From Cytophagales bacterium (lineage in GTDB: Bacteria > Bacteroidota > Bacteroidia > Cytophagales > Cyclobacteriaceae): a DNA stretch of 64,000 nucleotides. Positions 1-64,000 of this stretch are shown in pieces (the stretch's first letter is position 1; the number at the start of each line of letters is the position of its first letter). The stretch covers positions 62,001 to 126,000 of the forward strand of contig JAKSDO010000187.1 of the NCBI GenBank assembly GCA_022360055.1, given 5' to 3'. The notes under the pieces were generated by a model. That model saw only the letters and a list, made by a program, of their open reading frames with translations, had not been told where the DNA came from and searched no databases. The position numbers and the translations under genes are program-made.

Positions 1-395
1 GCATAATTCAAATCCAGATCCAGAGGCTTTAGTTTTGGGAGATATACTTTCCAGGTGTATTCGTCAGGGGGGCGCAAACTAAGCATCCTGCTGGAAAATG
101 AAGCCCCGAATGCGGAGTTTTCGTCGTCGGTCAGATGTACCTCCACCTGTTTGGTCCTGTTTACAATCTGCTCTTTATACCGGGGTGTGCCGGCACCACT
201 TGCATCGCTCCAAATATCCATGAGATGTGATTCCAGACTGGGTTCAATAAAACACTGCCCATGGGTAGCGTTCAACGAAAACTTTACGCGATCAAATTCC
301 TGGTTGTCCGAAACAGCAAAGGATTTTTGCAACTGAGCATTAATTGCAACACTTATTGTAAAGGCCAGCGCGAATAACAAACCATTTCTCCACAT
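1..395 (-). CDS. Secreted protein of unknown function, 5' part only
   Basis: An open minus-strand frame runs from an ATG at 393-395 to the window edge without a stop, giving about 131 residues. The N-terminus (MWRNGLLFALAFTISVAINA) is a clear signal peptide with an AxA-like end, so the product is exported. The rest is polar and mixed, with alternating D-L-x-L residues near the edge that suggest beta structure. I do not recognise the family. The C-terminal part lies outside the window. It is followed upstream by dnaJ on the same strand but the gap of about 75 bases does not prove co-transcription. Confidence 0.6.
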   Translation of the reverse strand, partial: MWRNGLLFALAFTISVAINAQLQKSFAVSDNQEFDRVKFSLNATHGQCFIEPSLESHLMDIWSDASGAGTPRYKEQIVNRTKQVEVHLTDDENSAFGASFSSRMLSLRPPDEYTWKVYLPKLKPLDLDLNY

Positions 396-469
396 AACAC
401 CAACTACGGCATAATTGGATTAAAGGTTTCAATCACTATTAAAATTCATTGAAGCAGCTATAGCCGCAA

Positions 470-1585
470 TTAAAAGAATTCCTTCATCCTGTCAAAGAAG
501 GAGCGATCCTGCTTCCCTGGTTTAGGGGCAAAATTCGGCGAATTGCGCAATTTCTCCAGCAAAGCTTCTTCTTCTCTCGACACCTGTTTCGGGGTCCAGA
601 TGTTTACGTGGATAAGTTGATCGCCCGCCCCGTATCCGTTGATGTCCTGAATCCCTTTTCCTCTCAGTCTTAGAATTCTGCCGGACTGCGTTCCCGGTTC
701 AATTTTTATTTTCACCTTGCCATCAATGGTCGGCACCTCCACGGATGTTCCGAGAACTGCATCCACAAAATTGAGATGGAGATCGTAAACGACATTATTG
801 CCGTCTCTTTGTAGCAACTCATCGGGCTTCTCTTCTATTAATATTAACAGGTCGCCTGCAGGGCCTCCGCTCGGACCATGGTTCCCTTTCCCGGACATGG
901 AAAGCTGCATTCCATCACCGACACCTCCCGGTATTTTAATATCAATAATTTCCTCTTTCTGCAATAATCCGCTGCTGTCAACTCCGGGAGGTCGTTTATC
1001 AATTATTTTACCTGAGCCATTGCAGGTATGACACGTGGAGGCGGATACCATCTGGCCAAGCATCGTATTAACCACCTTTCTCATCTGACCGGTTCCGCCA
1101 CATGTAGGGCAGTTTTTATACGAAACACCCTCGGCGACGACCAGACGGTTTACCTTTATTTTCTTTTCGGTTCCATGAGCTATTTCGTCCAGGGTGAGCT
1201 TTACTTTGATCCTGAGATTAGATCCTCGCCTCCCGGAAGTTCGTCTTGTAGAACCACCGCCAAAGAAGCTTTCAAAGGGATTATGGCCACCAAAAATATC
1301 GCCAAATTGTGAGAAGATGTCATCCATCGACATTCCTCCGCCACCAAACCCTCCGGCGCCGCGCATACCTTCGTGTCCAAACCTGTCGTACTGCTGACGC
1401 TTCTGATCGTCATTTAATATTTCATAAGCTTCAGCGGCTTCTTTAAACCTCTCCTCAGCTTCTGGATTATCAGGATTTTTATCCGGATGATATTTTATAG
1501 CAATTTTACGATAAGCTTTTTTCAGCTCATCTTTGGTGGCAGATTTGCCGACTCCCAATACTTCGTAATAGTCCCTTTTTGCCAT
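470..1585 (-). CDS. dnaJ: Chaperone DnaJ (Hsp40), with a reduced zinc centre
   Basis: DnaJ delivers unfolded clients to DnaK and stimulates its ATPase. The 371-residue product has an N-terminal J domain with the HPD motif at residues 33-35, a glycine/phenylalanine-rich linker (about 70-112) and the two C-terminal substrate-binding barrels. Oddly, only two CxxCxGxG motifs are present, at residues 159-166 and 185-192. Classical type I DnaJ has four, which bind two zinc ions. The first and fourth are replaced by non-cysteine sequence, so only the inner zinc site can form. The gene follows grpE directly (2 bases between stop and start), so the two are surely co-transcribed. dnaK is not in the window. 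Confidence 0.96.
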
Positions 1586-1587
1586 AT

Positions 1588-2214
1588 TTATGCCCCGATA
1601 ACAACCTTTGCAAACCGGATGACTTTTTCATCCAAATAATATCCCGTTTCCACCACGTCAATGATCTTTCCCTTCATTTTTTTCTTGTCAACCGGCATTT
1701 GACTTATGGCTTCATGGAATTCGGTATTAAACTCTGAGCCAACCTCATCCTCCATTGGTTTCAAACCCTTTTGCTTCAGGATATTACTGAATTTATTGTA
1801 TATCAGATCAAATCCTTCTTTTGAAGCCTTGTGGTCCTCGCTTTCTTCAAGCGCTTTTTGAGCCCGCTGAAAATCATCCATTACGGGCAATAAAGCTGTC
1901 ATTAAATCCTCATTTGCAGTCTTTATTAAATCAAGCCTTTCTTTGGCAGTCCTTCTTCTGAAATTTTCAAATTCCGAATATAATCTCAGGTATTTATCTT
2001 TAGCTTCCTGTACTTCCAGCTTAAACCTTTCCGACTCATCTTCCTCAGTCCGTTCGACTTCCTCACTTGCATTTGATGTTTCGCCCGCTTCCAAGCCACT
2101 CCCCGATTCGGAAACCTCCCCTGACGCATTGACCACTTCATCCTGCTTCAATGCCTCTGTTTCTTCGGTTACTTCAGAATTTTCCGCTTTCTCCTTATTT
2201 ATATCTTTTGCCAT
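1588..2214 (-). CDS. grpE: Nucleotide exchange factor GrpE
   Basis: GrpE releases ADP from DnaK and so resets the chaperone cycle. The 208-residue product starts with about 65 very acidic, low-complexity residues rich in Glu and Ser. A long coiled coil (about 65-130) follows, containing the family signature around [14 protein letters not shown]. The C-terminal beta domain carries FNTEFHEAI and ends with a conserved G-Y-x-L-x-x-x-V-I-R-x-A-x-V pattern. It sits immediately upstream of dnaJ, the usual Bacteroidota arrangement. Start ATG at 2214 is the only reasonable choice. Confidence 0.96.
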
Positions 2215-2288
2215 ATTTTTACTTATTTTGAATCAACTCTATTAACAATCATTTTGCCAATCTGCCTTTATATGACATATTGACACAA

Positions 2289-3281
2289 TTATTCATTAAT
2301 TGCTCGCCATAATAGATCCTTCAGGCCATCGATGCCATCATTTATTACCGATGAAATAAAAACGGATTCAATTTTTTCAGGTAATTCCTTACTCAATTCT
2401 TCTTTCAGTTCCTCATCCAGCAGGTCTGATTTCGTAACGGCAAGAATGCGTTTTTTATCCAGCAATTCGGGATTGTATCTCGATAATTCGTTCATGAGAA
2501 TTGAAAACTCTTTTCTGATATCATTGCTGTCGGCGGGTATTAAAAAAAGCAAAATGGAATTCCGCTCTATATGCCTCAGAAACCGGTGACCAAGACCTTT
2601 CCCTTCGGATGCTCCTTCGATTAATCCGGGGATATCGGCCACTACAAACGACCTAAAGTCTCTGTATTTGACAACTCCCAGATTTGGCACTAATGTAGTG
2701 AACGGATAATCTGCTATTTCCGGTTTTGCTGCGGAAATTACGGACAACAATGTAGATTTTCCTGCATTGGGGAACCCAACCAGCCCAACATCCGCAAGCA
2801 CTTTCAATTCCAGAATTATCCACTCTTCGATTCCCGGTTCACCGGGTTGTGCATATCTCGGTGTTTGATTGGTAGCTGTTTTGAAATGATCATTGCCCAA
2901 TCCTCCTTTACCGCCGGGCGTAAGGATAATTTCCTGTCCATCTTCTGTGATTTCCAGGATCTGTGCCAGAGAATCGGCATTTTTGGCAATTGTTCCCAAA
3001 GGCACCTCCAAAACCACGTCTTCACCGTTTGCGCCCGTTCTCCTTCCACCTTCTCCCGGTTTACCATCGGAAGCGATCACGTGCTTTTTGTATTTCAAAT
3101 GAAGCAAGGTCCATAATTGCTTGTTTCCCCTTAAAATAATATGCCCTCCGCGGCCTCCGTCTCCGCCGTCCGGTCCTCCTTTAGGCACAAATTTCTCCCG
3201 GCGAAAATGAGCGGCTCCGCGACCACCCGATCCGGATCTGGAACAAAACTTAACGTAATCTATGAAATTAGGAGACGACAA
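2289..3281 (-). CDS. obgE: GTPase Obg/CgtA
   Basis: Essential ribosome-associated GTPase involved in late 50S assembly and stress control. The 330-residue protein has the glycine-rich Obg fold at residues 1-160 (many GG pairs), then the G domain with G1 GFPNAGKST (169-177), G3 ADIPGL (215-220) and G4 TKSD (283-286, Thr in place of the usual Asn). It ends soon after the G domain, so the variable C-terminal extension of some homologues is missing, as is common in this phylum. It is the last gene of hpt-adk-obgE, 6 bases after adk. Confidence 0.96.
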
Positions 3282-3287
3282 TTGGAA

Positions 3288-3869
3288 TTATTTTACAAGG
3301 TCTATGGCCATGCAAATATCGTTAAAAATTCCTTCTATTCGCCCGACTCCATTAATTCCTTTGTACTTGGATTGCTTTCGATAATAGTCGGCAACCGGGA
3401 TTGTTTCTTTTTTATAAACTTTGATCCTGTTATTGATTTTTTCATCGTTCTGATCGTCGACGCGGCCCGACGTTTTTCCTCTCAACAGAATTCTGGTTTT
3501 TAACTCTTCATCTTCAACCTCAAGGGCAAGCATTAGCTTTATCGGCATATTCCGCTTTCCCAGCATTTCATCCAAAGCTTCGGCCTGAGTAACTGTTCTG
3601 GGAAATCCGTCAAAAATAAACCCGTTGGCATCCTTGTGCAATCCGATCTTAACTTCAACCATTCGAATTACCAATTCATCGGGCACAAGATTTCCATCAT
3701 CGATATATTCCTGGGCCAGTTTTCCAAGTTCTGTTCCTTCACCGATATGCTTTCTGAACAGATCGCCGGTAGAAATATGAACCAAATCATACTTTTCAAT
3801 GATTTTTTCACTTTGTGTACCTTTTCCCGCCCCCGGAGGGCCGAATAATACTATATTTAACATTGCCAT
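3288..3869 (-). CDS. adk: Adenylate kinase
   Basis: Catalyses ATP + AMP to 2 ADP in the cytoplasm. The product (193 residues) has the P-loop GPPGAGKGT at residues 10-18, the AMP-site motifs FRKHIGEGTELG and DGFPRT, and a short LID region around TSGRVDDQ without zinc-binding cysteines, so it is the short-form enzyme. A second ATG two codons downstream is an equally possible start. It lies 5 bases after hpt and 6 before obgE, so all three are likely one transcript. Confidence 0.95.
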   Translation of the reverse strand: MAMLNIVLFGPPGAGKGTQSEKIIEKYDLVHISTGDLFRKHIGEGTELGKLAQEYIDDGNLVPDELVIRMVEVKIGLHKDANGFIFDGFPRTVTQAEALDEMLGKRNMPIKLMLALEVEDEELKTRILLRGKTSGRVDDQNDEKINNRIKVYKKETIPVADYYRKQSKYKGINGVGRIEGIFNDICMAIDLVK

Positions 3870-3874
3870 AAACT

Positions 3875-4408
3875 TTATGCAACAGAAATTACTTTATAAA
3901 TATCTTTTAGGTTTCTTCCTTGTCCTTCATAGTCCAGGCCATACCCGACAACAAATTTGTCGGGGATCTCAAAACCGACATACCGTAAATCTATGGGATA
4001 CCTATTTGCTTCTTTTTTATGAAGTAATGTTAAGATCTCGATAGACCGTGCTCCCAGCTCCTTAAATTCTTCGAGTATATGGTTAAGGGTCTTGCCCGTA
4101 TCCACGATATCCTCAACGATCACGATATTTCTATTGAAAATATCGTGTTCCAGCCCCAGTAATTCCCTTATCTTTCCGCCTGATTCCATCCTTTTGTAGG
4201 ATTTCAATTTGATAAAGGAGATCTCGGACGGAATATGAATTTCTCTTATTAAGTCGGCTGCAAAAATAAAAGCGCCGTTTAGAATGGATAAAAATATTGG
4301 ATTTTTACCGCGATAATCTTTGTTTATTTGAACGCCTAAATCCTTAATTCTTTGTTGAATGCTCGATGCAGGGATAAAAATTTCAAAATGCTGATCCAGA
4401 ATTTGCAT
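3875..4408 (-). CDS. hpt: Hypoxanthine phosphoribosyltransferase
   Basis: Purine salvage enzyme that joins PRPP to hypoxanthine or guanine. The 177-residue length is normal for the bacterial family. The PRPP-binding loop EDIVDTGKT is at residues 99-107 and is preceded by a hydrophobic strand, as expected. The N-terminal part has the family pattern L-N-G-A-F-x-F-x-A-D-L around residues 43-53. It is the first gene of the hpt-adk-obgE cluster; a CAAATATA (-7 box on the minus strand) lies about 40 bases upstream of the start. Confidence 0.94.
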   Translation of the reverse strand: MQILDQHFEIFIPASSIQQRIKDLGVQINKDYRGKNPIFLSILNGAFIFAADLIREIHIPSEISFIKLKSYKRMESGGKIRELLGLEHDIFNRNIVIVEDIVDTGKTLNHILEEFKELGARSIEILTLLHKKEANRYPIDLRYVGFEIPDKFVVGYGLDYEGQGRNLKDIYKVISVA

Positions 4409-4445
4409 GATAACAAATTATTAAAAAATAGGCCCGACGGGACTG

Positions 4446-4453
4446 CAAATATA
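4446..4453 (-). promoter_or_regulatory. Candidate -7 box for hpt-adk-obgE
   Basis: Read on the minus strand this is TATATTTG, an exact match to the Bacteroidota -7 consensus TAnnTTTG, 38 bases before the hpt start codon. No TTG is found at the ideal 17-23 base distance (nearest at 27), so the -33 element is weak. Confidence 0.4.
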
Positions 4454-4497
4454 CTGTTAAATTCCGTGCTTTAGAAATTCCAACTGAAATTAGCATT

Positions 4498-5412
4498 TTA
4501 AAGACTTTCCATCAACAATTCGTAAAGGTCCACCATAGCCTTCAGATCTTTCTTTGAAATTTTTTCACGGTTCGAATGCGCATTTTCAACGGGCGGGCCT
4601 ACGAAACACCAGTCGATCGGATATGGCGATTGTTGAATTTCCTTTGCATCGCTGGACCCGAAAGCCTCGACCTCGATCTGAAACGGAACTTCATTTTCGA
4701 TTGTAATATCCATAATCCGGTTTACAAATGATTTTCTCGGTATATTTCTATCCCTGTTAGAGATCACCACACCTCCTCCTAAGGCGATACCGTCTGAAGT
4801 CCACGTAACATCCGAGACTAACATCTTATTGATGCGATATCGCTCGTAAAGAAACTTTACCAGATAAGGTACCGATCCGCCGCCATGTTCTTCCCAGGAA
4901 GAAAACACGAGCACTCCGTTTCTTAATGTCTCAGCAACTTTTAAGAGATTATAAATTCCGACCCTGTTGTCCAGGTATGGTGAGACAATATGTGATTGAT
5001 GATCCCGAAAGTTTTCCTGATAAATAAGGCTGGTCCCTGAATGAATGCCCCTTCCGAACTTATAATGAAGTTGGTTCTCATCATTCAGGTTAAGCCTGCA
5101 TTCGATTTCGCCCAGCGGGTCGGCGCCCGTTAAGATTTCATCACCGTCTATTTCCGGCGACCCTATGGATATCAATTGGTCCCGGTACCGAACGGTAAAT
5201 CCGGTAGTATCCATATGGGCAAACGCCGCAACTCTGGGCCTGCCGAATACCACTAACAGGCAATCCTGAAATTCTTCTCCGCAATAGATTTCCGGCTCGA
5301 CAGCAAACCTTTCAAGATTCGATTCAAAATAATTCAATAAAAACTTTTTCATGTGAATTTCTTCGCCGGACGGGCTATGAACCGAGCAAAGCGATTTCAA
5401 TAAATCATTCAT
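4498..5412 (-). CDS. M42-type (glutamyl aminopeptidase-like) metallopeptidase
   Basis: Predicted dinuclear zinc aminopeptidase of the MH clan, 304 residues. Expected metal and catalytic residues are visible in order: H66 and D68 (AHMDT), D148 (PYLDNRVG), the glutamate pair E174-E175 (SSWEEHGGGS), D201 (VSDVTWTSDG) and H279 (ENAHS). The EEHGGGS loop differs from the common EEVGLRG of M42 proteins, so it may be a divergent subgroup or have a different substrate. No signal peptide, so it is cytoplasmic. It stands upstream of hpt with an 89-base gap holding a candidate hpt promoter, so it is probably its own unit. Confidence 0.8.
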   Translation of the reverse strand: MNDLLKSLCSVHSPSGEEIHMKKFLLNYFESNLERFAVEPEIYCGEEFQDCLLVVFGRPRVAAFAHMDTTGFTVRYRDQLISIGSPEIDGDEILTGADPLGEIECRLNLNDENQLHYKFGRGIHSGTSLIYQENFRDHQSHIVSPYLDNRVGIYNLLKVAETLRNGVLVFSSWEEHGGGSVPYLVKFLYERYRINKMLVSDVTWTSDGIALGGGVVISNRDRNIPRKSFVNRIMDITIENEVPFQIEVEAFGSSDAKEIQQSPYPIDWCFVGPPVENAHSNREKISKKDLKAMVDLYELLMESL

Positions 5413-5705
5413 ACAATTCCAGAGAGGTTGGTTTCATCCATATTGAAAATAAATTTATTAAATCCTCCATTTTTTATTACAATTGAAAAAACTATTTTGT
5501 GCCGTGAAATTATTGACGGAATTAAAATATATATTTAAAATGAAATTGGTGTCATATCAGATTTAAAAGGTGTATGTGATTCTATATTTACCCTCATTTA
5601 AATCCCTGAAAATGCACTGAAGTAGATCACATGATATTCTACCTTATTTTTTAATTCTTTTTAATCCCTAATGATTAATGGTAAAAACAACATAGACAAC
5701 TCTTT

Positions 5706-6653
5706 ATGGTGACTACAATTGCGCTTTTAATCATTGGATTAATCGTTCTCATCGTCGGGGGCGATTACCTGGTTAGAGGATCGTCGAGTATTGCTTTACG
5801 GCTTCATTTGTCCCCATTGGTTGTCGGTCTCACAATTGTAGCTTTCGGGACATCTGCCCCTGAGTTGGTGATATCCGTTCAATCTGCGCTGAAAGGCAGC
5901 CCGGATATCACTATGGGAAATGTTGTCGGATCAAATATTTGTAATCTGGCATTGGTGCTGGGGGTTACAGCGGTAATAAATCCGGTAAAGGTTCAAACAA
6001 ATAGCATCCGGGTAGACTGGCCCATGACGATGGGCTCTTCTCTTTTACTTTATATTTTAGTGCGGGAGGCATATCTAAATGCTTTGGAAGGGATTATTAT
6101 GCTGGTATTTTTGAGCTTCTACCTTTTTTTTACGATCAAGCAATCCAGGCGGGAAAACCTGGCCATAAAAGTCGAGGATAACGAAGAAATTCCGGATGCT
6201 CCTTCCAAACAAATCTGGAAGGATATTGTTTTTATTCTCATAGGATGTATCAGTCTGTACTATGGAAGCGAATGGTTTGTGGGCAGCTCCAAAGAACTGG
6301 CGCTGAGTCTGGGCGTTGAAGAGCGCGTGGTCGGTCTTACAATCGTTGCCCTCGGGACGAGTCTTCCCGAGTTGGTAACTGCTGCCGTAGCATCATTTAA
6401 AGGACAAACAGATCTTGCCCTGGGCAATCTCATGGGATCGAACATATTCAATATTCTTTCAATTCTGGGGATCACAAGTATCATCAAAAATATTCATGTC
6501 AACGAGATAATCCTACATAAAGATATTATATGGATGCTTCTGATTACCCTGATGATTCTGCCGCTCATGATCGTGCGAAGAGAAGTCGGAAGAATCGACG
6601 GTTTAATCCTTTTGATTGTATATTCGGTTTATATATACACAGTCGTTGTTTAG
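5706..6653 (+). CDS. Calcium/sodium antiporter (CaCA family, YrbG type)
   Basis: Inner-membrane exchanger of 315 residues with about ten membrane helices in two inverted halves. Each half carries the family alpha-repeat: GTSAPEL followed by GNVVGSNI in the first half, GTSLPEL followed by GNLMGSNI in the second. These hold the acidic residues that bind the ions. A soluble loop of about 30 residues around 150-170 joins the halves. The next gene starts 3 bases after its stop, so the two are co-transcribed. Confidence 0.92.
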   Translation: MVTTIALLIIGLIVLIVGGDYLVRGSSSIALRLHLSPLVVGLTIVAFGTSAPELVISVQSALKGSPDITMGNVVGSNICNLALVLGVTAVINPVKVQTNSIRVDWPMTMGSSLLLYILVREAYLNALEGIIMLVFLSFYLFFTIKQSRRENLAIKVEDNEEIPDAPSKQIWKDIVFILIGCISLYYGSEWFVGSSKELALSLGVEERVVGLTIVALGTSLPELVTAAVASFKGQTDLALGNLMGSNIFNILSILGITSIIKNIHVNEIILHKDIIWMLLITLMILPLMIVRREVGRIDGLILLIVYSVYIYTVVV

Positions 6654-6656
6654 CAG

Positions 6657-7103
6657 ATGTTTTCAAATTTGATGAAATATATTATAGTATATTTGATCAG
6701 CATGTTTAAGTTTATCGGGGGACCGGCTTTCGGCGCTGCCTACGATCTCAACATTTTGATTACCGCCGGAATGACGATACTGGGGATGATGACCACGGTG
6801 GTTATTCTCTCGTTCTTTGGCATAAAACTCCGGAAATGGATGCAGGGGAAATACAGGTTTAAAAGAAAGGTTTTCTCGAAGCGCAACCGGCAAATCGTAA
6901 AGATCTGGAGAGGTTACGGAGAGTTTGGGGTTTCTTTTTTTACACCGATCTTCTTCTCACCTATTATCGGAACCTTATTGCTGACCACATTGGGAGGAAG
7001 GCGAAAGCGAATTATTGCGTACATGCTGATAAGTGCAATTTTCTGGGCCCTGGCGATAGCATCGTTATCGGATTTTCTCATCGACGCTCTTTTCAGGCTA
7101 TAA
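6657..7103 (+). CDS. Small membrane protein of unknown function
   Basis: 148 residues with about four hydrophobic segments (roughly 8-25, 32-54, 93-110 and 118-140) and a basic loop between the second and third (KLRKWMQGKYRFKRKVFSKR). The pattern GYGEFGVSFFTPIFFSPIIG followed by a glycine, then GGRRKR, recalls small-multidrug-export or SNARE-associated membrane proteins, but the match is too loose to name it. It follows the antiporter by 3 bases, which suggests a shared transcript and possibly a shared membrane role. Confidence 0.7.
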   Translation: MFSNLMKYIIVYLISMFKFIGGPAFGAAYDLNILITAGMTILGMMTTVVILSFFGIKLRKWMQGKYRFKRKVFSKRNRQIVKIWRGYGEFGVSFFTPIFFSPIIGTLLLTTLGGRRKRIIAYMLISAIFWALAIASLSDFLIDALFRL

Positions 7104-7151
7104 TTCATTATTTTGTGGTTAATTGCGTTGTAGGTTTTTAATTATTATCGC

Positions 7152-7883
7152 ATGAAGATCCAGTTCGAAAATATTTTCAGGAATTTTCTAATTATAGACA
7201 TCGAGACTGCCTCGAATTTCGAAGATTACAGTGATATGGACGAAAGGATGAGAGCTCTTTGGGACAAAAAAGCTTCTTTCATCCAAAATCAGGATGACAA
7301 AAACCCGAACGAGCTTTATTTTGATAAAGGCGCTATTTTTGCAGAATTTGGCAAAGTAATATGTATTGCTGCAGGTGTATTCACAAAGGAATCTGACCAT
7401 TCCGTTGGATTAAGAATCAAATCTTTTGCAAACAATACGGAGAAGGAAACACTTGAGGCTTTCAAGGCTTTGGTGGAAGGTAAATTTGACGGCAAGCAAT
7501 TGCGTCTGGTAGCCCATAATGGAAAAGAATTTGATTTCCCATATCTGTGTAGAAGAATGCTGGTTAACGACATCGAAATTCCGGATTCTTTGGATATCCG
7601 GGAGAAAAAGCCCTGGGAGATCAACCATATCGATACTATGGAATTGTGGAAGTTTGGGGATCGAAAAAACTTTACTTCACTCGAATTACTCGCCGCCTTG
7701 TTCGGAATTGAATCCAGCAAAGACGACATAGACGGCAGTCGGGTGAATGAAGTGTATTACAAAGAAAACGATCTTGGAAGAATTTCGAAATACTGCCAAA
7801 GAGATGTCATGGTCACGGCTCAGGTATTTTTGAGGCTTCATGGATTTCAGAAGATAGAAGAGGATCGCATAAATTACCTGTAG
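7152..7883 (+). CDS. Predicted 3'-5' exonuclease, PolB-type DnaQ-like fold
   Basis: 243-residue stand-alone nuclease of the DEDDy type. Exo I is DIET with D16 and E18, Exo II is HNGKEFDF with D128, and Exo III is YCQRD with Y214 and D218. Together these give the four acidic metal ligands plus the tyrosine. A WEINHIDTMELW segment between Exo II and III is typical of the family once called exonucleases related to the PolB exonuclease domain. It would trim DNA 3' ends in repair. The next gene starts 6 bases after its stop. Confidence 0.85.
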   Translation: MKIQFENIFRNFLIIDIETASNFEDYSDMDERMRALWDKKASFIQNQDDKNPNELYFDKGAIFAEFGKVICIAAGVFTKESDHSVGLRIKSFANNTEKETLEAFKALVEGKFDGKQLRLVAHNGKEFDFPYLCRRMLVNDIEIPDSLDIREKKPWEINHIDTMELWKFGDRKNFTSLELLAALFGIESSKDDIDGSRVNEVYYKENDLGRISKYCQRDVMVTAQVFLRLHGFQKIEEDRINYL

Positions 7884-7889
7884 GCAATC

Positions 7890-9740
7890 TTGAGTACAAT
7901 AAAATTATCGGATCCGACAACTATTCTGCAGGTTGAAAATCTTAGTGTCAGCTTTGTGCATCACGGTGTTGAAACAAAAGCGGTAGACGATGTTAATTTT
8001 AATGTACATCAGGGGGAATCCATTGGTATTGTGGGTGAATCGGGATCGGGCAAGTCTGTGACCGCACTTTCCATTATGAACCTACTGCTATCACCGCCTG
8101 CGGTTATTAAATCCGGAAAGATCTATTTCAGATCAAATTTCTTTGGAGTGCATGACATACTCAAGCTCTCAAACCAAAGGCTTGCAGCCATCCGGGGAAA
8201 TGAAATCGCGATGATCTTCCAAGAACCCATGAGCTCGCTTAATCCGGTTTTCACTTGCGGCAACCAGGTAAAAGAAGCCCTCAGAATTCATACGCGCCTG
8301 GGAGAGGAATCGGCCAGAACAAAGACCCTCGGGCTATTTGAAGAGGTGCAACTTGATGATCCCGGAAAAATCTACCGCGCATATCCTCACGAACTGTCCG
8401 GAGGTCAAAAGCAGCGGGTCATGATCGCCATGGCCATGTCCTGTAATCCATCAATACTTATAGCGGATGAACCGACCACTGCCCTGGATGTGACTGTTCA
8501 GTCTAACATTTTGAAGTTGATGGAAAATTTGAGAGAAAACCATGATACCTCGTTGATCTTTATAAGCCATGATCTGGGTGTTATCGCTGAAATCGCCGAT
8601 CGAATAATCGTCATGTACAAAGGGAAGATCGTCGAAATGGGAAACGTGTTCCAAATATTCAACAATCCGCAACACCCCTATACAAAAGGTTTGCTCGCCT
8701 GCAGACCAAGACTGGACATAAAACTCAGGAAGCTGCCAACCGTAAATGATTTTATGGCCAATCTATCCAATGGCAATGGAGAAAAAATACAAAAATATAA
8801 TTCGATCGGTGAAGCTTTGCTCCTAAATGCCGAACTCAAGCGGGAAACCATTCAGAAAAGGCTCGATGTGATTCAGGGCGGACCAATTTTACGAGTGAAA
8901 AACCTCTGCAAGACATTCCCCATTAAAAAAGGACTGTTTGGCCACACAAAAGAAGCCGTAAAAGCGGTAGATGATGTGAGCTTTGAGATTTATCCCGGGG
9001 AGACAGTGGGATTGGTGGGGGAGTCCGGGTGTGGCAAAACCACCTTAGGTCGGACCCTCATCAGGCTCGTCGATCCGGATTCGGGAGAAATAATTTTCGA
9101 TGGAAACAGCATCCATGAAATGAAAAGTGAAGCTTTGAGGCAGTTGCGAAAAAAAATGCAGATAATTTTTCAGGATCCGTATTCTTCGTTAAATCCCAGA
9201 CAGACGATAGGTGAGGCAATTATTGAACCCTTGAAAATCCATAAAATCATAAATGACAAAAAAGCCAGAAAAGAACGCGCCTTTGAATTGTTGCAAACCG
9301 TCGGGTTAAGTCCATCTCACATCCACAGGTTTCCCCATGAGTTTTCCGGAGGTCAGCGGCAACGGGTTTGTATCGCAAGAGCACTTGCTACCAATCCCCA
9401 ATTTATCATTTGTGACGAATCGGTTTCCGCACTGGATGTTTCGGTTCAGGCACAGGTATTAAATTTGCTCAACGAGCTTAAACAAGAATTTAAGTTCACT
9501 TATTTATTTATTTCTCATGACCTGTCCGTAATTAAGTTTATGGCGGATCGCATTTTTGTAATGAACAAGGGAAAACTTATCGAAATTGGCTATCCGGATG
9601 CCCTTTTTGACAGGCCAAAAGAATCTTATACGGGTAATCTCATCGAAGCGATTCCCAGAGGCGATATCGAAGATATCAGAAAAGCGCAATTGAGAAGAAG
9701 GCTCGCCTATGCGAGAAAATCATTATTTCCAAACGAATGA
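7890..9740 (+). CDS. ABC transporter ATP-binding protein with two fused peptide-type ATPase domains
   Basis: 616 residues made of two complete nucleotide-binding domains like DppD and DppF (the YejF/GsiA architecture). Domain 1 has Walker A GESGSGKS, signature LSGGQKQRV and Walker B ILIADEPTTALD. Domain 2 has GESGCGKT, FSGGQRQRV and FIICDESVSALD, where Ser replaces the usual Pro after Glu. The C-terminal tails match oligopeptide transporters. No permease or binding protein lies nearby, so its partners are elsewhere. The start is TTG at 7890, placed 6 bases after the exonuclease stop. Its stop overlaps the next start as ATGA. Confidence 0.9.
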   Translation: MSTIKLSDPTTILQVENLSVSFVHHGVETKAVDDVNFNVHQGESIGIVGESGSGKSVTALSIMNLLLSPPAVIKSGKIYFRSNFFGVHDILKLSNQRLAAIRGNEIAMIFQEPMSSLNPVFTCGNQVKEALRIHTRLGEESARTKTLGLFEEVQLDDPGKIYRAYPHELSGGQKQRVMIAMAMSCNPSILIADEPTTALDVTVQSNILKLMENLRENHDTSLIFISHDLGVIAEIADRIIVMYKGKIVEMGNVFQIFNNPQHPYTKGLLACRPRLDIKLRKLPTVNDFMANLSNGNGEKIQKYNSIGEALLLNAELKRETIQKRLDVIQGGPILRVKNLCKTFPIKKGLFGHTKEAVKAVDDVSFEIYPGETVGLVGESGCGKTTLGRTLIRLVDPDSGEIIFDGNSIHEMKSEALRQLRKKMQIIFQDPYSSLNPRQTIGEAIIEPLKIHKIINDKKARKERAFELLQTVGLSPSHIHRFPHEFSGGQRQRVCIARALATNPQFIICDESVSALDVSVQAQVLNLLNELKQEFKFTYLFISHDLSVIKFMADRIFVMNKGKLIEIGYPDALFDRPKESYTGNLIEAIPRGDIEDIRKAQLRRRLAYARKSLFPNE

Positions 9741-11871
9741 CAAAAAAAAAGAAAAGAGGAGGAAAAAACGCCGGATACAGCGATCTAAAAATGCTGATAC
9801 GGGAAATACTCAACGATCAACATAACAGAAGAATATCCCATAAACAATTAATCAAAAAGCTGGGCGTCAAGGATAAGAAAACAAAACATGCCATAAAATC
9901 GATTTTGAACGAACTTTCCAAAAATAAGCCTAAACCTGAAAGATCCGGGGCGGCGGTTTCCGGAAGAGAGATCATCGGGAAAGTTGATTTTGTGAATCCA
10001 AGGTTGGCCTATATTATTTCGGATGAATTGGATACGGATGTAATTGTAAAAGCCGAACACCTGAAATTCGCCCTTGATGACGATACCGTCAAAGTACAAT
10101 TGTTCCAATCGCGATCAAAGTCGGGAAGAATTGAAGGAAAAGTAATCGAGATTATTAACCGATACAGAAAAGAATTTGTGGGTCGTATCGAAGTATCGGC
10201 CAACTATGCATTTGTAATTCCGGATTTTAAGAAAATGCACTACGATATTTTTATCGCATCCGAAAATCTTAAAAAAGCACGACATGATGACAAGGTAGTT
10301 GTAGAGATCACCAATTGGCCCGGACCGGACAAAAGCCCCGAAGGTAAGGTGGTTAAGGTTCTTGGGAAATCCGGTGAAAATGAAGCTGAAATACATTCCA
10401 TCATGGCTGAATTCGGACTGCCCTTCAAATTCCCGGACAACCTGGTAAGGCAGGCCAACAAAATCCCCGATGGTGTAACTCATGATGAAATCCTGGCCCG
10501 AAAAGATTTCAGAGAAATCCTCACCTTTACGATTGATCCTCAAGATGCCAAGGACTTTGACGATGCACTGTCATTAAGGAAATTGTCCAACGGTTATTGG
10601 AGGTGGGCGTACATATTGCCGATGTCACGCATTATATCCAACCAAATTCATTACTCGAGGACGAGGCCGCAGACCGCGCAACCTCAGTCTATCTGGTGGA
10701 TCGCACAATTCCGATGCTGCCCGAACGGATCTCCAATGAACTGTGTTCCTTGCGGCCGTATGAAGATAAGCTGACCTTTTCAGCGATCTTCGAGCTGGAT
10801 GAAAATGCGCATATCAAACAGGAATGGTTTGGCAAAACGGTGATCCATTCCAACAGAAGATTTACCTACGAAGAAGCCCAGGAGCGGATCGAAAAGAAAA
10901 ATGGGGACTTCTTCACCGAATTGGTTACACTCAACGAGCTTGCCCTGAAACTAAGAGTTGAAAGGTTCATGCGAGGGTCCATCAATTTTGAAACCACGGA
11001 AGTAAAATTTGACCTGGATGAACATGGCAAACCGATCGGAATCAAGACTAAAGAGCGAAAAGATGCTCATAAACTCATTGAAGAATTCATGCTCCTGGCA
11101 AATAAGCGCGTTGCAGAGTTTGTCTATCATATGAAAAAGGGCAAAAATAGAAATACCTTTGTTTACCGTACACATGACTATCCGGACATTGAAAAACTGA
11201 ATGCCTTTTCCGTTTTTGCCAAGAAATTCGGACACGAACTCCAAGTAAACGAGGCGGCTATTTCCACCTCATTAAACAATCTTATTGAAGATATTGATGG
11301 AAAACCGGAGCAAAATGTATTGCAAACTTTGGCGATCCGCTCTATGGCCAAGGCAAAATACACCACAGAAGCCAAAGGACATTTCGGATTGGCATTTCCC
11401 CATTATGCCCATTTTACATCACCTATTCGCCGTTATCCGGATATGATGGTCCACCGGTTGTTGCTTCATTATTTGAGTGACGGTCAATCCCTGTCCGAGA
11501 CCGCTTTTGAAAAAAAGTGTCAGCACTCCTCCGAGATGGAAAAAAGAGCTGCGGATGCCGAGCGCGCTTCCGTCAAATACAAGCAGGTCGAATTTATGGA
11601 AACCATGACCGGCCAGGAGTTTGACGGCATTGTTTCCGGTGTCTCAGAATGGGGGATTTACGTAGAAATAACCAAGACTAAATGTGAGGGCATGATACGT
11701 CTGTCCGATTTGGAGGGTGATTACTACTTTCATGATCCTAACAACTATTGTGTGATCGGTCAAAACCACGGGAAAGTCATTACGCTAGGAGATGACATTC
11801 GGGTGAAAGTGATCAAGACCGATATCAACCGCAGAATCATTGATCTGGAGTTGATCGAACACAATAAATAA
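9737..11871 (+). pseudogene. rnr: Ribonuclease R, interrupted by a one-base frameshift near 10600
   Basis: RNase R degrades structured RNA 3' to 5'. Two overlapping frames together make a full-length enzyme of about 711 residues. The first (9737 onward) holds a basic N-terminus, winged-helix and cold-shock domains, and the catalytic start of the RNB domain, with aspartates in DPQDAKDFDDA at residues 267-276. It leaves the homologous frame right after W288. The second resumes with EVGVHIADVTHYI and holds the rest of RNB and the C-terminal S1 domain. One extra G at the GG of 10599-10600 would restore tat-tgg-gag-gtg. This may be a true mutation or a base lost in sequencing. The start overlaps the ABC gene stop (ATGA). 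As it stands, the product would lack most of the catalytic domain. Confidence 0.93.
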
Positions 11872-12031
11872 TTCCTGAGATGGATGAAGCGGACGGCCGG
11901 GAATCCGGAAAAGAGGCCGGGCCTGATCCGCCAATCCCCGGACGAATTTATTTTACTTGTCCGGGAAACGCGTGATGATTCCATACGATGCAGATAACAT
12001 CACCGGTCCGCGACAACATAAACCAGCCGAA

Positions 12032-13105
12032 TCAATCGGTCCTTTTCCTTCTCAAAAACGGAATGATCAGCGCCACAACGACGATAAATCCTGAAACGAT
12101 ATAGGCCCATTGATTTGTGACTTTTGATTCTGCATGCATCACGAAATCACTGTCCATAAACTTTATGATATCCATCTCCCACGCCAGGGTATCTTCTCGG
12201 ATAATTTCTGCATTCGTGTCAATTAATTGACCGGGCATGATCATCTCATTATTATAATCCGCACCGAATCCCGACAGTATTTCTTTTTCATATTTTTCAT
12301 CCAGCCTTGCTTGTTGTACCCGGTGATACAATTGCGACAAGTCAGCGGAATCAAGTCCCATCTCCACGCCCATCAATTCGGCAAGGTCCGGAATTTCCAA
12401 ATCATCACCCAGAGCCAGGGAGATCATCTTCTTTGATCCTTCATCGATCCTTTTGCTTATGGAATCCTTCAAGGTTTTTACCCGGATCTCATCCAAATCT
12501 ATAATATGCAATGAATCCGCCAACCTGATTATATCATCAAAGGCCAATGAGTAAATATTGTCGTGCAACCAATAACCAAAACGCTCTTCAATATTCCCGA
12601 TAAGCGAATTCCTCGCCTTGGCGTCCAGTCCGGCGAGCAAGGGATGTTCTTCTGAATCCATTTTAAAGGATTCTGCCTCCTCCTTGGTCATGTAATTGGT
12701 AATCGGAATTTCAGTAAGTATGCCTTTGTAAGTTTCGCTGTATTCAAATACGGTATAAAACCACCTGAATTTTTTTATAAGTTCTACTTTTCGCTTATAG
12801 ACTTTTAATGCGCTTTCATCATCGGAATACATCGAATTCAACGCACCGACAGATTCAAACACCTTGAGCAAGACGGCTGTGGAATCGTTGATATTTTCCA
12901 GGAGCCAGGAATTGTCGATGGGTACGGGGACATCAAATTTTATACTATCAATTCCCTTGAATTTTCTCGGATCAAAATTACCGATCGTCCGGATGCAGCT
13001 TCCATCCCTGTTGATCTTGGTGGTTACATTTTCCGTTTCCGGACAACCTGCCAGAAATGGCAATACAGCTATGCCAAAAATAAATAAGAGCTTCGTTTTT
13101 TTCAT
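12032..13105 (-). CDS. Lipoprotein of unknown function with C-terminal membrane anchor
   Basis: I place the start at the ATG ending at 13105, because a signal peptide then begins at once (MKKTKLLFIFGIAVL...LAGC). A start 14 codons earlier would bury it. Cysteine in LAGC is the likely lipidation site. The mature 330-residue part is charged and mostly helical, and the C-terminus has one membrane helix (AYIVSGFIVVVALIIPFL) followed by RRKR. A lipoprotein with such a tail anchor is uncommon. It follows the sigma/anti-sigma pair on the same strand, and so may sense envelope state, but this is inference. Family not recognised. Confidence 0.75.
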   Translation of the reverse strand: MKKTKLLFIFGIAVLPFLAGCPETENVTTKINRDGSCIRTIGNFDPRKFKGIDSIKFDVPVPIDNSWLLENINDSTAVLLKVFESVGALNSMYSDDESALKVYKRKVELIKKFRWFYTVFEYSETYKGILTEIPITNYMTKEEAESFKMDSEEHPLLAGLDAKARNSLIGNIEERFGYWLHDNIYSLAFDDIIRLADSLHIIDLDEIRVKTLKDSISKRIDEGSKKMISLALGDDLEIPDLAELMGVEMGLDSADLSQLYHRVQQARLDEKYEKEILSGFGADYNNEMIMPGQLIDTNAEIIREDTLAWEMDIIKFMDSDFVMHAESKVTNQWAYIVSGFIVVVALIIPFLRRKRTD

Positions 13106-13127
13106 TTGTTTAAAATTTGCAGAAACC

Positions 13128-13286
13128 TCACCATGTGCCGTTGACAATCATCATCTTATATGTCTCAATAATTATCTCAGGCATGGCCTGTTTCATCTTT
13201 TTATATTTTTTTAGTTCGCTGACACGCAGAGCAATATAATCATGCTCGTGGGTGTCCTGAATTTGCTCCGGTCCTACCGGTTTCAT
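13128..13286 (-). CDS. 52-codon ORF containing repeat copy B
   Basis: Minus-strand ORF from ATG 13284-13286 to TGA 13128-13130. The protein begins MKPVGPEQIQDTHEHDYIAL and goes on through a lysine-rich stretch (SELKKYKKMKQ) to a short hydrophobic tail. It starts 10 bases after the anti-sigma stop and ends 22 bases before the lipoprotein start, so it fits the operon as a small gene. Its first 28 or so codons are the repeat element also found at 33902-33995 and 60531-60624, where the frame is cut to 32 and 23 codons. It may therefore be the intact form of a small-protein family, or only a reading frame across a structural repeat. Confidence 0.4.
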   Translation of the reverse strand: MKPVGPEQIQDTHEHDYIALRVSELKKYKKMKQAMPEIIIETYKMMIVNGTW

Positions 13287-13287
13287 G
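13196..13287 (-). repeat. Dispersed two-hairpin repeat, copy B
   Basis: Read on the minus strand, this copy differs from copy A (60531-60624) at only about six of 94 positions. It starts CATGAAACCGGTAGGACCGG, where CCGGT and ACCGG pair around AGG. A second longer stem-loop follows, from GACACCCACGAGCA to TGCTCTGCGTGTC around an AT-rich loop. It then runs through an A-rich stretch to an ATG at 13194-13196. It lies between the anti-sigma factor gene and the lipoprotein gene, in the same orientation as both. Confidence 0.85.
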
Positions 13288-13296
13288 ACCATGTTT

Positions 13297-13950
13297 TTAG
13301 ATGTTGATGTTTTCCGGCAACAATTCTGCCTCTTCCAATTCTTTCAAAATCTCCTGATACGTCGCAGGATATTTTTCCTTTAGCATTTTTAGCAACACCG
13401 TGTACCTGATTTGAAGCGACCGGTAATTTCCCAGCAACTCCCGGAACGCTTCATCGCTGTCCGATTGCACCTCCATTCTTCCCTTAAAAAAGGCGTCCAC
13501 ATTCTTCCGGCCCGGTCTGCCCGACTCTTTGGCCACTATATTGGATCCCATGCGCTTTTCAAGAGATTCAATTTTCCGGACAATGATCGTTTGTTGAAAT
13601 ATAAATACTCCGAAGATTACAATGGCGGCCGTGATAAACGAATACCGGGTGATCGGTTGCGTTAATATAAAAATGATGCTGTTGACAAACCTTGAGGCCC
13701 TAACGACCAAATACCTGTTTCTCTTCGATTGAATTTGATCCAAAACCTCATTTCTAAATGCGACGGGATTTATCAATGTTGGCTTAAAGTTTTTTATACG
13801 AGACAGCAGCAGAGCCTGAGATTTTAATTCATCAAGATACCGACGGCACTCATCACAGCTTTCGAGGTGTTTTTTTACAAAGTTTAACTCTTCGGTTTGA
13901 AGCTTGCCTTCGTGATAGTTCTCAATTTTTTGCAGTTGTTTACAGTTCAT
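13297..13950 (-). CDS. Zinc-type anti-sigma factor
   Basis: Membrane anti-sigma factor that should hold the sigma factor encoded just upstream. The start is set at the ATG ending at 13950, which overlaps the sigma gene by 11 bases and begins MNCKQLQKIENYHEGKL. The zinc-finger domain has H28-x3-C32-x2-C35 (HLESCDEC), the ZAS signature. One membrane helix is visible at about 105-125 (SFITAAIVIFGVFIFQQ). The C-terminal part (about 90 residues, with coiled-coil character) would be periplasmic and could sense envelope signals. Length 217 residues. The overlap points to translational coupling with the sigma factor. Confidence 0.85.
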   Translation of the reverse strand: MNCKQLQKIENYHEGKLQTEELNFVKKHLESCDECRRYLDELKSQALLLSRIKNFKPTLINPVAFRNEVLDQIQSKRNRYLVVRASRFVNSIIFILTQPITRYSFITAAIVIFGVFIFQQTIIVRKIESLEKRMGSNIVAKESGRPGRKNVDAFFKGRMEVQSDSDEAFRELLGNYRSLQIRYTVLLKMLKEKYPATYQEILKELEEAELLPENINI

Positions 13951-14518
13951 AGCTTGATGTGTTTTTTTCCTGATCCACAGTTTGTAATATTTGCCGGATG
14001 GATTTCCTGGCATAATAAAGATTGCTTTTAATCCGCCCTTTAGGCATGCCTAAAATTTTGGATATTTCTTCCTGACTCAGCTCCTCCAGGTCATGCAAGA
14101 CAAATACAGCGTGTTGTTTTGGCGACAACCCCCCGGATATGGTCCGGACAAAATCAACAAATTGCTTTTCTTCAAATTCCACTTCAACATTGTTTTGAGT
14201 TGGTTCATGAATGTCCGGGTCCCTTTGTTCGAATATTTGATTTTCCCGCCTCCGTTTTCGCAGCTTGTCCAGGCAGGTATTTGCAATAATTTTATACAAC
14301 CAGGTAGAAAATTTGTAATGACTTTTATAGGTATTCATCTTTCCCCATACCTTAATGAAGCATTCCTGGGAAGCATCATTGGCGTCATCCGCATCGCCAA
14401 TCAGCTTCAGCGCCACAGCATAAACATACGGACTGCAACAATCGATCAGCCTGCCAAATGCCTGTTTATCGCCTTTTTTTACCGATTGGATCAATTGATA
14501 TGGAACTTCGAAGGACAT
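13940..14518 (-). CDS. ECF-type RNA polymerase sigma factor
   Basis: 192 residues with the two ECF regions. Region 2 is at about 20-95 (ECFIKVWGKMNTYKS, KFSTWLYKIIANTCLDKLRK) and binds the core enzyme and -10 element. Region 4 is at about 125-180 (LSPKQHAVFVLHDLEELSQEEI, then SKILGMPKGRIKSNLYYAR) and is a helix-turn-helix for the -35 element. The anti-sigma gene overlaps its end. Likely autoregulated, as most such pairs are, though no recognisable target promoter was identified. Confidence 0.92.
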   Translation of the reverse strand: MSFEVPYQLIQSVKKGDKQAFGRLIDCCSPYVYAVALKLIGDADDANDASQECFIKVWGKMNTYKSHYKFSTWLYKIIANTCLDKLRKRRRENQIFEQRDPDIHEPTQNNVEVEFEEKQFVDFVRTISGGLSPKQHAVFVLHDLEELSQEEISKILGMPKGRIKSNLYYARKSIRQILQTVDQEKNTSSYEL

Positions 14519-14975
14519 AAAGTTGATTATCGTTTGTTCTGATACGCTGCAAAACCGATCCGGTCAAATCATAATGGAAAAAAATTTAAGTTTAGCAGAA
14601 TTTTATCAACATTCCACGACCATTTGTCATTTGAAAAATGAACTTGTCTTTGGAGCCTGAAATTTTTCCATGCTCCGGAGATTTGATCATTTCCAGTGGA
14701 TTCCAGTTGAAGAAACTAAAGGTAGCCATTAATTGGTACCGGAGCACCTTTTCCTGCCTTCACTCAATTAATACCGCGCGCTGGCACTCCATTTTAACAA
14801 TTTTTAACATTTCGGGCAATCTGTCCCTACCGGGCGATATGCCCAAAAAAACCTTAAAATCATCGGCCTTTCTGGTATTTTCAATAGTTTTTATCTTTGG
14901 ATTACTGCTTTGAAATTGTTGAATTTTTAAGCCTTCATTATTATACTTGCACCTCAAAAATCTAATAGTCAAAAA
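14519..14975. other. Divergent intergenic region
   Basis: 457 bases between the sigma factor (minus) and gldA (plus). It should carry promoters for both sides. A candidate gldA promoter is seen at 14919-14949. A 91-codon frame at 14638-14913 has no homology I recognise and unusual composition, and I do not call it a gene. Confidence 0.5.
14919..14949 (+). promoter_or_regulatory. Candidate promoter of gldA
   Basis: TTG at 14919-14921, a 20-base gap, then TATACTTG at 14942-14949, one base off the TAnnTTTG consensus. The gldA ATG follows 26 bases after the -7 box. Spacing and composition fit the Bacteroidota housekeeping promoter. Confidence 0.5.
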
Positions 14976-15902
14976 ATGGCAATACTTATTGAAAATCTTA
15001 CGAAAGTTTACGGTGATCAGAAGGCTGTTGACAACATCTCATTTGAGATAAAAACAGGTGAAGTTGTGGGTTTTCTCGGTCCAAACGGAGCCGGAAAAAG
15101 TACAACGATGAAAATGATCACATGCTATATGGCGCCTACTGCCGGAAAAATATTCCTTGAAGGACTGGACGTAGACAAAGACCCGGAAGAGATCAAAAAG
15201 AAAATTGGCTATTTACCGGAAAACAATCCGCTCTATACGGATATGGCAATAATTGACTATTTGAAATTTTGTGCCGATATCCAGGGTGTGGAAAAGTCGC
15301 AGGTGAACGAAAAGATTCATAAAATGGTGGATTTGTGCGGCCTCAATCTCGAGCGTCACAAGAGGATTGGAGAATTATCGAAAGGATACCGGCAACGGGT
15401 GGGGCTTGCCCAGGCGATGATACATGATCCGGAGGTTCTGGTGCTCGATGAGCCTACTACGGGTTTGGATCCGAATCAGATTATTGAAATCAGAAAACTG
15501 ATCAAGGAACTGGGCAAAGAAAAAACAGTAATTCTCAGTTCGCACATCCTTTCGGAAGTCGAAGCCACCTGTGACAGGATCCTTATTATAAATAAAGGTA
15601 AAATCGTAGCGGACGGCACTTCAGAAACATTGCGCGGACAAGCCCAGGGGAAAGAAATGATCAAGGTGCAGATTGATGCTTCCAATGGCGCTGACATCAA
15701 AAAAACACTGCTTGGACTGGCCTCTGTAGAATCGGTGAAAGCGCTGGATGAAAAAGAGAATTACTTCTTGATTCAAAGCAAACCCGAACACACTTCCCGA
15801 AAGGATGTTTTTGACGCTTGTGTAAAAAACAAGTGGTATCTAATGGAGCTTACGGGAATCGAAACCAAGCTTGAGGATGTATTCCGCGAAGTTACGAACT
15901 AA
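14976..15902 (+). CDS. gldA: Gliding-type ABC exporter ATPase GldA
   Basis: ATP-binding subunit of the Gld ABC complex. The 308-residue protein has Walker A GPNGAGKST, signature LSKGYRQRV and Walker B VLVLDEPTTGLDP, and the typical MKMITCYMAPTAG and GYLPENNPLYTDM segments of GldA-like proteins. Its partners, GldF and GldG, follow on the same strand. In flavobacteria this complex is linked with gliding, but in other Bacteroidota it occurs without proven motility, so motility cannot be concluded here. Confidence 0.85.
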   Translation: MAILIENLTKVYGDQKAVDNISFEIKTGEVVGFLGPNGAGKSTTMKMITCYMAPTAGKIFLEGLDVDKDPEEIKKKIGYLPENNPLYTDMAIIDYLKFCADIQGVEKSQVNEKIHKMVDLCGLNLERHKRIGELSKGYRQRVGLAQAMIHDPEVLVLDEPTTGLDPNQIIEIRKLIKELGKEKTVILSSHILSEVEATCDRILIINKGKIVADGTSETLRGQAQGKEMIKVQIDASNGADIKKTLLGLASVESVKALDEKENYFLIQSKPEHTSRKDVFDACVKNKWYLMELTGIETKLEDVFREVTN

Positions 15903-16028
15903 CGGAATTTGCCGTAGATATGAACCTCGCGGGGAGATAAAAACGCAAAGGAATCCCGGCATTTTGACCTTGCCGGCTTGGCTGTATAAATTTAAAAATG
16001 TTGAACGTTAAAATAAATAAAATATAAA

Positions 16029-16754
16029 ATGAGAAGTATTTGGGTAATCACCAAAAGAGAGCTGACTTCCTATTTCGATTCACTCATCGCATATCTGATG
16101 ATCATCATCTTTCTGATTCTGAGTGGAATTTTTACATGGCTATATGGGAGCACCATCTTTTTAGTCGGTCAGGCTGACCTTCAGGTATTTTTTGGAATTA
16201 GCTATTGGACACTTTTCTTTTTTATACCTGCAATCACCATGCGGTCTTTAGCCGAAGAAAATCGTTCCGGAACTATTGAGTTGTTGAGCACAAAAGCTGT
16301 TTCCGATTGGCAGATCGTTGTTGGCAAATTCCTGGCCAGTGTCCTATTGCTCGTAATTGCTCTGGCTTGCACCATTCCATATTACATATCTGTTGCAAAA
16401 CTGGGTAATGTGGATCACGGAGCAATTATCGGAGGATATTTTGGGTTACTGCTCATGAGCGCCATGTACATCAGCATTGGAATTTTTTCCAGCAGCCTTA
16501 CGAACAATCAGATTGTCGCATTTCTGCTGGCACTGTTTATCGGAGCATTTTTCCATATTCTTTTCCAATTTATGGCCTCGGGCTCAACAGGACTAATTGG
16601 AGGAATCCTGGATTATTTAAGCGTGAGAACTCACTATGACTCGTTGAGCAGAGGAGTCGTGGATACCCGGGATTTAATCTATTTCGGAAGCTTTATACTG
16701 GTTGGTTTAGTTCTTTCTCAAACCATGCTTTCCAAGCGCAACTGGCACAATTAA
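16029..16754 (+). CDS. gldF: ABC exporter permease GldF
   Basis: 241-residue integral membrane protein with about six helices, of the ABC-2 permease type. The opening WVITKRELTSYFDSLIAYLM and the RSLAEENRSGTIELLSTKAV segment are typical of GldF. It lies between gldA and gldG. The 126-base gap after gldA contains a short inverted repeat (CCGGCA/TGCCGG near 15957-15977) and an AT-rich stretch, and may hold an internal signal. An RNA processing site or a weak terminator are alternatives. Confidence 0.85.
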   Translation: MRSIWVITKRELTSYFDSLIAYLMIIIFLILSGIFTWLYGSTIFLVGQADLQVFFGISYWTLFFFIPAITMRSLAEENRSGTIELLSTKAVSDWQIVVGKFLASVLLLVIALACTIPYYISVAKLGNVDHGAIIGGYFGLLLMSAMYISIGIFSSSLTNNQIVAFLLALFIGAFFHILFQFMASGSTGLIGGILDYLSVRTHYDSLSRGVVDTRDLIYFGSFILVGLVLSQTMLSKRNWHN

Positions 16755-16775
16755 AAGCACAAAAGACCTAAGAAG

Positions 16776-18293
16776 ATGAAACGAAACAAAGTAATAACTC
16801 AACTATTCATATTTATCGGTATCCTCGTGGTTATAAATATGATCTCGGAACAATTGTTCCTGAGGCTGGATTTTACTGCCGATAAAAGATATACGCTAAG
16901 CACTGCTACCAAGGATATCCTTGAAGACCTGGACGATGTGATTACGGTTACAGCCTACTTTACAAAGGATCTGCCGCCCCAGCTCCAAAAATCCAGGAAG
17001 GATTTTGAAGACTTGCTCGTAGAATATGAAAACCGGTCGGATGGCAATGTTGTGTACGAGTTTATCAATCCCAATGAAAACGAAGCGGAAGAGCAGAATG
17101 CCCAGCAAAAAGGCATAAGCCCTGTAATGGTAAACGTCACGGAAAAAGACCAGGTGAAACAGTTGAGAGCATATCTCGGGGCGGTGTTGCAAATGGGGGA
17201 AAAATCCGAAATCATACCGATGATCCAACCAGGGGCCGGTATGGAATATTCGTTGACTACGGCAATTAAGAAAATATCTGTTGTGGACAAACCGAAGATC
17301 GCATTCCTTCAAGGACATGGCGAGCCGTCGCCAAATGCCTCCGTGCAGGTATTGCAGCAGCTTTCGGTGCTGTACGACGTAGAGCCATATACCATTACCG
17401 ATACGGCTGATATTCCAACGTTTTATAAGACCATAGCCATTGTAAATCCGACGGACACATTTCCGCAGGAAGATTTTGCCAAGCTGGATAAGTATCTGAG
17501 TACGGGAGGAGGCATCTATTTAGCTTACAGCAATTTACAAACAGACCTGCAATCTCAGTATTTAAGTACCCTTCCGGATATTGGAATCATGGGGTGGTTG
17601 GCCGACAAAGGTATCACGATGAACAATCAGTACGTAATTGACGCAAATTGCGGGGCTGTGACTGTAAGGCAACAGAGCGGCATGTTTATCATGAACCGCC
17701 AGATAGAATTTCCATATTTTCCAATTCTTTCAAAGTTTTCCGAGCACCCGGCAGCAAGAGGGCTGGAAGGTGTTATTATGCCGTTTGTCAGCTCAATTTC
17801 TTTTCTGCCTAAAGACTCCGCCGTAAATATTCAACCGTTGGTATTCTCATCCGAAAACTCGGGCGTGGTAAGTGCGCCGGTATTTATTGATATTCAAAAA
17901 CAATGGTCCGAAAGCGATTTCAACGCGCCCAGCCAGGTGGTAGCGATTGCCGCCGAGGGTCCGTTGTTCGGAACGGCAAACTCAAAAATGGTCGTCATCG
18001 CCAATGGCGCATTTGCGGTAAATGGCGAAGGCCAACAGCAGCAACAAGTGAACCAGGACAATGTGAATCTGGCTTCCAATGCCATCGATTGGTTATCCGA
18101 CGATACCGGGTTAATCGATCTCAGAACTAAGGGCATTACCTCCCGTCCCTTAGAGCAAATCGACGACACAAAGAGAAATCTGTATAAATACGGAAATGTA
18201 GCGCTTCCGATATTATTAATGATCGGCATTGCTTTATACAGGCGTCAAAGATTTGCCAGAAAGCGTCAATCATGGATACAAGGCAATTATTAG
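16776..18293 (+). CDS. gldG: GldG-family ABC-associated protein
   Basis: 505 residues with one N-terminal membrane helix (about 8-25), a large periplasmic or extracytoplasmic domain of the GldG/ABC-type uncharacterised transport family (with AYFTKDLPPQL, AFLQGHGE and GGIYLAYSNL segments), and a C-terminal helix (PILLMIGIALY) ending in basic residues. It starts 21 bases after gldF. It is thought to work with GldF and GldA as one transport unit. Confidence 0.85.
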   Translation: MKRNKVITQLFIFIGILVVINMISEQLFLRLDFTADKRYTLSTATKDILEDLDDVITVTAYFTKDLPPQLQKSRKDFEDLLVEYENRSDGNVVYEFINPNENEAEEQNAQQKGISPVMVNVTEKDQVKQLRAYLGAVLQMGEKSEIIPMIQPGAGMEYSLTTAIKKISVVDKPKIAFLQGHGEPSPNASVQVLQQLSVLYDVEPYTITDTADIPTFYKTIAIVNPTDTFPQEDFAKLDKYLSTGGGIYLAYSNLQTDLQSQYLSTLPDIGIMGWLADKGITMNNQYVIDANCGAVTVRQQSGMFIMNRQIEFPYFPILSKFSEHPAARGLEGVIMPFVSSISFLPKDSAVNIQPLVFSSENSGVVSAPVFIDIQKQWSESDFNAPSQVVAIAAEGPLFGTANSKMVVIANGAFAVNGEGQQQQQVNQDNVNLASNAIDWLSDDTGLIDLRTKGITSRPLEQIDDTKRNLYKYGNVALPILLMIGIALYRRQRFARKRQSWIQGNY

Positions 18294-18318
18294 TAGTAAC
18301 TTTAAAAAAAGAACAACA

Positions 18319-19296
18319 ATGTTAAAGAACATTTCGAGCGTAAAATTAATTGGAATTCTTGCAGCTTTAGTTCTGGTATATTTTGGCATAAAGTTTTTTG
18401 GGGGGGAATCAAGGAGTAAATCCTTTAAAGCCGAACTCGTAGATATGGATACGGCTAAGGTGACTAAAGTCATCATCCAGGCCAAAGGCGAAAATCTCGA
18501 ATTGCTCAAAGAACACGATGCGTGGAAAGTATCTATCGGTGAGGGCAAGTATGCTGTGGCTGAAAAAAGTAGTGTAAAAAGTACGCTAAACTCCTTACTG
18601 AGTATTAAGCCATCCAGAATTGCTGCAAAAAAGCAGGATAAATGGAAGGAGTACCAGGTTGATTCTGCGGGCACAAGAGTTCAGGTATTTGAAGGCGGTA
18701 AAGCCACTCTTGATTTGGTGATCGGAAGATTTGGATTTAACCAGCAAGCCATGCAGCAGCAGCAACAAATGATGATGGGGAGACGCGGCGGGCAACAGTT
18801 TTTCAGTTACGTGCGATTACAAGATGAAAATGAGGTATATGTAGCCGATAATTTCATGGGCATGTCGATAAATGCTGATGCAAGTGGTTACCGAAATAAA
18901 CGAATTCTTTCTTTGACCACAGACAGCATTTCCAAAATACAGTTTAACTATCCGGCAGATAGTAGCTATGTGCTGAGCAAAATCGACTCTGTATGGAGCA
19001 TTTCCGGCAATCAGCCCGATTCGACAGCTACTGCGGATTATCTGAGCGATATCAGGTATCTAAGCAACTCCAACTTTGTGGACGATGTGCCGGCTTCGGC
19101 ATTGGTTTCGCCGACTGTTAGCATGAACATATCTCAGAATGGCAAGCCGGATGTAATGATAAAAGCTTTTCAGCATCCCGTACATAAATGGATTTTAAAC
19201 TCAAGTGAAAATCCTTTGTCGTACTTTGCAGATGAGGATCTCATCAAAAAGTTATTCATTGGAAGCGAAAAACTATTAACGCCCACTCCGGAGTAA
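18319..19296 (+). CDS. DUF4340 domain protein
   Basis: 325 residues with an N-terminal membrane helix (VKLIGILAALVLVYFGIKFF) and an exported domain of DUF4340 type. A Q-rich run (QQAMQQQQQMMM) lies at about residues 150-160. The ATG at 18319 gives a clean signal-anchor start; a longer frame beginning at 18229 would overlap gldG by 65 bases and is less likely. It follows gldG directly, and DUF4340 proteins are often found beside GldG-type exporters, so a shared function is likely. A terminator follows the stop. Confidence 0.78.
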   Translation: MLKNISSVKLIGILAALVLVYFGIKFFGGESRSKSFKAELVDMDTAKVTKVIIQAKGENLELLKEHDAWKVSIGEGKYAVAEKSSVKSTLNSLLSIKPSRIAAKKQDKWKEYQVDSAGTRVQVFEGGKATLDLVIGRFGFNQQAMQQQQQMMMGRRGGQQFFSYVRLQDENEVYVADNFMGMSINADASGYRNKRILSLTTDSISKIQFNYPADSSYVLSKIDSVWSISGNQPDSTATADYLSDIRYLSNSNFVDDVPASALVSPTVSMNISQNGKPDVMIKAFQHPVHKWILNSSENPLSYFADEDLIKKLFIGSEKLLTPTPE

Positions 19297-19318
19297 CGAA
19301 AAATATTGTTGTTATAAA

Positions 19319-19348
19319 AAGGGCCTGCCGATTGGCAAGCCTTTTTTT
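19319..19348 (+). terminator. Terminator between DUF4340 and SiaC-like genes
   Basis: An imperfect GC-rich stem pairs GGGCCTGCC with GGCAAGCCT around GATT and is followed by seven T's. The two genes face each other, so it can serve both; it overlaps the stop of the minus-strand gene. Confidence 0.8.
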
Positions 19349-19757
19349 ATTCAACTTCAAACATATTTTTAGGGCGATCGTACCTGATCTGCTCGAATTT
19401 AAATGGGACTTCGTAGATTTCGTCATATTCCTGTCCTAGTTCAAGCATATCTTCATCTTCTTCATAGTATTTCCATTCGATAAGTACATCATTATCATCG
19501 AGATATAAATTGTCCAGGGCATCCAGGATATCATGAACGATCTTAGACGAGGCGGTATTTACATACTCCAGCTCAAATTTGAATACCGTTTTCGGATTGG
19601 GATCTTTCCGATATTCTTCCAGCCAACCCAAAACATGCGCATAATGCGTGGTAGCATCTTCCATATAGGATTTCCCCGAAATTCGGAATTCAGATTTGTC
19701 TTTATCAAAAATGACTTCTGGCGCTTCTTCTGTCCCCTTCAGAAATAATCTCATCAT
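19347..19757 (-). CDS. DUF1987 / SiaC-type regulatory phosphoprotein
   Basis: 136 residues matching the DUF1987 family: APEVIFDKDKSEFRISGKS near the N-terminus and KFELEYVNTASSKIVHDIL in the middle. In Pseudomonas, SiaC is phosphorylated by the kinase SiaB and regulates diguanylate cyclase activity; the conserved Ser/Thr lies in the NTASSK segment. No kinase or phosphatase partner is near this gene, so its input is unknown. Strongly acidic C-terminal half (YYEEDEDMLELG). Confidence 0.82.
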   Translation of the reverse strand: MMRLFLKGTEEAPEVIFDKDKSEFRISGKSYMEDATTHYAHVLGWLEEYRKDPNPKTVFKFELEYVNTASSKIVHDILDALDNLYLDDNDVLIEWKYYEEDEDMLELGQEYDEIYEVPFKFEQIRYDRPKNMFEVE

Positions 19758-19873
19758 CGTTCTTCTTTTTGATAATTATAGCATCAATTTAATTAAAAGA
19801 CCAAAATTTTAATCTATTTTTTAAGGTTTTCGCCATGAATTGCTAGTTGATGGGAACAACCATTTTATTCCGA

Positions 19874-20581
19874 CTAAATATCCCCTTGCATCGGACGAAT
19901 CAAGATTTCCTCTACCACCGAATTCTCCGACAGGTTATATGCGCTAAATACCGCGTCGGCGACATCTTCGGATTTCATAAATCTCGAAGGCGGCAGATCA
20001 ACACCCTCCCAACTGGCCGTCAACGTTGCTCCGGGCAAAACTGCCGTAACCTTGATTCCATGAGGCTTCATTTCTTCCCTGAGCACCTTTGTCATACCCA
20101 GCATGGCATATTTGGAGATGGAATAGGAACCGCCATTGGCGTAAGGCATGATACTGGCAATGGAACAAATATTGAAAATATGGCCGTGTTTATCATGCAT
20201 CATCATTGGTAAAATTCCTCTTATTAAGTGATACGCGCTGTAGAGGTTGGTATTGATCATAGTTTCAAGATGACCGTCGGGCTCACTGCTGATTTCGCCA
20301 GGAAGAAAAATACCCGTATTATTTACTAAAATTTCAATATGGCTCTTACTCGAAACAATAAACTTTACGAAATCATTCACCTCACCTTTTAAAGAAAGGT
20401 CCGATTGTCTTGTCAACACACGGATTCCAACATATGAATTTTCAATTTCCGATCTCAAATCGTCAAGTTCACCACTGTTTCTCGAACAGGTAATTATATC
20501 AAACCCATTAGCAGCCAACTTTTTTACGATTGCCTTCCCTATTCCCTTGGTGCCCCCGGTTATTACAGCGACTTTTTTCAT
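19874..20581 (-). CDS. Short-chain dehydrogenase/reductase
   Basis: 235-residue cytoplasmic oxidoreductase of the classical SDR fold. The cofactor loop TGGTKGIG is at residues 8-15, the structural motif is NNTG (88-90 region, with Thr instead of the usual Ala), and the catalytic Ser140, Tyr153 and Lys157 are all present (SYSISKYAM). The substrate cannot be told; 3-oxoacyl reductases and simple ketone reductases both look like this. The next gene downstream on the minus strand is the SiaC-like gene, 116 bases on. Confidence 0.88.
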   Translation of the reverse strand: MKKVAVITGGTKGIGKAIVKKLAANGFDIITCSRNSGELDDLRSEIENSYVGIRVLTRQSDLSLKGEVNDFVKFIVSSKSHIEILVNNTGIFLPGEISSEPDGHLETMINTNLYSAYHLIRGILPMMMHDKHGHIFNICSIASIMPYANGGSYSISKYAMLGMTKVLREEMKPHGIKVTAVLPGATLTASWEGVDLPPSRFMKSEDVADAVFSAYNLSENSVVEEILIRPMQGDI

Positions 20582-20717
20582 GTTCGTTCATTTAATTATT
20601 GATCAAAATTGTAAGTATACAACCGAAAATATTACCTTTTTTTCATCTATCCATGTTGATGCTCAAATAATATACACAATGTTGTATCTTTATGCGTGTT
20701 GGACAAATCCTGACATA

Positions 20718-21446
20718 ATGCGAGGAATTGGAAAGTACTTTATTTTTTTGGGAAACCTCTTTATAAAAAGAGAGCCCCTCAAAACATACATGAAACAAAT
20801 CCTGGACGAATGCATTAAAGTAGGTATTGATTCGTTGGTCATTGTTACTATTGTTTCAACCTTTATCGGAGCGGTCACCTGTATTCAAACCGCATACAAT
20901 CTCGTAAGCCCACTGATTCCAAGATATGTAATAAGTCTTGTGGTAAGAGATATGACCCTGCTGGAGCTTGCGCCCACGATAACAGCTATTGTGTTTGCGG
21001 GAAAAGTCGGATCAAATATCGCCAGTGAATTGGGCACAATGAAAATTTCAGAACAGGTGGACGCTCTTGAGGTCATGGGGATCAATTCCGTTTCATTTCT
21101 TGGGCTCCCGAAGATAATTGCCTGTCTGATCATGTATCCGATGTTGGTGATTCTTGCGGGTTTTCTTGCGATTTTGGGCGGATATTTAGCGGGCACAATC
21201 ACAGGGGTGGTAACACCCCAGGATTATATTTACGGTATTCGCGCCGATTTCCTGGAGTTTAATGTGTCTTTTGCATTGATAAAATCTTTTGTTTTTGCGT
21301 TTTTGGTCTCTTCAATATCTTCATTCAAAGGCTACTATACAAAAGGAGGAGCCCTGGAGGTTGGCCAATCGAGTACCAGTGCCGTAACGAATAGTTGTAT
21401 CGCCATCCTGGTGGCAGATTATCTTTTAGCAGAATTACTAATCTAA
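20718..21446 (+). CDS. mlaE: MlaE-type lipid ABC transporter permease
   Basis: Membrane subunit of an MCE-type phospholipid transporter, 242 residues. A start at ATG 20718 gives the family opening MRGIGKYFIFLGNLF; an upstream frame beginning at 20547 would run through the spacer and overlap the SDR gene, so it is rejected. Five or six helices are visible, with the typical LAPTITAIVFAGKVGSNIAS and EQVDALEVMGIN segments. The ATPase follows at once, but no MCE-domain (MlaD) gene is adjacent. Confidence 0.9.
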   Translation: MRGIGKYFIFLGNLFIKREPLKTYMKQILDECIKVGIDSLVIVTIVSTFIGAVTCIQTAYNLVSPLIPRYVISLVVRDMTLLELAPTITAIVFAGKVGSNIASELGTMKISEQVDALEVMGINSVSFLGLPKIIACLIMYPMLVILAGFLAILGGYLAGTITGVVTPQDYIYGIRADFLEFNVSFALIKSFVFAFLVSSISSFKGYYTKGGALEVGQSSTSAVTNSCIAILVADYLLAELLI

Positions 21447-21451
21447 CTTCC

Positions 21452-22210
21452 ATGATAGAGTTTAATAATGTCAAAAAATCTTTTGACGGTAAAGCGGTCC
21501 TTCATGGCATAGATGGAGCATTCGAACCCGGAAGGACCAACCTGATCATTGGTACGAGTGGCACCGGCAAAAGCGTGTTGCTAAAATGTATGGTTGGATT
21601 ATTGGAGCCGGATGAAGGAACGGTGCTCTATGACGGCAGGAACTTTACCCATGCTACAAGAAACGTTCGACGGAATATTCGCCGCGATATAGGAATGCTT
21701 TTTCAGGGAGCTGCATTATTTGATTCGCAGACCGTAGAGCAAAATGTTATGTTCCCTTTGAATATTCTCACGGAAATGCCCAAAGATGAAAAGCTTGACC
21801 GAGTGAATTTTGTTTTGAAACGGGTAGGTCTGGAAAACGTAAACTCAAAAATGCCGTCGGAAATAAGCGGTGGAATGAAAAAAAGGGTTGGGATTGCCAG
21901 GGCAATTGTCAACAACTCCAGATACCTGTATTGCGATGAGCCAAATTCCGGTCTTGACCCAATGACCGCCATTCTTATTGACAACCTGATCAAAGAAATC
22001 ACGGAAGAATTTAACATTACCACGGTTGTGGTAACCCACGACATGAACTCGGTCATGGAAATTGGCGACTACATCATTTACATGTACCGGGGAAGAAAAC
22101 TGTGGGAAGGAGACAGCACTGAAATTCTGGGCACATCTGTGCCGGAATTAAGGGCATTTATTTATTCCAATAAACTGATTCAGGCGCTCAAAGAAGGTGA
22201 AAACTCCTAA
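21452..22210 (+). CDS. mlaF: MlaF-type lipid ABC transporter ATPase
   Basis: 252-residue ATPase with Walker A GTSGTGKS, signature ISGGMKKRVGIARAI (the SGGMKKR form typical of MlaF) and Walker B YLYCDEPNSGLDP. Start ATG at 21452 lies 5 bases after the permease stop; a longer frame starting at 21395 would overlap the permease. Together they move phospholipid between the membranes. The usual MlaD partner is missing from the neighbourhood. Confidence 0.9.
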   Translation: MIEFNNVKKSFDGKAVLHGIDGAFEPGRTNLIIGTSGTGKSVLLKCMVGLLEPDEGTVLYDGRNFTHATRNVRRNIRRDIGMLFQGAALFDSQTVEQNVMFPLNILTEMPKDEKLDRVNFVLKRVGLENVNSKMPSEISGGMKKRVGIARAIVNNSRYLYCDEPNSGLDPMTAILIDNLIKEITEEFNITTVVVTHDMNSVMEIGDYIIYMYRGRKLWEGDSTEILGTSVPELRAFIYSNKLIQALKEGENS

Positions 22211-22595
22211 AGCTGTTTAAGGCTATTCGCTTTTTATAATTTGCTTCCCGAGAGGGACCAAGTTATCTGAGCACTCAATGAAAAAACATGGCAAATAAAT
22301 AGTATTGAAATAGGCGACAGGGTCATCTGCCGGCTCGCGTAAAACTCTTTTTTTCATCGAAAGAGATAAAAATCAAACCAAAAATAACATCACAAGCTTA
22401 AGGAAAGTTATTGGAGAAGTAAATCCGAATTGTACAAATCCTTTTCGCGTATATATTTCTTCTTTTAATGCCTTGGCTATTCCTGGAAATACACAGAGAA
22501 AGTGCTGAGATAACATGAAGCGCAAATGGTGCCCGGATTGAAAAGTACCCGGTCGAAGAAATAGCTATTGGAAGTACTTCTGATACTCAGCCGCC
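22211..22595. other. Intergenic region with a possible gene remnant
   Basis: 385 bases between mlaF and the end of the large outer-membrane protein gene. No intact gene is visible. On the minus strand a short broken frame (see the next entry) resembles a decayed DoxX-type protein. Nothing else stands out. Confidence 0.5.
22373..22516 (-). pseudogene. Possible remnant of a DoxX-like membrane protein
   Basis: A 47-codon frame (ATG at 22514-22516, TGA at 22373-22375) contains FPGIAKALKEEIYTRKGFVQ, which recalls the conserved FPxxKEWAYAGFGF region of DoxX-like proteins. The frame before and after is broken by stops and likely shifts. This is a visual resemblance only. Confidence 0.25.
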
Positions 22596-25500
22596 CTAAA
22601 ACAATGCGCTCACTTGCATTCTCCCGATGTGTATCGCATCACTTCCTTCCGACTTTCTCCCCTCATAGCTCAGAGACAATTGTAGCCCCGTTAAAATCTT
22701 TTTCTGTAAGATCATATTCCACGAATAGTTTTGCCCTGGTTGCAAGGCTTCCAGCATTTCGTAGGCTACCGGTGTATTGCTGTCTCCGATAAATTCGATA
22801 TCGCTGTACCTGACAAATCCATCCAACGAGAGGTCCGAAGCTTTACTCAGTCTCAGATTTCCGGTAATCTCGTGAATAGCAGCTTCTTCACCAAGCTCGC
22901 CATCCGTATTTTTTTTATTGGAATACCCGTACAATATCGATAATCTGAAATTGGAAGTTGGTTGCCAGACAATTTCCGGCACAATCTTTTGCCGGCTGAT
23001 TGAGTATTTCCTTCCCTGAAGAAAATCAGAGTTACTTGCAGAATTTCCCCATAAATACATGGCTCGCAGGCTATATATCCGATTAAGGTTAAGTCGTGCA
23101 TTTGTGGTGTATTCTTCCTTGCTTCTCCCGTCAAATCCCTGGGACAATAACTGCTTTATGGAGGAGCGAAAGTATCCGAAATCCAATCCCAGGCCCGGGC
23201 TCGATCGGTTATAAAAGACCCGGGTACGTATGGATTCCCTGACCGAAAGTATATCCTCTTCCGGAATATCGTTGTAGAACGGAAGGATTCTGGCTGCCAA
23301 TTCCGGATTTGTTATCCGCTTGATGATATTCCAGGAAGATGTGCTGGAGATCCGGGACAGCAGTTTTTTAACGCCTGATGACCTTTTCCAATTTCTCGGC
23401 ATTTCAAAATTCAATCGATAATTGAAATTATTCTCATATGCAAACACAAACTCATTGGTAGGTACAAAGATCTTTATATAATTTTTCTCATCAGGGTTAA
23501 TAGCGATGTAAAATTCGCTCAGATCCTGAATGCCATCGCCATTGTCGTCGCGCCAGGTATGAGTCCCCTCACCGGTCGGTACCTGCACATAGATAAATTC
23601 TCGCTTCAATTCCCGCCCGTTTCCGATGGCGTAAGTGAGATCCGACCGGATATGACGTTTAAAAAAGGATGCATACCAATCTGACCGGACAATCAAGGTT
23701 TCTTCATTCTTGGGTTCGCCTGCAACCTTATGGTTTGTGTTTTTGCGATAGGTAAAAAGAAAGTTTAATCGTTGATTCGGATGAACCGTAGAATTGATAA
23801 AAAACCGGGCTGTTTGGGACTCATCCGCTTTTATCAACGCTCCGGCGACAGGGCTTTGATCCTCCCTGAAACTGTATGATAAACCGAATTTGGTCCTAAG
23901 CGAATCATTACTTTTGACAAAAAACAAATGCTCTCGAAAGTGCATGAATGTGCCTGTAATCGAATCCGTACCATGAGACCTGAGCTCATTTTCGTCAATC
24001 ATCAATTTATATCCCGGGACAAAAATTCGTGACCTGTAAGATGCTTCGGCATTGATCCTGTTCCAGGTAGAATTAAGCGTTTCGGTTTTGTTTCTCAGAA
24101 AAAATCCATCGGTTACGAGCTGAAACTTACCAATGCCCTGCGAAAAATCTGCATACTGCTGAGTGCCATCGATGTAAACATCCCTTTTTCGCTTTACAAT
24201 TTTATATCCGAACCGGTTCAAAACATCCTTCTCAACCTTTACTCCTGCCGTGAGAATATGGTCCGAAGACTGATCTGCCGACTCAACCGGATCGTAGTTC
24301 CAGTCCCGGTCAAATTCAATATACCTGAACCGGTCAATGGGATTGAAATACTTATTGTCAAATTCATAATCCGCATGCGCGGAAAACTCATATTTGTTCA
24401 TAAATCCTATTGGACGGTCCTTGGATATCACACCACCTTTCACGGCAAAACCATGATCGTCATTCTTGTCCAGGTCCGAAAACAGATTGATATCGTTTTT
24501 GGAGAAGGCGACTTCAGAAAACACTTGCTCGTATTCGCTTATATCCACCTCACCCCCCAGTGTAATCATATCTTTCCGGTTTGGCGCAGGAATCCTCGAA
24601 ATCGGTGCGTAACGCCCTTGTGATTCACCGTTTACGGGAGAAACCCATTGGTAAATGCGACCATTTACCGTGCTGTTGGTGAGTATATAATCTCCTTTCC
24701 CTGTACCGAGATCGGTGAAAGTCACACGATACAAGGTGGCAGCGGGCTCCACGGAATACCGAAAAACTTCCACCGGATTTGAGCTCAGATCCAAAGTATC
24801 TATGCGTTCATACAATACCTCGTCTTCATTGTAAGGCGTCTCCTGAGCACTTTCCCTGATGGCAAGATCCAGATCGTCCCCGATATTGCGCATCAGTTCC
24901 TTGTCGTCCTCATCGAGGATGAAAGTGAGCGGTTTGTCCGGATTGTCTTTTTCGGAATAATAATTAAAGGAAAACCTCGCCTTCCCCACCTGCTGATAAT
25001 GACTCCCCGTAATTATACTCCTGCTATAATTCCGATCCGAATATTCGACATCGATCCTCACTCTTGAGAATTTTGTAATCAAGACATTGCTTGTAAACTG
25101 GATCTCGGCTTTATTGTAATCAATTATATAATCGTAATTAAATCCGCGCTGAAGTCGCTTCCCGTCCAAATAGACACGTTCGGAATTTGCCATGATGATT
25201 ACGAAGTCGTTTGTGTTGGGGATTATAATTCTGTAGGGTCCCGAAACACCCTCCTCAACTTCCAGTTGGATCGAGGCAAACTTTCCTTTTGCAACACTTA
25301 CCCCGAGTGAAGTCTCGGCCACAGAACGGGATCCTACTTTATATTTGGTGTTCAGTAAACCGCCCTGTACATTTTTATAGTATCTCAAAAAATTGGATTC
25401 GCGGTTCTTAAATACGACATCCCCTCCCCTCAATGAAAAGACCTCGTTGTATAGTTCCAGATAGATGTTATCAAAATCCTGGATTTGAGCTGTATTACCC

Positions 25501-26045
25501 TCCGGCTGAAACGGGACATTCTGATCTGTGATTGAGGCCCTGATGTTTAAGTCATCGCTCAACTTGCCCTCCAGTTGCAGGTTCAATGCTGAGTTGACCA
25601 CCACGTTTTGCGTATTTCCAAAAGAAATCCCTCTACTCAGACTGCCGCTTTTTTGCAGATCGCCCGTAGGGAAGAGCTCCTCTTTCTTATCAAGAATTTG
25701 TTGATTTGGCGCTGTCTTTTTCGAACTGTATGCATTTTGAACTCTATAGTCCGAAAGGCTTTTCCGTTGGTAGGTATGGTGCAATTTATACGGAATGGTC
25801 TGATAACAAACAGTAATTGTATCCAATATCTGACCAGCTTCAAAATAGATTAAGCCTGTACTTGGATTGTACTGAAATTGAATTTCCCGATCGGTTTTAA
25901 ATGTAATGCTTTCCGGAATTACGGTAAGTGAATCGAGTGGTTTCTCAGATCGCGACATCTCGATTGTTCTGCATTTGGTAGGCTCGGTTTGCGCCGCACT
26001 CAAAAGCGGAATGAACAGAAATCCGAATCCCCAAATTCTCCACAT
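22596..26045 (-). CDS. Large outer-membrane protein, beta-barrel type
   Basis: 1149 residues with a signal peptide (MWRIWGFGFLFIPLLSAAQ). After about 150 residues comes a segment GSLSRGISFGNTQNVVVNSA, then LNLQLEGKLSDDLNIRASI, then PEGNTAQIQDFDNIYLEL. This resembles parts of SprA-like Bacteroidota surface proteins. The rest shows long runs of alternating hydrophobic/polar strands with many aromatic residues, as in a large barrel. The C-terminus ends in a hydrophobic strand (MQVSALF). The start codon overlaps the kinase stop (TAATG), so the two genes are translationally coupled. Exact role unknown; a barrel for transport or a surface scaffold are both possible. Confidence 0.65.
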   Translation of the reverse strand: MWRIWGFGFLFIPLLSAAQTEPTKCRTIEMSRSEKPLDSLTVIPESITFKTDREIQFQYNPSTGLIYFEAGQILDTITVCYQTIPYKLHHTYQRKSLSDYRVQNAYSSKKTAPNQQILDKKEELFPTGDLQKSGSLSRGISFGNTQNVVVNSALNLQLEGKLSDDLNIRASITDQNVPFQPEGNTAQIQDFDNIYLELYNEVFSLRGGDVVFKNRESNFLRYYKNVQGGLLNTKYKVGSRSVAETSLGVSVAKGKFASIQLEVEEGVSGPYRIIIPNTNDFVIIMANSERVYLDGKRLQRGFNYDYIIDYNKAEIQFTSNVLITKFSRVRIDVEYSDRNYSRSIITGSHYQQVGKARFSFNYYSEKDNPDKPLTFILDEDDKELMRNIGDDLDLAIRESAQETPYNEDEVLYERIDTLDLSSNPVEVFRYSVEPAATLYRVTFTDLGTGKGDYILTNSTVNGRIYQWVSPVNGESQGRYAPISRIPAPNRKDMITLGGEVDISEYEQVFSEVAFSKNDINLFSDLDKNDDHGFAVKGGVISKDRPIGFMNKYEFSAHADYEFDNKYFNPIDRFRYIEFDRDWNYDPVESADQSSDHILTAGVKVEKDVLNRFGYKIVKRKRDVYIDGTQQYADFSQGIGKFQLVTDGFFLRNKTETLNSTWNRINAEASYRSRIFVPGYKLMIDENELRSHGTDSITGTFMHFREHLFFVKSNDSLRTKFGLSYSFREDQSPVAGALIKADESQTARFFINSTVHPNQRLNFLFTYRKNTNHKVAGEPKNEETLIVRSDWYASFFKRHIRSDLTYAIGNGRELKREFIYVQVPTGEGTHTWRDDNGDGIQDLSEFYIAINPDEKNYIKIFVPTNEFVFAYENNFNYRLNFEMPRNWKRSSGVKKLLSRISSTSSWNIIKRITNPELAARILPFYNDIPEEDILSVRESIRTRVFYNRSSPGLGLDFGYFRSSIKQLLSQGFDGRSKEEYTTNARLNLNRIYSLRAMYLWGNSASNSDFLQGRKYSISRQKIVPEIVWQPTSNFRLSILYGYSNKKNTDGELGEEAAIHEITGNLRLSKASDLSLDGFVRYSDIEFIGDSNTPVAYEMLEALQPGQNYSWNMILQKKILTGLQLSLSYEGRKSEGSDAIHIGRMQVSALF

Positions 26046-29000
26046 TAACTACGCGGTATTTCTATATAAAACGTTGTTCCGGCTCCTTCTCTAGAATCAA
26101 ACCAAATGTTACCTCCGGCATGCTCTATTCCTTTTTTCGTAATTGCCAAGCCTAATCCGGATCCGGTAAACTTAGTGCTGAAATTCGGGGTAAATACTTT
26201 TTCCTGAATCTGCTCCGGAATACCGTGACCGTTATCCACAAATTCCAGCCGGATCTTAGAATTTTCAAGCGCATACAACCTCACTTCAATCCTGGCAATT
26301 CCAGGGTCATTGACAGCCTGAAATCCATTGATGATGAGGTTTGAAAAAGCCCTGCCCAACCATTTTTTATCACCGTTTATCTTGAATCTGCCTGCTTCGA
26401 TATTTGTAACAATCTGCCCCAGTTCTTTTTTATTGTAAAGGTCAATTGTTTTTGTCAACAGTTTCACTAAATCAAGACGTTCCATTTGAGGGGCCGGCAT
26501 CTTGGCAAAATCCGAAAATGACGTTGCTATATCGCTCAGTGTTTCTATTTGTTCCAGCAGGTTATTAATCTGAACCTTCTTTTTTTCCTGCTGTCCGTTG
26601 TCACCACCATCGTCAATCACGCGTTTCATATGTTGCAGGGTCAATTTCATCGGGGTGAGCGGATTTTTAATTTCATGGGCAACTTGCCTGGCCATTTCCC
26701 GCCATGCGCTCTCTTTTTCACTTTTGGCCAGGGCTTTTTTACTTTCCTCCAGGTTTAAAAGCATCCGGTTGTATTCCGTAACCATCATGCCGATCTCGTC
26801 ATCGGAATTCCAGCTAAGAGGTTCATTGTAGGATGAAAGTGTGGTCCGTTTTATTTTTTGAGTGATCAACCGGAGCGGGAAAGTCAATCCCCTCGAAACA
26901 AAAAAGGATACAAACATGAAAATGACGAATACGAAGGTAAAAATATTGATGATGTTTGATAATACCTCAACAATGTTTCGCTCAAGATCCTGTTGCGAAG
27001 CAAAAAATGGTAAACTCAGGATGCCAATGACTTTTCCGGTTTCGTATGAGCGTATGCCCACGTACACGTTCTTATACTTCAAGAGCCCGACTTGTTCTTC
27101 CTGTACAAATGTGGACTCCAGCTCTTCAAATATCTTGATGTATGCCCGAGGTTCTATATTCTGCGAAAGAATCTCATTTTGATATATTTGAAACAGACTG
27201 GAGGCGACCAATACCTTATTGTGGAATACATTTACATCAAGATCTGCAATTTCCGCCATTTGGAATACAATCTCCGAAAGGTCTTCTTTATCAATTTCCA
27301 AATTCCTGTAAGCGCTGAGTGGTGTGGATATTTCGGCACTTAAATTATCTGCAAACTCCAGATACTGATTTTCCAGGGAGCTCTTGAAGGTCTGGATGAT
27401 AATACTCACGGTCGTGACACTTACGATGATAAGTGGCGCGAAAAAGGCAAAATTGAGATAGAGCTGGATTTTTGTAGCATAATTCAGCTTTATTCTCCGA
27501 ATGCTCGCATAGGAGGTAACCGCTATAAGAACCAAAAGAATCGAAAAAACATAAATTAAAAACAGGAAACTAAAATTAGCTGCCCTTGCCCCAATACTCG
27601 CTTCTTTGGCTGATACGACCACTACTTTTTCCTGCTCTCCGAAAGCCTTATGATTAAAGCCCTGAATTCGTACACTTTTTTCAAAAATAATATCGGATTT
27701 ATCGCTGAGCGCCTCAAAATTTTTACGATAATTAAACGCGCCAAAATTGTGTTGCAGCTCTCCGTTATTGAATACGCCGTAGCTATACCTGTTCGATCCG
27801 CCGGACTGCTGGGTATAAAGGTTATCGGTCAACAATAACGGGAATACCGAATTCGGCACCAATTTTTTCTGGGTCAGTTCAAGCAATACGTATCCGATCA
27901 CCTGCGCCCTTTCTTCGATTTCAATAAAATACAGAAATCTGGAGGCCGCCTGGCCGCCGGCCTGATTTATAAAATAAAGCCCCTCCGTATCCGTGCGGAA
28001 CTCTGCAAGGCGGGACTTGAATTCGTGATAGTTGTAGTTATCGCGGAGGTTGAACTCCTTGAAAGGTTCTCCGCGAACATTGAATGCATAGATCTGAATA
28101 TCAAATTTGTCCAGATTATTCAAATATTCTCTTCTGATTTTTTTATCAATAATCAACTTGGAGGCATATGGATCATCTATCCGGTCACGGATATAAATAT
28201 CATCCTTTATTTTGCGCGCAGCATCTGTCAATTGCATTTCGGTCATCCAGTCACTCTCGACCAAAAGCTGATTGGCCAATCTTGATTTTTCAAAGTCGGT
28301 GTTGTTTCGATTGAATTGAAAATTCGCGTATAGACCTATAATCGCACCAGGCAAGCCAAAGGCAAAGAAATATATAAATGTTAAATACTGAATTTTTCCT
28401 ATGTATTTTGCCAGGCCAAAAAAGTTTATAACCAGGAAGAAAAAAAGGTTTACAACAGCTACCACCAGAAAATCCCATCTCAATAGCAATGCAAATGCAA
28501 TAAATAAGATGAGTCCGCATGCAACGGCCAGATTAAACCGGATCCCATTTTTCTGAACGAGTTGAAAATACAATCTCAGGCATACATGGGAAAACAGAAA
28601 ATAGATGACCACACTGATAAAAAACATTACAAAACCTACAACTTTCAGATAATCAAACTCCAGGTTTTGAGTAATATCCATCGACCATTGGGAATCAAAA
28701 TTCAGCGTTTTCATGGTTTGGTGATGCACGGATAACCAGAAAAAACTAAAAAAAACACAGACCGAAGCAATCGCGAATTGCCGGCTTCCGGAACTTAGCA
28801 AAATGTATTTTACCGCTCCGGATTTAAGAATGTAACTGAAAAAATAAGTCCCCAATACCAGCAACGAAATCAGGTTGAGCAACAGGTCGCCGAGCGAAGG
28901 GTTTACCAGGGACGAGGCGTAGTGCCTGGGGTCAAACAGTTCCATATATACAAAATCAAACGGGAAACCCGTAAGCAGCATTAGGCTTCTCAGAATAATT

Positions 29001-29749
29001 ATCGTTGACAATAGGAAAAGGAATCCAAGGCTTATGGAGCGGTCAGCGATATATTCGTCCAACTGTTTTTTTATATAAATGCAAATGAATGCAAATGCGG
29101 CCAACACCAAAAGTATAAGAACCCTTCTCGAACCCTTATCCGAATTTGTATAGGTATTCCCAAATTTTACCGAAAAGAGTTTATTTCCGTTTACCTCAAT
29201 TTGCCGGTATTCCTCACCGTTGCTTAAATAGCTTACTTCAACGCTTGAGTCGGTGAATAAATCTTCATTGTACGTCTTTTTTAAATATTCATTGATAACT
29301 GCGGGATGCTCTACGATGGGGATTAAAAACACGATATCGTACAACCTTTCCTCATGGATCAATTGTTCTTTCCTTACTAAGTATTTACCAATCGAAGTCT
29401 CGACATAAGATACTTTGAAATCGCCTAGTATATCCCTGTATTTTGGGTTGTACAGATTATCCGACCAAAATGAAATGCGGCGGTTTGTAAATATAAAATA
29501 CGAGTATTTTGATTCGAGAAGAAGTGCACTGAAATCCGGAACCGGAGTACTTTTAATTATAGAGGTAATTTCAACGATCAGCGGTTCTATGGTGTCTAAT
29601 TCCCTTTGAATCTTGGAGGAAACAAGAGTTGCATTTTTTTCCGGTGTATTTTTGCTGGTTACAAATGAATATTTATATCCGACGGCAACCAGAAATGTTG
29701 CCACCGAAATCCAAAGAAATACATATTTTCCAATTGGCTTATTCCTCAT
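26045..29749 (-). CDS. Very large NtrY-like sensor histidine kinase
   Basis: 1234 residues. The N-terminal half has a signal-anchor helix, an extracytoplasmic domain of about 180 residues, then about ten membrane helices; a second extracytoplasmic domain of about 180 residues follows before another helix pair. A HAMP domain (RGLTFPLRLITQKI, then WNSDDEIGMMVTEYNRML) precedes the kinase core. H1025 sits in AHEIKNPLTPMK, N1137/N1141 form the N box, and DNGHGIP (1172-1178) and GSGLGLAI (1196-1203) bind ATP. It is far longer than a typical NtrY. No response regulator is adjacent. Its stop overlaps the outer-membrane protein start. Confidence 0.9.
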   Translation of the reverse strand: MRNKPIGKYVFLWISVATFLVAVGYKYSFVTSKNTPEKNATLVSSKIQRELDTIEPLIVEITSIIKSTPVPDFSALLLESKYSYFIFTNRRISFWSDNLYNPKYRDILGDFKVSYVETSIGKYLVRKEQLIHEERLYDIVFLIPIVEHPAVINEYLKKTYNEDLFTDSSVEVSYLSNGEEYRQIEVNGNKLFSVKFGNTYTNSDKGSRRVLILLVLAAFAFICIYIKKQLDEYIADRSISLGFLFLLSTIIILRSLMLLTGFPFDFVYMELFDPRHYASSLVNPSLGDLLLNLISLLVLGTYFFSYILKSGAVKYILLSSGSRQFAIASVCVFFSFFWLSVHHQTMKTLNFDSQWSMDITQNLEFDYLKVVGFVMFFISVVIYFLFSHVCLRLYFQLVQKNGIRFNLAVACGLILFIAFALLLRWDFLVVAVVNLFFFLVINFFGLAKYIGKIQYLTFIYFFAFGLPGAIIGLYANFQFNRNNTDFEKSRLANQLLVESDWMTEMQLTDAARKIKDDIYIRDRIDDPYASKLIIDKKIRREYLNNLDKFDIQIYAFNVRGEPFKEFNLRDNYNYHEFKSRLAEFRTDTEGLYFINQAGGQAASRFLYFIEIEERAQVIGYVLLELTQKKLVPNSVFPLLLTDNLYTQQSGGSNRYSYGVFNNGELQHNFGAFNYRKNFEALSDKSDIIFEKSVRIQGFNHKAFGEQEKVVVVSAKEASIGARAANFSFLFLIYVFSILLVLIAVTSYASIRRIKLNYATKIQLYLNFAFFAPLIIVSVTTVSIIIQTFKSSLENQYLEFADNLSAEISTPLSAYRNLEIDKEDLSEIVFQMAEIADLDVNVFHNKVLVASSLFQIYQNEILSQNIEPRAYIKIFEELESTFVQEEQVGLLKYKNVYVGIRSYETGKVIGILSLPFFASQQDLERNIVEVLSNIINIFTFVFVIFMFVSFFVSRGLTFPLRLITQKIKRTTLSSYNEPLSWNSDDEIGMMVTEYNRMLLNLEESKKALAKSEKESAWREMARQVAHEIKNPLTPMKLTLQHMKRVIDDGGDNGQQEKKKVQINNLLEQIETLSDIATSFSDFAKMPAPQMERLDLVKLLTKTIDLYNKKELGQIVTNIEAGRFKINGDKKWLGRAFSNLIINGFQAVNDPGIARIEVRLYALENSKIRLEFVDNGHGIPEQIQEKVFTPNFSTKFTGSGLGLAITKKGIEHAGGNIWFDSREGAGTTFYIEIPRS

Positions 29750-29873
29750 ACCATTGGTGATTTGAATTAAAATTATAAAACATAGTGCATAATTCTACCC
29801 TTTTGTAAGAATATAACAAGCTCTCCGGAGCCTAATGCGCGGTTCCCTCCTTTTTAAATACCTCCCTATTCAC

Positions 29874-29881
29874 TACATTTG
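29874..29881 (+). promoter_or_regulatory. Candidate -7 box upstream of the TonB-type receptor gene
   Basis: TACATTTG is an exact TAnnTTTG match, 115 bases before the start codon at 29997. No TTG sits at the right distance upstream, so this is tentative. The intergenic region also serves the divergent kinase gene. Confidence 0.35.
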
Positions 29882-29996
29882 CATTTATTTTTATCAGGTA
29901 CCCAACCTACATAATAAACAACATTTGTCTCGAAACCCAAATCCCGGATCCGTTGATCCTCTGTTTTTGAGTTTTCTTTAAGTTGAGCATTGAAAT

Positions 29997-32453
29997 ATGA
30001 CAGGTAAATTATTTATTCATTTTTTCCCTATACAATTATTGTTCCTTATTTTGATTTACCCGATGTGCACGTTAGCCAGAGGAACCGGCAATGGGAGCAA
30101 AGATCATATTATTGTTGGAAATATTTTTGACGCTCAATCAAAAATGCCAATCGAATATGCGAGTGTGGCGCTCTACGATCACATAGAGAATAAATTGGTT
30201 GGAGGCAGCATAACCGATGATAAAGGTAAATACCAGATCCATAATGTCGGTGAAGGGCAATACTATTTGCAAATAAATTTTATCGGATTTAAAAAAATCC
30301 GGTCTGATGTCTTCACTGTCGGTTCATCCGAAAAAAAATATCAAGCCGCGGATATATTCCTTCAACAGGAAATCGGTGAGTTGGCGAATGTAAATGTTGT
30401 CGGCAAAAAAATGCCTGTCGCCTACAAGCTGGATAAAAAAATAATTGATGGGGCGTCGAACATTGCGGCAGAAGGAGGAACCGCTATCAATATTCTGGAA
30501 CGAGTCCCTTCCGTGGCATTAGATATAGATGGAAATATTACCTTGAGAGGAAGCAGTAACTTCATGATCCTCATTGACGGGCGGCCTTCCCTGCTCTCAC
30601 CCAGCATGGCCCTGGAGCAAATACCAGCCTCGGAGGTTGATAATATTGAGATCATCACAAACCCTTCTGCGAGATATGATGCACAGGGAGATGCCGGTAT
30701 TATTAATGTCATTACAAAAAAAGGTTCCGGAAATGGCCTCTCGGGAGTGATCAGCGCCAACACCAGTACGTTCGGTACGTACGGACTCAACGCACATCTA
30801 AACCACAAAAAGAAGCATGTAACCTGGAGATTTGGCGGCTCTCTATTTAAAAACTACAGGGTTGGGGATTTTAAGCAGGTCAAAGAAACAATCGTAAACG
30901 ATACGGTGCATTTATCCCGGTCCGAAGGAGAGCGAACCGGCAGAAATTATAACTCGTCTCTAAAAGCGGGCCTTACTTATGAAGCTCCGCGAACCACCTA
31001 TACGATCGACTTCGAAGGAGGCGACCGGGGCAGTGGTTATGAAGGAAATCTCAATTATCTTGAAACCCACCGCTCAAATGGCAAAAAGTATTTTGAAGAC
31101 GTATATGACAGTTATGATTACAAGGACCTGAACGAAGATTTCTTTACCGGCAACATTGGTTTTTTCCATTGGATTGATGAAAAAGATCATCATCTGTCCG
31201 GCTCGTTTTTTGGCACTTATGGTTACAGCATGGAGTATTTTGAAAACGACAAAAAAGACGATCTGGGCAATCAGCAAGATGGTCAGCGATCCTGGGAAGA
31301 AGAATTTAGAGTGACACTTCAGGGCAAGCTCGATTATGTGAGACCGATCAACGGGAAAAAAGGAAAGATCGAATTGGGTTACCAGTATTATTCATATGTT
31401 GAAGATGGCGACTACGGCATGAAAGATTACGACGTAGAACTTGGAGATTTTATCTGGCGTGAAGAGTTTTACAGTATTTACAGATTTGAGCGGGCGATCA
31501 ACGCACTGTATGGAATCATTTCCAACGAACATGGAAAATTTGGTTATCAGGCAGGTCTGAGAAGTGAACATACACACCGGGTACTGGAGAGTTCCGAGGC
31601 CTGGGCGTCTCATGTGGAGCACCGGTTCGAGCTATTCCCTTCGATACATGTATTCCATTCTTTTCCAAAAGACAACCAGGTAAAGGCCAGCTACTCAAGG
31701 CGCACCGTTCGGCCGAATCTGCATTATATGGAACCATATGTTACTTTTGCAGATTCATATACGGCCCGAACCGGAAATCCCTACGTGCGCCCCGAATATG
31801 TGCAGTCTTTCGAGCTGGGCTACCAAAAAAATATTGGAGAAAATACAATCACGCTCGACGTTTTTCACAGGTATAAAACAGATAAAATCGAACGGATCAG
31901 AACAGTGTACGGCCCAAATATCACCCTGGATTCCATATCAAATGTTGGGGATGACTTTTCGACCGGAGCCGAGCTTGCGGGAATATTTTCCGTCTCCGCA
32001 TGGTGGGATCTGAACGTGTCCGCAAGTTTATTTCACTATCGAATTGAAAGCATCTATAAGATTCCGGGAATAGATGATGAAAGCTTGAATTGGGAGGCTC
32101 GATGCTCAAGCAGCTTTTTTATCGGGAAAAGTACTCAGCTTCAATTTGACGGAAATTATGTAGGTCCCTCGGTTAGTACGCAGGGAATTCGGGAAGCTTT
32201 TTTCTACACCAATCTTTCCTGGAAACAGCATTTGATGCATAAAAAAATGACTTTTACCGCGAGCGCCAGAGATTTTCTTTCTACAGCCCAGTTCGAAAGT
32301 ACTCAGACCGGAATCGGATTGAACTCGACAACCCTGGTAAAGCCAAAATCTCCGCTGTTTATTTTTTCGCTCTCGTATCGAATAAACAACCTCAACTGGA
32401 AAAAGAGTATTCAGAATAAGACGGACAATTTATTTGAGGGGGCAGGTCATTAA
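29997..32453 (+). CDS. TonB-dependent-type outer-membrane receptor with carboxypeptidase-regulatory domain
   Basis: 818 residues. A signal peptide precedes a CarboxypepD-regulatory-like domain (about 38-125: IVGNIFDAQSKMPIEYASVA), then a plug domain (about 130-235, with GTAINILERVPSVALD, LRGSSNFMILIDGRPS and DAQGDAGIINVITKK). A 550-residue C-terminal barrel of the outer-membrane-beta-barrel-3 kind follows. It imports or binds an unknown ligand; no SusD or transporter gene is nearby. Divergent from the large kinase. Confidence 0.88.
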   Translation: MTGKLFIHFFPIQLLFLILIYPMCTLARGTGNGSKDHIIVGNIFDAQSKMPIEYASVALYDHIENKLVGGSITDDKGKYQIHNVGEGQYYLQINFIGFKKIRSDVFTVGSSEKKYQAADIFLQQEIGELANVNVVGKKMPVAYKLDKKIIDGASNIAAEGGTAINILERVPSVALDIDGNITLRGSSNFMILIDGRPSLLSPSMALEQIPASEVDNIEIITNPSARYDAQGDAGIINVITKKGSGNGLSGVISANTSTFGTYGLNAHLNHKKKHVTWRFGGSLFKNYRVGDFKQVKETIVNDTVHLSRSEGERTGRNYNSSLKAGLTYEAPRTTYTIDFEGGDRGSGYEGNLNYLETHRSNGKKYFEDVYDSYDYKDLNEDFFTGNIGFFHWIDEKDHHLSGSFFGTYGYSMEYFENDKKDDLGNQQDGQRSWEEEFRVTLQGKLDYVRPINGKKGKIELGYQYYSYVEDGDYGMKDYDVELGDFIWREEFYSIYRFERAINALYGIISNEHGKFGYQAGLRSEHTHRVLESSEAWASHVEHRFELFPSIHVFHSFPKDNQVKASYSRRTVRPNLHYMEPYVTFADSYTARTGNPYVRPEYVQSFELGYQKNIGENTITLDVFHRYKTDKIERIRTVYGPNITLDSISNVGDDFSTGAELAGIFSVSAWWDLNVSASLFHYRIESIYKIPGIDDESLNWEARCSSSFFIGKSTQLQFDGNYVGPSVSTQGIREAFFYTNLSWKQHLMHKKMTFTASARDFLSTAQFESTQTGIGLNSTTLVKPKSPLFIFSLSYRINNLNWKKSIQNKTDNLFEGAGH

Positions 32454-32465
32454 GTCTTATGGCTG

Positions 32466-32753
32466 TCAGATATTCCGAAGCCGCCGCTTTCGCAATTCTT
32501 CTTCTTCTAATTTACGTTTATGCTCCATGCTCTTTTTAAACCAAAAATATCCGATGATAACGGCCAACAGATAAGGTGTGACAAACAAATAAAGAATTCC
32601 GGTATTCAGTTTGGCAGCAAAGCCAATTCCGTCTTCATTGACATTTGTTTCGACAGAAGCGCGGCACATTGCACATTGGGAAAATAGTTTTCCGGAAGTT
32701 ATTGTCAAAAAAATCCAAACAAATGCCAGCAGCCTCAACAATTTACTTTTCAT
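32466..32753 (-). CDS. Small CxxC membrane protein at the end of the oxidase cluster
   Basis: 95 residues: a signal peptide, CAMC (residues 27-30) right after it, a short loop, one membrane helix (YLFVTPYLLAVIIGYFWF) and a basic, charged tail. The C-A-M-C pair facing the periplasm could bind copper or do thiol exchange, which would suit oxidase assembly. It follows the DUF420 gene by 1 base on the same strand. No name in the family databases is recalled with certainty. Confidence 0.7.
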   Translation of the reverse strand: MKSKLLRLLAFVWIFLTITSGKLFSQCAMCRASVETNVNEDGIGFAAKLNTGILYLFVTPYLLAVIIGYFWFKKSMEHKRKLEEEELRKRRLRNI

Positions 32754-32754
32754 A

Positions 32755-33291
32755 TCAGTATGGATAATAAGGGCTGATCATCAAATAAACGATGACACCT
32801 GTAATAGATACATACAACCAAACCGGAAACGTGTATTTCACAATCTTCCGGTGTTTATCAATTTTACTGGAAACAGCAAAATAGAGTGCCGATAATACTA
32901 AAGGCACAACCAGAAATGCTAAAAGCACATGGCTGATCAAAAAGAAAAAATATACAAACCTGATCGTTCCTTCAGCGCCGAATTTTGTAGAAGGGGCATT
33001 GGAATGGTAAATCACGTAAAATACCAGGAAGATGCAACCGAGAACGAAAGCCCCCACCATGGTCATTTTATGATATTGCACCTTGGCATTTTTCACAAAA
33101 TATACCCCCAAAATCAAAAGAATAGAAGTAAGTGTGTTGATGACAGCGTTGTAAAACGGAAGCGAATATATCCATGGAGGTACCTCGCCGGAAGCCCTCT
33201 TTGGTGCCACAAGCAGTATTACCACAACAGCCGGTATCAGTAAAGAGACCAGGATAAATAATCGTCTGAATAAATTACTCTTTTCTTTCAT
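32755..33291 (-). CDS. DUF420 membrane protein, oxidase-associated
   Basis: 178 residues with four or five membrane helices and basic loops. The pattern LPFYNAVINTLTSILLILGVYFV and KIDKHRKIVKYTF are typical of DUF420 proteins, which often lie beside SCO and cytochrome oxidase genes and are thought to help oxidase assembly (CtaM-like in Gram-positive bacteria). Its start overlaps the SCO-like gene stop by 4 bases. Confidence 0.85.
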   Translation of the reverse strand: MKEKSNLFRRLFILVSLLIPAVVVILLVAPKRASGEVPPWIYSLPFYNAVINTLTSILLILGVYFVKNAKVQYHKMTMVGAFVLGCIFLVFYVIYHSNAPSTKFGAEGTIRFVYFFFLISHVLLAFLVVPLVLSALYFAVSSKIDKHRKIVKYTFPVWLYVSITGVIVYLMISPYYPY

Positions 33292-33899
33292 TGGTCGTTT
33301 TTCTGCTTTAGTATTTTTAACTCCAGGATCAATCGATCTGTTTGCGCTACATCGTTACTTTTATATATCCCCCGAATCTTCCGGTCGGGATCGACCAGTA
33401 CGAGATTGTCAAAGCTCCCGGAATTGTCAAGCAAGGCAATCCCGCATTTTAAATAATCCTCCAGCGCATCTTTCGGCATATGTGCAATGATCCGATTTTC
33501 CGGCTCCAATCCGGTTTCATTGCAGAGCCGGGCGAATGTGGCGTGCCGGTTAGACTGCCCTGAATTAAACAGGATAAACTTCGGGGCCCCGACCTCAAAA
33601 AAAGCATCCTGAATTCGCACGAGCTCAACCAGTCTTTCTCTGCATTCATCCGACTGGGCCCCATTTAAGGCCCCGAATACCAGGAAACCCCGCAATTCGC
33701 TTGAATTTTTTTGCCCCAGGTGCTCATCGAGGTATACGAATTCCGGAACAATATGCGCATTTGACAAATTATTACACCCGGGAATACCCGCATCAAACAA
33801 CACGGGAACTTCGTAGGTATTTGTTCCAAAAATCTTTAAGAACAAAAAAATAGCAACCGGTATGGCAAGAGTTAATATTAAGAAAAAAGGTTTATTCAT
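33288..33899 (-). CDS. Divergent SCO1/SenC-like protein without the copper motif
   Basis: 203 residues with one N-terminal membrane helix (PFFLILTLAIPVAIFLFL) and a thioredoxin-like domain; the region FDNLVLVDPDRKIRGIYK and LILELKILK matches SCO proteins of Bacteroidota. The CxxxC copper site expected near residue 80 is missing: FGALNGAQSDEC keeps only C86. So copper delivery in the usual way is doubtful. It lies in the position normally held by SCO1 between coxIV and DUF420. The ATG overlaps the TGA of the mini-ORF in repeat copy C (ATGA), which suggests coupled translation. Confidence 0.7.
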   Translation of the reverse strand: MNKPFFLILTLAIPVAIFLFLKIFGTNTYEVPVLFDAGIPGCNNLSNAHIVPEFVYLDEHLGQKNSSELRGFLVFGALNGAQSDECRERLVELVRIQDAFFEVGAPKFILFNSGQSNRHATFARLCNETGLEPENRIIAHMPKDALEDYLKCGIALLDNSGSFDNLVLVDPDRKIRGIYKSNDVAQTDRLILELKILKQKNDQ

Positions 33900-33994
33900 G
33901 TCATCCGTTTATTTTTTTTTAGGTTGCTGGCATGCAGCGTAATATAATCACGCTCGTGCGTGTCCTGAATTTGCTCCGGCCTTGCCGGTTTCAT
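33896..33994 (-). CDS. 32-codon mini-ORF in repeat copy C
   Basis: ATG at 33992-33994 to TGA at 33896-33898. The peptide begins MKPARPEQIQDTHERDYI and ends in a basic stretch. The TGA overlaps the start codon of the SCO-like gene (ATGA), the classic form of a leader ORF coupled to its neighbour. Coding by itself is unproven. Changes compared with copy B are mostly non-synonymous, which argues against selection on the peptide. Confidence 0.3.
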   Translation of the reverse strand: MKPARPEQIQDTHERDYITLHASNLKKNKRMT

Positions 33995-33995
33995 T
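33902..33995 (-). repeat. Dispersed two-hairpin repeat, copy C
   Basis: Minus-strand copy of the repeat at 60531-60624, more diverged. The small hairpin is CCGGC-AAG-GCCGG: the closing T-A pair of the other copies is changed to C-G. The larger stem-loop pairs CGCACGAGCGT with ACGCTGCATGCC around the conserved loop GATTATATT. The A-rich tail and CGGATG end are kept. It lies between a terminator-like hairpin and the SCO-like gene. Confidence 0.8.
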
Positions 33996-34022
33996 TTTTA
34001 ATATGAATGAAGGAAAACGGAA

Positions 34023-34058
34023 AAAGTCAGTGATCTATGTGTTACGATCGCCGACTTT
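34023..34058 (-). terminator. Terminator-like hairpin after coxIV
   Basis: On the minus strand, AAAGTCGGCGATC pairs with GATCACTGACTTT around a 10-base loop (12 of 13 positions pair, counting one G-T), and five T's follow. It lies 21 bases after the coxIV stop, and could end the act-cox transcript or attenuate it before the SCO-DUF420 genes. The T run is short, so strength is uncertain. Confidence 0.55.
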
Positions 34059-34078
34059 ATTTATTTTTCAAGGTAGAC

Positions 34079-34411
34079 TTACTTCATACCCAAGATCGCC
34101 CCGCCTTCATACATTAGGGCAATGACCAGCCATACGACAAAAATCATAGGTAGTATTATGGACCAGATGAGCACTTTCGTTTCATGCTTCAGATGCATAA
34201 ATTCCGATACAATGTAGAATGCCTTTACAAATGTCAATCCGATAAAGATGGATATCTTCATCCATTTCCAGGTTTCGGGCAATGAGAATGCAAAAATGAA
34301 TTCAATGATCGTCACTACCAACAATATCCCGGCGATTTTCCAGAGCTTGTTTATACTTGATTTGTCGGCAGGCTGAACTTCAACCTGAGAGATTTCTTCC
34401 AATAATGCCAT
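34079..34411 (-). CDS. Cytochrome c oxidase subunit IV
   Basis: 110 residues with three membrane helices (about 25-45, 50-70 and 80-102) and a polar N-terminus. It has the composition and length of bacterial COX IV (CtaF-like), a structural subunit of heme-copper oxidases. It starts 13 bases after the larger subunit III gene and closes the structural oxidase genes. Confidence 0.82.
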   Translation of the reverse strand: MALLEEISQVEVQPADKSSINKLWKIAGILLVVTIIEFIFAFSLPETWKWMKISIFIGLTFVKAFYIVSEFMHLKHETKVLIWSIILPMIFVVWLVIALMYEGGAILGMK

Positions 34412-34424
34412 ATGCCTAAGAGTT

Positions 34425-35186
34425 TTAAATCAAATAGAAAAACGTAAATACAAATACCCAAACCAGGTCGACAAAGTGCCAGTAAAGCCCAACCTTTTCA
34501 ATCATTTCATAATGGCCCCTGCGCTCGAAGGTGCCGACAGAGGCCTGGTAAAACACAATCACATTGAGCACAACACCACTCAGCACATGCGTGCCATGAA
34601 AACCGGTAATAAAGAAAAACAAATCGGCAAAAAGCTGTGGCCCATACTCGTTCATCGCCAGATTGGCCCCTACGAAATCAATAACTCCATTGCCAGTGAG
34701 ATCCAACCCCCAGCCCTCCTTTCCGGAACCGGCTATAAAGTGTGACCATTCCCAGGCCTGACATCCCAGGAAGGCCAATCCTCCTACAATTGTCCACAAC
34801 ATCCACTTCATCACATTTTTTCTGTCCATGCGATGACCTGCCTCAACGGCCAGTACCATGGTAACGCTGCTCATGATGAGAATAAATGTCATTAATCCAA
34901 CAAAGGCCAGAGGGATGGATACACCATGTAAGAACGGAAGGGCGTCAAATATCTTTTCAGGAATTGGCCAGTATTCCTGGGAAGGCATGAAATCGGCCGC
35001 TTTTCCTTCAAACGCGGGATGGCTGTATCTCAATAATCCATAGGTAATTAAAAGTCCGGAGAAGGTAAATGCATCGGAAAGCAGAAAGAACCACATCATG
35101 AGTTTTCCATAGCTTGCCTTCAACGGGGATACCCCTCCTCCCCATAAGTTTTTGCTCGTTTGTTCTGCTATAGCTGTTGACGCCAT
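34425..35186 (-). CDS. Cytochrome c oxidase subunit III, larger copy
   Basis: 253 residues, seven membrane helices. Start at the ATG ending 35186 gives MASTAIAEQTSKNLWGG; a longer frame up to 35252 would overlap the neighbouring subunit III gene by 50 bases and is unlikely. Motifs typical of subunit III are present (KLMMWFFLLSDAFTFSG, FITGFHGTHVLSGV, KVGLYWHFVDLVWVF). Two tandem subunit III genes, this one and the shorter 35203-35787, are usual in this phylum. Confidence 0.9.
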   Translation of the reverse strand: MASTAIAEQTSKNLWGGGVSPLKASYGKLMMWFFLLSDAFTFSGLLITYGLLRYSHPAFEGKAADFMPSQEYWPIPEKIFDALPFLHGVSIPLAFVGLMTFILIMSSVTMVLAVEAGHRMDRKNVMKWMLWTIVGGLAFLGCQAWEWSHFIAGSGKEGWGLDLTGNGVIDFVGANLAMNEYGPQLFADLFFFITGFHGTHVLSGVVLNVIVFYQASVGTFERRGHYEMIEKVGLYWHFVDLVWVFVFTFFYLI

Positions 35187-35202
35187 ATAGGTTAATTTTT
35201 TA

Positions 35203-35787
35203 TTATAAATAGAATAATAAGAATAAATACAAATACAACCAAAGTCCTCCAAGAAAATGCCAGTACGTCATGCACATTTCGATTTGCACCAAATTCTTGG
35301 AATGAATCCTCATTTTCACTGAGGAAGCGAAGGTGATCAATAAAAATATGATTCCACTTACCAGATGTAATCCGTGCAATCCTGTAAATACATAAATGAA
35401 TGATCCGGATGCATAATTGCTTACAAAATATACATTGTTTCTTACCAGCTCCGACCAGGATATGTACTGTCCGGCTAAAAACGTCAACCCCAAAATAACC
35501 GTAACCACCAGCATCCACTTGATTCGTTCAAGGTTGTCTTTTTTGGCCGCCAGATATGCCACGTGCATGGTCAAACTGCTAAGAGCTATGATCACCGTAT
35601 TAACTGCAAAAACTCCGGGCAATTCGAAGGACAACCAATTACCGTCGGATTGTTTTACAATATAGGCGCTGGTTAACGCAGCAAAAAGCATGACGATAGA
35701 CACAATAAACAACCACAATGCAAACTTTTTGGGATGCATCGAAAGCGTCGGCTTCGGTTCGTCGATATGGATATTTTGATGCACCAT
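35203..35787 (-). CDS. Cytochrome c oxidase subunit III, shorter copy
   Basis: 194 residues, five membrane helices of the heme-copper oxidase subunit III family (KKFALWLFIVSIVMLFAALTSA, FTGLHGLHLVSGII and CMTYWHFLGGLWLYL). It ends 16 bases before the start of the larger paralogue. Its start codon overlaps the ctaB stop (TAATG), so translation is coupled. Confidence 0.9.
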   Translation of the reverse strand: MVHQNIHIDEPKPTLSMHPKKFALWLFIVSIVMLFAALTSAYIVKQSDGNWLSFELPGVFAVNTVIIALSSLTMHVAYLAAKKDNLERIKWMLVVTVILGLTFLAGQYISWSELVRNNVYFVSNYASGSFIYVFTGLHGLHLVSGIIFLLITFASSVKMRIHSKNLVQIEMCMTYWHFLGGLWLYLYLFLLFYL

Positions 35788-36683
35788 TATATTTTATCTA
35801 CCAAATAAGCAATTTGGACTATAGGTAAATATAAAAATGACCCATACATTATTTTTAAAGCGGATTTTCTGGAATTATCCCGCATCAGGCTAAATGTCTG
35901 AGACAAAAACAATACGCCACAGATTGTCGCGATAATTGCCGAATTGATTCCCGCAACTCCAAACTTGGCAGGTAAGAGTCCGAGCGGGAGTAAAAACAAA
36001 GTATATATCATGATATTTATTGCAGTACGCATATCCCTCTTTCCGTTAGCCGGTAAAAGTTTGAATCCCGCCTTTTTATAATCTTCGTCCGCCAACCAGG
36101 CTATGGCCCAAAAGTGAGGAAATTGCCAGATGAATTGAATGCCAAAAATGATCAGCGCTTCATAGCCGATTTGCCCGGTAGCAGCAACCCACCCCAGCAA
36201 CGGTGGCAGCGCACCTGGGATGGCCCCTACAAATACGGCTATCGGACCAACCCTCTTTAAGGGTGTATATACAAAACTATATAGGAGGACAGACAGCATG
36301 GAAATTAACAGTGTCAATAGATTTGTATGAACAAAAAGGATTGAAAACCCAACGAATAGTAACGCGATGGAGTAAACCGTGGCTTCTATCCTCCCTACAC
36401 GATTAGTGGGCAGAGGGCGATCCATGGTGCGTTTCATCACCCGATCATAGTCGACTTCCTTTATCTGGTTTATCGTAATTGCGCCGCCGCTGATCAAAAT
36501 TCCGCCAAAACAAAACGAAAGGAAGCTCAGCCAATCCACAATCCCGTGATTTCCCAAAATATACCCGAATCCCGACGAAAAAGCCACCAGAAAACTCAAC
36601 CGAATTTTCAAAAGTTCGAAATAACTTTTCAGCTTCATTACAAAAAAGGATGAAATATCAAATTTTTTTGTCGTTTCGATCAT
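35787..36683 (-). CDS. ctaB: Protoheme IX farnesyltransferase
   Basis: Membrane prenyltransferase that makes heme O from heme B, the first step to heme A for the neighbouring oxidase. The 298-residue product has about eight helices and the two aspartate-rich prenyl-binding motifs: near KEVDYDRVMKRTMDRPLPT and LADEDYKKAGFKLLP. It lies directly after ctaA (1 base) and overlaps the next subunit III gene. The gene is also called cyoE. Confidence 0.93.
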   Translation of the reverse strand: MIETTKKFDISSFFVMKLKSYFELLKIRLSFLVAFSSGFGYILGNHGIVDWLSFLSFCFGGILISGGAITINQIKEVDYDRVMKRTMDRPLPTNRVGRIEATVYSIALLFVGFSILFVHTNLLTLLISMLSVLLYSFVYTPLKRVGPIAVFVGAIPGALPPLLGWVAATGQIGYEALIIFGIQFIWQFPHFWAIAWLADEDYKKAGFKLLPANGKRDMRTAINIMIYTLFLLPLGLLPAKFGVAGINSAIIATICGVLFLSQTFSLMRDNSRKSALKIMYGSFLYLPIVQIAYLVDKI

Positions 36684-36684
36684 A

Positions 36685-37749
36685 TTAGCTTGTTGCTATT
36701 TTATTTTTTGAATAGATAATTACTAAATACATATAATAAAGCACTCCGAAGATTAGTGTGCTCAAGAGTAAATGAACCGGCTGGACGAATGGAGGCATGC
36801 CGAAATAGGCCATGACCATTCCGCTGATAATTTCGAGCAGGATCAGCAAGACTACATACTTTCCAATGTTTCTGACAAACGTAGCCTGTTGCTTACTTTT
36901 AAGTATTGAATACAACAGCAGCCCATGCAAGCCAAGAATGAACAGCGAGAAAGAACGATGAAGCATAAAGCTCAATCCGGTTCTGCTTATCCAGGTTTCC
37001 CTCAGGGCAAAGGACAATTCGGTTGCCGCCCGGTCTATGGCTTCCCGCACCTGTGTACCTAATACAATCTGAACCGCCATGGTTATCAGGCAGAAAACCG
37101 TCAAATAAAATATGAGTTTAAGATGCGGTCCGGAAGCATTACCGATGGAATTTCTCCTGATTCTGAAATTGATGTAGATCAAAAGAAGCACAATAACCAG
37201 GGCAAGAATCATATGAATGGTGATCATCCACGGCATGAGATTGGTTGAAACCACAATGGAACCGATCCATCCCTGAAAACCTACCGTTACAAATGTCAAT
37301 AACGAAACGTAGAAAACGGTTTTATCTTCTTTCAAATAGGTGATTGATCCCAGAAGTGTGGCAAATATTAAAAGCCCGATGATCACCCCAATCAAGCGAT
37401 TCACATACTCAGTCCAGGTTTTATACACATTGAAATCACCTTCCACCAGAATAGAGGCGTCATTCACAATCTGATCCGCCTTATTCGAGAAACCGAAAAA
37501 TTCCAGGTACCTGGCAAAACGTATGTTTTTCTGATGGCGGTATTCCGCATAATAAGCTTTGTAATCCTCCGGGAGCTCCGAAACATCCGTCGGAGGAATA
37601 TAACTTCCAAAGCACTTGGGCCAGTCGGGGCATCCCATTCCCGAACCGGTGCTTCTCACAATCCCGCCAACCAGGATCAGGAAGTAAACGGCAATCAGCG
37701 TCGTAAGACTTAATCGCTTAAAGCCCATATGGTCCTTAGAGATATTCAT
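36685..37749 (-). CDS. ctaA: Heme A synthase (CtaA/COX15)
   Basis: Oxidises heme O to heme A. The 354-residue membrane protein has about eight helices, the family opening YFLILVGGIVRSTGSGMGCP, and the conserved His residues in MITIHMIL, MLHRSFSLFILGLHG and QPVHLLLST segments that hold heme. An extracytoplasmic insert of about 60 residues follows the first helix, with a Cys pair (GCPDWPKC) seen in related enzymes. Start ATG overlaps the ctaD stop by one base (TAATG). Confidence 0.92.
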   Translation of the reverse strand: MNISKDHMGFKRLSLTTLIAVYFLILVGGIVRSTGSGMGCPDWPKCFGSYIPPTDVSELPEDYKAYYAEYRHQKNIRFARYLEFFGFSNKADQIVNDASILVEGDFNVYKTWTEYVNRLIGVIIGLLIFATLLGSITYLKEDKTVFYVSLLTFVTVGFQGWIGSIVVSTNLMPWMITIHMILALVIVLLLIYINFRIRRNSIGNASGPHLKLIFYLTVFCLITMAVQIVLGTQVREAIDRAATELSFALRETWISRTGLSFMLHRSFSLFILGLHGLLLYSILKSKQQATFVRNIGKYVVLLILLEIISGMVMAYFGMPPFVQPVHLLLSTLIFGVLYYMYLVIIYSKNKIATS

Positions 37750-39599
37750 TACGTTTTGGCGGAAACCTTTTCTTCTTTCACGAACCTGGTTTCATGCTGC
37801 AGATTCGACTCGGGAGTCTCTGACAAAGGGATATGTTGAGGAATATAATCTTCTTTAGCTCCGGGTTTGCTGTAATCATAAGGCCACCGGTGTACGCTCG
37901 GGATTTCTCCGGGCCAGTTCCCGTGTCCCGGATTTCTTGGTGTGGTCCATTCCAGTGTATTGGATCTCCATGGATTTGCAGGTGCCTTTTTACCCCTGAA
38001 AATACTGTAGAAAAAATTAAACAAAAAGATAAACTGGGCTCCAAAGGTCAGGATGGCCGCAACGCTCACAAACGAGTTTAGATCCACAAAGGTGCTGAAC
38101 GCGTCAAAATTGGTAAATGAATAATACCTTCTTGGAAAACCGGCGATACCAATATAATGCATTGGAAAGAATACCATATAAATTCCAACAAACGAAATCC
38201 AGAAATGGATGTATCCCAATTTGCTGTCCATCATTCTTCCAAACATTTTTGGAAACCAGTGGTAGATGCCCGCAAGCATACCGAAAAAGGCAGCGCTACC
38301 CATTACCAGATGAAAATGAGCTACTATAAAATAGGTGTCGTGCAATTGAATATCTATTGCCGAATTCCCTACAAACAAACCGGTCAATCCTCCAGAAATA
38401 AAAAATGACACCAAACCAATAGAAAATAACATGGCCGGGGTAAATACGATATTGCCTTTCCAAAGCGTAGTTAAATAGTTAAACACCTTTACCGCCGAAG
38501 GTACGGCAATAATCAGCGTAAGCAGCATAAAGATTGATCCGAGAAATGGATTCATACCAGAAACAAACATGTGGTGTGCCCAAACGACAAAGGACAGCAC
38601 CGTGATCCCCAGCATAGAGATAATCATCGCTTTGTAACCGAATATTGGTTTCCTGCTATTCGTTGCAATGATCTCGGAAGTAATCCCGAGCGCCGGAAGA
38701 AGGACAATATATACCTCGGGGTGCCCCAAGAACCAGAATAAATGCTGAAATAATATCGGGCTTCCGCCCATATTCGGCAGTGCCTCACCGGCTATATAAA
38801 TATCGGACAGATAGAAGCTTGTCCCAAAACTGCGATCAAAAATAAGCAGCAGTGCAGCTCCCAGCAAAACGGGGAACGACAGCAATCCGATAACTGCGGT
38901 CAGGAAGAATGCCCAGATGGTTAACGGAAGTTTTGCAAAAGACATCCCTTTTGTTCGCAGGTTAATAATGGTTGTAATGTAGTTTATACCCCCAAGAAGT
39001 GTAGAGACAATAAATAAAGCCATTGAAACAAGCCAGAGTGTCATTCCCAAACCGGATCCCGACATAGCCTGTGGCAAAGCGCTTAGCGGTGGATAAATAA
39101 CCCATCCACCCGATGCGGGTCCTGTTTCGATAAATAAAGAGATAAACATAACCACACTCGAAACAAAGAAGAACCAGTACGATAGCATGTTCATGAATCC
39201 CGAAGCCATATCCCGGGCTCCGATCTGAAGTGGTATGAGGTAATTGCTAAAGGTTCCGCTCAATCCGGCAGTAAGCACAAAGAATACCATAATGGTTCCA
39301 TGCATGGTCACCAATGCCAGGTAAAATTCAGGGTCCAGTTTGCCGGAGGTAGTTATCCATTTTCCCAAAAATGGCCTCAACCATTCAAGTTGTGCCTCCG
39401 GAAAGCCGAGTTGAAGCCGGAATACCAAAGACATACCTCCTCCGATTATTGCCCAAAATATACCGGTAATAAGATACTGCTTCGCAATGGTCTTATGATC
39501 TGTAGAAAAAATGTATTTGGTTATAAAATTGTCGTGGTGCTCATGAGCGTGATCCTCAATATGATCGTCAAGCTGCTCATTTACTGCTGTTGAAGCCAT
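37749..39599 (-). CDS. ctaD: Cytochrome c oxidase subunit I
   Basis: Catalytic subunit of the caa3/aa3-type oxidase, 616 residues with twelve core helices. Expected heme and copper ligands are visible: the helix II histidine (TMHGTIMVFF), the HPEVYI active-site motif with its cross-linked His-Tyr pair, the double-histidine HHMF of copper B and the helix X pair in VAHFHLVMG. The extended hydrophilic C-terminus (about 70 residues, with WTTPRNPGHGNWPGE) is usual in this group. Third in the ctaCD part of the operon. Confidence 0.97.
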   Translation of the reverse strand: MASTAVNEQLDDHIEDHAHEHHDNFITKYIFSTDHKTIAKQYLITGIFWAIIGGGMSLVFRLQLGFPEAQLEWLRPFLGKWITTSGKLDPEFYLALVTMHGTIMVFFVLTAGLSGTFSNYLIPLQIGARDMASGFMNMLSYWFFFVSSVVMFISLFIETGPASGGWVIYPPLSALPQAMSGSGLGMTLWLVSMALFIVSTLLGGINYITTIINLRTKGMSFAKLPLTIWAFFLTAVIGLLSFPVLLGAALLLIFDRSFGTSFYLSDIYIAGEALPNMGGSPILFQHLFWFLGHPEVYIVLLPALGITSEIIATNSRKPIFGYKAMIISMLGITVLSFVVWAHHMFVSGMNPFLGSIFMLLTLIIAVPSAVKVFNYLTTLWKGNIVFTPAMLFSIGLVSFFISGGLTGLFVGNSAIDIQLHDTYFIVAHFHLVMGSAAFFGMLAGIYHWFPKMFGRMMDSKLGYIHFWISFVGIYMVFFPMHYIGIAGFPRRYYSFTNFDAFSTFVDLNSFVSVAAILTFGAQFIFLFNFFYSIFRGKKAPANPWRSNTLEWTTPRNPGHGNWPGEIPSVHRWPYDYSKPGAKEDYIPQHIPLSETPESNLQHETRFVKEEKVSAKT

Positions 39600-39623
39600 A
39601 TAAAATATCTTTTAGTAATTTGA

Positions 39624-40676
39624 CTACCGTCTGTTTAATGTCGTTGTTTCGATTTGAGATTTAATCATTGCAACCTCTTTAAGGTTATCGGGCACCTGGG
39701 TCAGATATTCCGGATTTTTGGATAGCCATGGTTCCTGCTCGGATTTCCATTTTTCATATGCTTCCGGTTCTTCTACTACGACCAGCAAACGCATGGAAAA
39801 ATGACCACGCCCACAGACCTCGGTACAGGCAATTTCATAATTGAAATCAGGGTTTCCGGTTTCGATTCGCATCTCGGCCGTTGTTTTGGTGGGCACAAAC
39901 CAGAACCGCGTCGGCATTCCCGGGACAGCGTCCATTTTCAACCTGAAATGAGGGGCAAATACACTGTGCAGCACATCCCTGGCTCTGATTCTGAATTCAA
40001 CAGGTTGACCTTTAGGCAAATGCAATTCCCTGGGTGTAAAGTCATCATAGGTAGCGCGATCGGAAAAATCCAGGCCAAATTCGTTGGTGGCATCTACCTT
40101 TCTGAAATCATAAGCTCCCAATGTTTCATCTTTTCCCGGATATCGAACCTTCCAGGCAAACTGATATCCAAGTATTTCAACCACTTCGGAATTTTGGGGG
40201 GCAGGAGCCATCACCTTATTCCAAACGACCAGTCCGTAAACCACCAGAGAGGTAAGCACAATCGCCGGCACAATCGTCCATATCATTTCCAGCTTATTGT
40301 TTTCGGGAAAAAATAAGGCGCTGCGGTCCGGATTGTGTTGATATTTATATGAAAAATAAAAAAGCAGGATCTGTGTGATGATAAACACCACGCCGGTTAT
40401 TCCCATAGTTATCCAAAACAACCGGTCTGTAATTACGCCGTGTTCGGATGCAATGGGTATTTGATAAACATCAAAATTCTTGATGGAATACCAGAAAAGT
40501 AAGATAAAACCCAGCACAAGGAAGACCATGAAAAGCATGGCATTGGTCTTGTTACTGCCACTTCCCACTTTTTCATCAGATTTTTTCACCACACTCATCA
40601 ACGTGTGGAGTCTGAATATCAAAAGCAGAATTGCGAGGATAAGAAATACCCCGACTGCGATCGAAAATCCAATCAT
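39624..40676 (-). CDS. ctaC: Cytochrome c oxidase subunit II
   Basis: 350 residues. Three N-terminal membrane helices precede a periplasmic cupredoxin domain with the dinuclear CuA site: H in DVLHSVFAPH and the CxEVCGxGHFSM pattern (ACTEVCGRGHFSM), giving C, E, C, H and M ligands. It takes electrons from cytochrome c or from ActE. No fused cytochrome c domain, which is unusual for caa3 but fits ActE being the donor. Confidence 0.95.
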   Translation of the reverse strand: MIGFSIAVGVFLILAILLLIFRLHTLMSVVKKSDEKVGSGSNKTNAMLFMVFLVLGFILLFWYSIKNFDVYQIPIASEHGVITDRLFWITMGITGVVFIITQILLFYFSYKYQHNPDRSALFFPENNKLEMIWTIVPAIVLTSLVVYGLVVWNKVMAPAPQNSEVVEILGYQFAWKVRYPGKDETLGAYDFRKVDATNEFGLDFSDRATYDDFTPRELHLPKGQPVEFRIRARDVLHSVFAPHFRLKMDAVPGMPTRFWFVPTKTTAEMRIETGNPDFNYEIACTEVCGRGHFSMRLLVVVEEPEAYEKWKSEQEPWLSKNPEYLTQVPDNLKEVAMIKSQIETTTLNRR

Positions 40677-40816
40677 AATTTTTTAAGCTATTACCTTTTA
40701 AACTTTTTAAGCGTGAATCCGGAATATAGAAAGGCCCCTCAGCCCGACACTTATCCGGTTCACAAACAACTATTGTGATGCGGCAATGCCGCAATTCAAT
40801 TAATCGATAGTAAGCT
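40677..40816 (-). other. Structured spacer between actF and ctaC
   Basis: This 140-base gap splits an otherwise tight operon. On the minus strand it holds a perfect hairpin (TGCGGC, three-base loop, GCCGCA at about 40779-40793) and a second long pairing of GTGAACCGGA with TCCGGATTCAC spanning about 40711-40765. Neither is followed by a T run on the minus strand, so termination is not obvious. It could be an RNA processing or stability site that sets the ratio of ACIII to oxidase. Confidence 0.45.
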
Positions 40817-42079
40817 CTAAATGTGATGGTGGAGACTTTCCTCCAGCATAGGATGATTCTGAGCTACTAAAGGCGCCTTAGTTAGGGCGCGCAATACAAC
40901 ATATATAAAACCAACCGCAAAAATTGCAGCCATACCAATTTCTATAAATCCAAAACCTCCATTTACTCCCAGCGATCCCGGAGTGATCATCAGATAGAAG
41001 TCAAACCAATGGCCGACCAATAACACCGGACAAACAATCTTAAGGAAAATCGTGTGTCTTTTAGAATCCCTTGTCATCAAAACCAAAAATGGAAAGATAA
41101 AGTTTATGAATATATTAAAGAAAAATACCCACGCATACTGACCACTCTTCAATCGCTCGACAAAGTACACCGATTCTTCAGGAATATTGGCATAATAGAT
41201 CAGCAGAAACTGTGAAAACCAGATATAGGCCCAGAAAATGCTGAATGCAAAAATATATTTCCCCAGGTCATGGAGGTGGCTTGAATTCAATTGCATAAGA
41301 TATCCGCGCTCCCTTAGCCAAATTACCAAAAGTGTAATTGCAGCGAGTCCGGCCACGAACCAACTGGAAAACACATACCACCCGAACATGGTGCTAAACC
41401 AATGTGTATCAATTGATAATACCCAATCCCAGGCAGCCGTGGAGGAAGTCAATGCAAATATTATTATAAAGATGGTGGAATAAACCCTCATCTTTCTCCA
41501 ATACGTGTCACCTCCGTTTATATCTTCTTTGAGTGATTCCTGGCGTATAAAACGGAACATCATGATCCAAAGCACAAAATAAGCTGCCATTCTCAGGAGG
41601 AAAAAGGTAAGGTTTAAATATCCCTTTTTCCCGGCAATGATGGCATCGTAATGCTCGCCTCCCTCAACATAAAGCGAGCTATCCAGCCAGTGGAACATGT
41701 GATAGTGTGAAGGGCCGGCAAAATTTGCGAGACCAAAAACAACAAAGGTTAAACCGGCAGCAACATAAAGCCATGCGCCGAACGCTTCCGGAATCCTTTT
41801 AATATAGGCAGACCAACCTGCCTGCGAGGCATATTGGAGAGCTAGAAACAAAACGCCACAAAGTGCGATTCCTACGAAATAGACATTATTGATCCAAAGA
41901 TTTACCCAAACTCTATGCAACCAATGGAAATGATGCCCGGCGCCTGCCGTTTCTTCATGGCCGTGGCCTCCAAACGCAACAATTAGAATTCCTACCGCTA
42001 CCAGCACTACTCCTACAATTTTAGTAATGAATAGTTTCTTTTGATGATCAGCGGTAAAAACAAATTTATCTTCAGACAT
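40817..42079 (-). CDS. actF: ActF: quinone-binding subunit of alternative complex III
   Basis: 420 residues, about ten membrane helices, of the same general family as ActC (NrfD-like). The segments GYLNLTFFLLRMAAYFVLW and MRVYSTIFIIIFAL and the WDWVLSIDTHWFSTMFGWY motif are typical. It forms part of the membrane quinol-oxidising core. A His-rich loop (GHGHEETAGAGHHFHWLH) is at residues 43-60. It is the last act gene and follows actE by 20 bases. Confidence 0.92.
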   Translation of the reverse strand: MSEDKFVFTADHQKKLFITKIVGVVLVAVGILIVAFGGHGHEETAGAGHHFHWLHRVWVNLWINNVYFVGIALCGVLFLALQYASQAGWSAYIKRIPEAFGAWLYVAAGLTFVVFGLANFAGPSHYHMFHWLDSSLYVEGGEHYDAIIAGKKGYLNLTFFLLRMAAYFVLWIMMFRFIRQESLKEDINGGDTYWRKMRVYSTIFIIIFALTSSTAAWDWVLSIDTHWFSTMFGWYVFSSWFVAGLAAITLLVIWLRERGYLMQLNSSHLHDLGKYIFAFSIFWAYIWFSQFLLIYYANIPEESVYFVERLKSGQYAWVFFFNIFINFIFPFLVLMTRDSKRHTIFLKIVCPVLLVGHWFDFYLMITPGSLGVNGGFGFIEIGMAAIFAVGFIYVVLRALTKAPLVAQNHPMLEESLHHHI

Positions 42080-42099
42080 AACGATCTATAAAGTTGGTC

Positions 42100-42726
42100 T
42101 TAGTTTTGATTTTGTAAAATTTGAACATACCGGGTGATTTTCCAACGCTCATCCACAGATACCAGAGATCCGTGCGACATCATTCTACCCCGTCCGTGCG
42201 TGATGGTATGAAAGATCTGGCCTTCGGGCAATTCCTTCACTCTTCCCAGGTTATATGCAGGCACGCCGAGAAATACCTTTCCGACCAGGCCATCGCCCTG
42301 ACCGGTTTCTCCGTGACAAGAGGTACAATAAATCGAGTACAATGTCTTTCCTTCAGCAATTACTTCCGCTGTGGAATCGATTGGATTGGTTAAAACCCTG
42401 CCCGCATATTCGGCACTATCCTTATGAATTCTGTAAGGCAAATACCCATGCTCATTTCTTTTTACCGTATTGGCGACAGGTTCGCGCATATTCATGTAAT
42501 GTGGATTGTTCGGATTTGAATTGTAAAATTCTCCAAGACCGTCTTCCCTGTTGCTAAGCCAATTCCCTTCATTTTCATCTGTAATTTGGCTCAATCCTTC
42601 GTAGGGAACAGAGTGATACATATTCGGAGCGAATTCCAATCCCTGGAAATCATTCTTTGCTTTACAAGACCATAAAGATATCCCAAGTGCAATGAGTAAT
42701 ATGTGATATATATTACCGTTGTTCAT
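42100..42726 (-). CDS. actE: ActE: monoheme cytochrome c lipoprotein of alternative complex III
   Basis: 208 residues with a lipoprotein signal (ISLWSC) and one heme motif, CTSCHG. Met ligands are plausible in the RGRMMSHGSL segment. It is the likely exit point for electrons toward subunit II of the oxidase. Starts 11 bases after actD. Confidence 0.92.
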   Translation of the reverse strand: MNNGNIYHILLIALGISLWSCKAKNDFQGLEFAPNMYHSVPYEGLSQITDENEGNWLSNREDGLGEFYNSNPNNPHYMNMREPVANTVKRNEHGYLPYRIHKDSAEYAGRVLTNPIDSTAEVIAEGKTLYSIYCTSCHGETGQGDGLVGKVFLGVPAYNLGRVKELPEGQIFHTITHGRGRMMSHGSLVSVDERWKITRYVQILQNQN

Positions 42727-42737
42727 CTTAATAAAAT

Positions 42738-43265
42738 TTATTCAAAACTCTTTTCGTTGACCTCCTCAGCTCCAGTACCGGCAATCAGGTGGCTTATTTC
42801 TTCTTTTGAAAGTTTGTTTTCCGCAAGATTAATTGCCACGACATGCTTATCGTCCGTAATTCTGACATCGAAGATCTTCGGTTTTTTATAAGGCTTCAGA
42901 TCACTGGCAACCATAAAAGTACCTACCATGCCCAGCGCGCTTAAAAGTACAGTCAACTCAAAAGTTACAGGAACAAATGGTGGAAGCGAGGCAAAATTCT
43001 TACCTCCTATAATCATTTGCCAGTCGTAGCCCATCATCCAGAACTGCATGATCAAGGCGAGTGAAAAACCGAGCGCGCCAAACATAAAAGCTGCCTTGGG
43101 CAAACGAGAATGTTTATATCCCAATGCTTCATCAATTCCATGAATCGGAAACGGGGAAAAAACCTCATGGATCTTTACTCCGGACGTTCTTAAGTTCTTT
43201 ACAGCTTTTAGAACGATGTCATCATCTCCATAAACGCCTACGATAAAATTACTTGCTGTTGCCAT
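42738..43265 (-). CDS. actD: ActD: DUF3341 subunit of alternative complex III
   Basis: 175 residues, two membrane helices (about 75-95 and 120-140) and the DUF3341 opening GVYGDDDIVLKAVKNLRTSGVKIHE, plus the PFPIHGIDEALG motif. It anchors the complex in the membrane. The start codon lies right against the actC stop. Confidence 0.93.
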   Translation of the reverse strand: MATASNFIVGVYGDDDIVLKAVKNLRTSGVKIHEVFSPFPIHGIDEALGYKHSRLPKAAFMFGALGFSLALIMQFWMMGYDWQMIIGGKNFASLPPFVPVTFELTVLLSALGMVGTFMVASDLKPYKKPKIFDVRITDDKHVVAINLAENKLSKEEISHLIAGTGAEEVNEKSFE

Positions 43266-44639
43266 TTACTTTATTGCTTTATCCGATGATGAAGTTGACT
43301 TTATAATACTTTTTACTTCCGCCATGTTAATCACCGGGAAGAACTTGGCAAAAAGGAAAAACGCCGTAAAGAAAAATCCAAATGTGAACAGGTAATCACC
43401 GACATCGAAAAATGTCGGATAGAACATAGCCCAACTGCTCGGAAGAAAATCCCTGTGCAACGACGTCACGATTATTACGAATCTCTCAAACCACATCCCA
43501 ATATTTACGACAATTGAAAGAATGAACGTAGCCCACAAACTTGTTCTGATTTTTTTGATCCAGAACAGCTGAGGTGAGATTACGTTGCAGGTCATCATTG
43601 TCCAGTACGCCCACCAATAGGGTCCGGTTGCCCGGTTCAGGAATGCATATTGTTCTGCCGGGACACCGGAATACCACGCCATAAACAGCTCGGTAAGGTA
43701 TGCAATACCTACGATGGAACCCGTCACGATGATGATGATGTTCATATATTCAATATGCTGAATGGTAATGTAATCTTCCAGTTTATATACTTTTCGTGTG
43801 ATCAGCATCAAAGTCAACACCATGGCAAAACCCGAAAATACGGCACCCGCCACAAAGTAAGGCGGGAAAATCGTTGTATGCCATCCCGGAATTACCGAGG
43901 TGGCAAAGTCGAATGATACGATTGTATGAACTGAAAGAACCAGTGGAGTAGCCAATCCTGCCAAAATCAATGAAACAGATTCGTACCGGGACCAGTCTTT
44001 TGCAGCGCCCGTCCATCCAAAGCTTAAGGCTCCGTAAATGGCGGCAGAAACTTTATTTTTCGCTCTATCCCTGATCGTGGCAAAATCCGGGATTAATCCA
44101 ATATACCAGAACACCAGGGATACGGTGAAATATGTCGTAATCGCAAATACGTCCCAGAGCAATGGGCTGTTGAAATTAACCCACAATGAGCCAAAAGTAT
44201 TGGGAAGCGGCAGCACCCAATAAAATCCTAACCACAGACGCCCCATATGAACCAATGGGAAAAACGCGGCACAGATCACTGCAAAAATGGTCATTGCTTC
44301 AGCAGCCCGATTGATGGACATTCTCCATTTTTGACGGAACAACAATAGAATAGCAGAAATAAGTGTACCGGCATGACCGATACCCACCCACCACACAAAG
44401 TTCGTAATGTCCCAGGCCCATCCAATCGTTTTATTCAGCCCCCAGACTCCGATCCCATCCCAGAGCGTAAAGAAAAGCGTATAGGTTCCTACGGCTAAAA
44501 GCGCGAGAGAAACTGCAATTGCCATAAACCATGTTTTCGGTGGCTTGGCTTCTACCCTTACACAAATATCCTGGGTAACGTCACCCACGGTCTTGGCACC
44601 GGTAACTAATGGTGTACGTACGGATGAAACAACTTCCAT
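43266..44639 (-). CDS. actC: ActC: NrfD-type quinone-binding subunit of alternative complex III
   Basis: 457-residue membrane protein with ten helices (NrfD/polysulfide reductase family), carrying the quinol site and the ion-moving path proposed for ACIII. Typical motifs include [38 protein letters not shown] and [18 protein letters not shown]. It starts 5 bases after actB. Confidence 0.95.
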
Positions 44640-44644
44640 ATGTA

Positions 44645-47600
44645 TTAAGCGTTTTCTTCTTTATTTCTAATCTTCGCCAAATACCAAACATTTGGCTTCA
44701 CATTTATTTCTTCCAGCACATTATATGCCCTGTGTTCATGAATTTCCTGCCGATCCCCTTTATCCTTTACTTTGAGTAATTTAGCAACCCGACTTTCCGG
44801 ATCCCGGATATCGCCAAAAACAATGGCATCCGTAGGACATGCATTTGCGCATGCGGTAGTCACTTCACCATCGATTACTCTCCTTCCTTTTTTCTTCGCT
44901 TCCAGCTTTCCGTATTGAATACGCTGCACACAGAACGTACACTTTTCCATAACTCCCCTGGACCGCACAGTCACATCCGGATTCAAAACCATTTTACCCA
45001 GATCATTATTCATGGAAGAATTATCGGCAAACTGCTTATTGTCGTGATACTTGAACCAGTTGAACCTTCGCACTTTGTAAGGGCAGTTGTTGGCACAATA
45101 TCTTGTACCTATACATCTGTTATAGGTCATCTGGTTCAGGCCTTCCGTACTATGTGTGGTTGCCGCGACAGGACAAACGGTCTCACATGGAGCATTATTG
45201 CAATGCTGGCACATCATCGGTTGGAAAGTTACTTCCGGGTTCTCGGCCGCTACCTCCATTTCGGCATTTGTGGTTGCCGATTTTTCGCTGCTGTAGTACC
45301 TGTCGATTCGTATCCAGGTCATTTCCCTTCTGTTCAATACCTCTTGCTTACCCACTACCGGAACATTATTCTCAGCCATGCATGCTACCGAACAGGAACT
45401 GCAACCGATGCATGAATTTAGGTCGACCGCCATGGTCCAGTGATGGTTGTTGTAGTCATGCCCCTTCCATAGAGAAATTTCTCTGGGTTGCAATTTGCCA
45501 TCTTTCTTTTCATCCTCTCCGCCCAGTTTTTCTTCGAGAAAGTCAGACACGGCAATTTTAGGACGGTGGAACACATGCTCGGGATGATTTTTATACGTAT
45601 CCAGTGCAGCCTCCTGTACGACAAACTCCCGGTTCATGAAGGTATGATGTGTTTGCGTATGTGCAACTTTGGTCATCGCTCCGGTCAATGTCACGGCAAC
45701 ACCCGAAATAACGTTCAAGCTTGATAATCCATTGATCTCCGAAATAAATGGGAAAGCATTGATGCCTAAATTATTGGCGACTCTTCCAGCCTTGGTTCGG
45801 CCGTAGCCTACTGCCAACCCGACGGTTTCCCTGGCCTGTCCGGGCTGTACAATCAACGGTAAACTCACCGTTTTGCCTCCGGCAGTCAAATTTGCTTGAT
45901 AGGTATTGCCTTCAATAACTTCAACCCCGAGCTCATTGGCCATGGCCTGGCTTATTGTCAGGTAATTATCCCAGCAGGCTTTGGTGATCGGATCGGGAGT
46001 TTCCTGAAGCCATGGATTATTTGCCTGTGAACCATCCCCCAGTGCGACAGTTTCATATAATACCAGCTCGACTCCGTTGCTTTTTGCTTTGTAAGCCGAC
46101 GCAATATTAGATGCCGCTGCATTCAGATCTCCGCCAAAGACGATAAACTCCATTGTAATGGCCCGGGCTTCCACAGAGTATACTCCATCGTGCAGACTTC
46201 GGTCAAAAAATGTCTGGAAGTCGAGCTGTTTGCGCTGGGTGGTAAATATGTTATCTTTCCAATAATCCTTTACATATTCATAAAATTCAACTCCCGGTTT
46301 CCCTGCCCAGGCCAATAAGGTTTCCTGCGCCTGCCTGGTATTGAACAGCGGTGAAATGGTCGGCTGACAGAGGCTGTACTCCCCCTCAACCGGATTGGCG
46401 TCATTCCAGGATTCCAGGTAATGGTGATCGGGAGCGACATAATCTACTTCCGAAGCAGTTTCATCCTTCCTTTCACAAATGCTGACTTTCAGATTAACGT
46501 CGGCCAATGCTTTTTGTATATCAGCGCCCAGATAATGATCATAAACAGGATTGCTGTTTAAAAAAATAACGCCCTGAATCTTACCGGAAGAAAGGTCCGA
46601 AACAAATTGCTCCATCTTTTCATCATTCCCCTGCCGGAAATAAACCGGGGTTTTAAGATCTATTGTCGATCCGATATTTTGCAGCAATCCATTGATCGCA
46701 TTGATGATGATCTGAACATTCGGGTCGTTGCTCCCGGAAACAACCAATGAGTTCCCCTTGCTTTCCCACAAGTCATCAGCGGCTTTTGATAAATAGGCGA
46801 CTTCTGTTTTTTCAACATTTATCTCAGACTGTCCGGCTTTACCGGCAAGTAAATTGTAGAGCGATGCAACCGCTAATCCTTCCGCAGATGGTTTTAAAGG
46901 AGTCCTGTAATCGGCATTAGCTCCTGTAAGGGAAAGATTGCTTTCAAACTGGTATAAGCGGGACATTTCCTTTTTGCCGCCATCCAGCTTTCTATTTTTG
47001 ATAAAATCGCGGCTGAATTTATTGGGATTGATCCAGGTGCCCATGAAATCGGCTCCAAAGCTTACCACGGTCTTCGCCTTGGCGAAGTGATAGGTCGGGA
47101 TCACAGCTTTACCAAAAGAATCTTCGTTTGCTTTTACAATGCCATAGGAAGACACCGGATCATACATCACCAATTCGGTCCCCGGATACCTGTTGGCAAA
47201 TTCCTGAATAACCGCTTTTGTAGACGGACTCAGAATGGTTTTACCAACTATTCTGATTTGACCTCCTCCCGAAGCAATACTTTCGAGTTTTGTTTTTACC
47301 TGGGCGTCCAGCTCGGACCAATCTACCTGTGAATTGTTTATCAAAGGGGCGCTTAACCGGGCTTTATCATATAGAGAAAGAACGGAAGCCTCCACCTGGG
47401 CGCTGGTTCCCTTTCCGGAGACATTTGAAAGTTTGTTTGGCTCAATTTTGATTGGCCGTCCCTCCCTGGTCTTTACCACGATGCTGCAGTAATTCCCCCC
47501 ATTGGTGTAGGTCGACGCATAATAATTGGGAATGCCCGGATTTATTTCTTCCGGTTTATTGAGGTATGGAATCGCTTTTCTTACCGGAGCTTCACAAGCC

Positions 47601-47797
47601 GCTAAAGAAGCGGCAGCAACGCTAAATCCCATTAATTTCAGAAAATCCCTTCTCGAACTTCCTCCTTCATTTTCATTCAGGATCCCTTTATCATATGGAA
47701 GCTCCTGAGGAAATTCTTTGCTGGCATATTTAACAAATTCCGGATGGTTGGTGAGTTGCTCTACCCCTTTCCAGTATTGTTTTTTATTTTCTTTCAT
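44645..47797 (-). CDS. actB: ActB: molybdopterin-oxidoreductase-like iron-sulfur subunit of alternative complex III
   Basis: 1050 residues. The N-terminus has a twin-arginine-like motif ([14 protein letters not shown]) about 48 residues in, followed by LAAC, as in the TAT-variant-translocated family with lipid anchor. The long middle part is like a molybdopterin oxidoreductase but lacks a recognisable cofactor site. The C-terminal 250 residues hold four iron-sulfur motifs ([43 protein letters not shown] with a later CANAC). The third has Thr-Arg-Tyr between the first two cysteines, as in three-iron clusters. Peripheral subunit that passes electrons to ActA. Confidence 0.95.
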
Positions 47798-47834
47798 ATA
47801 TGCGATGTATAAAATCCTGCTTACGGTCTAATAA

Positions 47835-49109
47835 TTAATAATGGCATTTTGCACATTCGAGCCCTCCGATATCTTCAACTATCATTGGCTTTTTGGAATT
47901 CTTATCATGAAACTCTACCAGTTTATCGTAATAGGCGTTATCCTTTGTATTCAGAGCTTGTGTCCTGTGACAATCTATACACCATCCCATCGTCAGATTG
48001 GAATGCTGCCGCACCACTTCCATTTCTTCGATGGGGCCATGGCATGTCTGACACTCAATACCTCCGACCTCATAATGCTGGGCATGGTTGAAATAAGCCA
48101 GGTCGGGTAGATTATGCACCCTCACCCATTCAATCGGAGTATTATTCGCTTTTGCGTCATAAATCTTTTGAATCTCCGTCGATAGTTCGGTAGCGCCGGT
48201 TACCTTTACGATTGAGCTATGACAGTTTAAACAGATGTTTACGGACGGGATGTTGGCATTTTTACTTGTCCGCACTCCGGTGTGACAGTAATTACAATCA
48301 ATCTGGAAATCACCGGCATGCACCTTATGCGAAAATGCAATCGGTTGGGTAGGTGCATACCCCTCCTGGATACCGACATTGTACAGTCCGTCGATCACTG
48401 TTTTTGCTACAATCGCCGTGAATACAAAGGTCATCACCCAGATAAATGCCGGACTTCTCACGTATTGCCCAAAATCAAATTTTTGAAATACGATCTCCTG
48501 ATCTTCATCGGAGAGCTCTACCTTTTGTTTCAAATATTGAGTTAATACCGAAACCAGAATAAATAATACCACGAGAATTAAAACCAGAACAATCAGCAAT
48601 ACAACCAGGAATATGGTAATCACTTTTGCCGAAAATGCACTTTCCCGGGCTACCTCCCCTTCCGCGCCGGCCGCAACGGTAACTTCCTGGACGGGGGGTC
48701 CTTTGATGGTCTCGCTCTTGATGTATTCGATAACCGCGTTTAACTCATCATCAGAAAAATCAAACGACGTCATCAAGGTCTGATTATATTCATTGTACAG
48801 GTTCACCGCATATTCATCCCCGCTCTGAATTACTTTTTGAGAATTCAGTATGAATGCCTTAATCCAGTCTACGGGTCTTCTGTTATGAATATCCGCCAGT
48901 GCCGGGCCAACTTTTTGCTCATGGATTTCGTGGCATACAAGGCAATTGTTTTTGAATAGCGTCTCTCCTGCTGAAATCAATTCTGCATTTAATCCGGAAT
49001 CTACACCAGTCGAATCCGCATCCTGACTGTAAAGGGAAGTGTAGACAAGCATAAAAAAAATAGAAGCGATCGTTGGCACGAACCTTCTAAGATTTATTGT
49101 TAGGGACAT
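47835..49109 (-). CDS. actA: ActA: multiheme cytochrome c subunit of alternative complex III, six heme motifs
   Basis: First gene of the act operon. I take the ATG ending at 49109 as start (MSLTINLRRFVPTIASIFFM, a signal peptide). A longer frame starts at 49160, but that lies inside the promoter. Six CxxCH motifs are present: CLVCH in an N-terminal cytochrome c-like domain, then CNYCH, CLNCH, CQTCH, CIDCH and CAKCH. The last five make the usual pentaheme part. Between the two lies a long membrane helix (about 165-195) and a second at about 225-245. The extra N-terminal heme domain is a fusion reported in some ACIII. 424 residues. Confidence 0.92.
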   Translation of the reverse strand: MSLTINLRRFVPTIASIFFMLVYTSLYSQDADSTGVDSGLNAELISAGETLFKNNCLVCHEIHEQKVGPALADIHNRRPVDWIKAFILNSQKVIQSGDEYAVNLYNEYNQTLMTSFDFSDDELNAVIEYIKSETIKGPPVQEVTVAAGAEGEVARESAFSAKVITIFLVVLLIVLVLILVVLFILVSVLTQYLKQKVELSDEDQEIVFQKFDFGQYVRSPAFIWVMTFVFTAIVAKTVIDGLYNVGIQEGYAPTQPIAFSHKVHAGDFQIDCNYCHTGVRTSKNANIPSVNICLNCHSSIVKVTGATELSTEIQKIYDAKANNTPIEWVRVHNLPDLAYFNHAQHYEVGGIECQTCHGPIEEMEVVRQHSNLTMGWCIDCHRTQALNTKDNAYYDKLVEFHDKNSKKPMIVEDIGGLECAKCHY

Positions 49110-49157
49110 AGAACTATCTTTTTTCAGCAACTTTTGCCTCGGGTCTTTTCGAAGCCA

Positions 49158-49188
49158 CAAATGTAATAGGTGATTGTTTTATTTCAAA
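49158..49188 (-). promoter_or_regulatory. Promoter of the act-cox operon
   Basis: Read on the minus strand: TTTG (49185-49188), a 19-base gap, then TACATTTG (49158-49165). Both elements match the Bacteroidota consensus exactly and the gap is in range. It lies 49 bases before the actA start at 49109, which rules out the longer frame that begins at 49160. No operator was seen. Confidence 0.75.
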
Positions 49189-49337
49189 CCTGAAATAAAA
49201 ACTATATTATTAAAAAAACAATTTTTTCAAAATCAACGTCTTCACGTGAAACTAATCAAAATGTTTTTTGCAAAAAAATTATGCGAAATGTTCATTTGTG
49301 AAATTCTGTGAATCGTTAACGACTCTATTCCTTTAAG

Positions 49338-50360
49338 TTACCATTCCCATCCAAATCCGGAGTGAAATACATAATCCGTATCCGACGCCCCTGCAACCGG
49401 TCTGTTGTCATAGTTAAACGTTAAACCGATTTTTATATAGAAATCATCGTCAAAAGGCATTTCATACTTGGTATCTATATTGAAGTCTGCCCGCCATCTT
49501 CCGGATTCGGTAAAGCTTGGAAAAGCGACTAACTTGGTGAATAAACTAAGATCGCCAATATCAAACAGATTGAGCTCCGTCCCTAAGAATCCTTCCAAAC
49601 TATTCCGGTCCGAATCGGCACTGGAAAAATCTTCATTGTTATAATTTAAACCGCCGTTGAATCCCCAGTACTTTCGGTTTGTATGTAATACAAATTTACC
49701 CAGACCGGCTTTTGTCGTAGTTCGGAGGTCAAGCTTTTGCTCCGTGTTTGATAGAAAATCGACCGATGTGACCAAATACCAATCTTTGGGCAGAAAATAA
49801 ACGAAGCCTACTCCTCCATCCGTTCTTTTGATATCCTCGGTTTCATCCTGAGATGAATTTAAAGTATTAAATGTGCCATCAAGGGTCCATCGCTGAGCAC
49901 GGTAGCCCAATGTGCTCCTCATGGATACCTGTCTGAAGTTGTTGGCTTTGGTTAAATCCAGGCCAATATCGATCGATGCATAAAGCTGACTCCAAAAGCC
50001 CCGGTCGACATCATCCATAAAGACGATCTCATTGTGGGCCACTTCGGTTTCCGAACCGTCTTCTTCAAGAATTTTAAGAGTCCCCGGGCCCGAAGTCGAA
50101 ATTGTTCCGTTAAACCGCCTTCCGTCCGACAATGTAATTAAGAAAAAGGTCGTACAATAGATTTCCTTTATTCCTTCCCATTCAATAGCAAAGTCCTTAT
50201 CACTAAAGGATGTTTCAGCCATCAACACACCCTTGTTCATTGTTTTTACCTCGCCGACCATATAGTTATCATTTGTAAAGATTAAGGAGTCGGGCTCGGC
50301 ATATGCAACATTTGATACAATCATTACAAATGCCGGCATAATTATGCAAAACTTTCTCAT
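49338..50360 (-). CDS. DUF481 outer-membrane protein
   Basis: 340 residues. Signal peptide (MRKFCIIMPAFVMIVSNVAYA) and DUF481 pattern. The first 120 residues have beta-sandwich repeats (DSLIFTNDNYMVGEVKTM, EGIKEIYCTTFFLITLSDGR), and the last 200 form a predicted barrel ending in the aromatic strand FHSGFGWEW. Substrate unknown. It lies upstream of actA on the same strand with a 228-base gap holding the act promoter, so it is separate. Confidence 0.82.
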   Translation of the reverse strand: MRKFCIIMPAFVMIVSNVAYAEPDSLIFTNDNYMVGEVKTMNKGVLMAETSFSDKDFAIEWEGIKEIYCTTFFLITLSDGRRFNGTISTSGPGTLKILEEDGSETEVAHNEIVFMDDVDRGFWSQLYASIDIGLDLTKANNFRQVSMRSTLGYRAQRWTLDGTFNTLNSSQDETEDIKRTDGGVGFVYFLPKDWYLVTSVDFLSNTEQKLDLRTTTKAGLGKFVLHTNRKYWGFNGGLNYNNEDFSSADSDRNSLEGFLGTELNLFDIGDLSLFTKLVAFPSFTESGRWRADFNIDTKYEMPFDDDFYIKIGLTFNYDNRPVAGASDTDYVFHSGFGWEW

Positions 50361-50451
50361 AGGCTTATGATCGAATTTTAAATACTTTTATGGAATATGT
50401 TAAAACTTTTGTTTGTCGCTCAATGTTTTATATTTTAACCGGAACTCGTAG

Positions 50452-50459
50452 TATTTTTG
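50452..50459 (+). promoter_or_regulatory. Candidate -7 box for the DUF1801 gene
   Basis: TATTTTTG, an exact consensus match, 55 bases before the ATG at 50515. No good TTG at the -33 distance. Tentative. Confidence 0.3.
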
Positions 50460-50514
50460 AAACTTTTGGTTTGTTTATCGCCAGATCTAAAAATTTACAA
50501 AAAAAAACAAAATC

Positions 50515-50928
50515 ATGACCAAACTTAAAACCCAAAAAAACAACGCCAGCGTGGAAGATTTTCTTAATGGTGTAGAAAATGAAAAGCGAAAAACAGATTC
50601 GTTTGAAGTTTTAAAACTTATGAAGAAAGTCACCGATGCGGAACCATGCATGTGGGGCCCTTCGATCATAGGATTCGGCCACTATCATTATAAGTACGCT
50701 ACCGGCCGGGAAAATGACTGGTTTTTGACCGGCCTGTCTCCGCGCAAACAAAGCCTCACACTGTACATCATGAATGGTTTTACGCATTACAACGACATTT
50801 TGAGCAGACTCGGAAAATACAAGACAGGAAAATCATGCCTCTATATCAATAGGTTAGAAGACATTGACATGCAAGTATTGGAGGAATTGATTACGGCTTC
50901 TGTAAATTTTCTAAAATCCAAACCATAA
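50515..50928 (+). CDS. DUF1801 domain protein
   Basis: 137 residues without signal peptide or membrane segments. It matches the DUF1801 fold: MWGPSIIGFGHYHYKYATG, WFLTGLSPRKQSLTLYIM and SCLYINRLEDIDMQVLEELI. The family's function is unknown; it is related to iron-sulfur scaffold-like small domains only by structure. Stands alone between two gaps. Confidence 0.85.
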   Translation: MTKLKTQKNNASVEDFLNGVENEKRKTDSFEVLKLMKKVTDAEPCMWGPSIIGFGHYHYKYATGRENDWFLTGLSPRKQSLTLYIMNGFTHYNDILSRLGKYKTGKSCLYINRLEDIDMQVLEELITASVNFLKSKP

Positions 50929-51144
50929 ATATACATTCGTTTCTTTCCAAAAATATTTCATACACCGGATCACCTTTAAATTCCGCCTCGAAAATATTGC
51001 GCTGAAATGCAATTATGGCCGTTTGTTATCCCAAAATAAATCAAGTTAACACAAAATTAATGCACTCCATTAAATTGTAATTCATTTAGGCATAAATGTA
51101 CTTTTTGAAGATTTTGTGGTACATCTTATATGGATGTATTGCTA

Positions 51145-51152
51145 TAGCTTTG
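51145..51152 (+). promoter_or_regulatory. Candidate -7 box for the LRR-protein gene
   Basis: TAGCTTTG is an exact match to TAnnTTTG, 33 bases before the ATG at 51185, which would give a leader of about 25 bases. The nearest TTG upstream is farther than ideal. Confidence 0.45.
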
Positions 51153-51184
51153 CAATAGACCTTAATTAAACTAGGATAAATATC

Positions 51185-52648
51185 ATGAGAACTTTCAAGA
51201 TTTTAACATTGGTTTTTTGCTTTGTATCTACCGGATTGGTGACAAATGCTCAAAAAATCAAATCGGAAAAAGTGAGCACAACTTTCCTGAAATATCCAAA
51301 AGTTCAGGTAAATAGTCTTCAGGGGTTAACTTTTAGGGCAGCAAAAAGCGGTGATTTTGTCGTTGGTGAAGCCGTGATGAAAGAGACAAAATCCACCTGT
51401 GTGCCAAAAGGCGGAGGACTTAAGGATGTAGTGGAAGTGCCTACGTATTACTATGAAATTCCCGTTAAGACTCCTTCTGCAATAGTGAGTGTAAAAAATG
51501 CCGAAGGAGAGGTCATCTTCGCTGAAGAAGTACTAAAAGCAGAAGACGATCATTCCTTATACGGTTATGATCAATGTAACAACTGGTGGAAACCCTCGCT
51601 GGAAAAGAAATGGGCAGAGGAAGGCCAGGAGCATATGAAAAACGGTAATAAATTCAAAATCGAAAATGCAATCGAGGAGGCAAAATCCAAAATAAAAAGC
51701 GATCTGTTTTATGAACTTGTCCCATCCGATTTCGAAGTAAACTGGTTTAAAAAGAAGGATTACGACTATTCTGAATTGGAGGAGGCCGCAAAAATTGCAG
51801 TCAGTGGTTACGAACTATTTAACGAAAGCTATAATTCCGAAAAAGCCAGAGCAAAACTTGGCGAAGCTGTAACCCTCTGGTCGAAAGCAATTGAAGAATT
51901 GAATCAGGAAGATAAGGATGCCAGAATTAATAAAAAAGTCGGGAAAAGCATTTATTATGATATGGCCCGGGCCCTAATGTACATGGAAAAATTCGATGAA
52001 GCTGCGGAAGCCATCAAAGCTGCGCGCGATCTCACTTCCAGCAACATCAGCAATAATACCACAATAGCTCAGGAGGAACTTTATAGGAAAATAATGGAGC
52101 GTAAAATTAACGTGGAGGAATTCGCCGGAAAAGCAGTGGTATACGCACCGGAGAATTTTCACATAGAATTATTGGATGATTCACAATATGCGTTGTTAAA
52201 AGCAGATTTGAAGGATCACAACTACAATGAAAAAAGTTCTGAGTTTGCAACAGAGATGGCCATATATATGGAAGAGAAGAAGAAGTTGGATGAAGCGATT
52301 GCAAAAGGAGAGGTAAATCCGTACGAACATCAAATGACAAAAACCACGACTCAAGGATACATGTTGATGTTATACAACAAAGATGAATTTCCAATTGAGA
52401 TTACACAACTGACCCAACTCAACCAGTTGTTCATCTCAAACGGAAAAATTACTTCAATTCCCAGGGAAATCGCAGCACTTGAAAACCTGAAAAAGTTAAA
52501 CCTTGCAAATAATCAATTGACATCTTTACCTGCGGAGATTGGCGAATTGAAGAATTTGAAAACGCTCAATGTCAAAGGCAACAATATTCCACAAAGTGAT
52601 ATTGATGCAATACAGGCCAAATTGCCAAAATGTAAAATAAAAATATAA
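51185..52648 (+). CDS. Secreted leucine-rich-repeat protein
   Basis: 487 residues. Signal peptide (MRTFKILTLVFCFVSTGLVTNA), then a charged, helical region of about 370 residues with TPR-like segments (YDMARALMYMEKFDEAAEAIKAA). The C-terminal 85 residues hold about three leucine-rich repeats of the LxxLxLxxNxLTSLPxEI type. No T9SS sorting domain or lipobox was seen, so it is probably periplasmic. Role unknown; a protein-binding scaffold is likely. Confidence 0.78.
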   Translation: MRTFKILTLVFCFVSTGLVTNAQKIKSEKVSTTFLKYPKVQVNSLQGLTFRAAKSGDFVVGEAVMKETKSTCVPKGGGLKDVVEVPTYYYEIPVKTPSAIVSVKNAEGEVIFAEEVLKAEDDHSLYGYDQCNNWWKPSLEKKWAEEGQEHMKNGNKFKIENAIEEAKSKIKSDLFYELVPSDFEVNWFKKKDYDYSELEEAAKIAVSGYELFNESYNSEKARAKLGEAVTLWSKAIEELNQEDKDARINKKVGKSIYYDMARALMYMEKFDEAAEAIKAARDLTSSNISNNTTIAQEELYRKIMERKINVEEFAGKAVVYAPENFHIELLDDSQYALLKADLKDHNYNEKSSEFATEMAIYMEEKKKLDEAIAKGEVNPYEHQMTKTTTQGYMLMLYNKDEFPIEITQLTQLNQLFISNGKITSIPREIAALENLKKLNLANNQLTSLPAEIGELKNLKTLNVKGNNIPQSDIDAIQAKLPKCKIKI

Positions 52649-52912
52649 AGCGCTTATAATCCTCAAGAGTATGAAGGTCCTGCTAAAAAAGCTTTATTAG
52701 CGCCAGTATTGGCCGTCGGTACTGCACGCATTCTGTAGTTCAGGCAATAGAAAAATGAAGAACCTATAAAAAATCCATGGCACACGGACGATTGATCAGA
52801 TGAATTTGTCCGGAGTCGATATTCCCGGCGATGGATCAACGTTAACATTTGAATATTGCAATCGGTGACATGCGATTGGAAATGAGCAATTAATCATGAT
52901 TTATTTTGTAAA

Positions 52913-52941
52913 AAGAAGCCATCATCGCCGGTGGCTTTTTT
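52913..52941. terminator. Terminator between the LRR and Gfo genes
   Basis: AAGCCATC pairs with GGTGGCTT around ATCGCC, flanked by A's on one side and six T's on the other, so it works in both directions. It ends the minus-strand Gfo gene and could stop transcription from the LRR gene 265 bases upstream. Between is non-coding sequence with a few short broken frames. Confidence 0.75.
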
Positions 52942-54025
52942 AGTTGCTCATTTCTCTGAATTTTCCGAAATGTATGGCTGCTTCCCGAACTATTCGTTGC
53001 ACGGATAATCCGTGTCGTAAATCCGGAACAAAAGCTTTCTCATCCTTGCCTCCCAAAAACAGATAATGGGCATGCATCATGGACCTCAGCCAGCCCGGAG
53101 GCACATGACCTGATGGAAAGCTGCTCAACGGCTTGTAATGGCTGCCAACAGGTTGTTTGACCCATGTGCCCTCCGCTTCCAGATAGTATTCAAAATAATC
53201 GGGAACGTGCGAATTAAATCTCAATGCTCCTCGTTCGGCAAATACCTCAAAATGTACCAGATCACCTGTTCCCGAGCTGATTCTGCTTGCCGACAGATTC
53301 CCGACGGCCTTCGATGACGGATCCATCAAGGACAGCGCACTGAATAAATCGGAATCATTGGGCACATCGTTGAAGTCTCCTGCTTGCATTCCGTTCAGGA
53401 TTTGTAATTCCTCACCAAAAAACGCCATGAGGAGGCTGATGCCGTGGGAACCCAGATCCGCCATCGCCCCGCCGTCCGGAGCGGGAGTTAATCTTGTTTG
53501 CCTTTTATCCCTGTAAGATTTTTGAAGGTAGTCTCCGTGATAATACTTTAAATCAAAATGAACGGGGGCTCCAATAATTCCCGATCTCCAGAAATTAAAA
53601 GCCTCGCGCAAGGCACTTGTCTGTAAAAACTGAAACCCCACCTGGACTGTCACATCTCTGTCAAGCGTTTGGACAATGGATTTCATGCGCTCTTCCTCCT
53701 CTCTTGAAGAACAAACGGGTTTTTCAAGATAAATTCTACGCACATTAGGCATCTGCAGCGCCAATTCAAAATGGTCAAAATGCACCTTGTTGGGCCCCAG
53801 AATAAATACCGTATCGACCTCCTGATGGCGGGCAAACTCGGTCAGCTCCTGGGAGACGGAAAATCCATATTTCTTTGCAAAGCCCTTTCTGCTTACTTCC
53901 CGGTAGGATGTAACTGACTCGAAAGTGATTTCCGAGATATCCTCATAGTAATACTTTAACGAGTTGAGCGAGAAAGCGTGCGCGCGGGCGATTCCCCCTG
54001 CACCGATAAATCCGATCTTTGCCAT
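52940..54025 (-). CDS. Gfo/Idh/MocA-family oxidoreductase
   Basis: 361 residues. Rossmann motif GFIGAGGIARAH near the N-terminus, the EKP of the dinucleotide site (YLEKPVCSSREEE), and the C-terminal alpha/beta domain with GGAMADLGSHGISLLMAF. The start is set at ATG ending 54025; a longer frame adds 32 residues with no homology. Typical substrates are sugars or inositols, but cannot be told here. The sulfatase gene lies divergent, which hints at sugar metabolism. Confidence 0.85.
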   Translation of the reverse strand: MAKIGFIGAGGIARAHAFSLNSLKYYYEDISEITFESVTSYREVSRKGFAKKYGFSVSQELTEFARHQEVDTVFILGPNKVHFDHFELALQMPNVRRIYLEKPVCSSREEEERMKSIVQTLDRDVTVQVGFQFLQTSALREAFNFWRSGIIGAPVHFDLKYYHGDYLQKSYRDKRQTRLTPAPDGGAMADLGSHGISLLMAFFGEELQILNGMQAGDFNDVPNDSDLFSALSLMDPSSKAVGNLSASRISSGTGDLVHFEVFAERGALRFNSHVPDYFEYYLEAEGTWVKQPVGSHYKPLSSFPSGHVPPGWLRSMMHAHYLFLGGKDEKAFVPDLRHGLSVQRIVREAAIHFGKFREMSN

Positions 54026-54428
54026 GTAAAAAGTTTTTGCTGCAATAATAATCGAAAAGATTAAAAGTAATCCTGTTTTTTCAAATGTTTGCCTTCTTCG
54101 GTTATTGACTTGATCACTCATGATTATAGATTAAAAAACCGAAATCTATGGTTAATCCGCCGGCAATTTCTGATGTTTCACAAATCCAGGTTTATCGTTC
54201 CGGTCATGCCGCAATACCCGACCGTGTCGTTTTTCTTTTCTCACGTTCACTGTAGGGCTTATGTCACAAAAGCGGTGATCCAATTGCGCTTGCTATGCAC
54301 ATTTAAATATTAATTCAATCCATAATATTATTCGATTTGTCTGATGCAAGAATGATATTTGTTATTTGTCGATCAAACTGTTTAATTTATAATTTTACCA
54401 TATGAGTTTTTAGAATTAGCGTATACCC
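54026..54428. other. Divergent intergenic region
   Basis: 403 bases between the Gfo oxidoreductase and the sulfatase. A candidate sulfatase promoter lies at 54365-54397. No gene or repeat was found otherwise. Confidence 0.5.
54365..54397 (+). promoter_or_regulatory. Candidate promoter of the sulfatase gene
   Basis: TTTG (54365-54368), a 21-base gap and TAATTTTA (54390-54397), one base off TAnnTTTG. It ends 31 bases before the ATG at 54429. Confidence 0.45.
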
Positions 54429-55958
54429 ATGAAAACAAAATATTTTTTCTTCCTTCTTTTTATCCACTGCCTGGCTTCATGTACTTCTCAATCCGGTGAT
54501 AAGCCCAATATTTTACTCATCCTGGTTGACGATATGGGCTGGTCCGATATCGGATGTTATGGCGGAGAGGTAAAAACCCCAAACCTGGATCGTCTCGCGG
54601 AAAATGGCATCCGGTTTACCCAGATGCACAACACATCCAAATGCTTTCCATCCAGGGCAATACTTCAAACGGGAATTTATGCCCATCAAAATGGATATCA
54701 CAGGTCCTATAAACAACCTTTAAAAAACTGCATCACTATTGGTGAAGTCCTGCAAACAGCGGGTTACAGAACACTTTGGGCAGGAAAACATCACGGTATG
54801 GAAATACCTGTTGATCGAGGTTACCACAGATACTACGGTTTGAAAGAGGGCGCTTGTAACCACTTTAATCCCGGTAAACAACGGAATGGCGAACCAATTC
54901 CGGCTCAGAAGCGTCCGGATCGCCCATTCTATATTGATCATCAGAAATTTCAACCTTATTCCCCGGCGAACGACTTTTACACGACAGACTATTTCACCAA
55001 ATATGCCCTGGAATGGCTGGAGGAATACAGGGATGAAGACAAGCCGTTTTTCCTCTTTATGGCCTACACGGCCCCTCATGATCCTTTGATGGCCTGGCCC
55101 GAAGACATTGAAAAGTATAAAGGGAAATACCTCTCGGGATACGACGATATCCGGACAAAACGATATGCCAGACAAAAAGAGATGGGGCTGATTGATGAGC
55201 GCTTCTTACTTTCGGAAAGAACTTATACTCCCTGGGAATCATTAAGTGATTCAATGAAGCAAGTTGAAGATCTAAAAATGGCTGTATATTCGGCAATGAT
55301 CGACCGGGTGGATCAAAAGATCGGGGAACTGCTGGATAAGATAGCGTCTCTGGGAGCGCTTGAAAACACCCTTGTCATGTTTGTATCCGATAATGGTTGC
55401 TCCGCGGAGGTGGTGCGCATTCCCGGTGACGGAAAAATTGGTACGGTCGGAGCATGGACTTCGCTGGGACCGGACTGGGCCAATGTGAGCAATACCCCGT
55501 TCCGTTTCTATAAAAACTATTCATTCGAAGGAGGTATATGCACTCCGATGATTGCGTGCTGGCCAAAGGGGATAAAAGCCAAAAATACCATATCGCATTT
55601 CTGCGGTCACTTCATAGATTTTATGCCAACCATTGTGGATATAACAGGTGCTCGTTACCCATCCGAATTTAACGGCCGGAAAATTATCCCCATGCAGGGT
55701 GTAAGCCTATGGCCTGTGATGAAAGGGGAAATTGTCGACCGCGATAAGCCTCTCTTCTGGCAATGGGCCAGAGGCAGAGCGGTCCGCGAAGGCAAGTGGA
55801 AAATCGTTGCACACGGGAAAAACGCTTCATGGGAATTATATAATATGGACGAAGATCCTTCGGAAACCAACAATCTGGCAGACATACACCCGGAAATCGT
55901 AAGCGACATGGATAAACTATATACTTCCTGGATGAATGAAAATGAACAATGGAATTAG
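54429..55958 (+). CDS. Sulfatase, exported lipoprotein
   Basis: 509 residues. Lipoprotein signal with LASC (C18). The sulfatase signature CFPSR (C72, P74, S75, R76) gives the formylglycine position, so a maturation enzyme (FGE or anSME) is needed and is not in the window. D34 and D35 (VDDMGWSD) bind calcium, and the typical FVSDNGC segment is present. The substrate is some sulfated sugar or lipid. The GNAT gene overlaps its end by 10 bases. Confidence 0.92.
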   Translation: MKTKYFFFLLFIHCLASCTSQSGDKPNILLILVDDMGWSDIGCYGGEVKTPNLDRLAENGIRFTQMHNTSKCFPSRAILQTGIYAHQNGYHRSYKQPLKNCITIGEVLQTAGYRTLWAGKHHGMEIPVDRGYHRYYGLKEGACNHFNPGKQRNGEPIPAQKRPDRPFYIDHQKFQPYSPANDFYTTDYFTKYALEWLEEYRDEDKPFFLFMAYTAPHDPLMAWPEDIEKYKGKYLSGYDDIRTKRYARQKEMGLIDERFLLSERTYTPWESLSDSMKQVEDLKMAVYSAMIDRVDQKIGELLDKIASLGALENTLVMFVSDNGCSAEVVRIPGDGKIGTVGAWTSLGPDWANVSNTPFRFYKNYSFEGGICTPMIACWPKGIKAKNTISHFCGHFIDFMPTIVDITGARYPSEFNGRKIIPMQGVSLWPVMKGEIVDRDKPLFWQWARGRAVREGKWKIVAHGKNASWELYNMDEDPSETNNLADIHPEIVSDMDKLYTSWMNENEQWN

Positions 55959-56467
55959 CTGACGGGAAAATACACCTTCGGTCGCTTAGGTATTCGGACT
56001 GTAAGCACCTTGCCGTCCTGGCAAACAATAAAAGGATCTGGAACAACCTAAGAGATATGTTCCCTCACCCGTATTGTGTAGAAGACGCTGAAAAATTTAT
56101 CGACTCCGTAAAGCAGCAAGATCCCCGGACTACTTTTGCGATTGAGTACGACTACAGATTTGTCGGAGTAATCGGAATCATCATGCAGCAGGACGTTTAC
56201 CGCAAAAGCGGCGAGATCGGGTACTGGATTGGAGAACCTTTCTGGAATAAAGGCATATCAACCTGCGCATTGAAGCTTGCCACGGAATATGCTTTTGAAA
56301 GCCTTGGAGTTGAAAAACTATTTGCAGGTGTATTTGCAGGAAACGAAGGTTCTCGAAGAGTATTGGAAAAGTGCGGATATCATCTTGAAGGCGTATTGCG
56401 TAAAGCAGTATATAAGAATAACAGATTCCTTGATGAATGGAGATTTGGCAAGTTAAGGAACGATTAA
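55949..56467 (+). CDS. GNAT-family acetyltransferase (RimJ/RimL-like)
   Basis: 172 residues. Acetyl-CoA site motifs are seen: GEIGYWIGEPFWNKGISTCALKL and ASEYAFESLGVEKLFAGVF-like segments, with AGNEGSRRVLEKCGY and FLDEWRFGKL at the end. It fits the ribosomal-protein N-acetyltransferase subfamily, but its substrate may differ. It overlaps the sulfatase stop by 10 bases. A terminator follows. Confidence 0.85.
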   Translation: MELADGKIHLRSLRYSDCKHLAVLANNKRIWNNLRDMFPHPYCVEDAEKFIDSVKQQDPRTTFAIEYDYRFVGVIGIIMQQDVYRKSGEIGYWIGEPFWNKGISTCALKLATEYAFESLGVEKLFAGVFAGNEGSRRVLEKCGYHLEGVLRKAVYKNNRFLDEWRFGKLRND

Positions 56468-56515
56468 ACGACCATCTTAAGTTGTCACAAAGCAAAAACT
56501 ACTTGTTAAATCGAG

Positions 56516-56537
56516 AAAGCGGATAATCCCGCTTTTG
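56516..56537 (+). terminator. Terminator after the GNAT gene
   Basis: AAAGCGG pairs with CCGCTTT around ATAATC and is followed by T's (with one G). It stands 49 bases after the stop. Confidence 0.6.
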
Positions 56538-56612
56538 TTAAAAATTGTTAAAAAAGCATCAATTCGGGACTTTCATCGTTAAATCTACACGAAATTTGTA
56601 GAGTTAATTTGG

Positions 56613-56620
56613 TACATTTG
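56613..56620 (+). promoter_or_regulatory. Candidate -7 box for the HtrA-type protease gene
   Basis: TACATTTG, exact TAnnTTTG match, 24 bases before the ATG at 56645, giving a leader of about 15-20 bases. A TTTG lies 14 bases before it, closer than usual. Confidence 0.5.
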
Positions 56621-56644
56621 AAGTTAAATTAAAATTATATTGAA

Positions 56645-58117
56645 ATGAGTAGAAAACAGTTGATGATTGGGATCTTGCTTGCATCTCTATTCGGAGGGTT
56701 AGTTGCGCTTGGGGGGTATAAATTATTTGAAAAAGACGAGCCATCATTTATTCAAATCCCTCAAAGTAATCCTGTTCAGTTTTCCAACTATCTGAATGAT
56801 TCTTCATTTGTTGTTCCCGAAGGATTGAATTTTGTATATGCGGCCGAGCTGGTTACTCCCAGAGTGGTTCATATCAAATCTACGGTCACATCTTCTGCGA
56901 GAAACAGTCAGCGAAGAAGTCCGTTTGATGATTATTTGAGAGACTTTTTTGGTGATCCGAGGGATTTCCGGGGACAACAGAGGCCTCAGCAAAGCGCAGG
57001 TTCCGGTGTAATAATTTCGGATAACGGATATATTGTTACAAACAACCACGTGATTGCCGACGCCGATGAGTTGGAGGTGACGTTGAACGATAACCGCACG
57101 TACAAAGCTACATTGATTGGCACGGATCCCAACACGGATATAGCTGTCATAAAAATTGAGGAGAAAAACTTACCATTTGTAAATTTTGGCGATTCCGACA
57201 AGGTAAAAGTTGGGGAATGGGTCCTTGCGGTCGGGAATCCCTTTGACCTGACATCAACGGTCACCGCCGGTATTGTGAGCGCTAAAGGCAGAAACATCGG
57301 AATATTAAGAGAGCGGTATGGTATCGAATCATTCATTCAGACCGACGCCGCGGTAAATCCCGGAAATAGCGGTGGGGCTCTTGTAAATTTGCGCGGAGAA
57401 CTAATTGGAATAAATACCGCAATAGCCACCCCGACAGGTTCGTATGCCGGATATTCTTTTGCCGTTCCGGTATCGTTGGTTAAAAAAGTTGTCAATGACC
57501 TTATTGAGTACGGCGTAGTACAGCGGGCATTGTTGGGGATCAGCATACTAAATCTTAATGACCCTCGTCTGGATGAGGATATCGAGGAACGAAATGGCGT
57601 CTTTGTAGAAAGCGTCACGGAAGGAGGCGCGGCCGACGAAGCCGGAATGGAAAGAGGTGATGTTGTAATAAAGATAAATGATGCCGAGGTGAAAAATACG
57701 GCAGAACTCCAGGATATGGTGGCGCGACACAAACCCGGAGACAAAATTGATGTGACCTTCAGGCGTGATGGAAAAACAAAAACCGTAACTGCTAAATTGA
57801 AGAATCTTGACAATGAAATAAGAATCGTTCGCAAAGATGATTCATACACACTGGAAGGGGCAACTTTAAGGAATGCGACGGATGAAGAAATTGAAACTTA
57901 TGAGGTAAGCGGAGGTATAATCATAGAAAATATCGGTAAAGGAAAGTGGAGCGAAGCCGGGATAAAGGACGGATTCTTGATTACATCGATAAACAACAGG
58001 GCCGTTAAAGATGTCAACGAACTTCGGACCGTACTTAGAAACAGCTCCGGAGAAGGTATTCTTATAAAGGGCAAATACCCCAGTGGCAAAGAAGCATACT
58101 ACGGAATGGGATGGTAG
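56645..58117 (+). CDS. degP: Do/HtrA-family serine protease
   Basis: Periplasmic heat-shock protease/chaperone of 490 residues. An N-terminal helix (about 5-25) exports or anchors it. The catalytic triad is H135 (VTNNHVI), D165 (NTDIAVIK) and S242 (VNPGNSGGAL). Two PDZ domains follow (about 290-390 and 400-490), which bind substrate ends. The linker before the trypsin domain holds an R/Q/F-rich loop as in DegP. A strong terminator follows 21 bases after the stop, and the following kinase is not co-transcribed with certainty. Confidence 0.93.
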   Translation: MSRKQLMIGILLASLFGGLVALGGYKLFEKDEPSFIQIPQSNPVQFSNYLNDSSFVVPEGLNFVYAAELVTPRVVHIKSTVTSSARNSQRRSPFDDYLRDFFGDPRDFRGQQRPQQSAGSGVIISDNGYIVTNNHVIADADELEVTLNDNRTYKATLIGTDPNTDIAVIKIEEKNLPFVNFGDSDKVKVGEWVLAVGNPFDLTSTVTAGIVSAKGRNIGILRERYGIESFIQTDAAVNPGNSGGALVNLRGELIGINTAIATPTGSYAGYSFAVPVSLVKKVVNDLIEYGVVQRALLGISILNLNDPRLDEDIEERNGVFVESVTEGGAADEAGMERGDVVIKINDAEVKNTAELQDMVARHKPGDKIDVTFRRDGKTKTVTAKLKNLDNEIRIVRKDDSYTLEGATLRNATDEEIETYEVSGGIIIENIGKGKWSEAGIKDGFLITSINNRAVKDVNELRTVLRNSSGEGILIKGKYPSGKEAYYGMGW

Positions 58118-58138
58118 TTGTAAATATTATTGGAAATT

Positions 58139-58163
58139 AAAGCCGCTAATCAGCGGCTTTTTT
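58139..58163 (+). terminator. Terminator after the HtrA gene
   Basis: A perfect 9-base stem (AAAGCCGCT / AGCGGCTTT) with a 4-base loop AATC, then more T's. Strong. Confidence 0.9.
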
Positions 58164-58233
58164 ATTGTGCTAAACTAAATTTGACTTAGATAAACTACCA
58201 TAGGCCAATTATATATAGTAGCTTCAATGAAAT

Positions 58234-59457
58234 ATGGCAAAAGAAAACAAAAACTTGTCAAGTAAAAGCCTGAATTTGATCAAAAGAAGATCAACATTAA
58301 ACCTTGTAGTTGTTTTCATCGCATTTGCTATCGCTTTGGCCTCGGTTTATTTCACAAGAATCATCGTGGAGCAATTAAAAGAAAGAGAATTGGGAATTAT
58401 TAATCTATACGCAAAATCTCTTGAATTTACCGGACACAGCCAAAACAGCCCGGATGAGCTTTCTTTTGTTGTTCAAGAAATTCTGGCTCCGAACAATTCA
58501 ATTCCTATTATATTGACCAACGGAATCGGACAAATTCAAAACACAAAAAATGTAAGGATCGACGCATCCTTAAACCCCGAAGAAAGGGAGGAATATCTGA
58601 AGGAGGTTTTGGAAGAAATGAAACTGGAATATGACCCGATCGAGATTCCGTTCAGAGACGAAAATGGCGAGGTCTATGATTATCAATATATATATTACAA
58701 AAATTCTACCCTGTTAAATCGATTGGAATATTATCCATTGGTTCAACTATCCGTTATTGCGGTTTTCGCCATTGTTGCATACATCGCTTTTAATTACTCG
58801 AAATCGGCAGAACAGAATCGGGTTTGGGTAGGGCTGGCAAAAGAAACGGCCCATCAATTAGGTACGCCGATATCATCATTGATGGCTTGGGTGGAATATT
58901 TCAAGGAAGACAAATCTTTGAACAACCGCGAAATTATTGAAGAGCTAGAAAAGGATGTTCACCGTCTTGAAATGGTTACAGCCAGGTTTTCCAATATAGG
59001 CAGCGTCCCGGTTTTAAATTATGAAAACATCCCGGCGAGTGTTCAGGAAACCATTTCCTATCTCAAAAAAAGAATTTCAAAAAAAGTAGAGATCAATCTA
59101 ACCGCCAAACCTTCTGACGTTCGGGCAAGGATTAATAAACCACTGTTTGACTGGGTTATTGAAAATTTATGCAAAAACGCCGTAGATTCTATGAGTGGTA
59201 TTGGCAAAATTGATATCAATATAAAAAAGGCAATTGACGACAAAATAATCATCGATATTTCAGACACAGGCAAGGGAATCCAAAAATCTAAAATCAAGGA
59301 CGTATTTCTGCCGGGATATACAACCAAAACAAGGGGTTGGGGACTTGGGCTAACACTTGTCAAACGAATAATTGAAAAAAACCATGAAGGGAAAATCTTT
59401 GTCAGAAATACTGAAATTAATGAAGGCACCACGTTTCGAATATTGTTAAAAAGCTGA
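58234..59457 (+). CDS. Sensor histidine kinase
   Basis: 407 residues. Two membrane helices (about 22-42 and 167-187) flank a 125-residue periplasmic sensor domain. The H-box is AHQLGTPISSLMAW with H207 (the Gln-Leu-Gly-Thr-Pro variant often seen in Bacteroidota kinases). N-box ENLCKNAVDSM and the G boxes (DTGKGI and GWGLGLTLVKRIIEK) are complete. No response regulator is adjacent. It begins 116 bases after the protease gene, beyond a terminator, so a link with the envelope protease is only suggestive. Confidence 0.9.
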   Translation: MAKENKNLSSKSLNLIKRRSTLNLVVVFIAFAIALASVYFTRIIVEQLKERELGIINLYAKSLEFTGHSQNSPDELSFVVQEILAPNNSIPIILTNGIGQIQNTKNVRIDASLNPEEREEYLKEVLEEMKLEYDPIEIPFRDENGEVYDYQYIYYKNSTLLNRLEYYPLVQLSVIAVFAIVAYIAFNYSKSAEQNRVWVGLAKETAHQLGTPISSLMAWVEYFKEDKSLNNREIIEELEKDVHRLEMVTARFSNIGSVPVLNYENIPASVQETISYLKKRISKKVEINLTAKPSDVRARINKPLFDWVIENLCKNAVDSMSGIGKIDINIKKAIDDKIIIDISDTGKGIQKSKIKDVFLPGYTTKTRGWGLGLTLVKRIIEKNHEGKIFVRNTEINEGTTFRILLKS

Positions 59458-59946
59458 CTATGAGCCGAATATGCCCAAAAATTCTCTGAACCTGCGGGCT
59501 AAAGGAGGTTTTTCCCGTCCGTGCAGACGCTCTCCGGGAAGATGAAGACCCGAACCAATGCAAATTAACCCGTCTCCGATTTCGCGCGCTTAAAATTTAA
59601 CCTTGAAAATTCATAATTTCCACCTGGTGGGCGGACGCCCATAGGGCCGATCATTTGCTTTTGAACTTTTTGAGATATATTCTTTTGTCGTTTCTTCCTC
59701 ATTTCCGGCGGCAGGGCTGGTTTGAGGAACGTTTAAAAGGAATGATCAGGAGAAACCCGATGCATGATTACTTATATGACAACAACTTCATCATCATTTT
59801 GAGCCTGTGCCGCGAAATTCAAATGAATAAATCGGGTTCATCTTTATTTTAAGTCAGGCACACTGAAGTATCGCAAATATTATTGGTATTTGATAAATAG
59901 TTTTATATTTTTGCAGGCCATTTATAAATAGAATAAAAGCGGAATA
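59458..59946. other. Region before rpmH with unexplained GC-rich sequence
   Basis: 489 bases. The first 180 are richer in GC than their surroundings and hold frames broken by stops on both strands. A 65-codon frame lies at 59655-59852 (TTG start; ends in NKSGSSLF) but has no recognisable family and is not called a gene. The last 65 bases hold the rpmH promoter. Confidence 0.5.
59883..59913 (+). promoter_or_regulatory. Promoter of rpmH-rnpA
   Basis: TTG (59883-59885), 20-base gap, TATTTTTG (59906-59913). Exact consensus. The rpmH ATG lies 34 bases after it. Confidence 0.65.
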
Positions 59947-60105
59947 ATGAAACGAACATTTCAGCCTTCAAGAAGAAAGAGAAGCAATAAGCATGGTTTT
60001 AGAGCCAGGATGTCAAGTGCTAGTGGTAGATCTGTTCTGGCAAATAGAAGAGCCAAAGGAAGAAAGAAGTTGACTGTTGCCGACGAGAGAAAGCACAAAA
60101 GATAA
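59947..60105 (+). CDS. rpmH: Ribosomal protein bL34
   Basis: 52 residues, highly basic. Starts [20 protein letters not shown], the universal L34 signature, and continues with [20 protein letters not shown]. Too short for a 60-residue cutoff but certain. It stands 43 bases before rnpA, in the conserved rpmH-rnpA order. Confidence 0.97.
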
Positions 60106-60148
60106 CAGGGATTACTTCGACGACTGACTTTGGTTAAAGCACCAATCA

Positions 60149-60526
60149 GTGAGCTTTACTTTAAAAAAGCGCGAAATATTAAGAAGCAAAAAGGAAATTA
60201 AGGAACTCTTTGAAAACGGTTCCTCTTTTTTTCTGTATCCATTCAAAGTGTATGCTCAACCAAACCCGAACGCCGATACCAACAGGATATTATTTTCAGT
60301 TTCCAAAAGAAATTTTAAGCGCGCCGTTGATAGAAACTTAATCCGTCGGAGAATGCGGGAGGCATATCGTTTGAATAAAAACGTGTTGAGATCAAGCGAA
60401 AAAGATTCACTTTCATTATCCATCGCACTTGTATATATTAGTAAGTTCAAACTGTCATACACGGATATTGAAAATAAACTAAAACAAGTCTTTCATCGTT
60501 TGAATAAGACGGAATATTGTAATTAA
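60149..60526 (+). CDS. rnpA: Ribonuclease P protein component
   Basis: 125 residues, very basic. The RNR motif is complete: RNFKRAVDRNLIRRRMREAYR. The start is GTG (GTG-AGC-TTT-ACT). It helps the RNase P RNA process tRNA 5' ends. Repeat copy A begins 5 bases after its stop. Confidence 0.95.
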   Translation: MSFTLKKREILRSKKEIKELFENGSSFFLYPFKVYAQPNPNADTNRILFSVSKRNFKRAVDRNLIRRRMREAYRLNKNVLRSSEKDSLSLSIALVYISKFKLSYTDIENKLKQVFHRLNKTEYCN

Positions 60527-60530
60527 GTCT

Positions 60531-60624
60531 CATGAAACCGGTAGGACCGGAGCAATTTCAGGACACCCATGAGCATGATTATATTGCTCTGCGTGTCAGC
60601 TAACTATAAAAATATAAACGGATG
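60531..60624 (+). repeat. Dispersed two-hairpin repeat, copy A
   Basis: Starts CATGAAACCGGTAGGACCGG, where CCGGT pairs with ACCGG around AGG. Then a longer imperfect stem follows (GACACCCATGAGCA with TGCTCTGCGTGTC) around an AT-rich loop, and an A-rich tail leads to CGGATG, whose ATG (60622-60624) is the start codon of the S41 protease. The other copies are at 13196-13287 and 33902-33995 on the minus strand. It lies in the 95-base gap between rnpA and the protease, in the same orientation. Confidence 0.88.
60532..60603 (+). CDS. 23-codon mini-ORF in repeat copy A
   Basis: ATG at 60532 to TAA at 60601-60603. The peptide begins MKPVGPEQFQDTHEHDYIAL. In copy B the same frame stays open because GAA replaces this TAA. 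The frame's next ATG, after two stops, is the S41 protease start. It may be a leader peptide, or a chance frame over the structural repeat. Confidence 0.3.
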   Translation: MKPVGPEQFQDTHEHDYIALRVS

Positions 60625-62280
60625 AAAAAATACAGAGTTCCGGTATCAATCCTGATCACCACCATCATTATCGGTCTTTTTTCCTTTAATAATCCCAACG
60701 AAAGATATTTTGAGATTACGAGGAACCTGGACATCTTCTCGACATTATTTAAAGAAGTAAACGCATACTATGTCGATGAGGTGAATCCCAATACGCTGAT
60801 CAAAACCGGCATAGACGCCATGCTGGCATCACTTGACCCCTATACAAATTATATTCCTGAAGACGACATTGAAGATTACAGGACTATGACTACCGGTCAG
60901 TACGGGGGTATAGGCGCAATAATAGGACGCAGGAACGGAAAAAACGTAATTATGATGCCTTACGAGGGATTTCCTGCGCACAAATCAGGCCTTAAAATAG
61001 GCGATGAGGTGCTTAAAGTCAATGATGTCGATGTAAAGGATAAGAATACCTCTGATATAAGTCAGTTGCTCAAGGGTCAGGCGAATACCAAACTTTCGGT
61101 CACTGTAAAAAGGTATGGCGTTGACGAACCGATCGCAATTGACATCACCAGGGAAAAAATTACCATAGATAATGTCCCCTATTCAGGTATGCTCACCAAA
61201 AATGTAGGATATATCAAATTGTCGGACTTTACCACAGGGGCCGGAAAAGAAGTAAAAAAATCTTTGGAAAAACTTAAAAAAGAAGGCGCCCAAAAAATAA
61301 TTCTTGATCTAAGGGATAATCCGGGCGGTCTGCTGAATGAAGCTGTGAATGTTGCCAATGTCTTCATAAATCAGGGGTCCGAAGTTGTAAGTACTAAAGG
61401 AAAAGTAACCGATTGGAATAAAACGTATAAGGCGCTGAATCAACCTGTGGATATTGAAATCCCGATAGCTGTGCTGACAAATCGCAGAAGCGCTTCTGCC
61501 GCTGAGATTGTAAGCGGAGTCATCCAGGATTATGACCGAGGCGTGCTGGTTGGCGAAAAAACATTTGGAAAAGGGCTTGTGCAGGCCACCAGGCCATTAA
61601 CCTACAATTCGCAACTTAAGATTACGACAGCAAAATATTATATCCCGAGTGGAAGATGCATTCAGGCGATAAATTATAACAGCAGAAATCCCAACGGCAG
61701 TGTCGGGGCTATACCGGATTCATTAAAGGCGGAATTTACTACGCAGAACGGCCGCAAAGTTTACGATGGCGGTGGCGTTGACCCGGATCTTATCGTAGAA
61801 TTCACCATACCTGCGCCGATCACGATTAGCCTTGGCATTAAGGGACTATTATTCGAATACGCCCTGAAATATCATTATACGCATGAACACATAGGATCTG
61901 CAAAAGAGTTTAAATTAACAGATCCGGAGTATCAGGAATTTGTTGAATGGCTCAGCGATAAAGAGTATGACTACACGACTAAAGTGGAGAATACAATTGA
62001 GAACCTCAAGAAATATGCAAAGACAGAAAAGTATTTTGACAATATTAAAAATGAATTGGAAGACCTTGAAAAAAAAGCCATGCACAATAAAGAGCATGAT
62101 TTAAAAGAATTTGCTTCTGAGATTAAAAATGCCCTTGAAGAAGAAATCGTTAAAAACTATTATTTATTAAAAGGGAATTTCGAATCATCATTTGACAACG
62201 ACATGCAGTTGCAAGCTGCACTTGAAATACTAAAAGATTCAACAAGATACGATGGGCTGTTATCTGCTTCTTCGAATTAA
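60622..62280 (+). CDS. S41-family C-terminal processing protease
   Basis: 552 residues with an N-terminal signal-anchor helix (VPVSILITTIIIGLFSF), a PDZ domain (about 90-175) and the S41 catalytic domain, with S292 (RRSASAAE) and K317 (KTFGKG) as the Ser-Lys pair. A GRCIQAINY segment follows. The C-terminal 200 residues are helical and charged. It cleaves C-termini of exported proteins. The start codon is the conserved ATG at the end of the repeat element. A terminator follows. Confidence 0.92.
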   Translation: MKKYRVPVSILITTIIIGLFSFNNPNERYFEITRNLDIFSTLFKEVNAYYVDEVNPNTLIKTGIDAMLASLDPYTNYIPEDDIEDYRTMTTGQYGGIGAIIGRRNGKNVIMMPYEGFPAHKSGLKIGDEVLKVNDVDVKDKNTSDISQLLKGQANTKLSVTVKRYGVDEPIAIDITREKITIDNVPYSGMLTKNVGYIKLSDFTTGAGKEVKKSLEKLKKEGAQKIILDLRDNPGGLLNEAVNVANVFINQGSEVVSTKGKVTDWNKTYKALNQPVDIEIPIAVLTNRRSASAAEIVSGVIQDYDRGVLVGEKTFGKGLVQATRPLTYNSQLKITTAKYYIPSGRCIQAINYNSRNPNGSVGAIPDSLKAEFTTQNGRKVYDGGGVDPDLIVEFTIPAPITISLGIKGLLFEYALKYHYTHEHIGSAKEFKLTDPEYQEFVEWLSDKEYDYTTKVENTIENLKKYAKTEKYFDNIKNELEDLEKKAMHNKEHDLKEFASEIKNALEEEIVKNYYLLKGNFESSFDNDMQLQAALEILKDSTRYDGLLSASSN

Positions 62281-62300
62281 AATGTTAAAGATTTGAAAAT

Positions 62301-62329
62301 AAAGGGCGACAGCAATGTTGCCCTTTTTT
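62301..62329 (+). terminator. Terminator after the S41 protease gene
   Basis: AGGGCGAC pairs with GTTGCCCT (one G-T pair) around AGCAAT, and is followed by T's. Sits 20 bases after the stop. Confidence 0.85.
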
Positions 62330-62369
62330 ATAGCTATAAATTTACATGCTATTTTATTGAAAAAATCGT

Positions 62370-63062
62370 ATGGCAATAATATTAAGTATAGAGACAGCTA
62401 CCAAAACCTCTTCAATAGCCCTCCATAAAGACGGTGCGCTCCTGGCTTCTATGGATACCCACCAGGAAAAATCACATTCCGAATACCTCACTCCGTCGAT
62501 TAAGTATTTATTGGAAATAAGTGGCTATAAAAGTATTGAGATTGATGCTGTTGCTGTTTCCAAAGGCCCCGGATCATATACCGGATTACGAATAGGGACT
62601 TCCACGGCAAAGGGTATTTGCTACGCGGTAAATGCCGAACTGATCGCTGTTAACACACTTGAGTCCATGGCGTACGGAATGATTCGAACTCAGCATGAAG
62701 ATGTCTTATTTTGTCCCATGATCGATGCAAGAAGAATGGAAGTATATTGTCTTGTGGCCAATAACAATCTTGAAATATTAGAAAAAACGCAGGCAAAGAT
62801 CATCGATGCATCATCATTTGCTGAATTTCTTGAGAAGAAAAAGGTATTCTTTTTTGGAAATGGATCAGCCAAATGCAAATCGCTGCTGGACCATTCTGAA
62901 AATGCGATTTTTCTCGACGAAGTATTTCCGTCCGCAGCGCACATCGGTGCTTTGGCCTGGCGCTCCTATCAAAACAGCCAATTTGAAGATGTTGCTTATT
63001 TCGAGCCATACTACTTAAAAGATTTTATCGCAAAGAAACCATCCGCCAAAAATTTGGTTTGA
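62370..63062 (+). CDS. tsaB: tRNA threonylcarbamoyladenosine protein TsaB
   Basis: 230 residues. TsaB pairs with TsaD and TsaE to make the t6A modification at A37 of ANN-reading tRNAs. The N-terminal ILSIETATKTSSIAL and KSHSEYLTPSIKYLLE segments, then GPGSYTGLRIG (conserved motif), identify it. It lies after the terminator and shares a strand with DUF2480, 16 bases on. Confidence 0.94.
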   Translation: MAIILSIETATKTSSIALHKDGALLASMDTHQEKSHSEYLTPSIKYLLEISGYKSIEIDAVAVSKGPGSYTGLRIGTSTAKGICYAVNAELIAVNTLESMAYGMIRTQHEDVLFCPMIDARRMEVYCLVANNNLEILEKTQAKIIDASSFAEFLEKKKVFFFGNGSAKCKSLLDHSENAIFLDEVFPSAAHIGALAWRSYQNSQFEDVAYFEPYYLKDFIAKKPSAKNLV

Positions 63063-63078
63063 TGATTAAAGCGTTGTT

Positions 63079-63594
63079 TTGGAAAAGAAGATAATTAACA
63101 GAGTTGCCAATAGCCCGTTAGTTACAATTGACCTGGAAGAGTTGTATACTGAGGGGGAGCGAGTTCTTTTTGACTTAAAGGATAATTTATATCAAGGATT
63201 AATTTTAAGGGAAAAAGATTTCAGAAATTTTATAAAAAGCCATGACTGGACCTATTATCAGGGCAAGCATGTAGCCGTCTATTGTTCGGTGGATGCAATC
63301 ATACCCAAATGGGCATATATGCTGCTGGTTTCAAAATTGGAACCTTATACCAATACGGTCATATACGGAAATCTCGAGCATTTAGAGGAAGAATTATTCA
63401 GGATAGCCCTCAAACGTATAAATCCTGTTGACTACACAAATAAAAAAGTGGTTATTAAAGGATGCAGCCGGATTGAAGTGCCAACTTCAATTTATGCCGA
63501 AATCACAAGATTAATCAGGCCCTATGTCAGCAGTATTATGTACGGAGAGCCCTGCAGTACCGTACCAGTGTATAAAGCTCCAAAAACTTTATGA
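63079..63594 (+). CDS. DUF2480 family protein
   Basis: 171 residues, cytoplasmic, found mainly in Bacteroidota. The start is TTG at 63079. The pattern NRVANSPLVTIDLEELY, SHDWTYYQGKHVAVYCS and KGCSRIEVPTSIYAEITRL is characteristic. Function unknown. It follows tsaB closely, so it is probably co-transcribed. Confidence 0.85.
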   Translation: MEKKIINRVANSPLVTIDLEELYTEGERVLFDLKDNLYQGLILREKDFRNFIKSHDWTYYQGKHVAVYCSVDAIIPKWAYMLLVSKLEPYTNTVIYGNLEHLEEELFRIALKRINPVDYTNKKVVIKGCSRIEVPTSIYAEITRLIRPYVSSIMYGEPCSTVPVYKAPKTL

Positions 63595-64000
63595 TTTATA
63601 CTTAACTCATACGGTGAAATCCTCTAAACAGTGGCTATGTTATTTATTTGGTCTTTTATTCTAAAATCTGCAACTGGCAATTTTTTATTATAAAGGTCTT
63701 TTTGCCTACGATTTCGCAAACTATTTTGAAAAAATAAATTGACAATTGCATAAAACATAGTTAATATGCATATATAAATAGCAATTGAGTATTTCTTGGA
63801 CTCATAAATAAGCTATTGCACCCGAAATTGTGATTTGCAAGGCCATTATTTATAGCATTGAATTTATTCAATCGCACGACAGGATTAATTCGTATTAATC
63901 GCATGTTAGCTTATTATCATAATCAACCACTTACCATAGTCTGGATTATTTACTCCGTGTCCACAGGTAGTTGCAGTCAAAGGAGTCGCCCCTTGAAACA
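63595..64000. other. AT-rich region to the window end
   Basis: 406 bases with no gene I can support. The final 95 bases on the minus strand hold a 30-codon open frame to a stop at 63906-63908 that could be the end of a gene running in from outside the window, but there is too little to tell. Several AT-rich stretches could hold promoters. Confidence 0.4.

Follow-up and report, generated by a model that had tools for sequence, protein, structure and literature searches.

The cox-cluster locus

The window, that is, the whole 64,000-nucleotide stretch of Cytophagales DNA that was analyzed, carries a cox cluster in which, on the minus strand, the end of coxIV is followed by a terminator-like hairpin, a copy of a short repeat (hereafter, the module), and the gene of a 203-aa protein. 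Two neighboring COX3-family ORFs of this cluster, at 34425–35252 (TTG start) and 35203–35787, overlap by 50 nt as listed. The features are:

34079, minus strand: end of the COX4_pro ORF (coxIV)
34023–34058, minus strand: terminator-like hairpin with T-run behind coxIV, found in four same-genus genomes too
33905–33994, minus strand: type A module (90-nt unit), placed where the 203-aa cox-cluster gene begins
33976–33988, minus strand: module hairpin 1, CCGGC/GCCGG, 5 bp, whose inner pair shows compensatory changes among copies
33929–33964, minus strand: module hairpin 2, an imperfect 13-bp stem with moderate support
33905–33921, minus strand: A-rich module 3′ end, a proposed portable translation-initiation region
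33901–33904, minus strand: host-side (right-end) ATGA of the module, followed by CA and not by the usual AA
33896–33994, minus strand: 32-codon mini-ORF of this copy, with its TGA overlapping the next ATG
33288–33899, minus strand: 203-aa ORF, called SCO-like in the first-pass annotation; no family match, orthologues in the genus

The hairpin had been described by the first-pass annotation as terminator-like, and the folding bears this out: it reaches −14.1 kcal/mol with a z of −5.5, a value matched by 0 of 200 shuffles. Its pairing is kept in relatives (93.2% of 59 cells, compared to 24–51% in slid controls), while the covariation among the five sequences was not significant, 64 of 500 shuffles reaching the score. 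It looks like an ancestral terminator, and its proposed role in separating the structural cox genes from those that follow is plausible, the hairpin being kept in four relatives. The description of the repeat copy (33994–33901), named copy C of a repeat with a coupled frame of 32 codons, is literally right as well: the mini-ORF consists of 30 module codons followed by ATG ACA and TGA, and the TGA (33898–33896) overlaps the ATG (33899–33897) of the 203-aa ORF. On these letters, termination–reinitiation at the ATGA is possible. The overlap is nevertheless a feature of the cox copy, since only 53 of the 146 repeat copies have a frame that is open over its whole length. The 203-aa protein was found in all seven genomes of the genus; searches yielded no Pfam or NCBIfam match above cut-off and no convincing PDB relative, and "SCO" stays a label taken from the place in the cox cluster.

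Among six relatives of the genus (G001–G006; the genome of the window is G000), four, namely, G005, G002, G003, and G001, show coxIV, the hairpin, the T-run, and then the gene, with no module. In G004, neither the module nor a clear hairpin was seen, and in G006 the orthologue stands in another context. In G005, a module follows the 203-aa gene at a distance of about 555 nt (L102); by position, this module lies 5′ of the second gene downstream. In three relatives (L102, L103, and L104), a TAnnTTTG box, which we take to be the Bacteroidota −7 element, directly follows the T-run (TAACTTTG, TACCTTTG, TAATTTTG), 15–20 nt 5′ of the start codon; it would give the downstream genes a promoter of their own. 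The box is absent at that place in G001 and in the window.

A dispersed repeat family

The genome of the window (7.5 Mb, 300 contigs) contains the repeat in well over a hundred copies. BLAST gave at least 47 matches, with 40 of 244 candidates scored, and a covariance model (R1) built from 48 copies (alignment A1) gave at least 153, with 150 of 5067 first-look candidates scored; the matches listed all span model positions 1–94. There are 146 full copies and three partial ones in 118 non-redundant stretches, one of which is the window. The consensus of the unit reads ATGAAACCGGY...RCCGGAG...AAAAAAATATAAACRG and stands directly 5′ of a host ATGA, mostly ATGAAA. The unit begins with ATGAAAC, has exactly ATGAAA as its first six bases in 120 of the 146 copies, and ends just 5′ of ATGA in 137. 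It is 90 nt long in 113 copies and 89 nt in 22; the other 11 have 87, 88, or 91 nt, one of them being cut by a contig end. Besides this type A, a type B occurs, mostly of 91 nt, with the ends and the hairpin at the same place and a different middle part. A type C is represented by a single fetched copy in this genome (L020); inspection also showed it in G015, G607, and G426. Over all copies seen, the element measures about 77–112 nt. Copies are stacked head to tail, type A with type B included, as in the first of the two other module sites of the window:

13193–13286, minus strand: type A module with right-hand ATGA, first of an A–B chain
13102–13196, minus strand: type B module with right-hand ATGA, directly at the ATG of ORF 12032–13105
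60532–60625, plus strand: type A module with right-hand ATGA, directly at the ATG of an S41-peptidase gene (start 60622)

No match was found in phages and plasmids for one type A and one type C query, nor in viral contigs for three exact patterns. A known Rfam RNA family can be set aside, as nothing relevant appeared among the covariance models: positions 33000–35000 gave three chance-level matches far below gathering scores, and seven module loci gave none at E 0.1.

Position at start codons

Joining the A and B copies gave 124 chains with 172 modules (85 single A modules and 39 chains of two to four), of which six at contig edges were dropped and 118 kept. In 79 of these, an ORF no shorter than 80 aa begins exactly at the right-hand ATG, and a stop lies a short way upstream; in seven more, such an ORF likewise begins exactly there, but the frame stays open further upstream, so that 86 chains adjoin the ATG of a long ORF. 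Another seven, among them the copy at the cox gene, have a start no more than 45 nt away. The remaining 25 are without an ORF start; in one case at least (L020), the reason is that a type C module comes next. As a control, ATGAAA sites of the same DNA were considered: gene starts make up 50 of the 120 non-genic sites and 50 of all 532 sites. The difference between 86/118 (73%) and 42% has p = 6e-12, with gene calls made by plain ORF rules and a control rule slightly different from that for chains; under the chain rule, 53 starts are found at 485 control ATGAAA sites. The excess of starts over what the frequency of ATGAAA gives may reflect selection as well as targeting. The host genes include those for thymidylate synthase, histidyl-tRNA synthetase, and P-II, and nine of ten tested proteins had Pfam matches.

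The preference goes beyond the ATGA. The right-hand hexamer is ATGAAA at 74 of the 79 start-exact chains, compared to 50 of 169 control ATGA starts, and also at 18 of the 25 chains lacking an ORF start. With regard to a target-site duplication, as known from classical MITEs, ATGA is found on both sides of the module, but the two copies do not behave alike. Where the right hexamer is not ATGAAA (16 chains), the left one still is in 12, or in eight of ten when only single-module chains are counted. As the left copy mostly stays constant where the right one differs, the left ATGAAA is probably part of the element, and the right one part of the host. The reverse, a right ATGAAA with a changed left hexamer, occurs in 21 chains and may represent decay.

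Hairpins and the adenine-rich end of the module

Hairpin 1 is maintained by compensatory change. Among 48 copies, its inner pair is C-G 23 times and U-A 18 times, and in a B-like set from several genera, it is G-C, U-A, A-U, or U-G; in the 14 distinct rows of that set, 91% of cells are paired, compared to 22–45% in slid controls. RNAalifold gave no pairs on the mixed alignment A4, because hairpin 1 of types A and B lies there in a shifted register; the B-like subset shows it. Hairpin 2 has 86.7% of cells paired, with one pair broken in 24 of 48 copies, and its reality is moderately supported.

The 3′ end of the module is marked by adenines. Positions −13 to −11 relative to the host ATG are A in 99–100% of 137 type A modules, in 100% of 22 type B modules, and in all three modules of G022 (a genome of another genus), compared to 38–48% of 138 native starts and 53–71% of the native flanks of 79 hit genes. 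Adenines also occupy −6 to −4 in nearly all type A, type B, and the three G022 modules. According to one study, Bacteroidota are naturally without Shine–Dalgarno sequences, and in F. johnsoniae, adenines at −3, −6, −12, and −13 favor translation (PMC6847099). By analogy, the module 3′ end would work as an initiation region. The fit to the F. johnsoniae pattern is incomplete because −3 is rarely A (3% of type A, 0 of 22 type B modules).

Other genomes and orthologous sites

In a BLAST search, 6 of 59 genomes matched: the own genome, four of the six genus mates, and G015, one other genome of the family; in the genus mates G002 and G006, no module was found by this search. Wider searches matched 4 of 118 family genomes (R1), 6 of 291 order genomes (R2), and 5 of 395 genomes at class level, and as only 36, 14, and 10 candidates a genome were scored in them, absence elsewhere is weak evidence. 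The family matches include three weak ones in G022 that end at ATGAAA. The order matches include 14 in G223, a genome of another family; seven of these were examined and all seven stand at an ORF start, one (L265) before ATGTAT and not ATGA. At class level, G607 and G426 look like modules among the four matches outside the own genome. The G211 match of the order search is not a module, L258 (order) and L288 (class) proved not to be modules on inspection, and L286 matches only 34 nt of the left module part. Within the genus, G001 has 29 matches with copies of 77–91 nt, and 18 of the 24 modules examined there exactly adjoin an ORF of at least 115 aa. Three public records with the module pattern are MAGs, two named Cyclobacteriaceae and one Bacteroidia.

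Within another family of the order, two genomes belonging to one genus carry a related module before the same 446-aa ORF (L255 and L257), and because the flanks are nearly identical, some copies are probably inherited vertically. A single A–C chain was seen in another genus (L043, contig C88 of G015). Its A part shares 87% identity with the own consensus, and G015 gave no Y1 hits; transfer or a relic is possible.

Three loci show occupied and empty orthologous sites, as judged by eye between different species in genomes that are all drafts, where losses at a single locus are possible. The cox locus was described above. In front of a PfkB kinase gene, modules precede the same ATGAAAAA in the own genome (four, in the order ABAB), in G005 (two), and in G001 (one), and none was seen in G002, G003, G004, and G006. 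The S41 peptidase gene has its module in the own genome; none was seen in these same four genomes, and G001 may have a decayed one.

Possible readings of the module

With dispersal, site preference, polarity, chains, occupied and empty sites, broken frames, and the adenine pattern observed, we consider the feature at the cox gene to be one copy of a family of non-autonomous mini mobile elements that insert at start codons and bring their own initiation region (probability about 0.7). Such an element would move as DNA, and its initiation-like 3′ end would explain why it is tolerated.

The main rival is a leader-RNA regulon, in which the module is a selected cis-acting RNA or protein-binding element that was spread by recombination and is kept for translation control. 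It agrees with the sense orientation to the downstream start, where one is present, with a resemblance in architecture that extends to other genera and to a further family of the order, and with the compensatory changes that keep hairpin 1. However, module positions vary between species of the genus, the sampled host genes are functionally unrelated, chains contain up to four modules, and 25 of 118 chains lack an ORF start, with ATGAAA nevertheless present at 18 of the 25. We consider this reading rather unlikely.

It could also be argued that the module is a coding element, i.e., a mobile N-terminal extension of 30 codons comparable to the Rickettsia palindromic elements that lie in frame in genes. 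The 90-nt unit has a stop-free consensus, the right-hand ATG is in frame with the module in 115 of 146 copies, including one that a contig end interrupts, and the ratio of non-synonymous to synonymous changes in 107 copies, 2.18, is somewhat under the 2.86 expected without selection. Nevertheless, no more than 53 of 146 copies have an internal ORF that runs open from end to end, and stops exceed the expected frequency (0.32 vs. 0.19 per synonymous change). The 33 copies of other length comprise one cut by a contig end, one of 87 nt, and 31 with a changed frame; type B, at 91 nt, contains stops, and lengths in G001 vary as given above. Hydrophobic N-termini downstream are equally frequent after open (14/23) and closed (31/48) modules. 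Judged on frames, stops, and the missing link to the type of N-terminus, a coding tag is very unlikely.

Least credible is the attenuator suggested by the first-pass annotation, in which the cox-cluster genes would be controlled by a single device made up of the hairpin, the leader ORF, and the coupled gene: the layout at 33896–34058 is as described and the hairpin is conserved, but in a ribosome-mediated attenuator the terminator does not precede the leader ORF, which overlaps or precedes it, whereas the cox mini-ORF comes after the hairpin; the leader ORF is a dispersed repeat, and the empty orthologous sites in four relatives that keep the hairpin without it speak against this device in the cox operon.

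Known repeats and a candidate mobilizing enzyme

The family of start-codon-inserting elements preferred here can be compared with several known classes. REP, BIME, and REPIN sequences, which are linked to RAYT (TnpA-REP) enzymes, are likewise short, palindromic, high-copy repeats that are thought to be non-autonomous and also occur in tandem; they are non-coding and lie outside genes (PMC3116915, PMC8266576, PMC6006769). In REPs, the palindrome bears at its foot a GTAG or CGTC tag; the repeats are mostly downstream of coding regions, and inside ORFs they are commoner at the N-terminus than at the end (PMC3733652), whereas the module has ATGAAA at its foot and the start codon as its place. PATEs, the ends-only derivatives of IS200/IS605, share with the module the small size, the hairpins, the lack of terminal inverted repeats, and the insertion beside a fixed short motif (PMC7290912). 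For the module, the corresponding observations are the ATGAAA preference, the fixed polarity, and the hairpin near the left end. In contrast to PATEs, the module has an initiation-like 3′ end, and its host motif faces the gene. Neither a parent IS nor ends in common with an autonomous IS200/IS605 element were found among 34 Y1 loci fetched. Rickettsia palindromic elements are also palindromic, dispersed, and tolerated at protein genes (PMC3733652, PMC10969869), but they are inserted in frame inside ORFs, whereas the modules do not keep the frame and sit at the start codon. BOX, RUP, and SPRITE repeats and MITEs are small, interspersed, probably parasitic, and can be co-transcribed (PMC3049150), and Correia elements are mostly just upstream of genes (PMC10969869). 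The modules differ from the BOX, RUP, SPRITE, and MITE group in the fixed polarity, the exact position at the start codon, and, by eye, the lack of terminal inverted repeats (left end ATGAAACCGG, reverse complement of the right end TTTCATCCGTTTA). No account of start-codon-inserted repeats in Bacteroidota was found in a literature that leaves out most subscription papers and preprints.

As to the mechanism, single-strand transposition of the IS200/IS605 or REP type with a Y1 enzyme acting in trans is a tentative candidate, which we regard as less probable than the main reading to which it belongs. IS200/IS605 elements are described as having no terminal repeats or duplications and inserting beside a fixed tetra- or pentanucleotide (PMC7290912). 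The module, with a hairpin beside its left end, fixed polarity, chains, no terminal inverted repeats by eye, and a left hexamer that mostly stays ATGAAA where the right one differs, is consistent with such a process. Y1/RAYT genes were searched in the genus and four other genomes, giving 42 Y1 matches. They occur in all seven genus genomes, including G002 and G006, which have no module by BLAST, but G015 has modules and no Y1 hit. No confident module, and hence no transposase or autonomous partner, was seen in the 34 loci fetched, where three weak module hits had E values of 0.09–0.23. Flanks were sought for 13 loci, and ORFs were obtained at seven of these, among which L196 is unlike a Y1 ORF. 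The five RAYT-type loci with readable flanks (L073 on contig C265 of the own genome, L199, L205, L275, and L280) have palindromes unlike the modules and unlike one another; in L205, there are two RAYT-type genes in a row. These loci are possibly of the Bacteroidetes REP-transposase type, subclass 2.6, for which atypical structures and copies elsewhere in the genome are described (PMC6006769).

A proposed start-codon-inserting element and its meaning

The element consists of its own ATGAAAC, one hairpin, often a second, and, in types A and B, an A-rich end. In the proposed mechanism, it would enter in sense orientation directly in front of an ATGA of the host, in most cases ATGAAA, integration needing ATGA(AA) and having a fixed polarity. 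As gene starts account for about 40% of the non-genic ATGAAA sites, many copies would land exactly there. After insertion, the host gene would keep its own ATG and still have an initiation region of the Bacteroidota type, the element becoming the 3′ part of its leader. It is proposed that insertion at the starts of the genes for thymidylate synthase and histidyl-tRNA synthetase is tolerated because the element ends in this initiation-like stretch. Repeated insertion at the same ATG would give head-to-tail chains of the same or different types. In the cox cluster, the element would have landed just behind an older terminator.

An insertion is expected to be most harmful at the start region, and it is there that the modules concentrate, the starts of the two genes just named included. 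The family offers a testable case for a mobile element that repairs what it breaks, with an end resembling the Bacteroidota initiation region, and a mobilizing enzyme to find. It also provides many natural leader replacements for the study of Shine–Dalgarno-free initiation. For annotation, it carries a warning: where a module is open and in frame, gene finders may extend the protein by about 30 false residues at the N-terminus. More broadly, we see an even chance that several Bacteroidota lineages harbor a class of mobile elements that use the start site (ATGAAA) as a safe integration site and carry a portable, Shine–Dalgarno-free initiation region, which would let them land on essential genes without silencing them. 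Such an element would be the start-codon counterpart of the integrases that target and restore tRNA genes.
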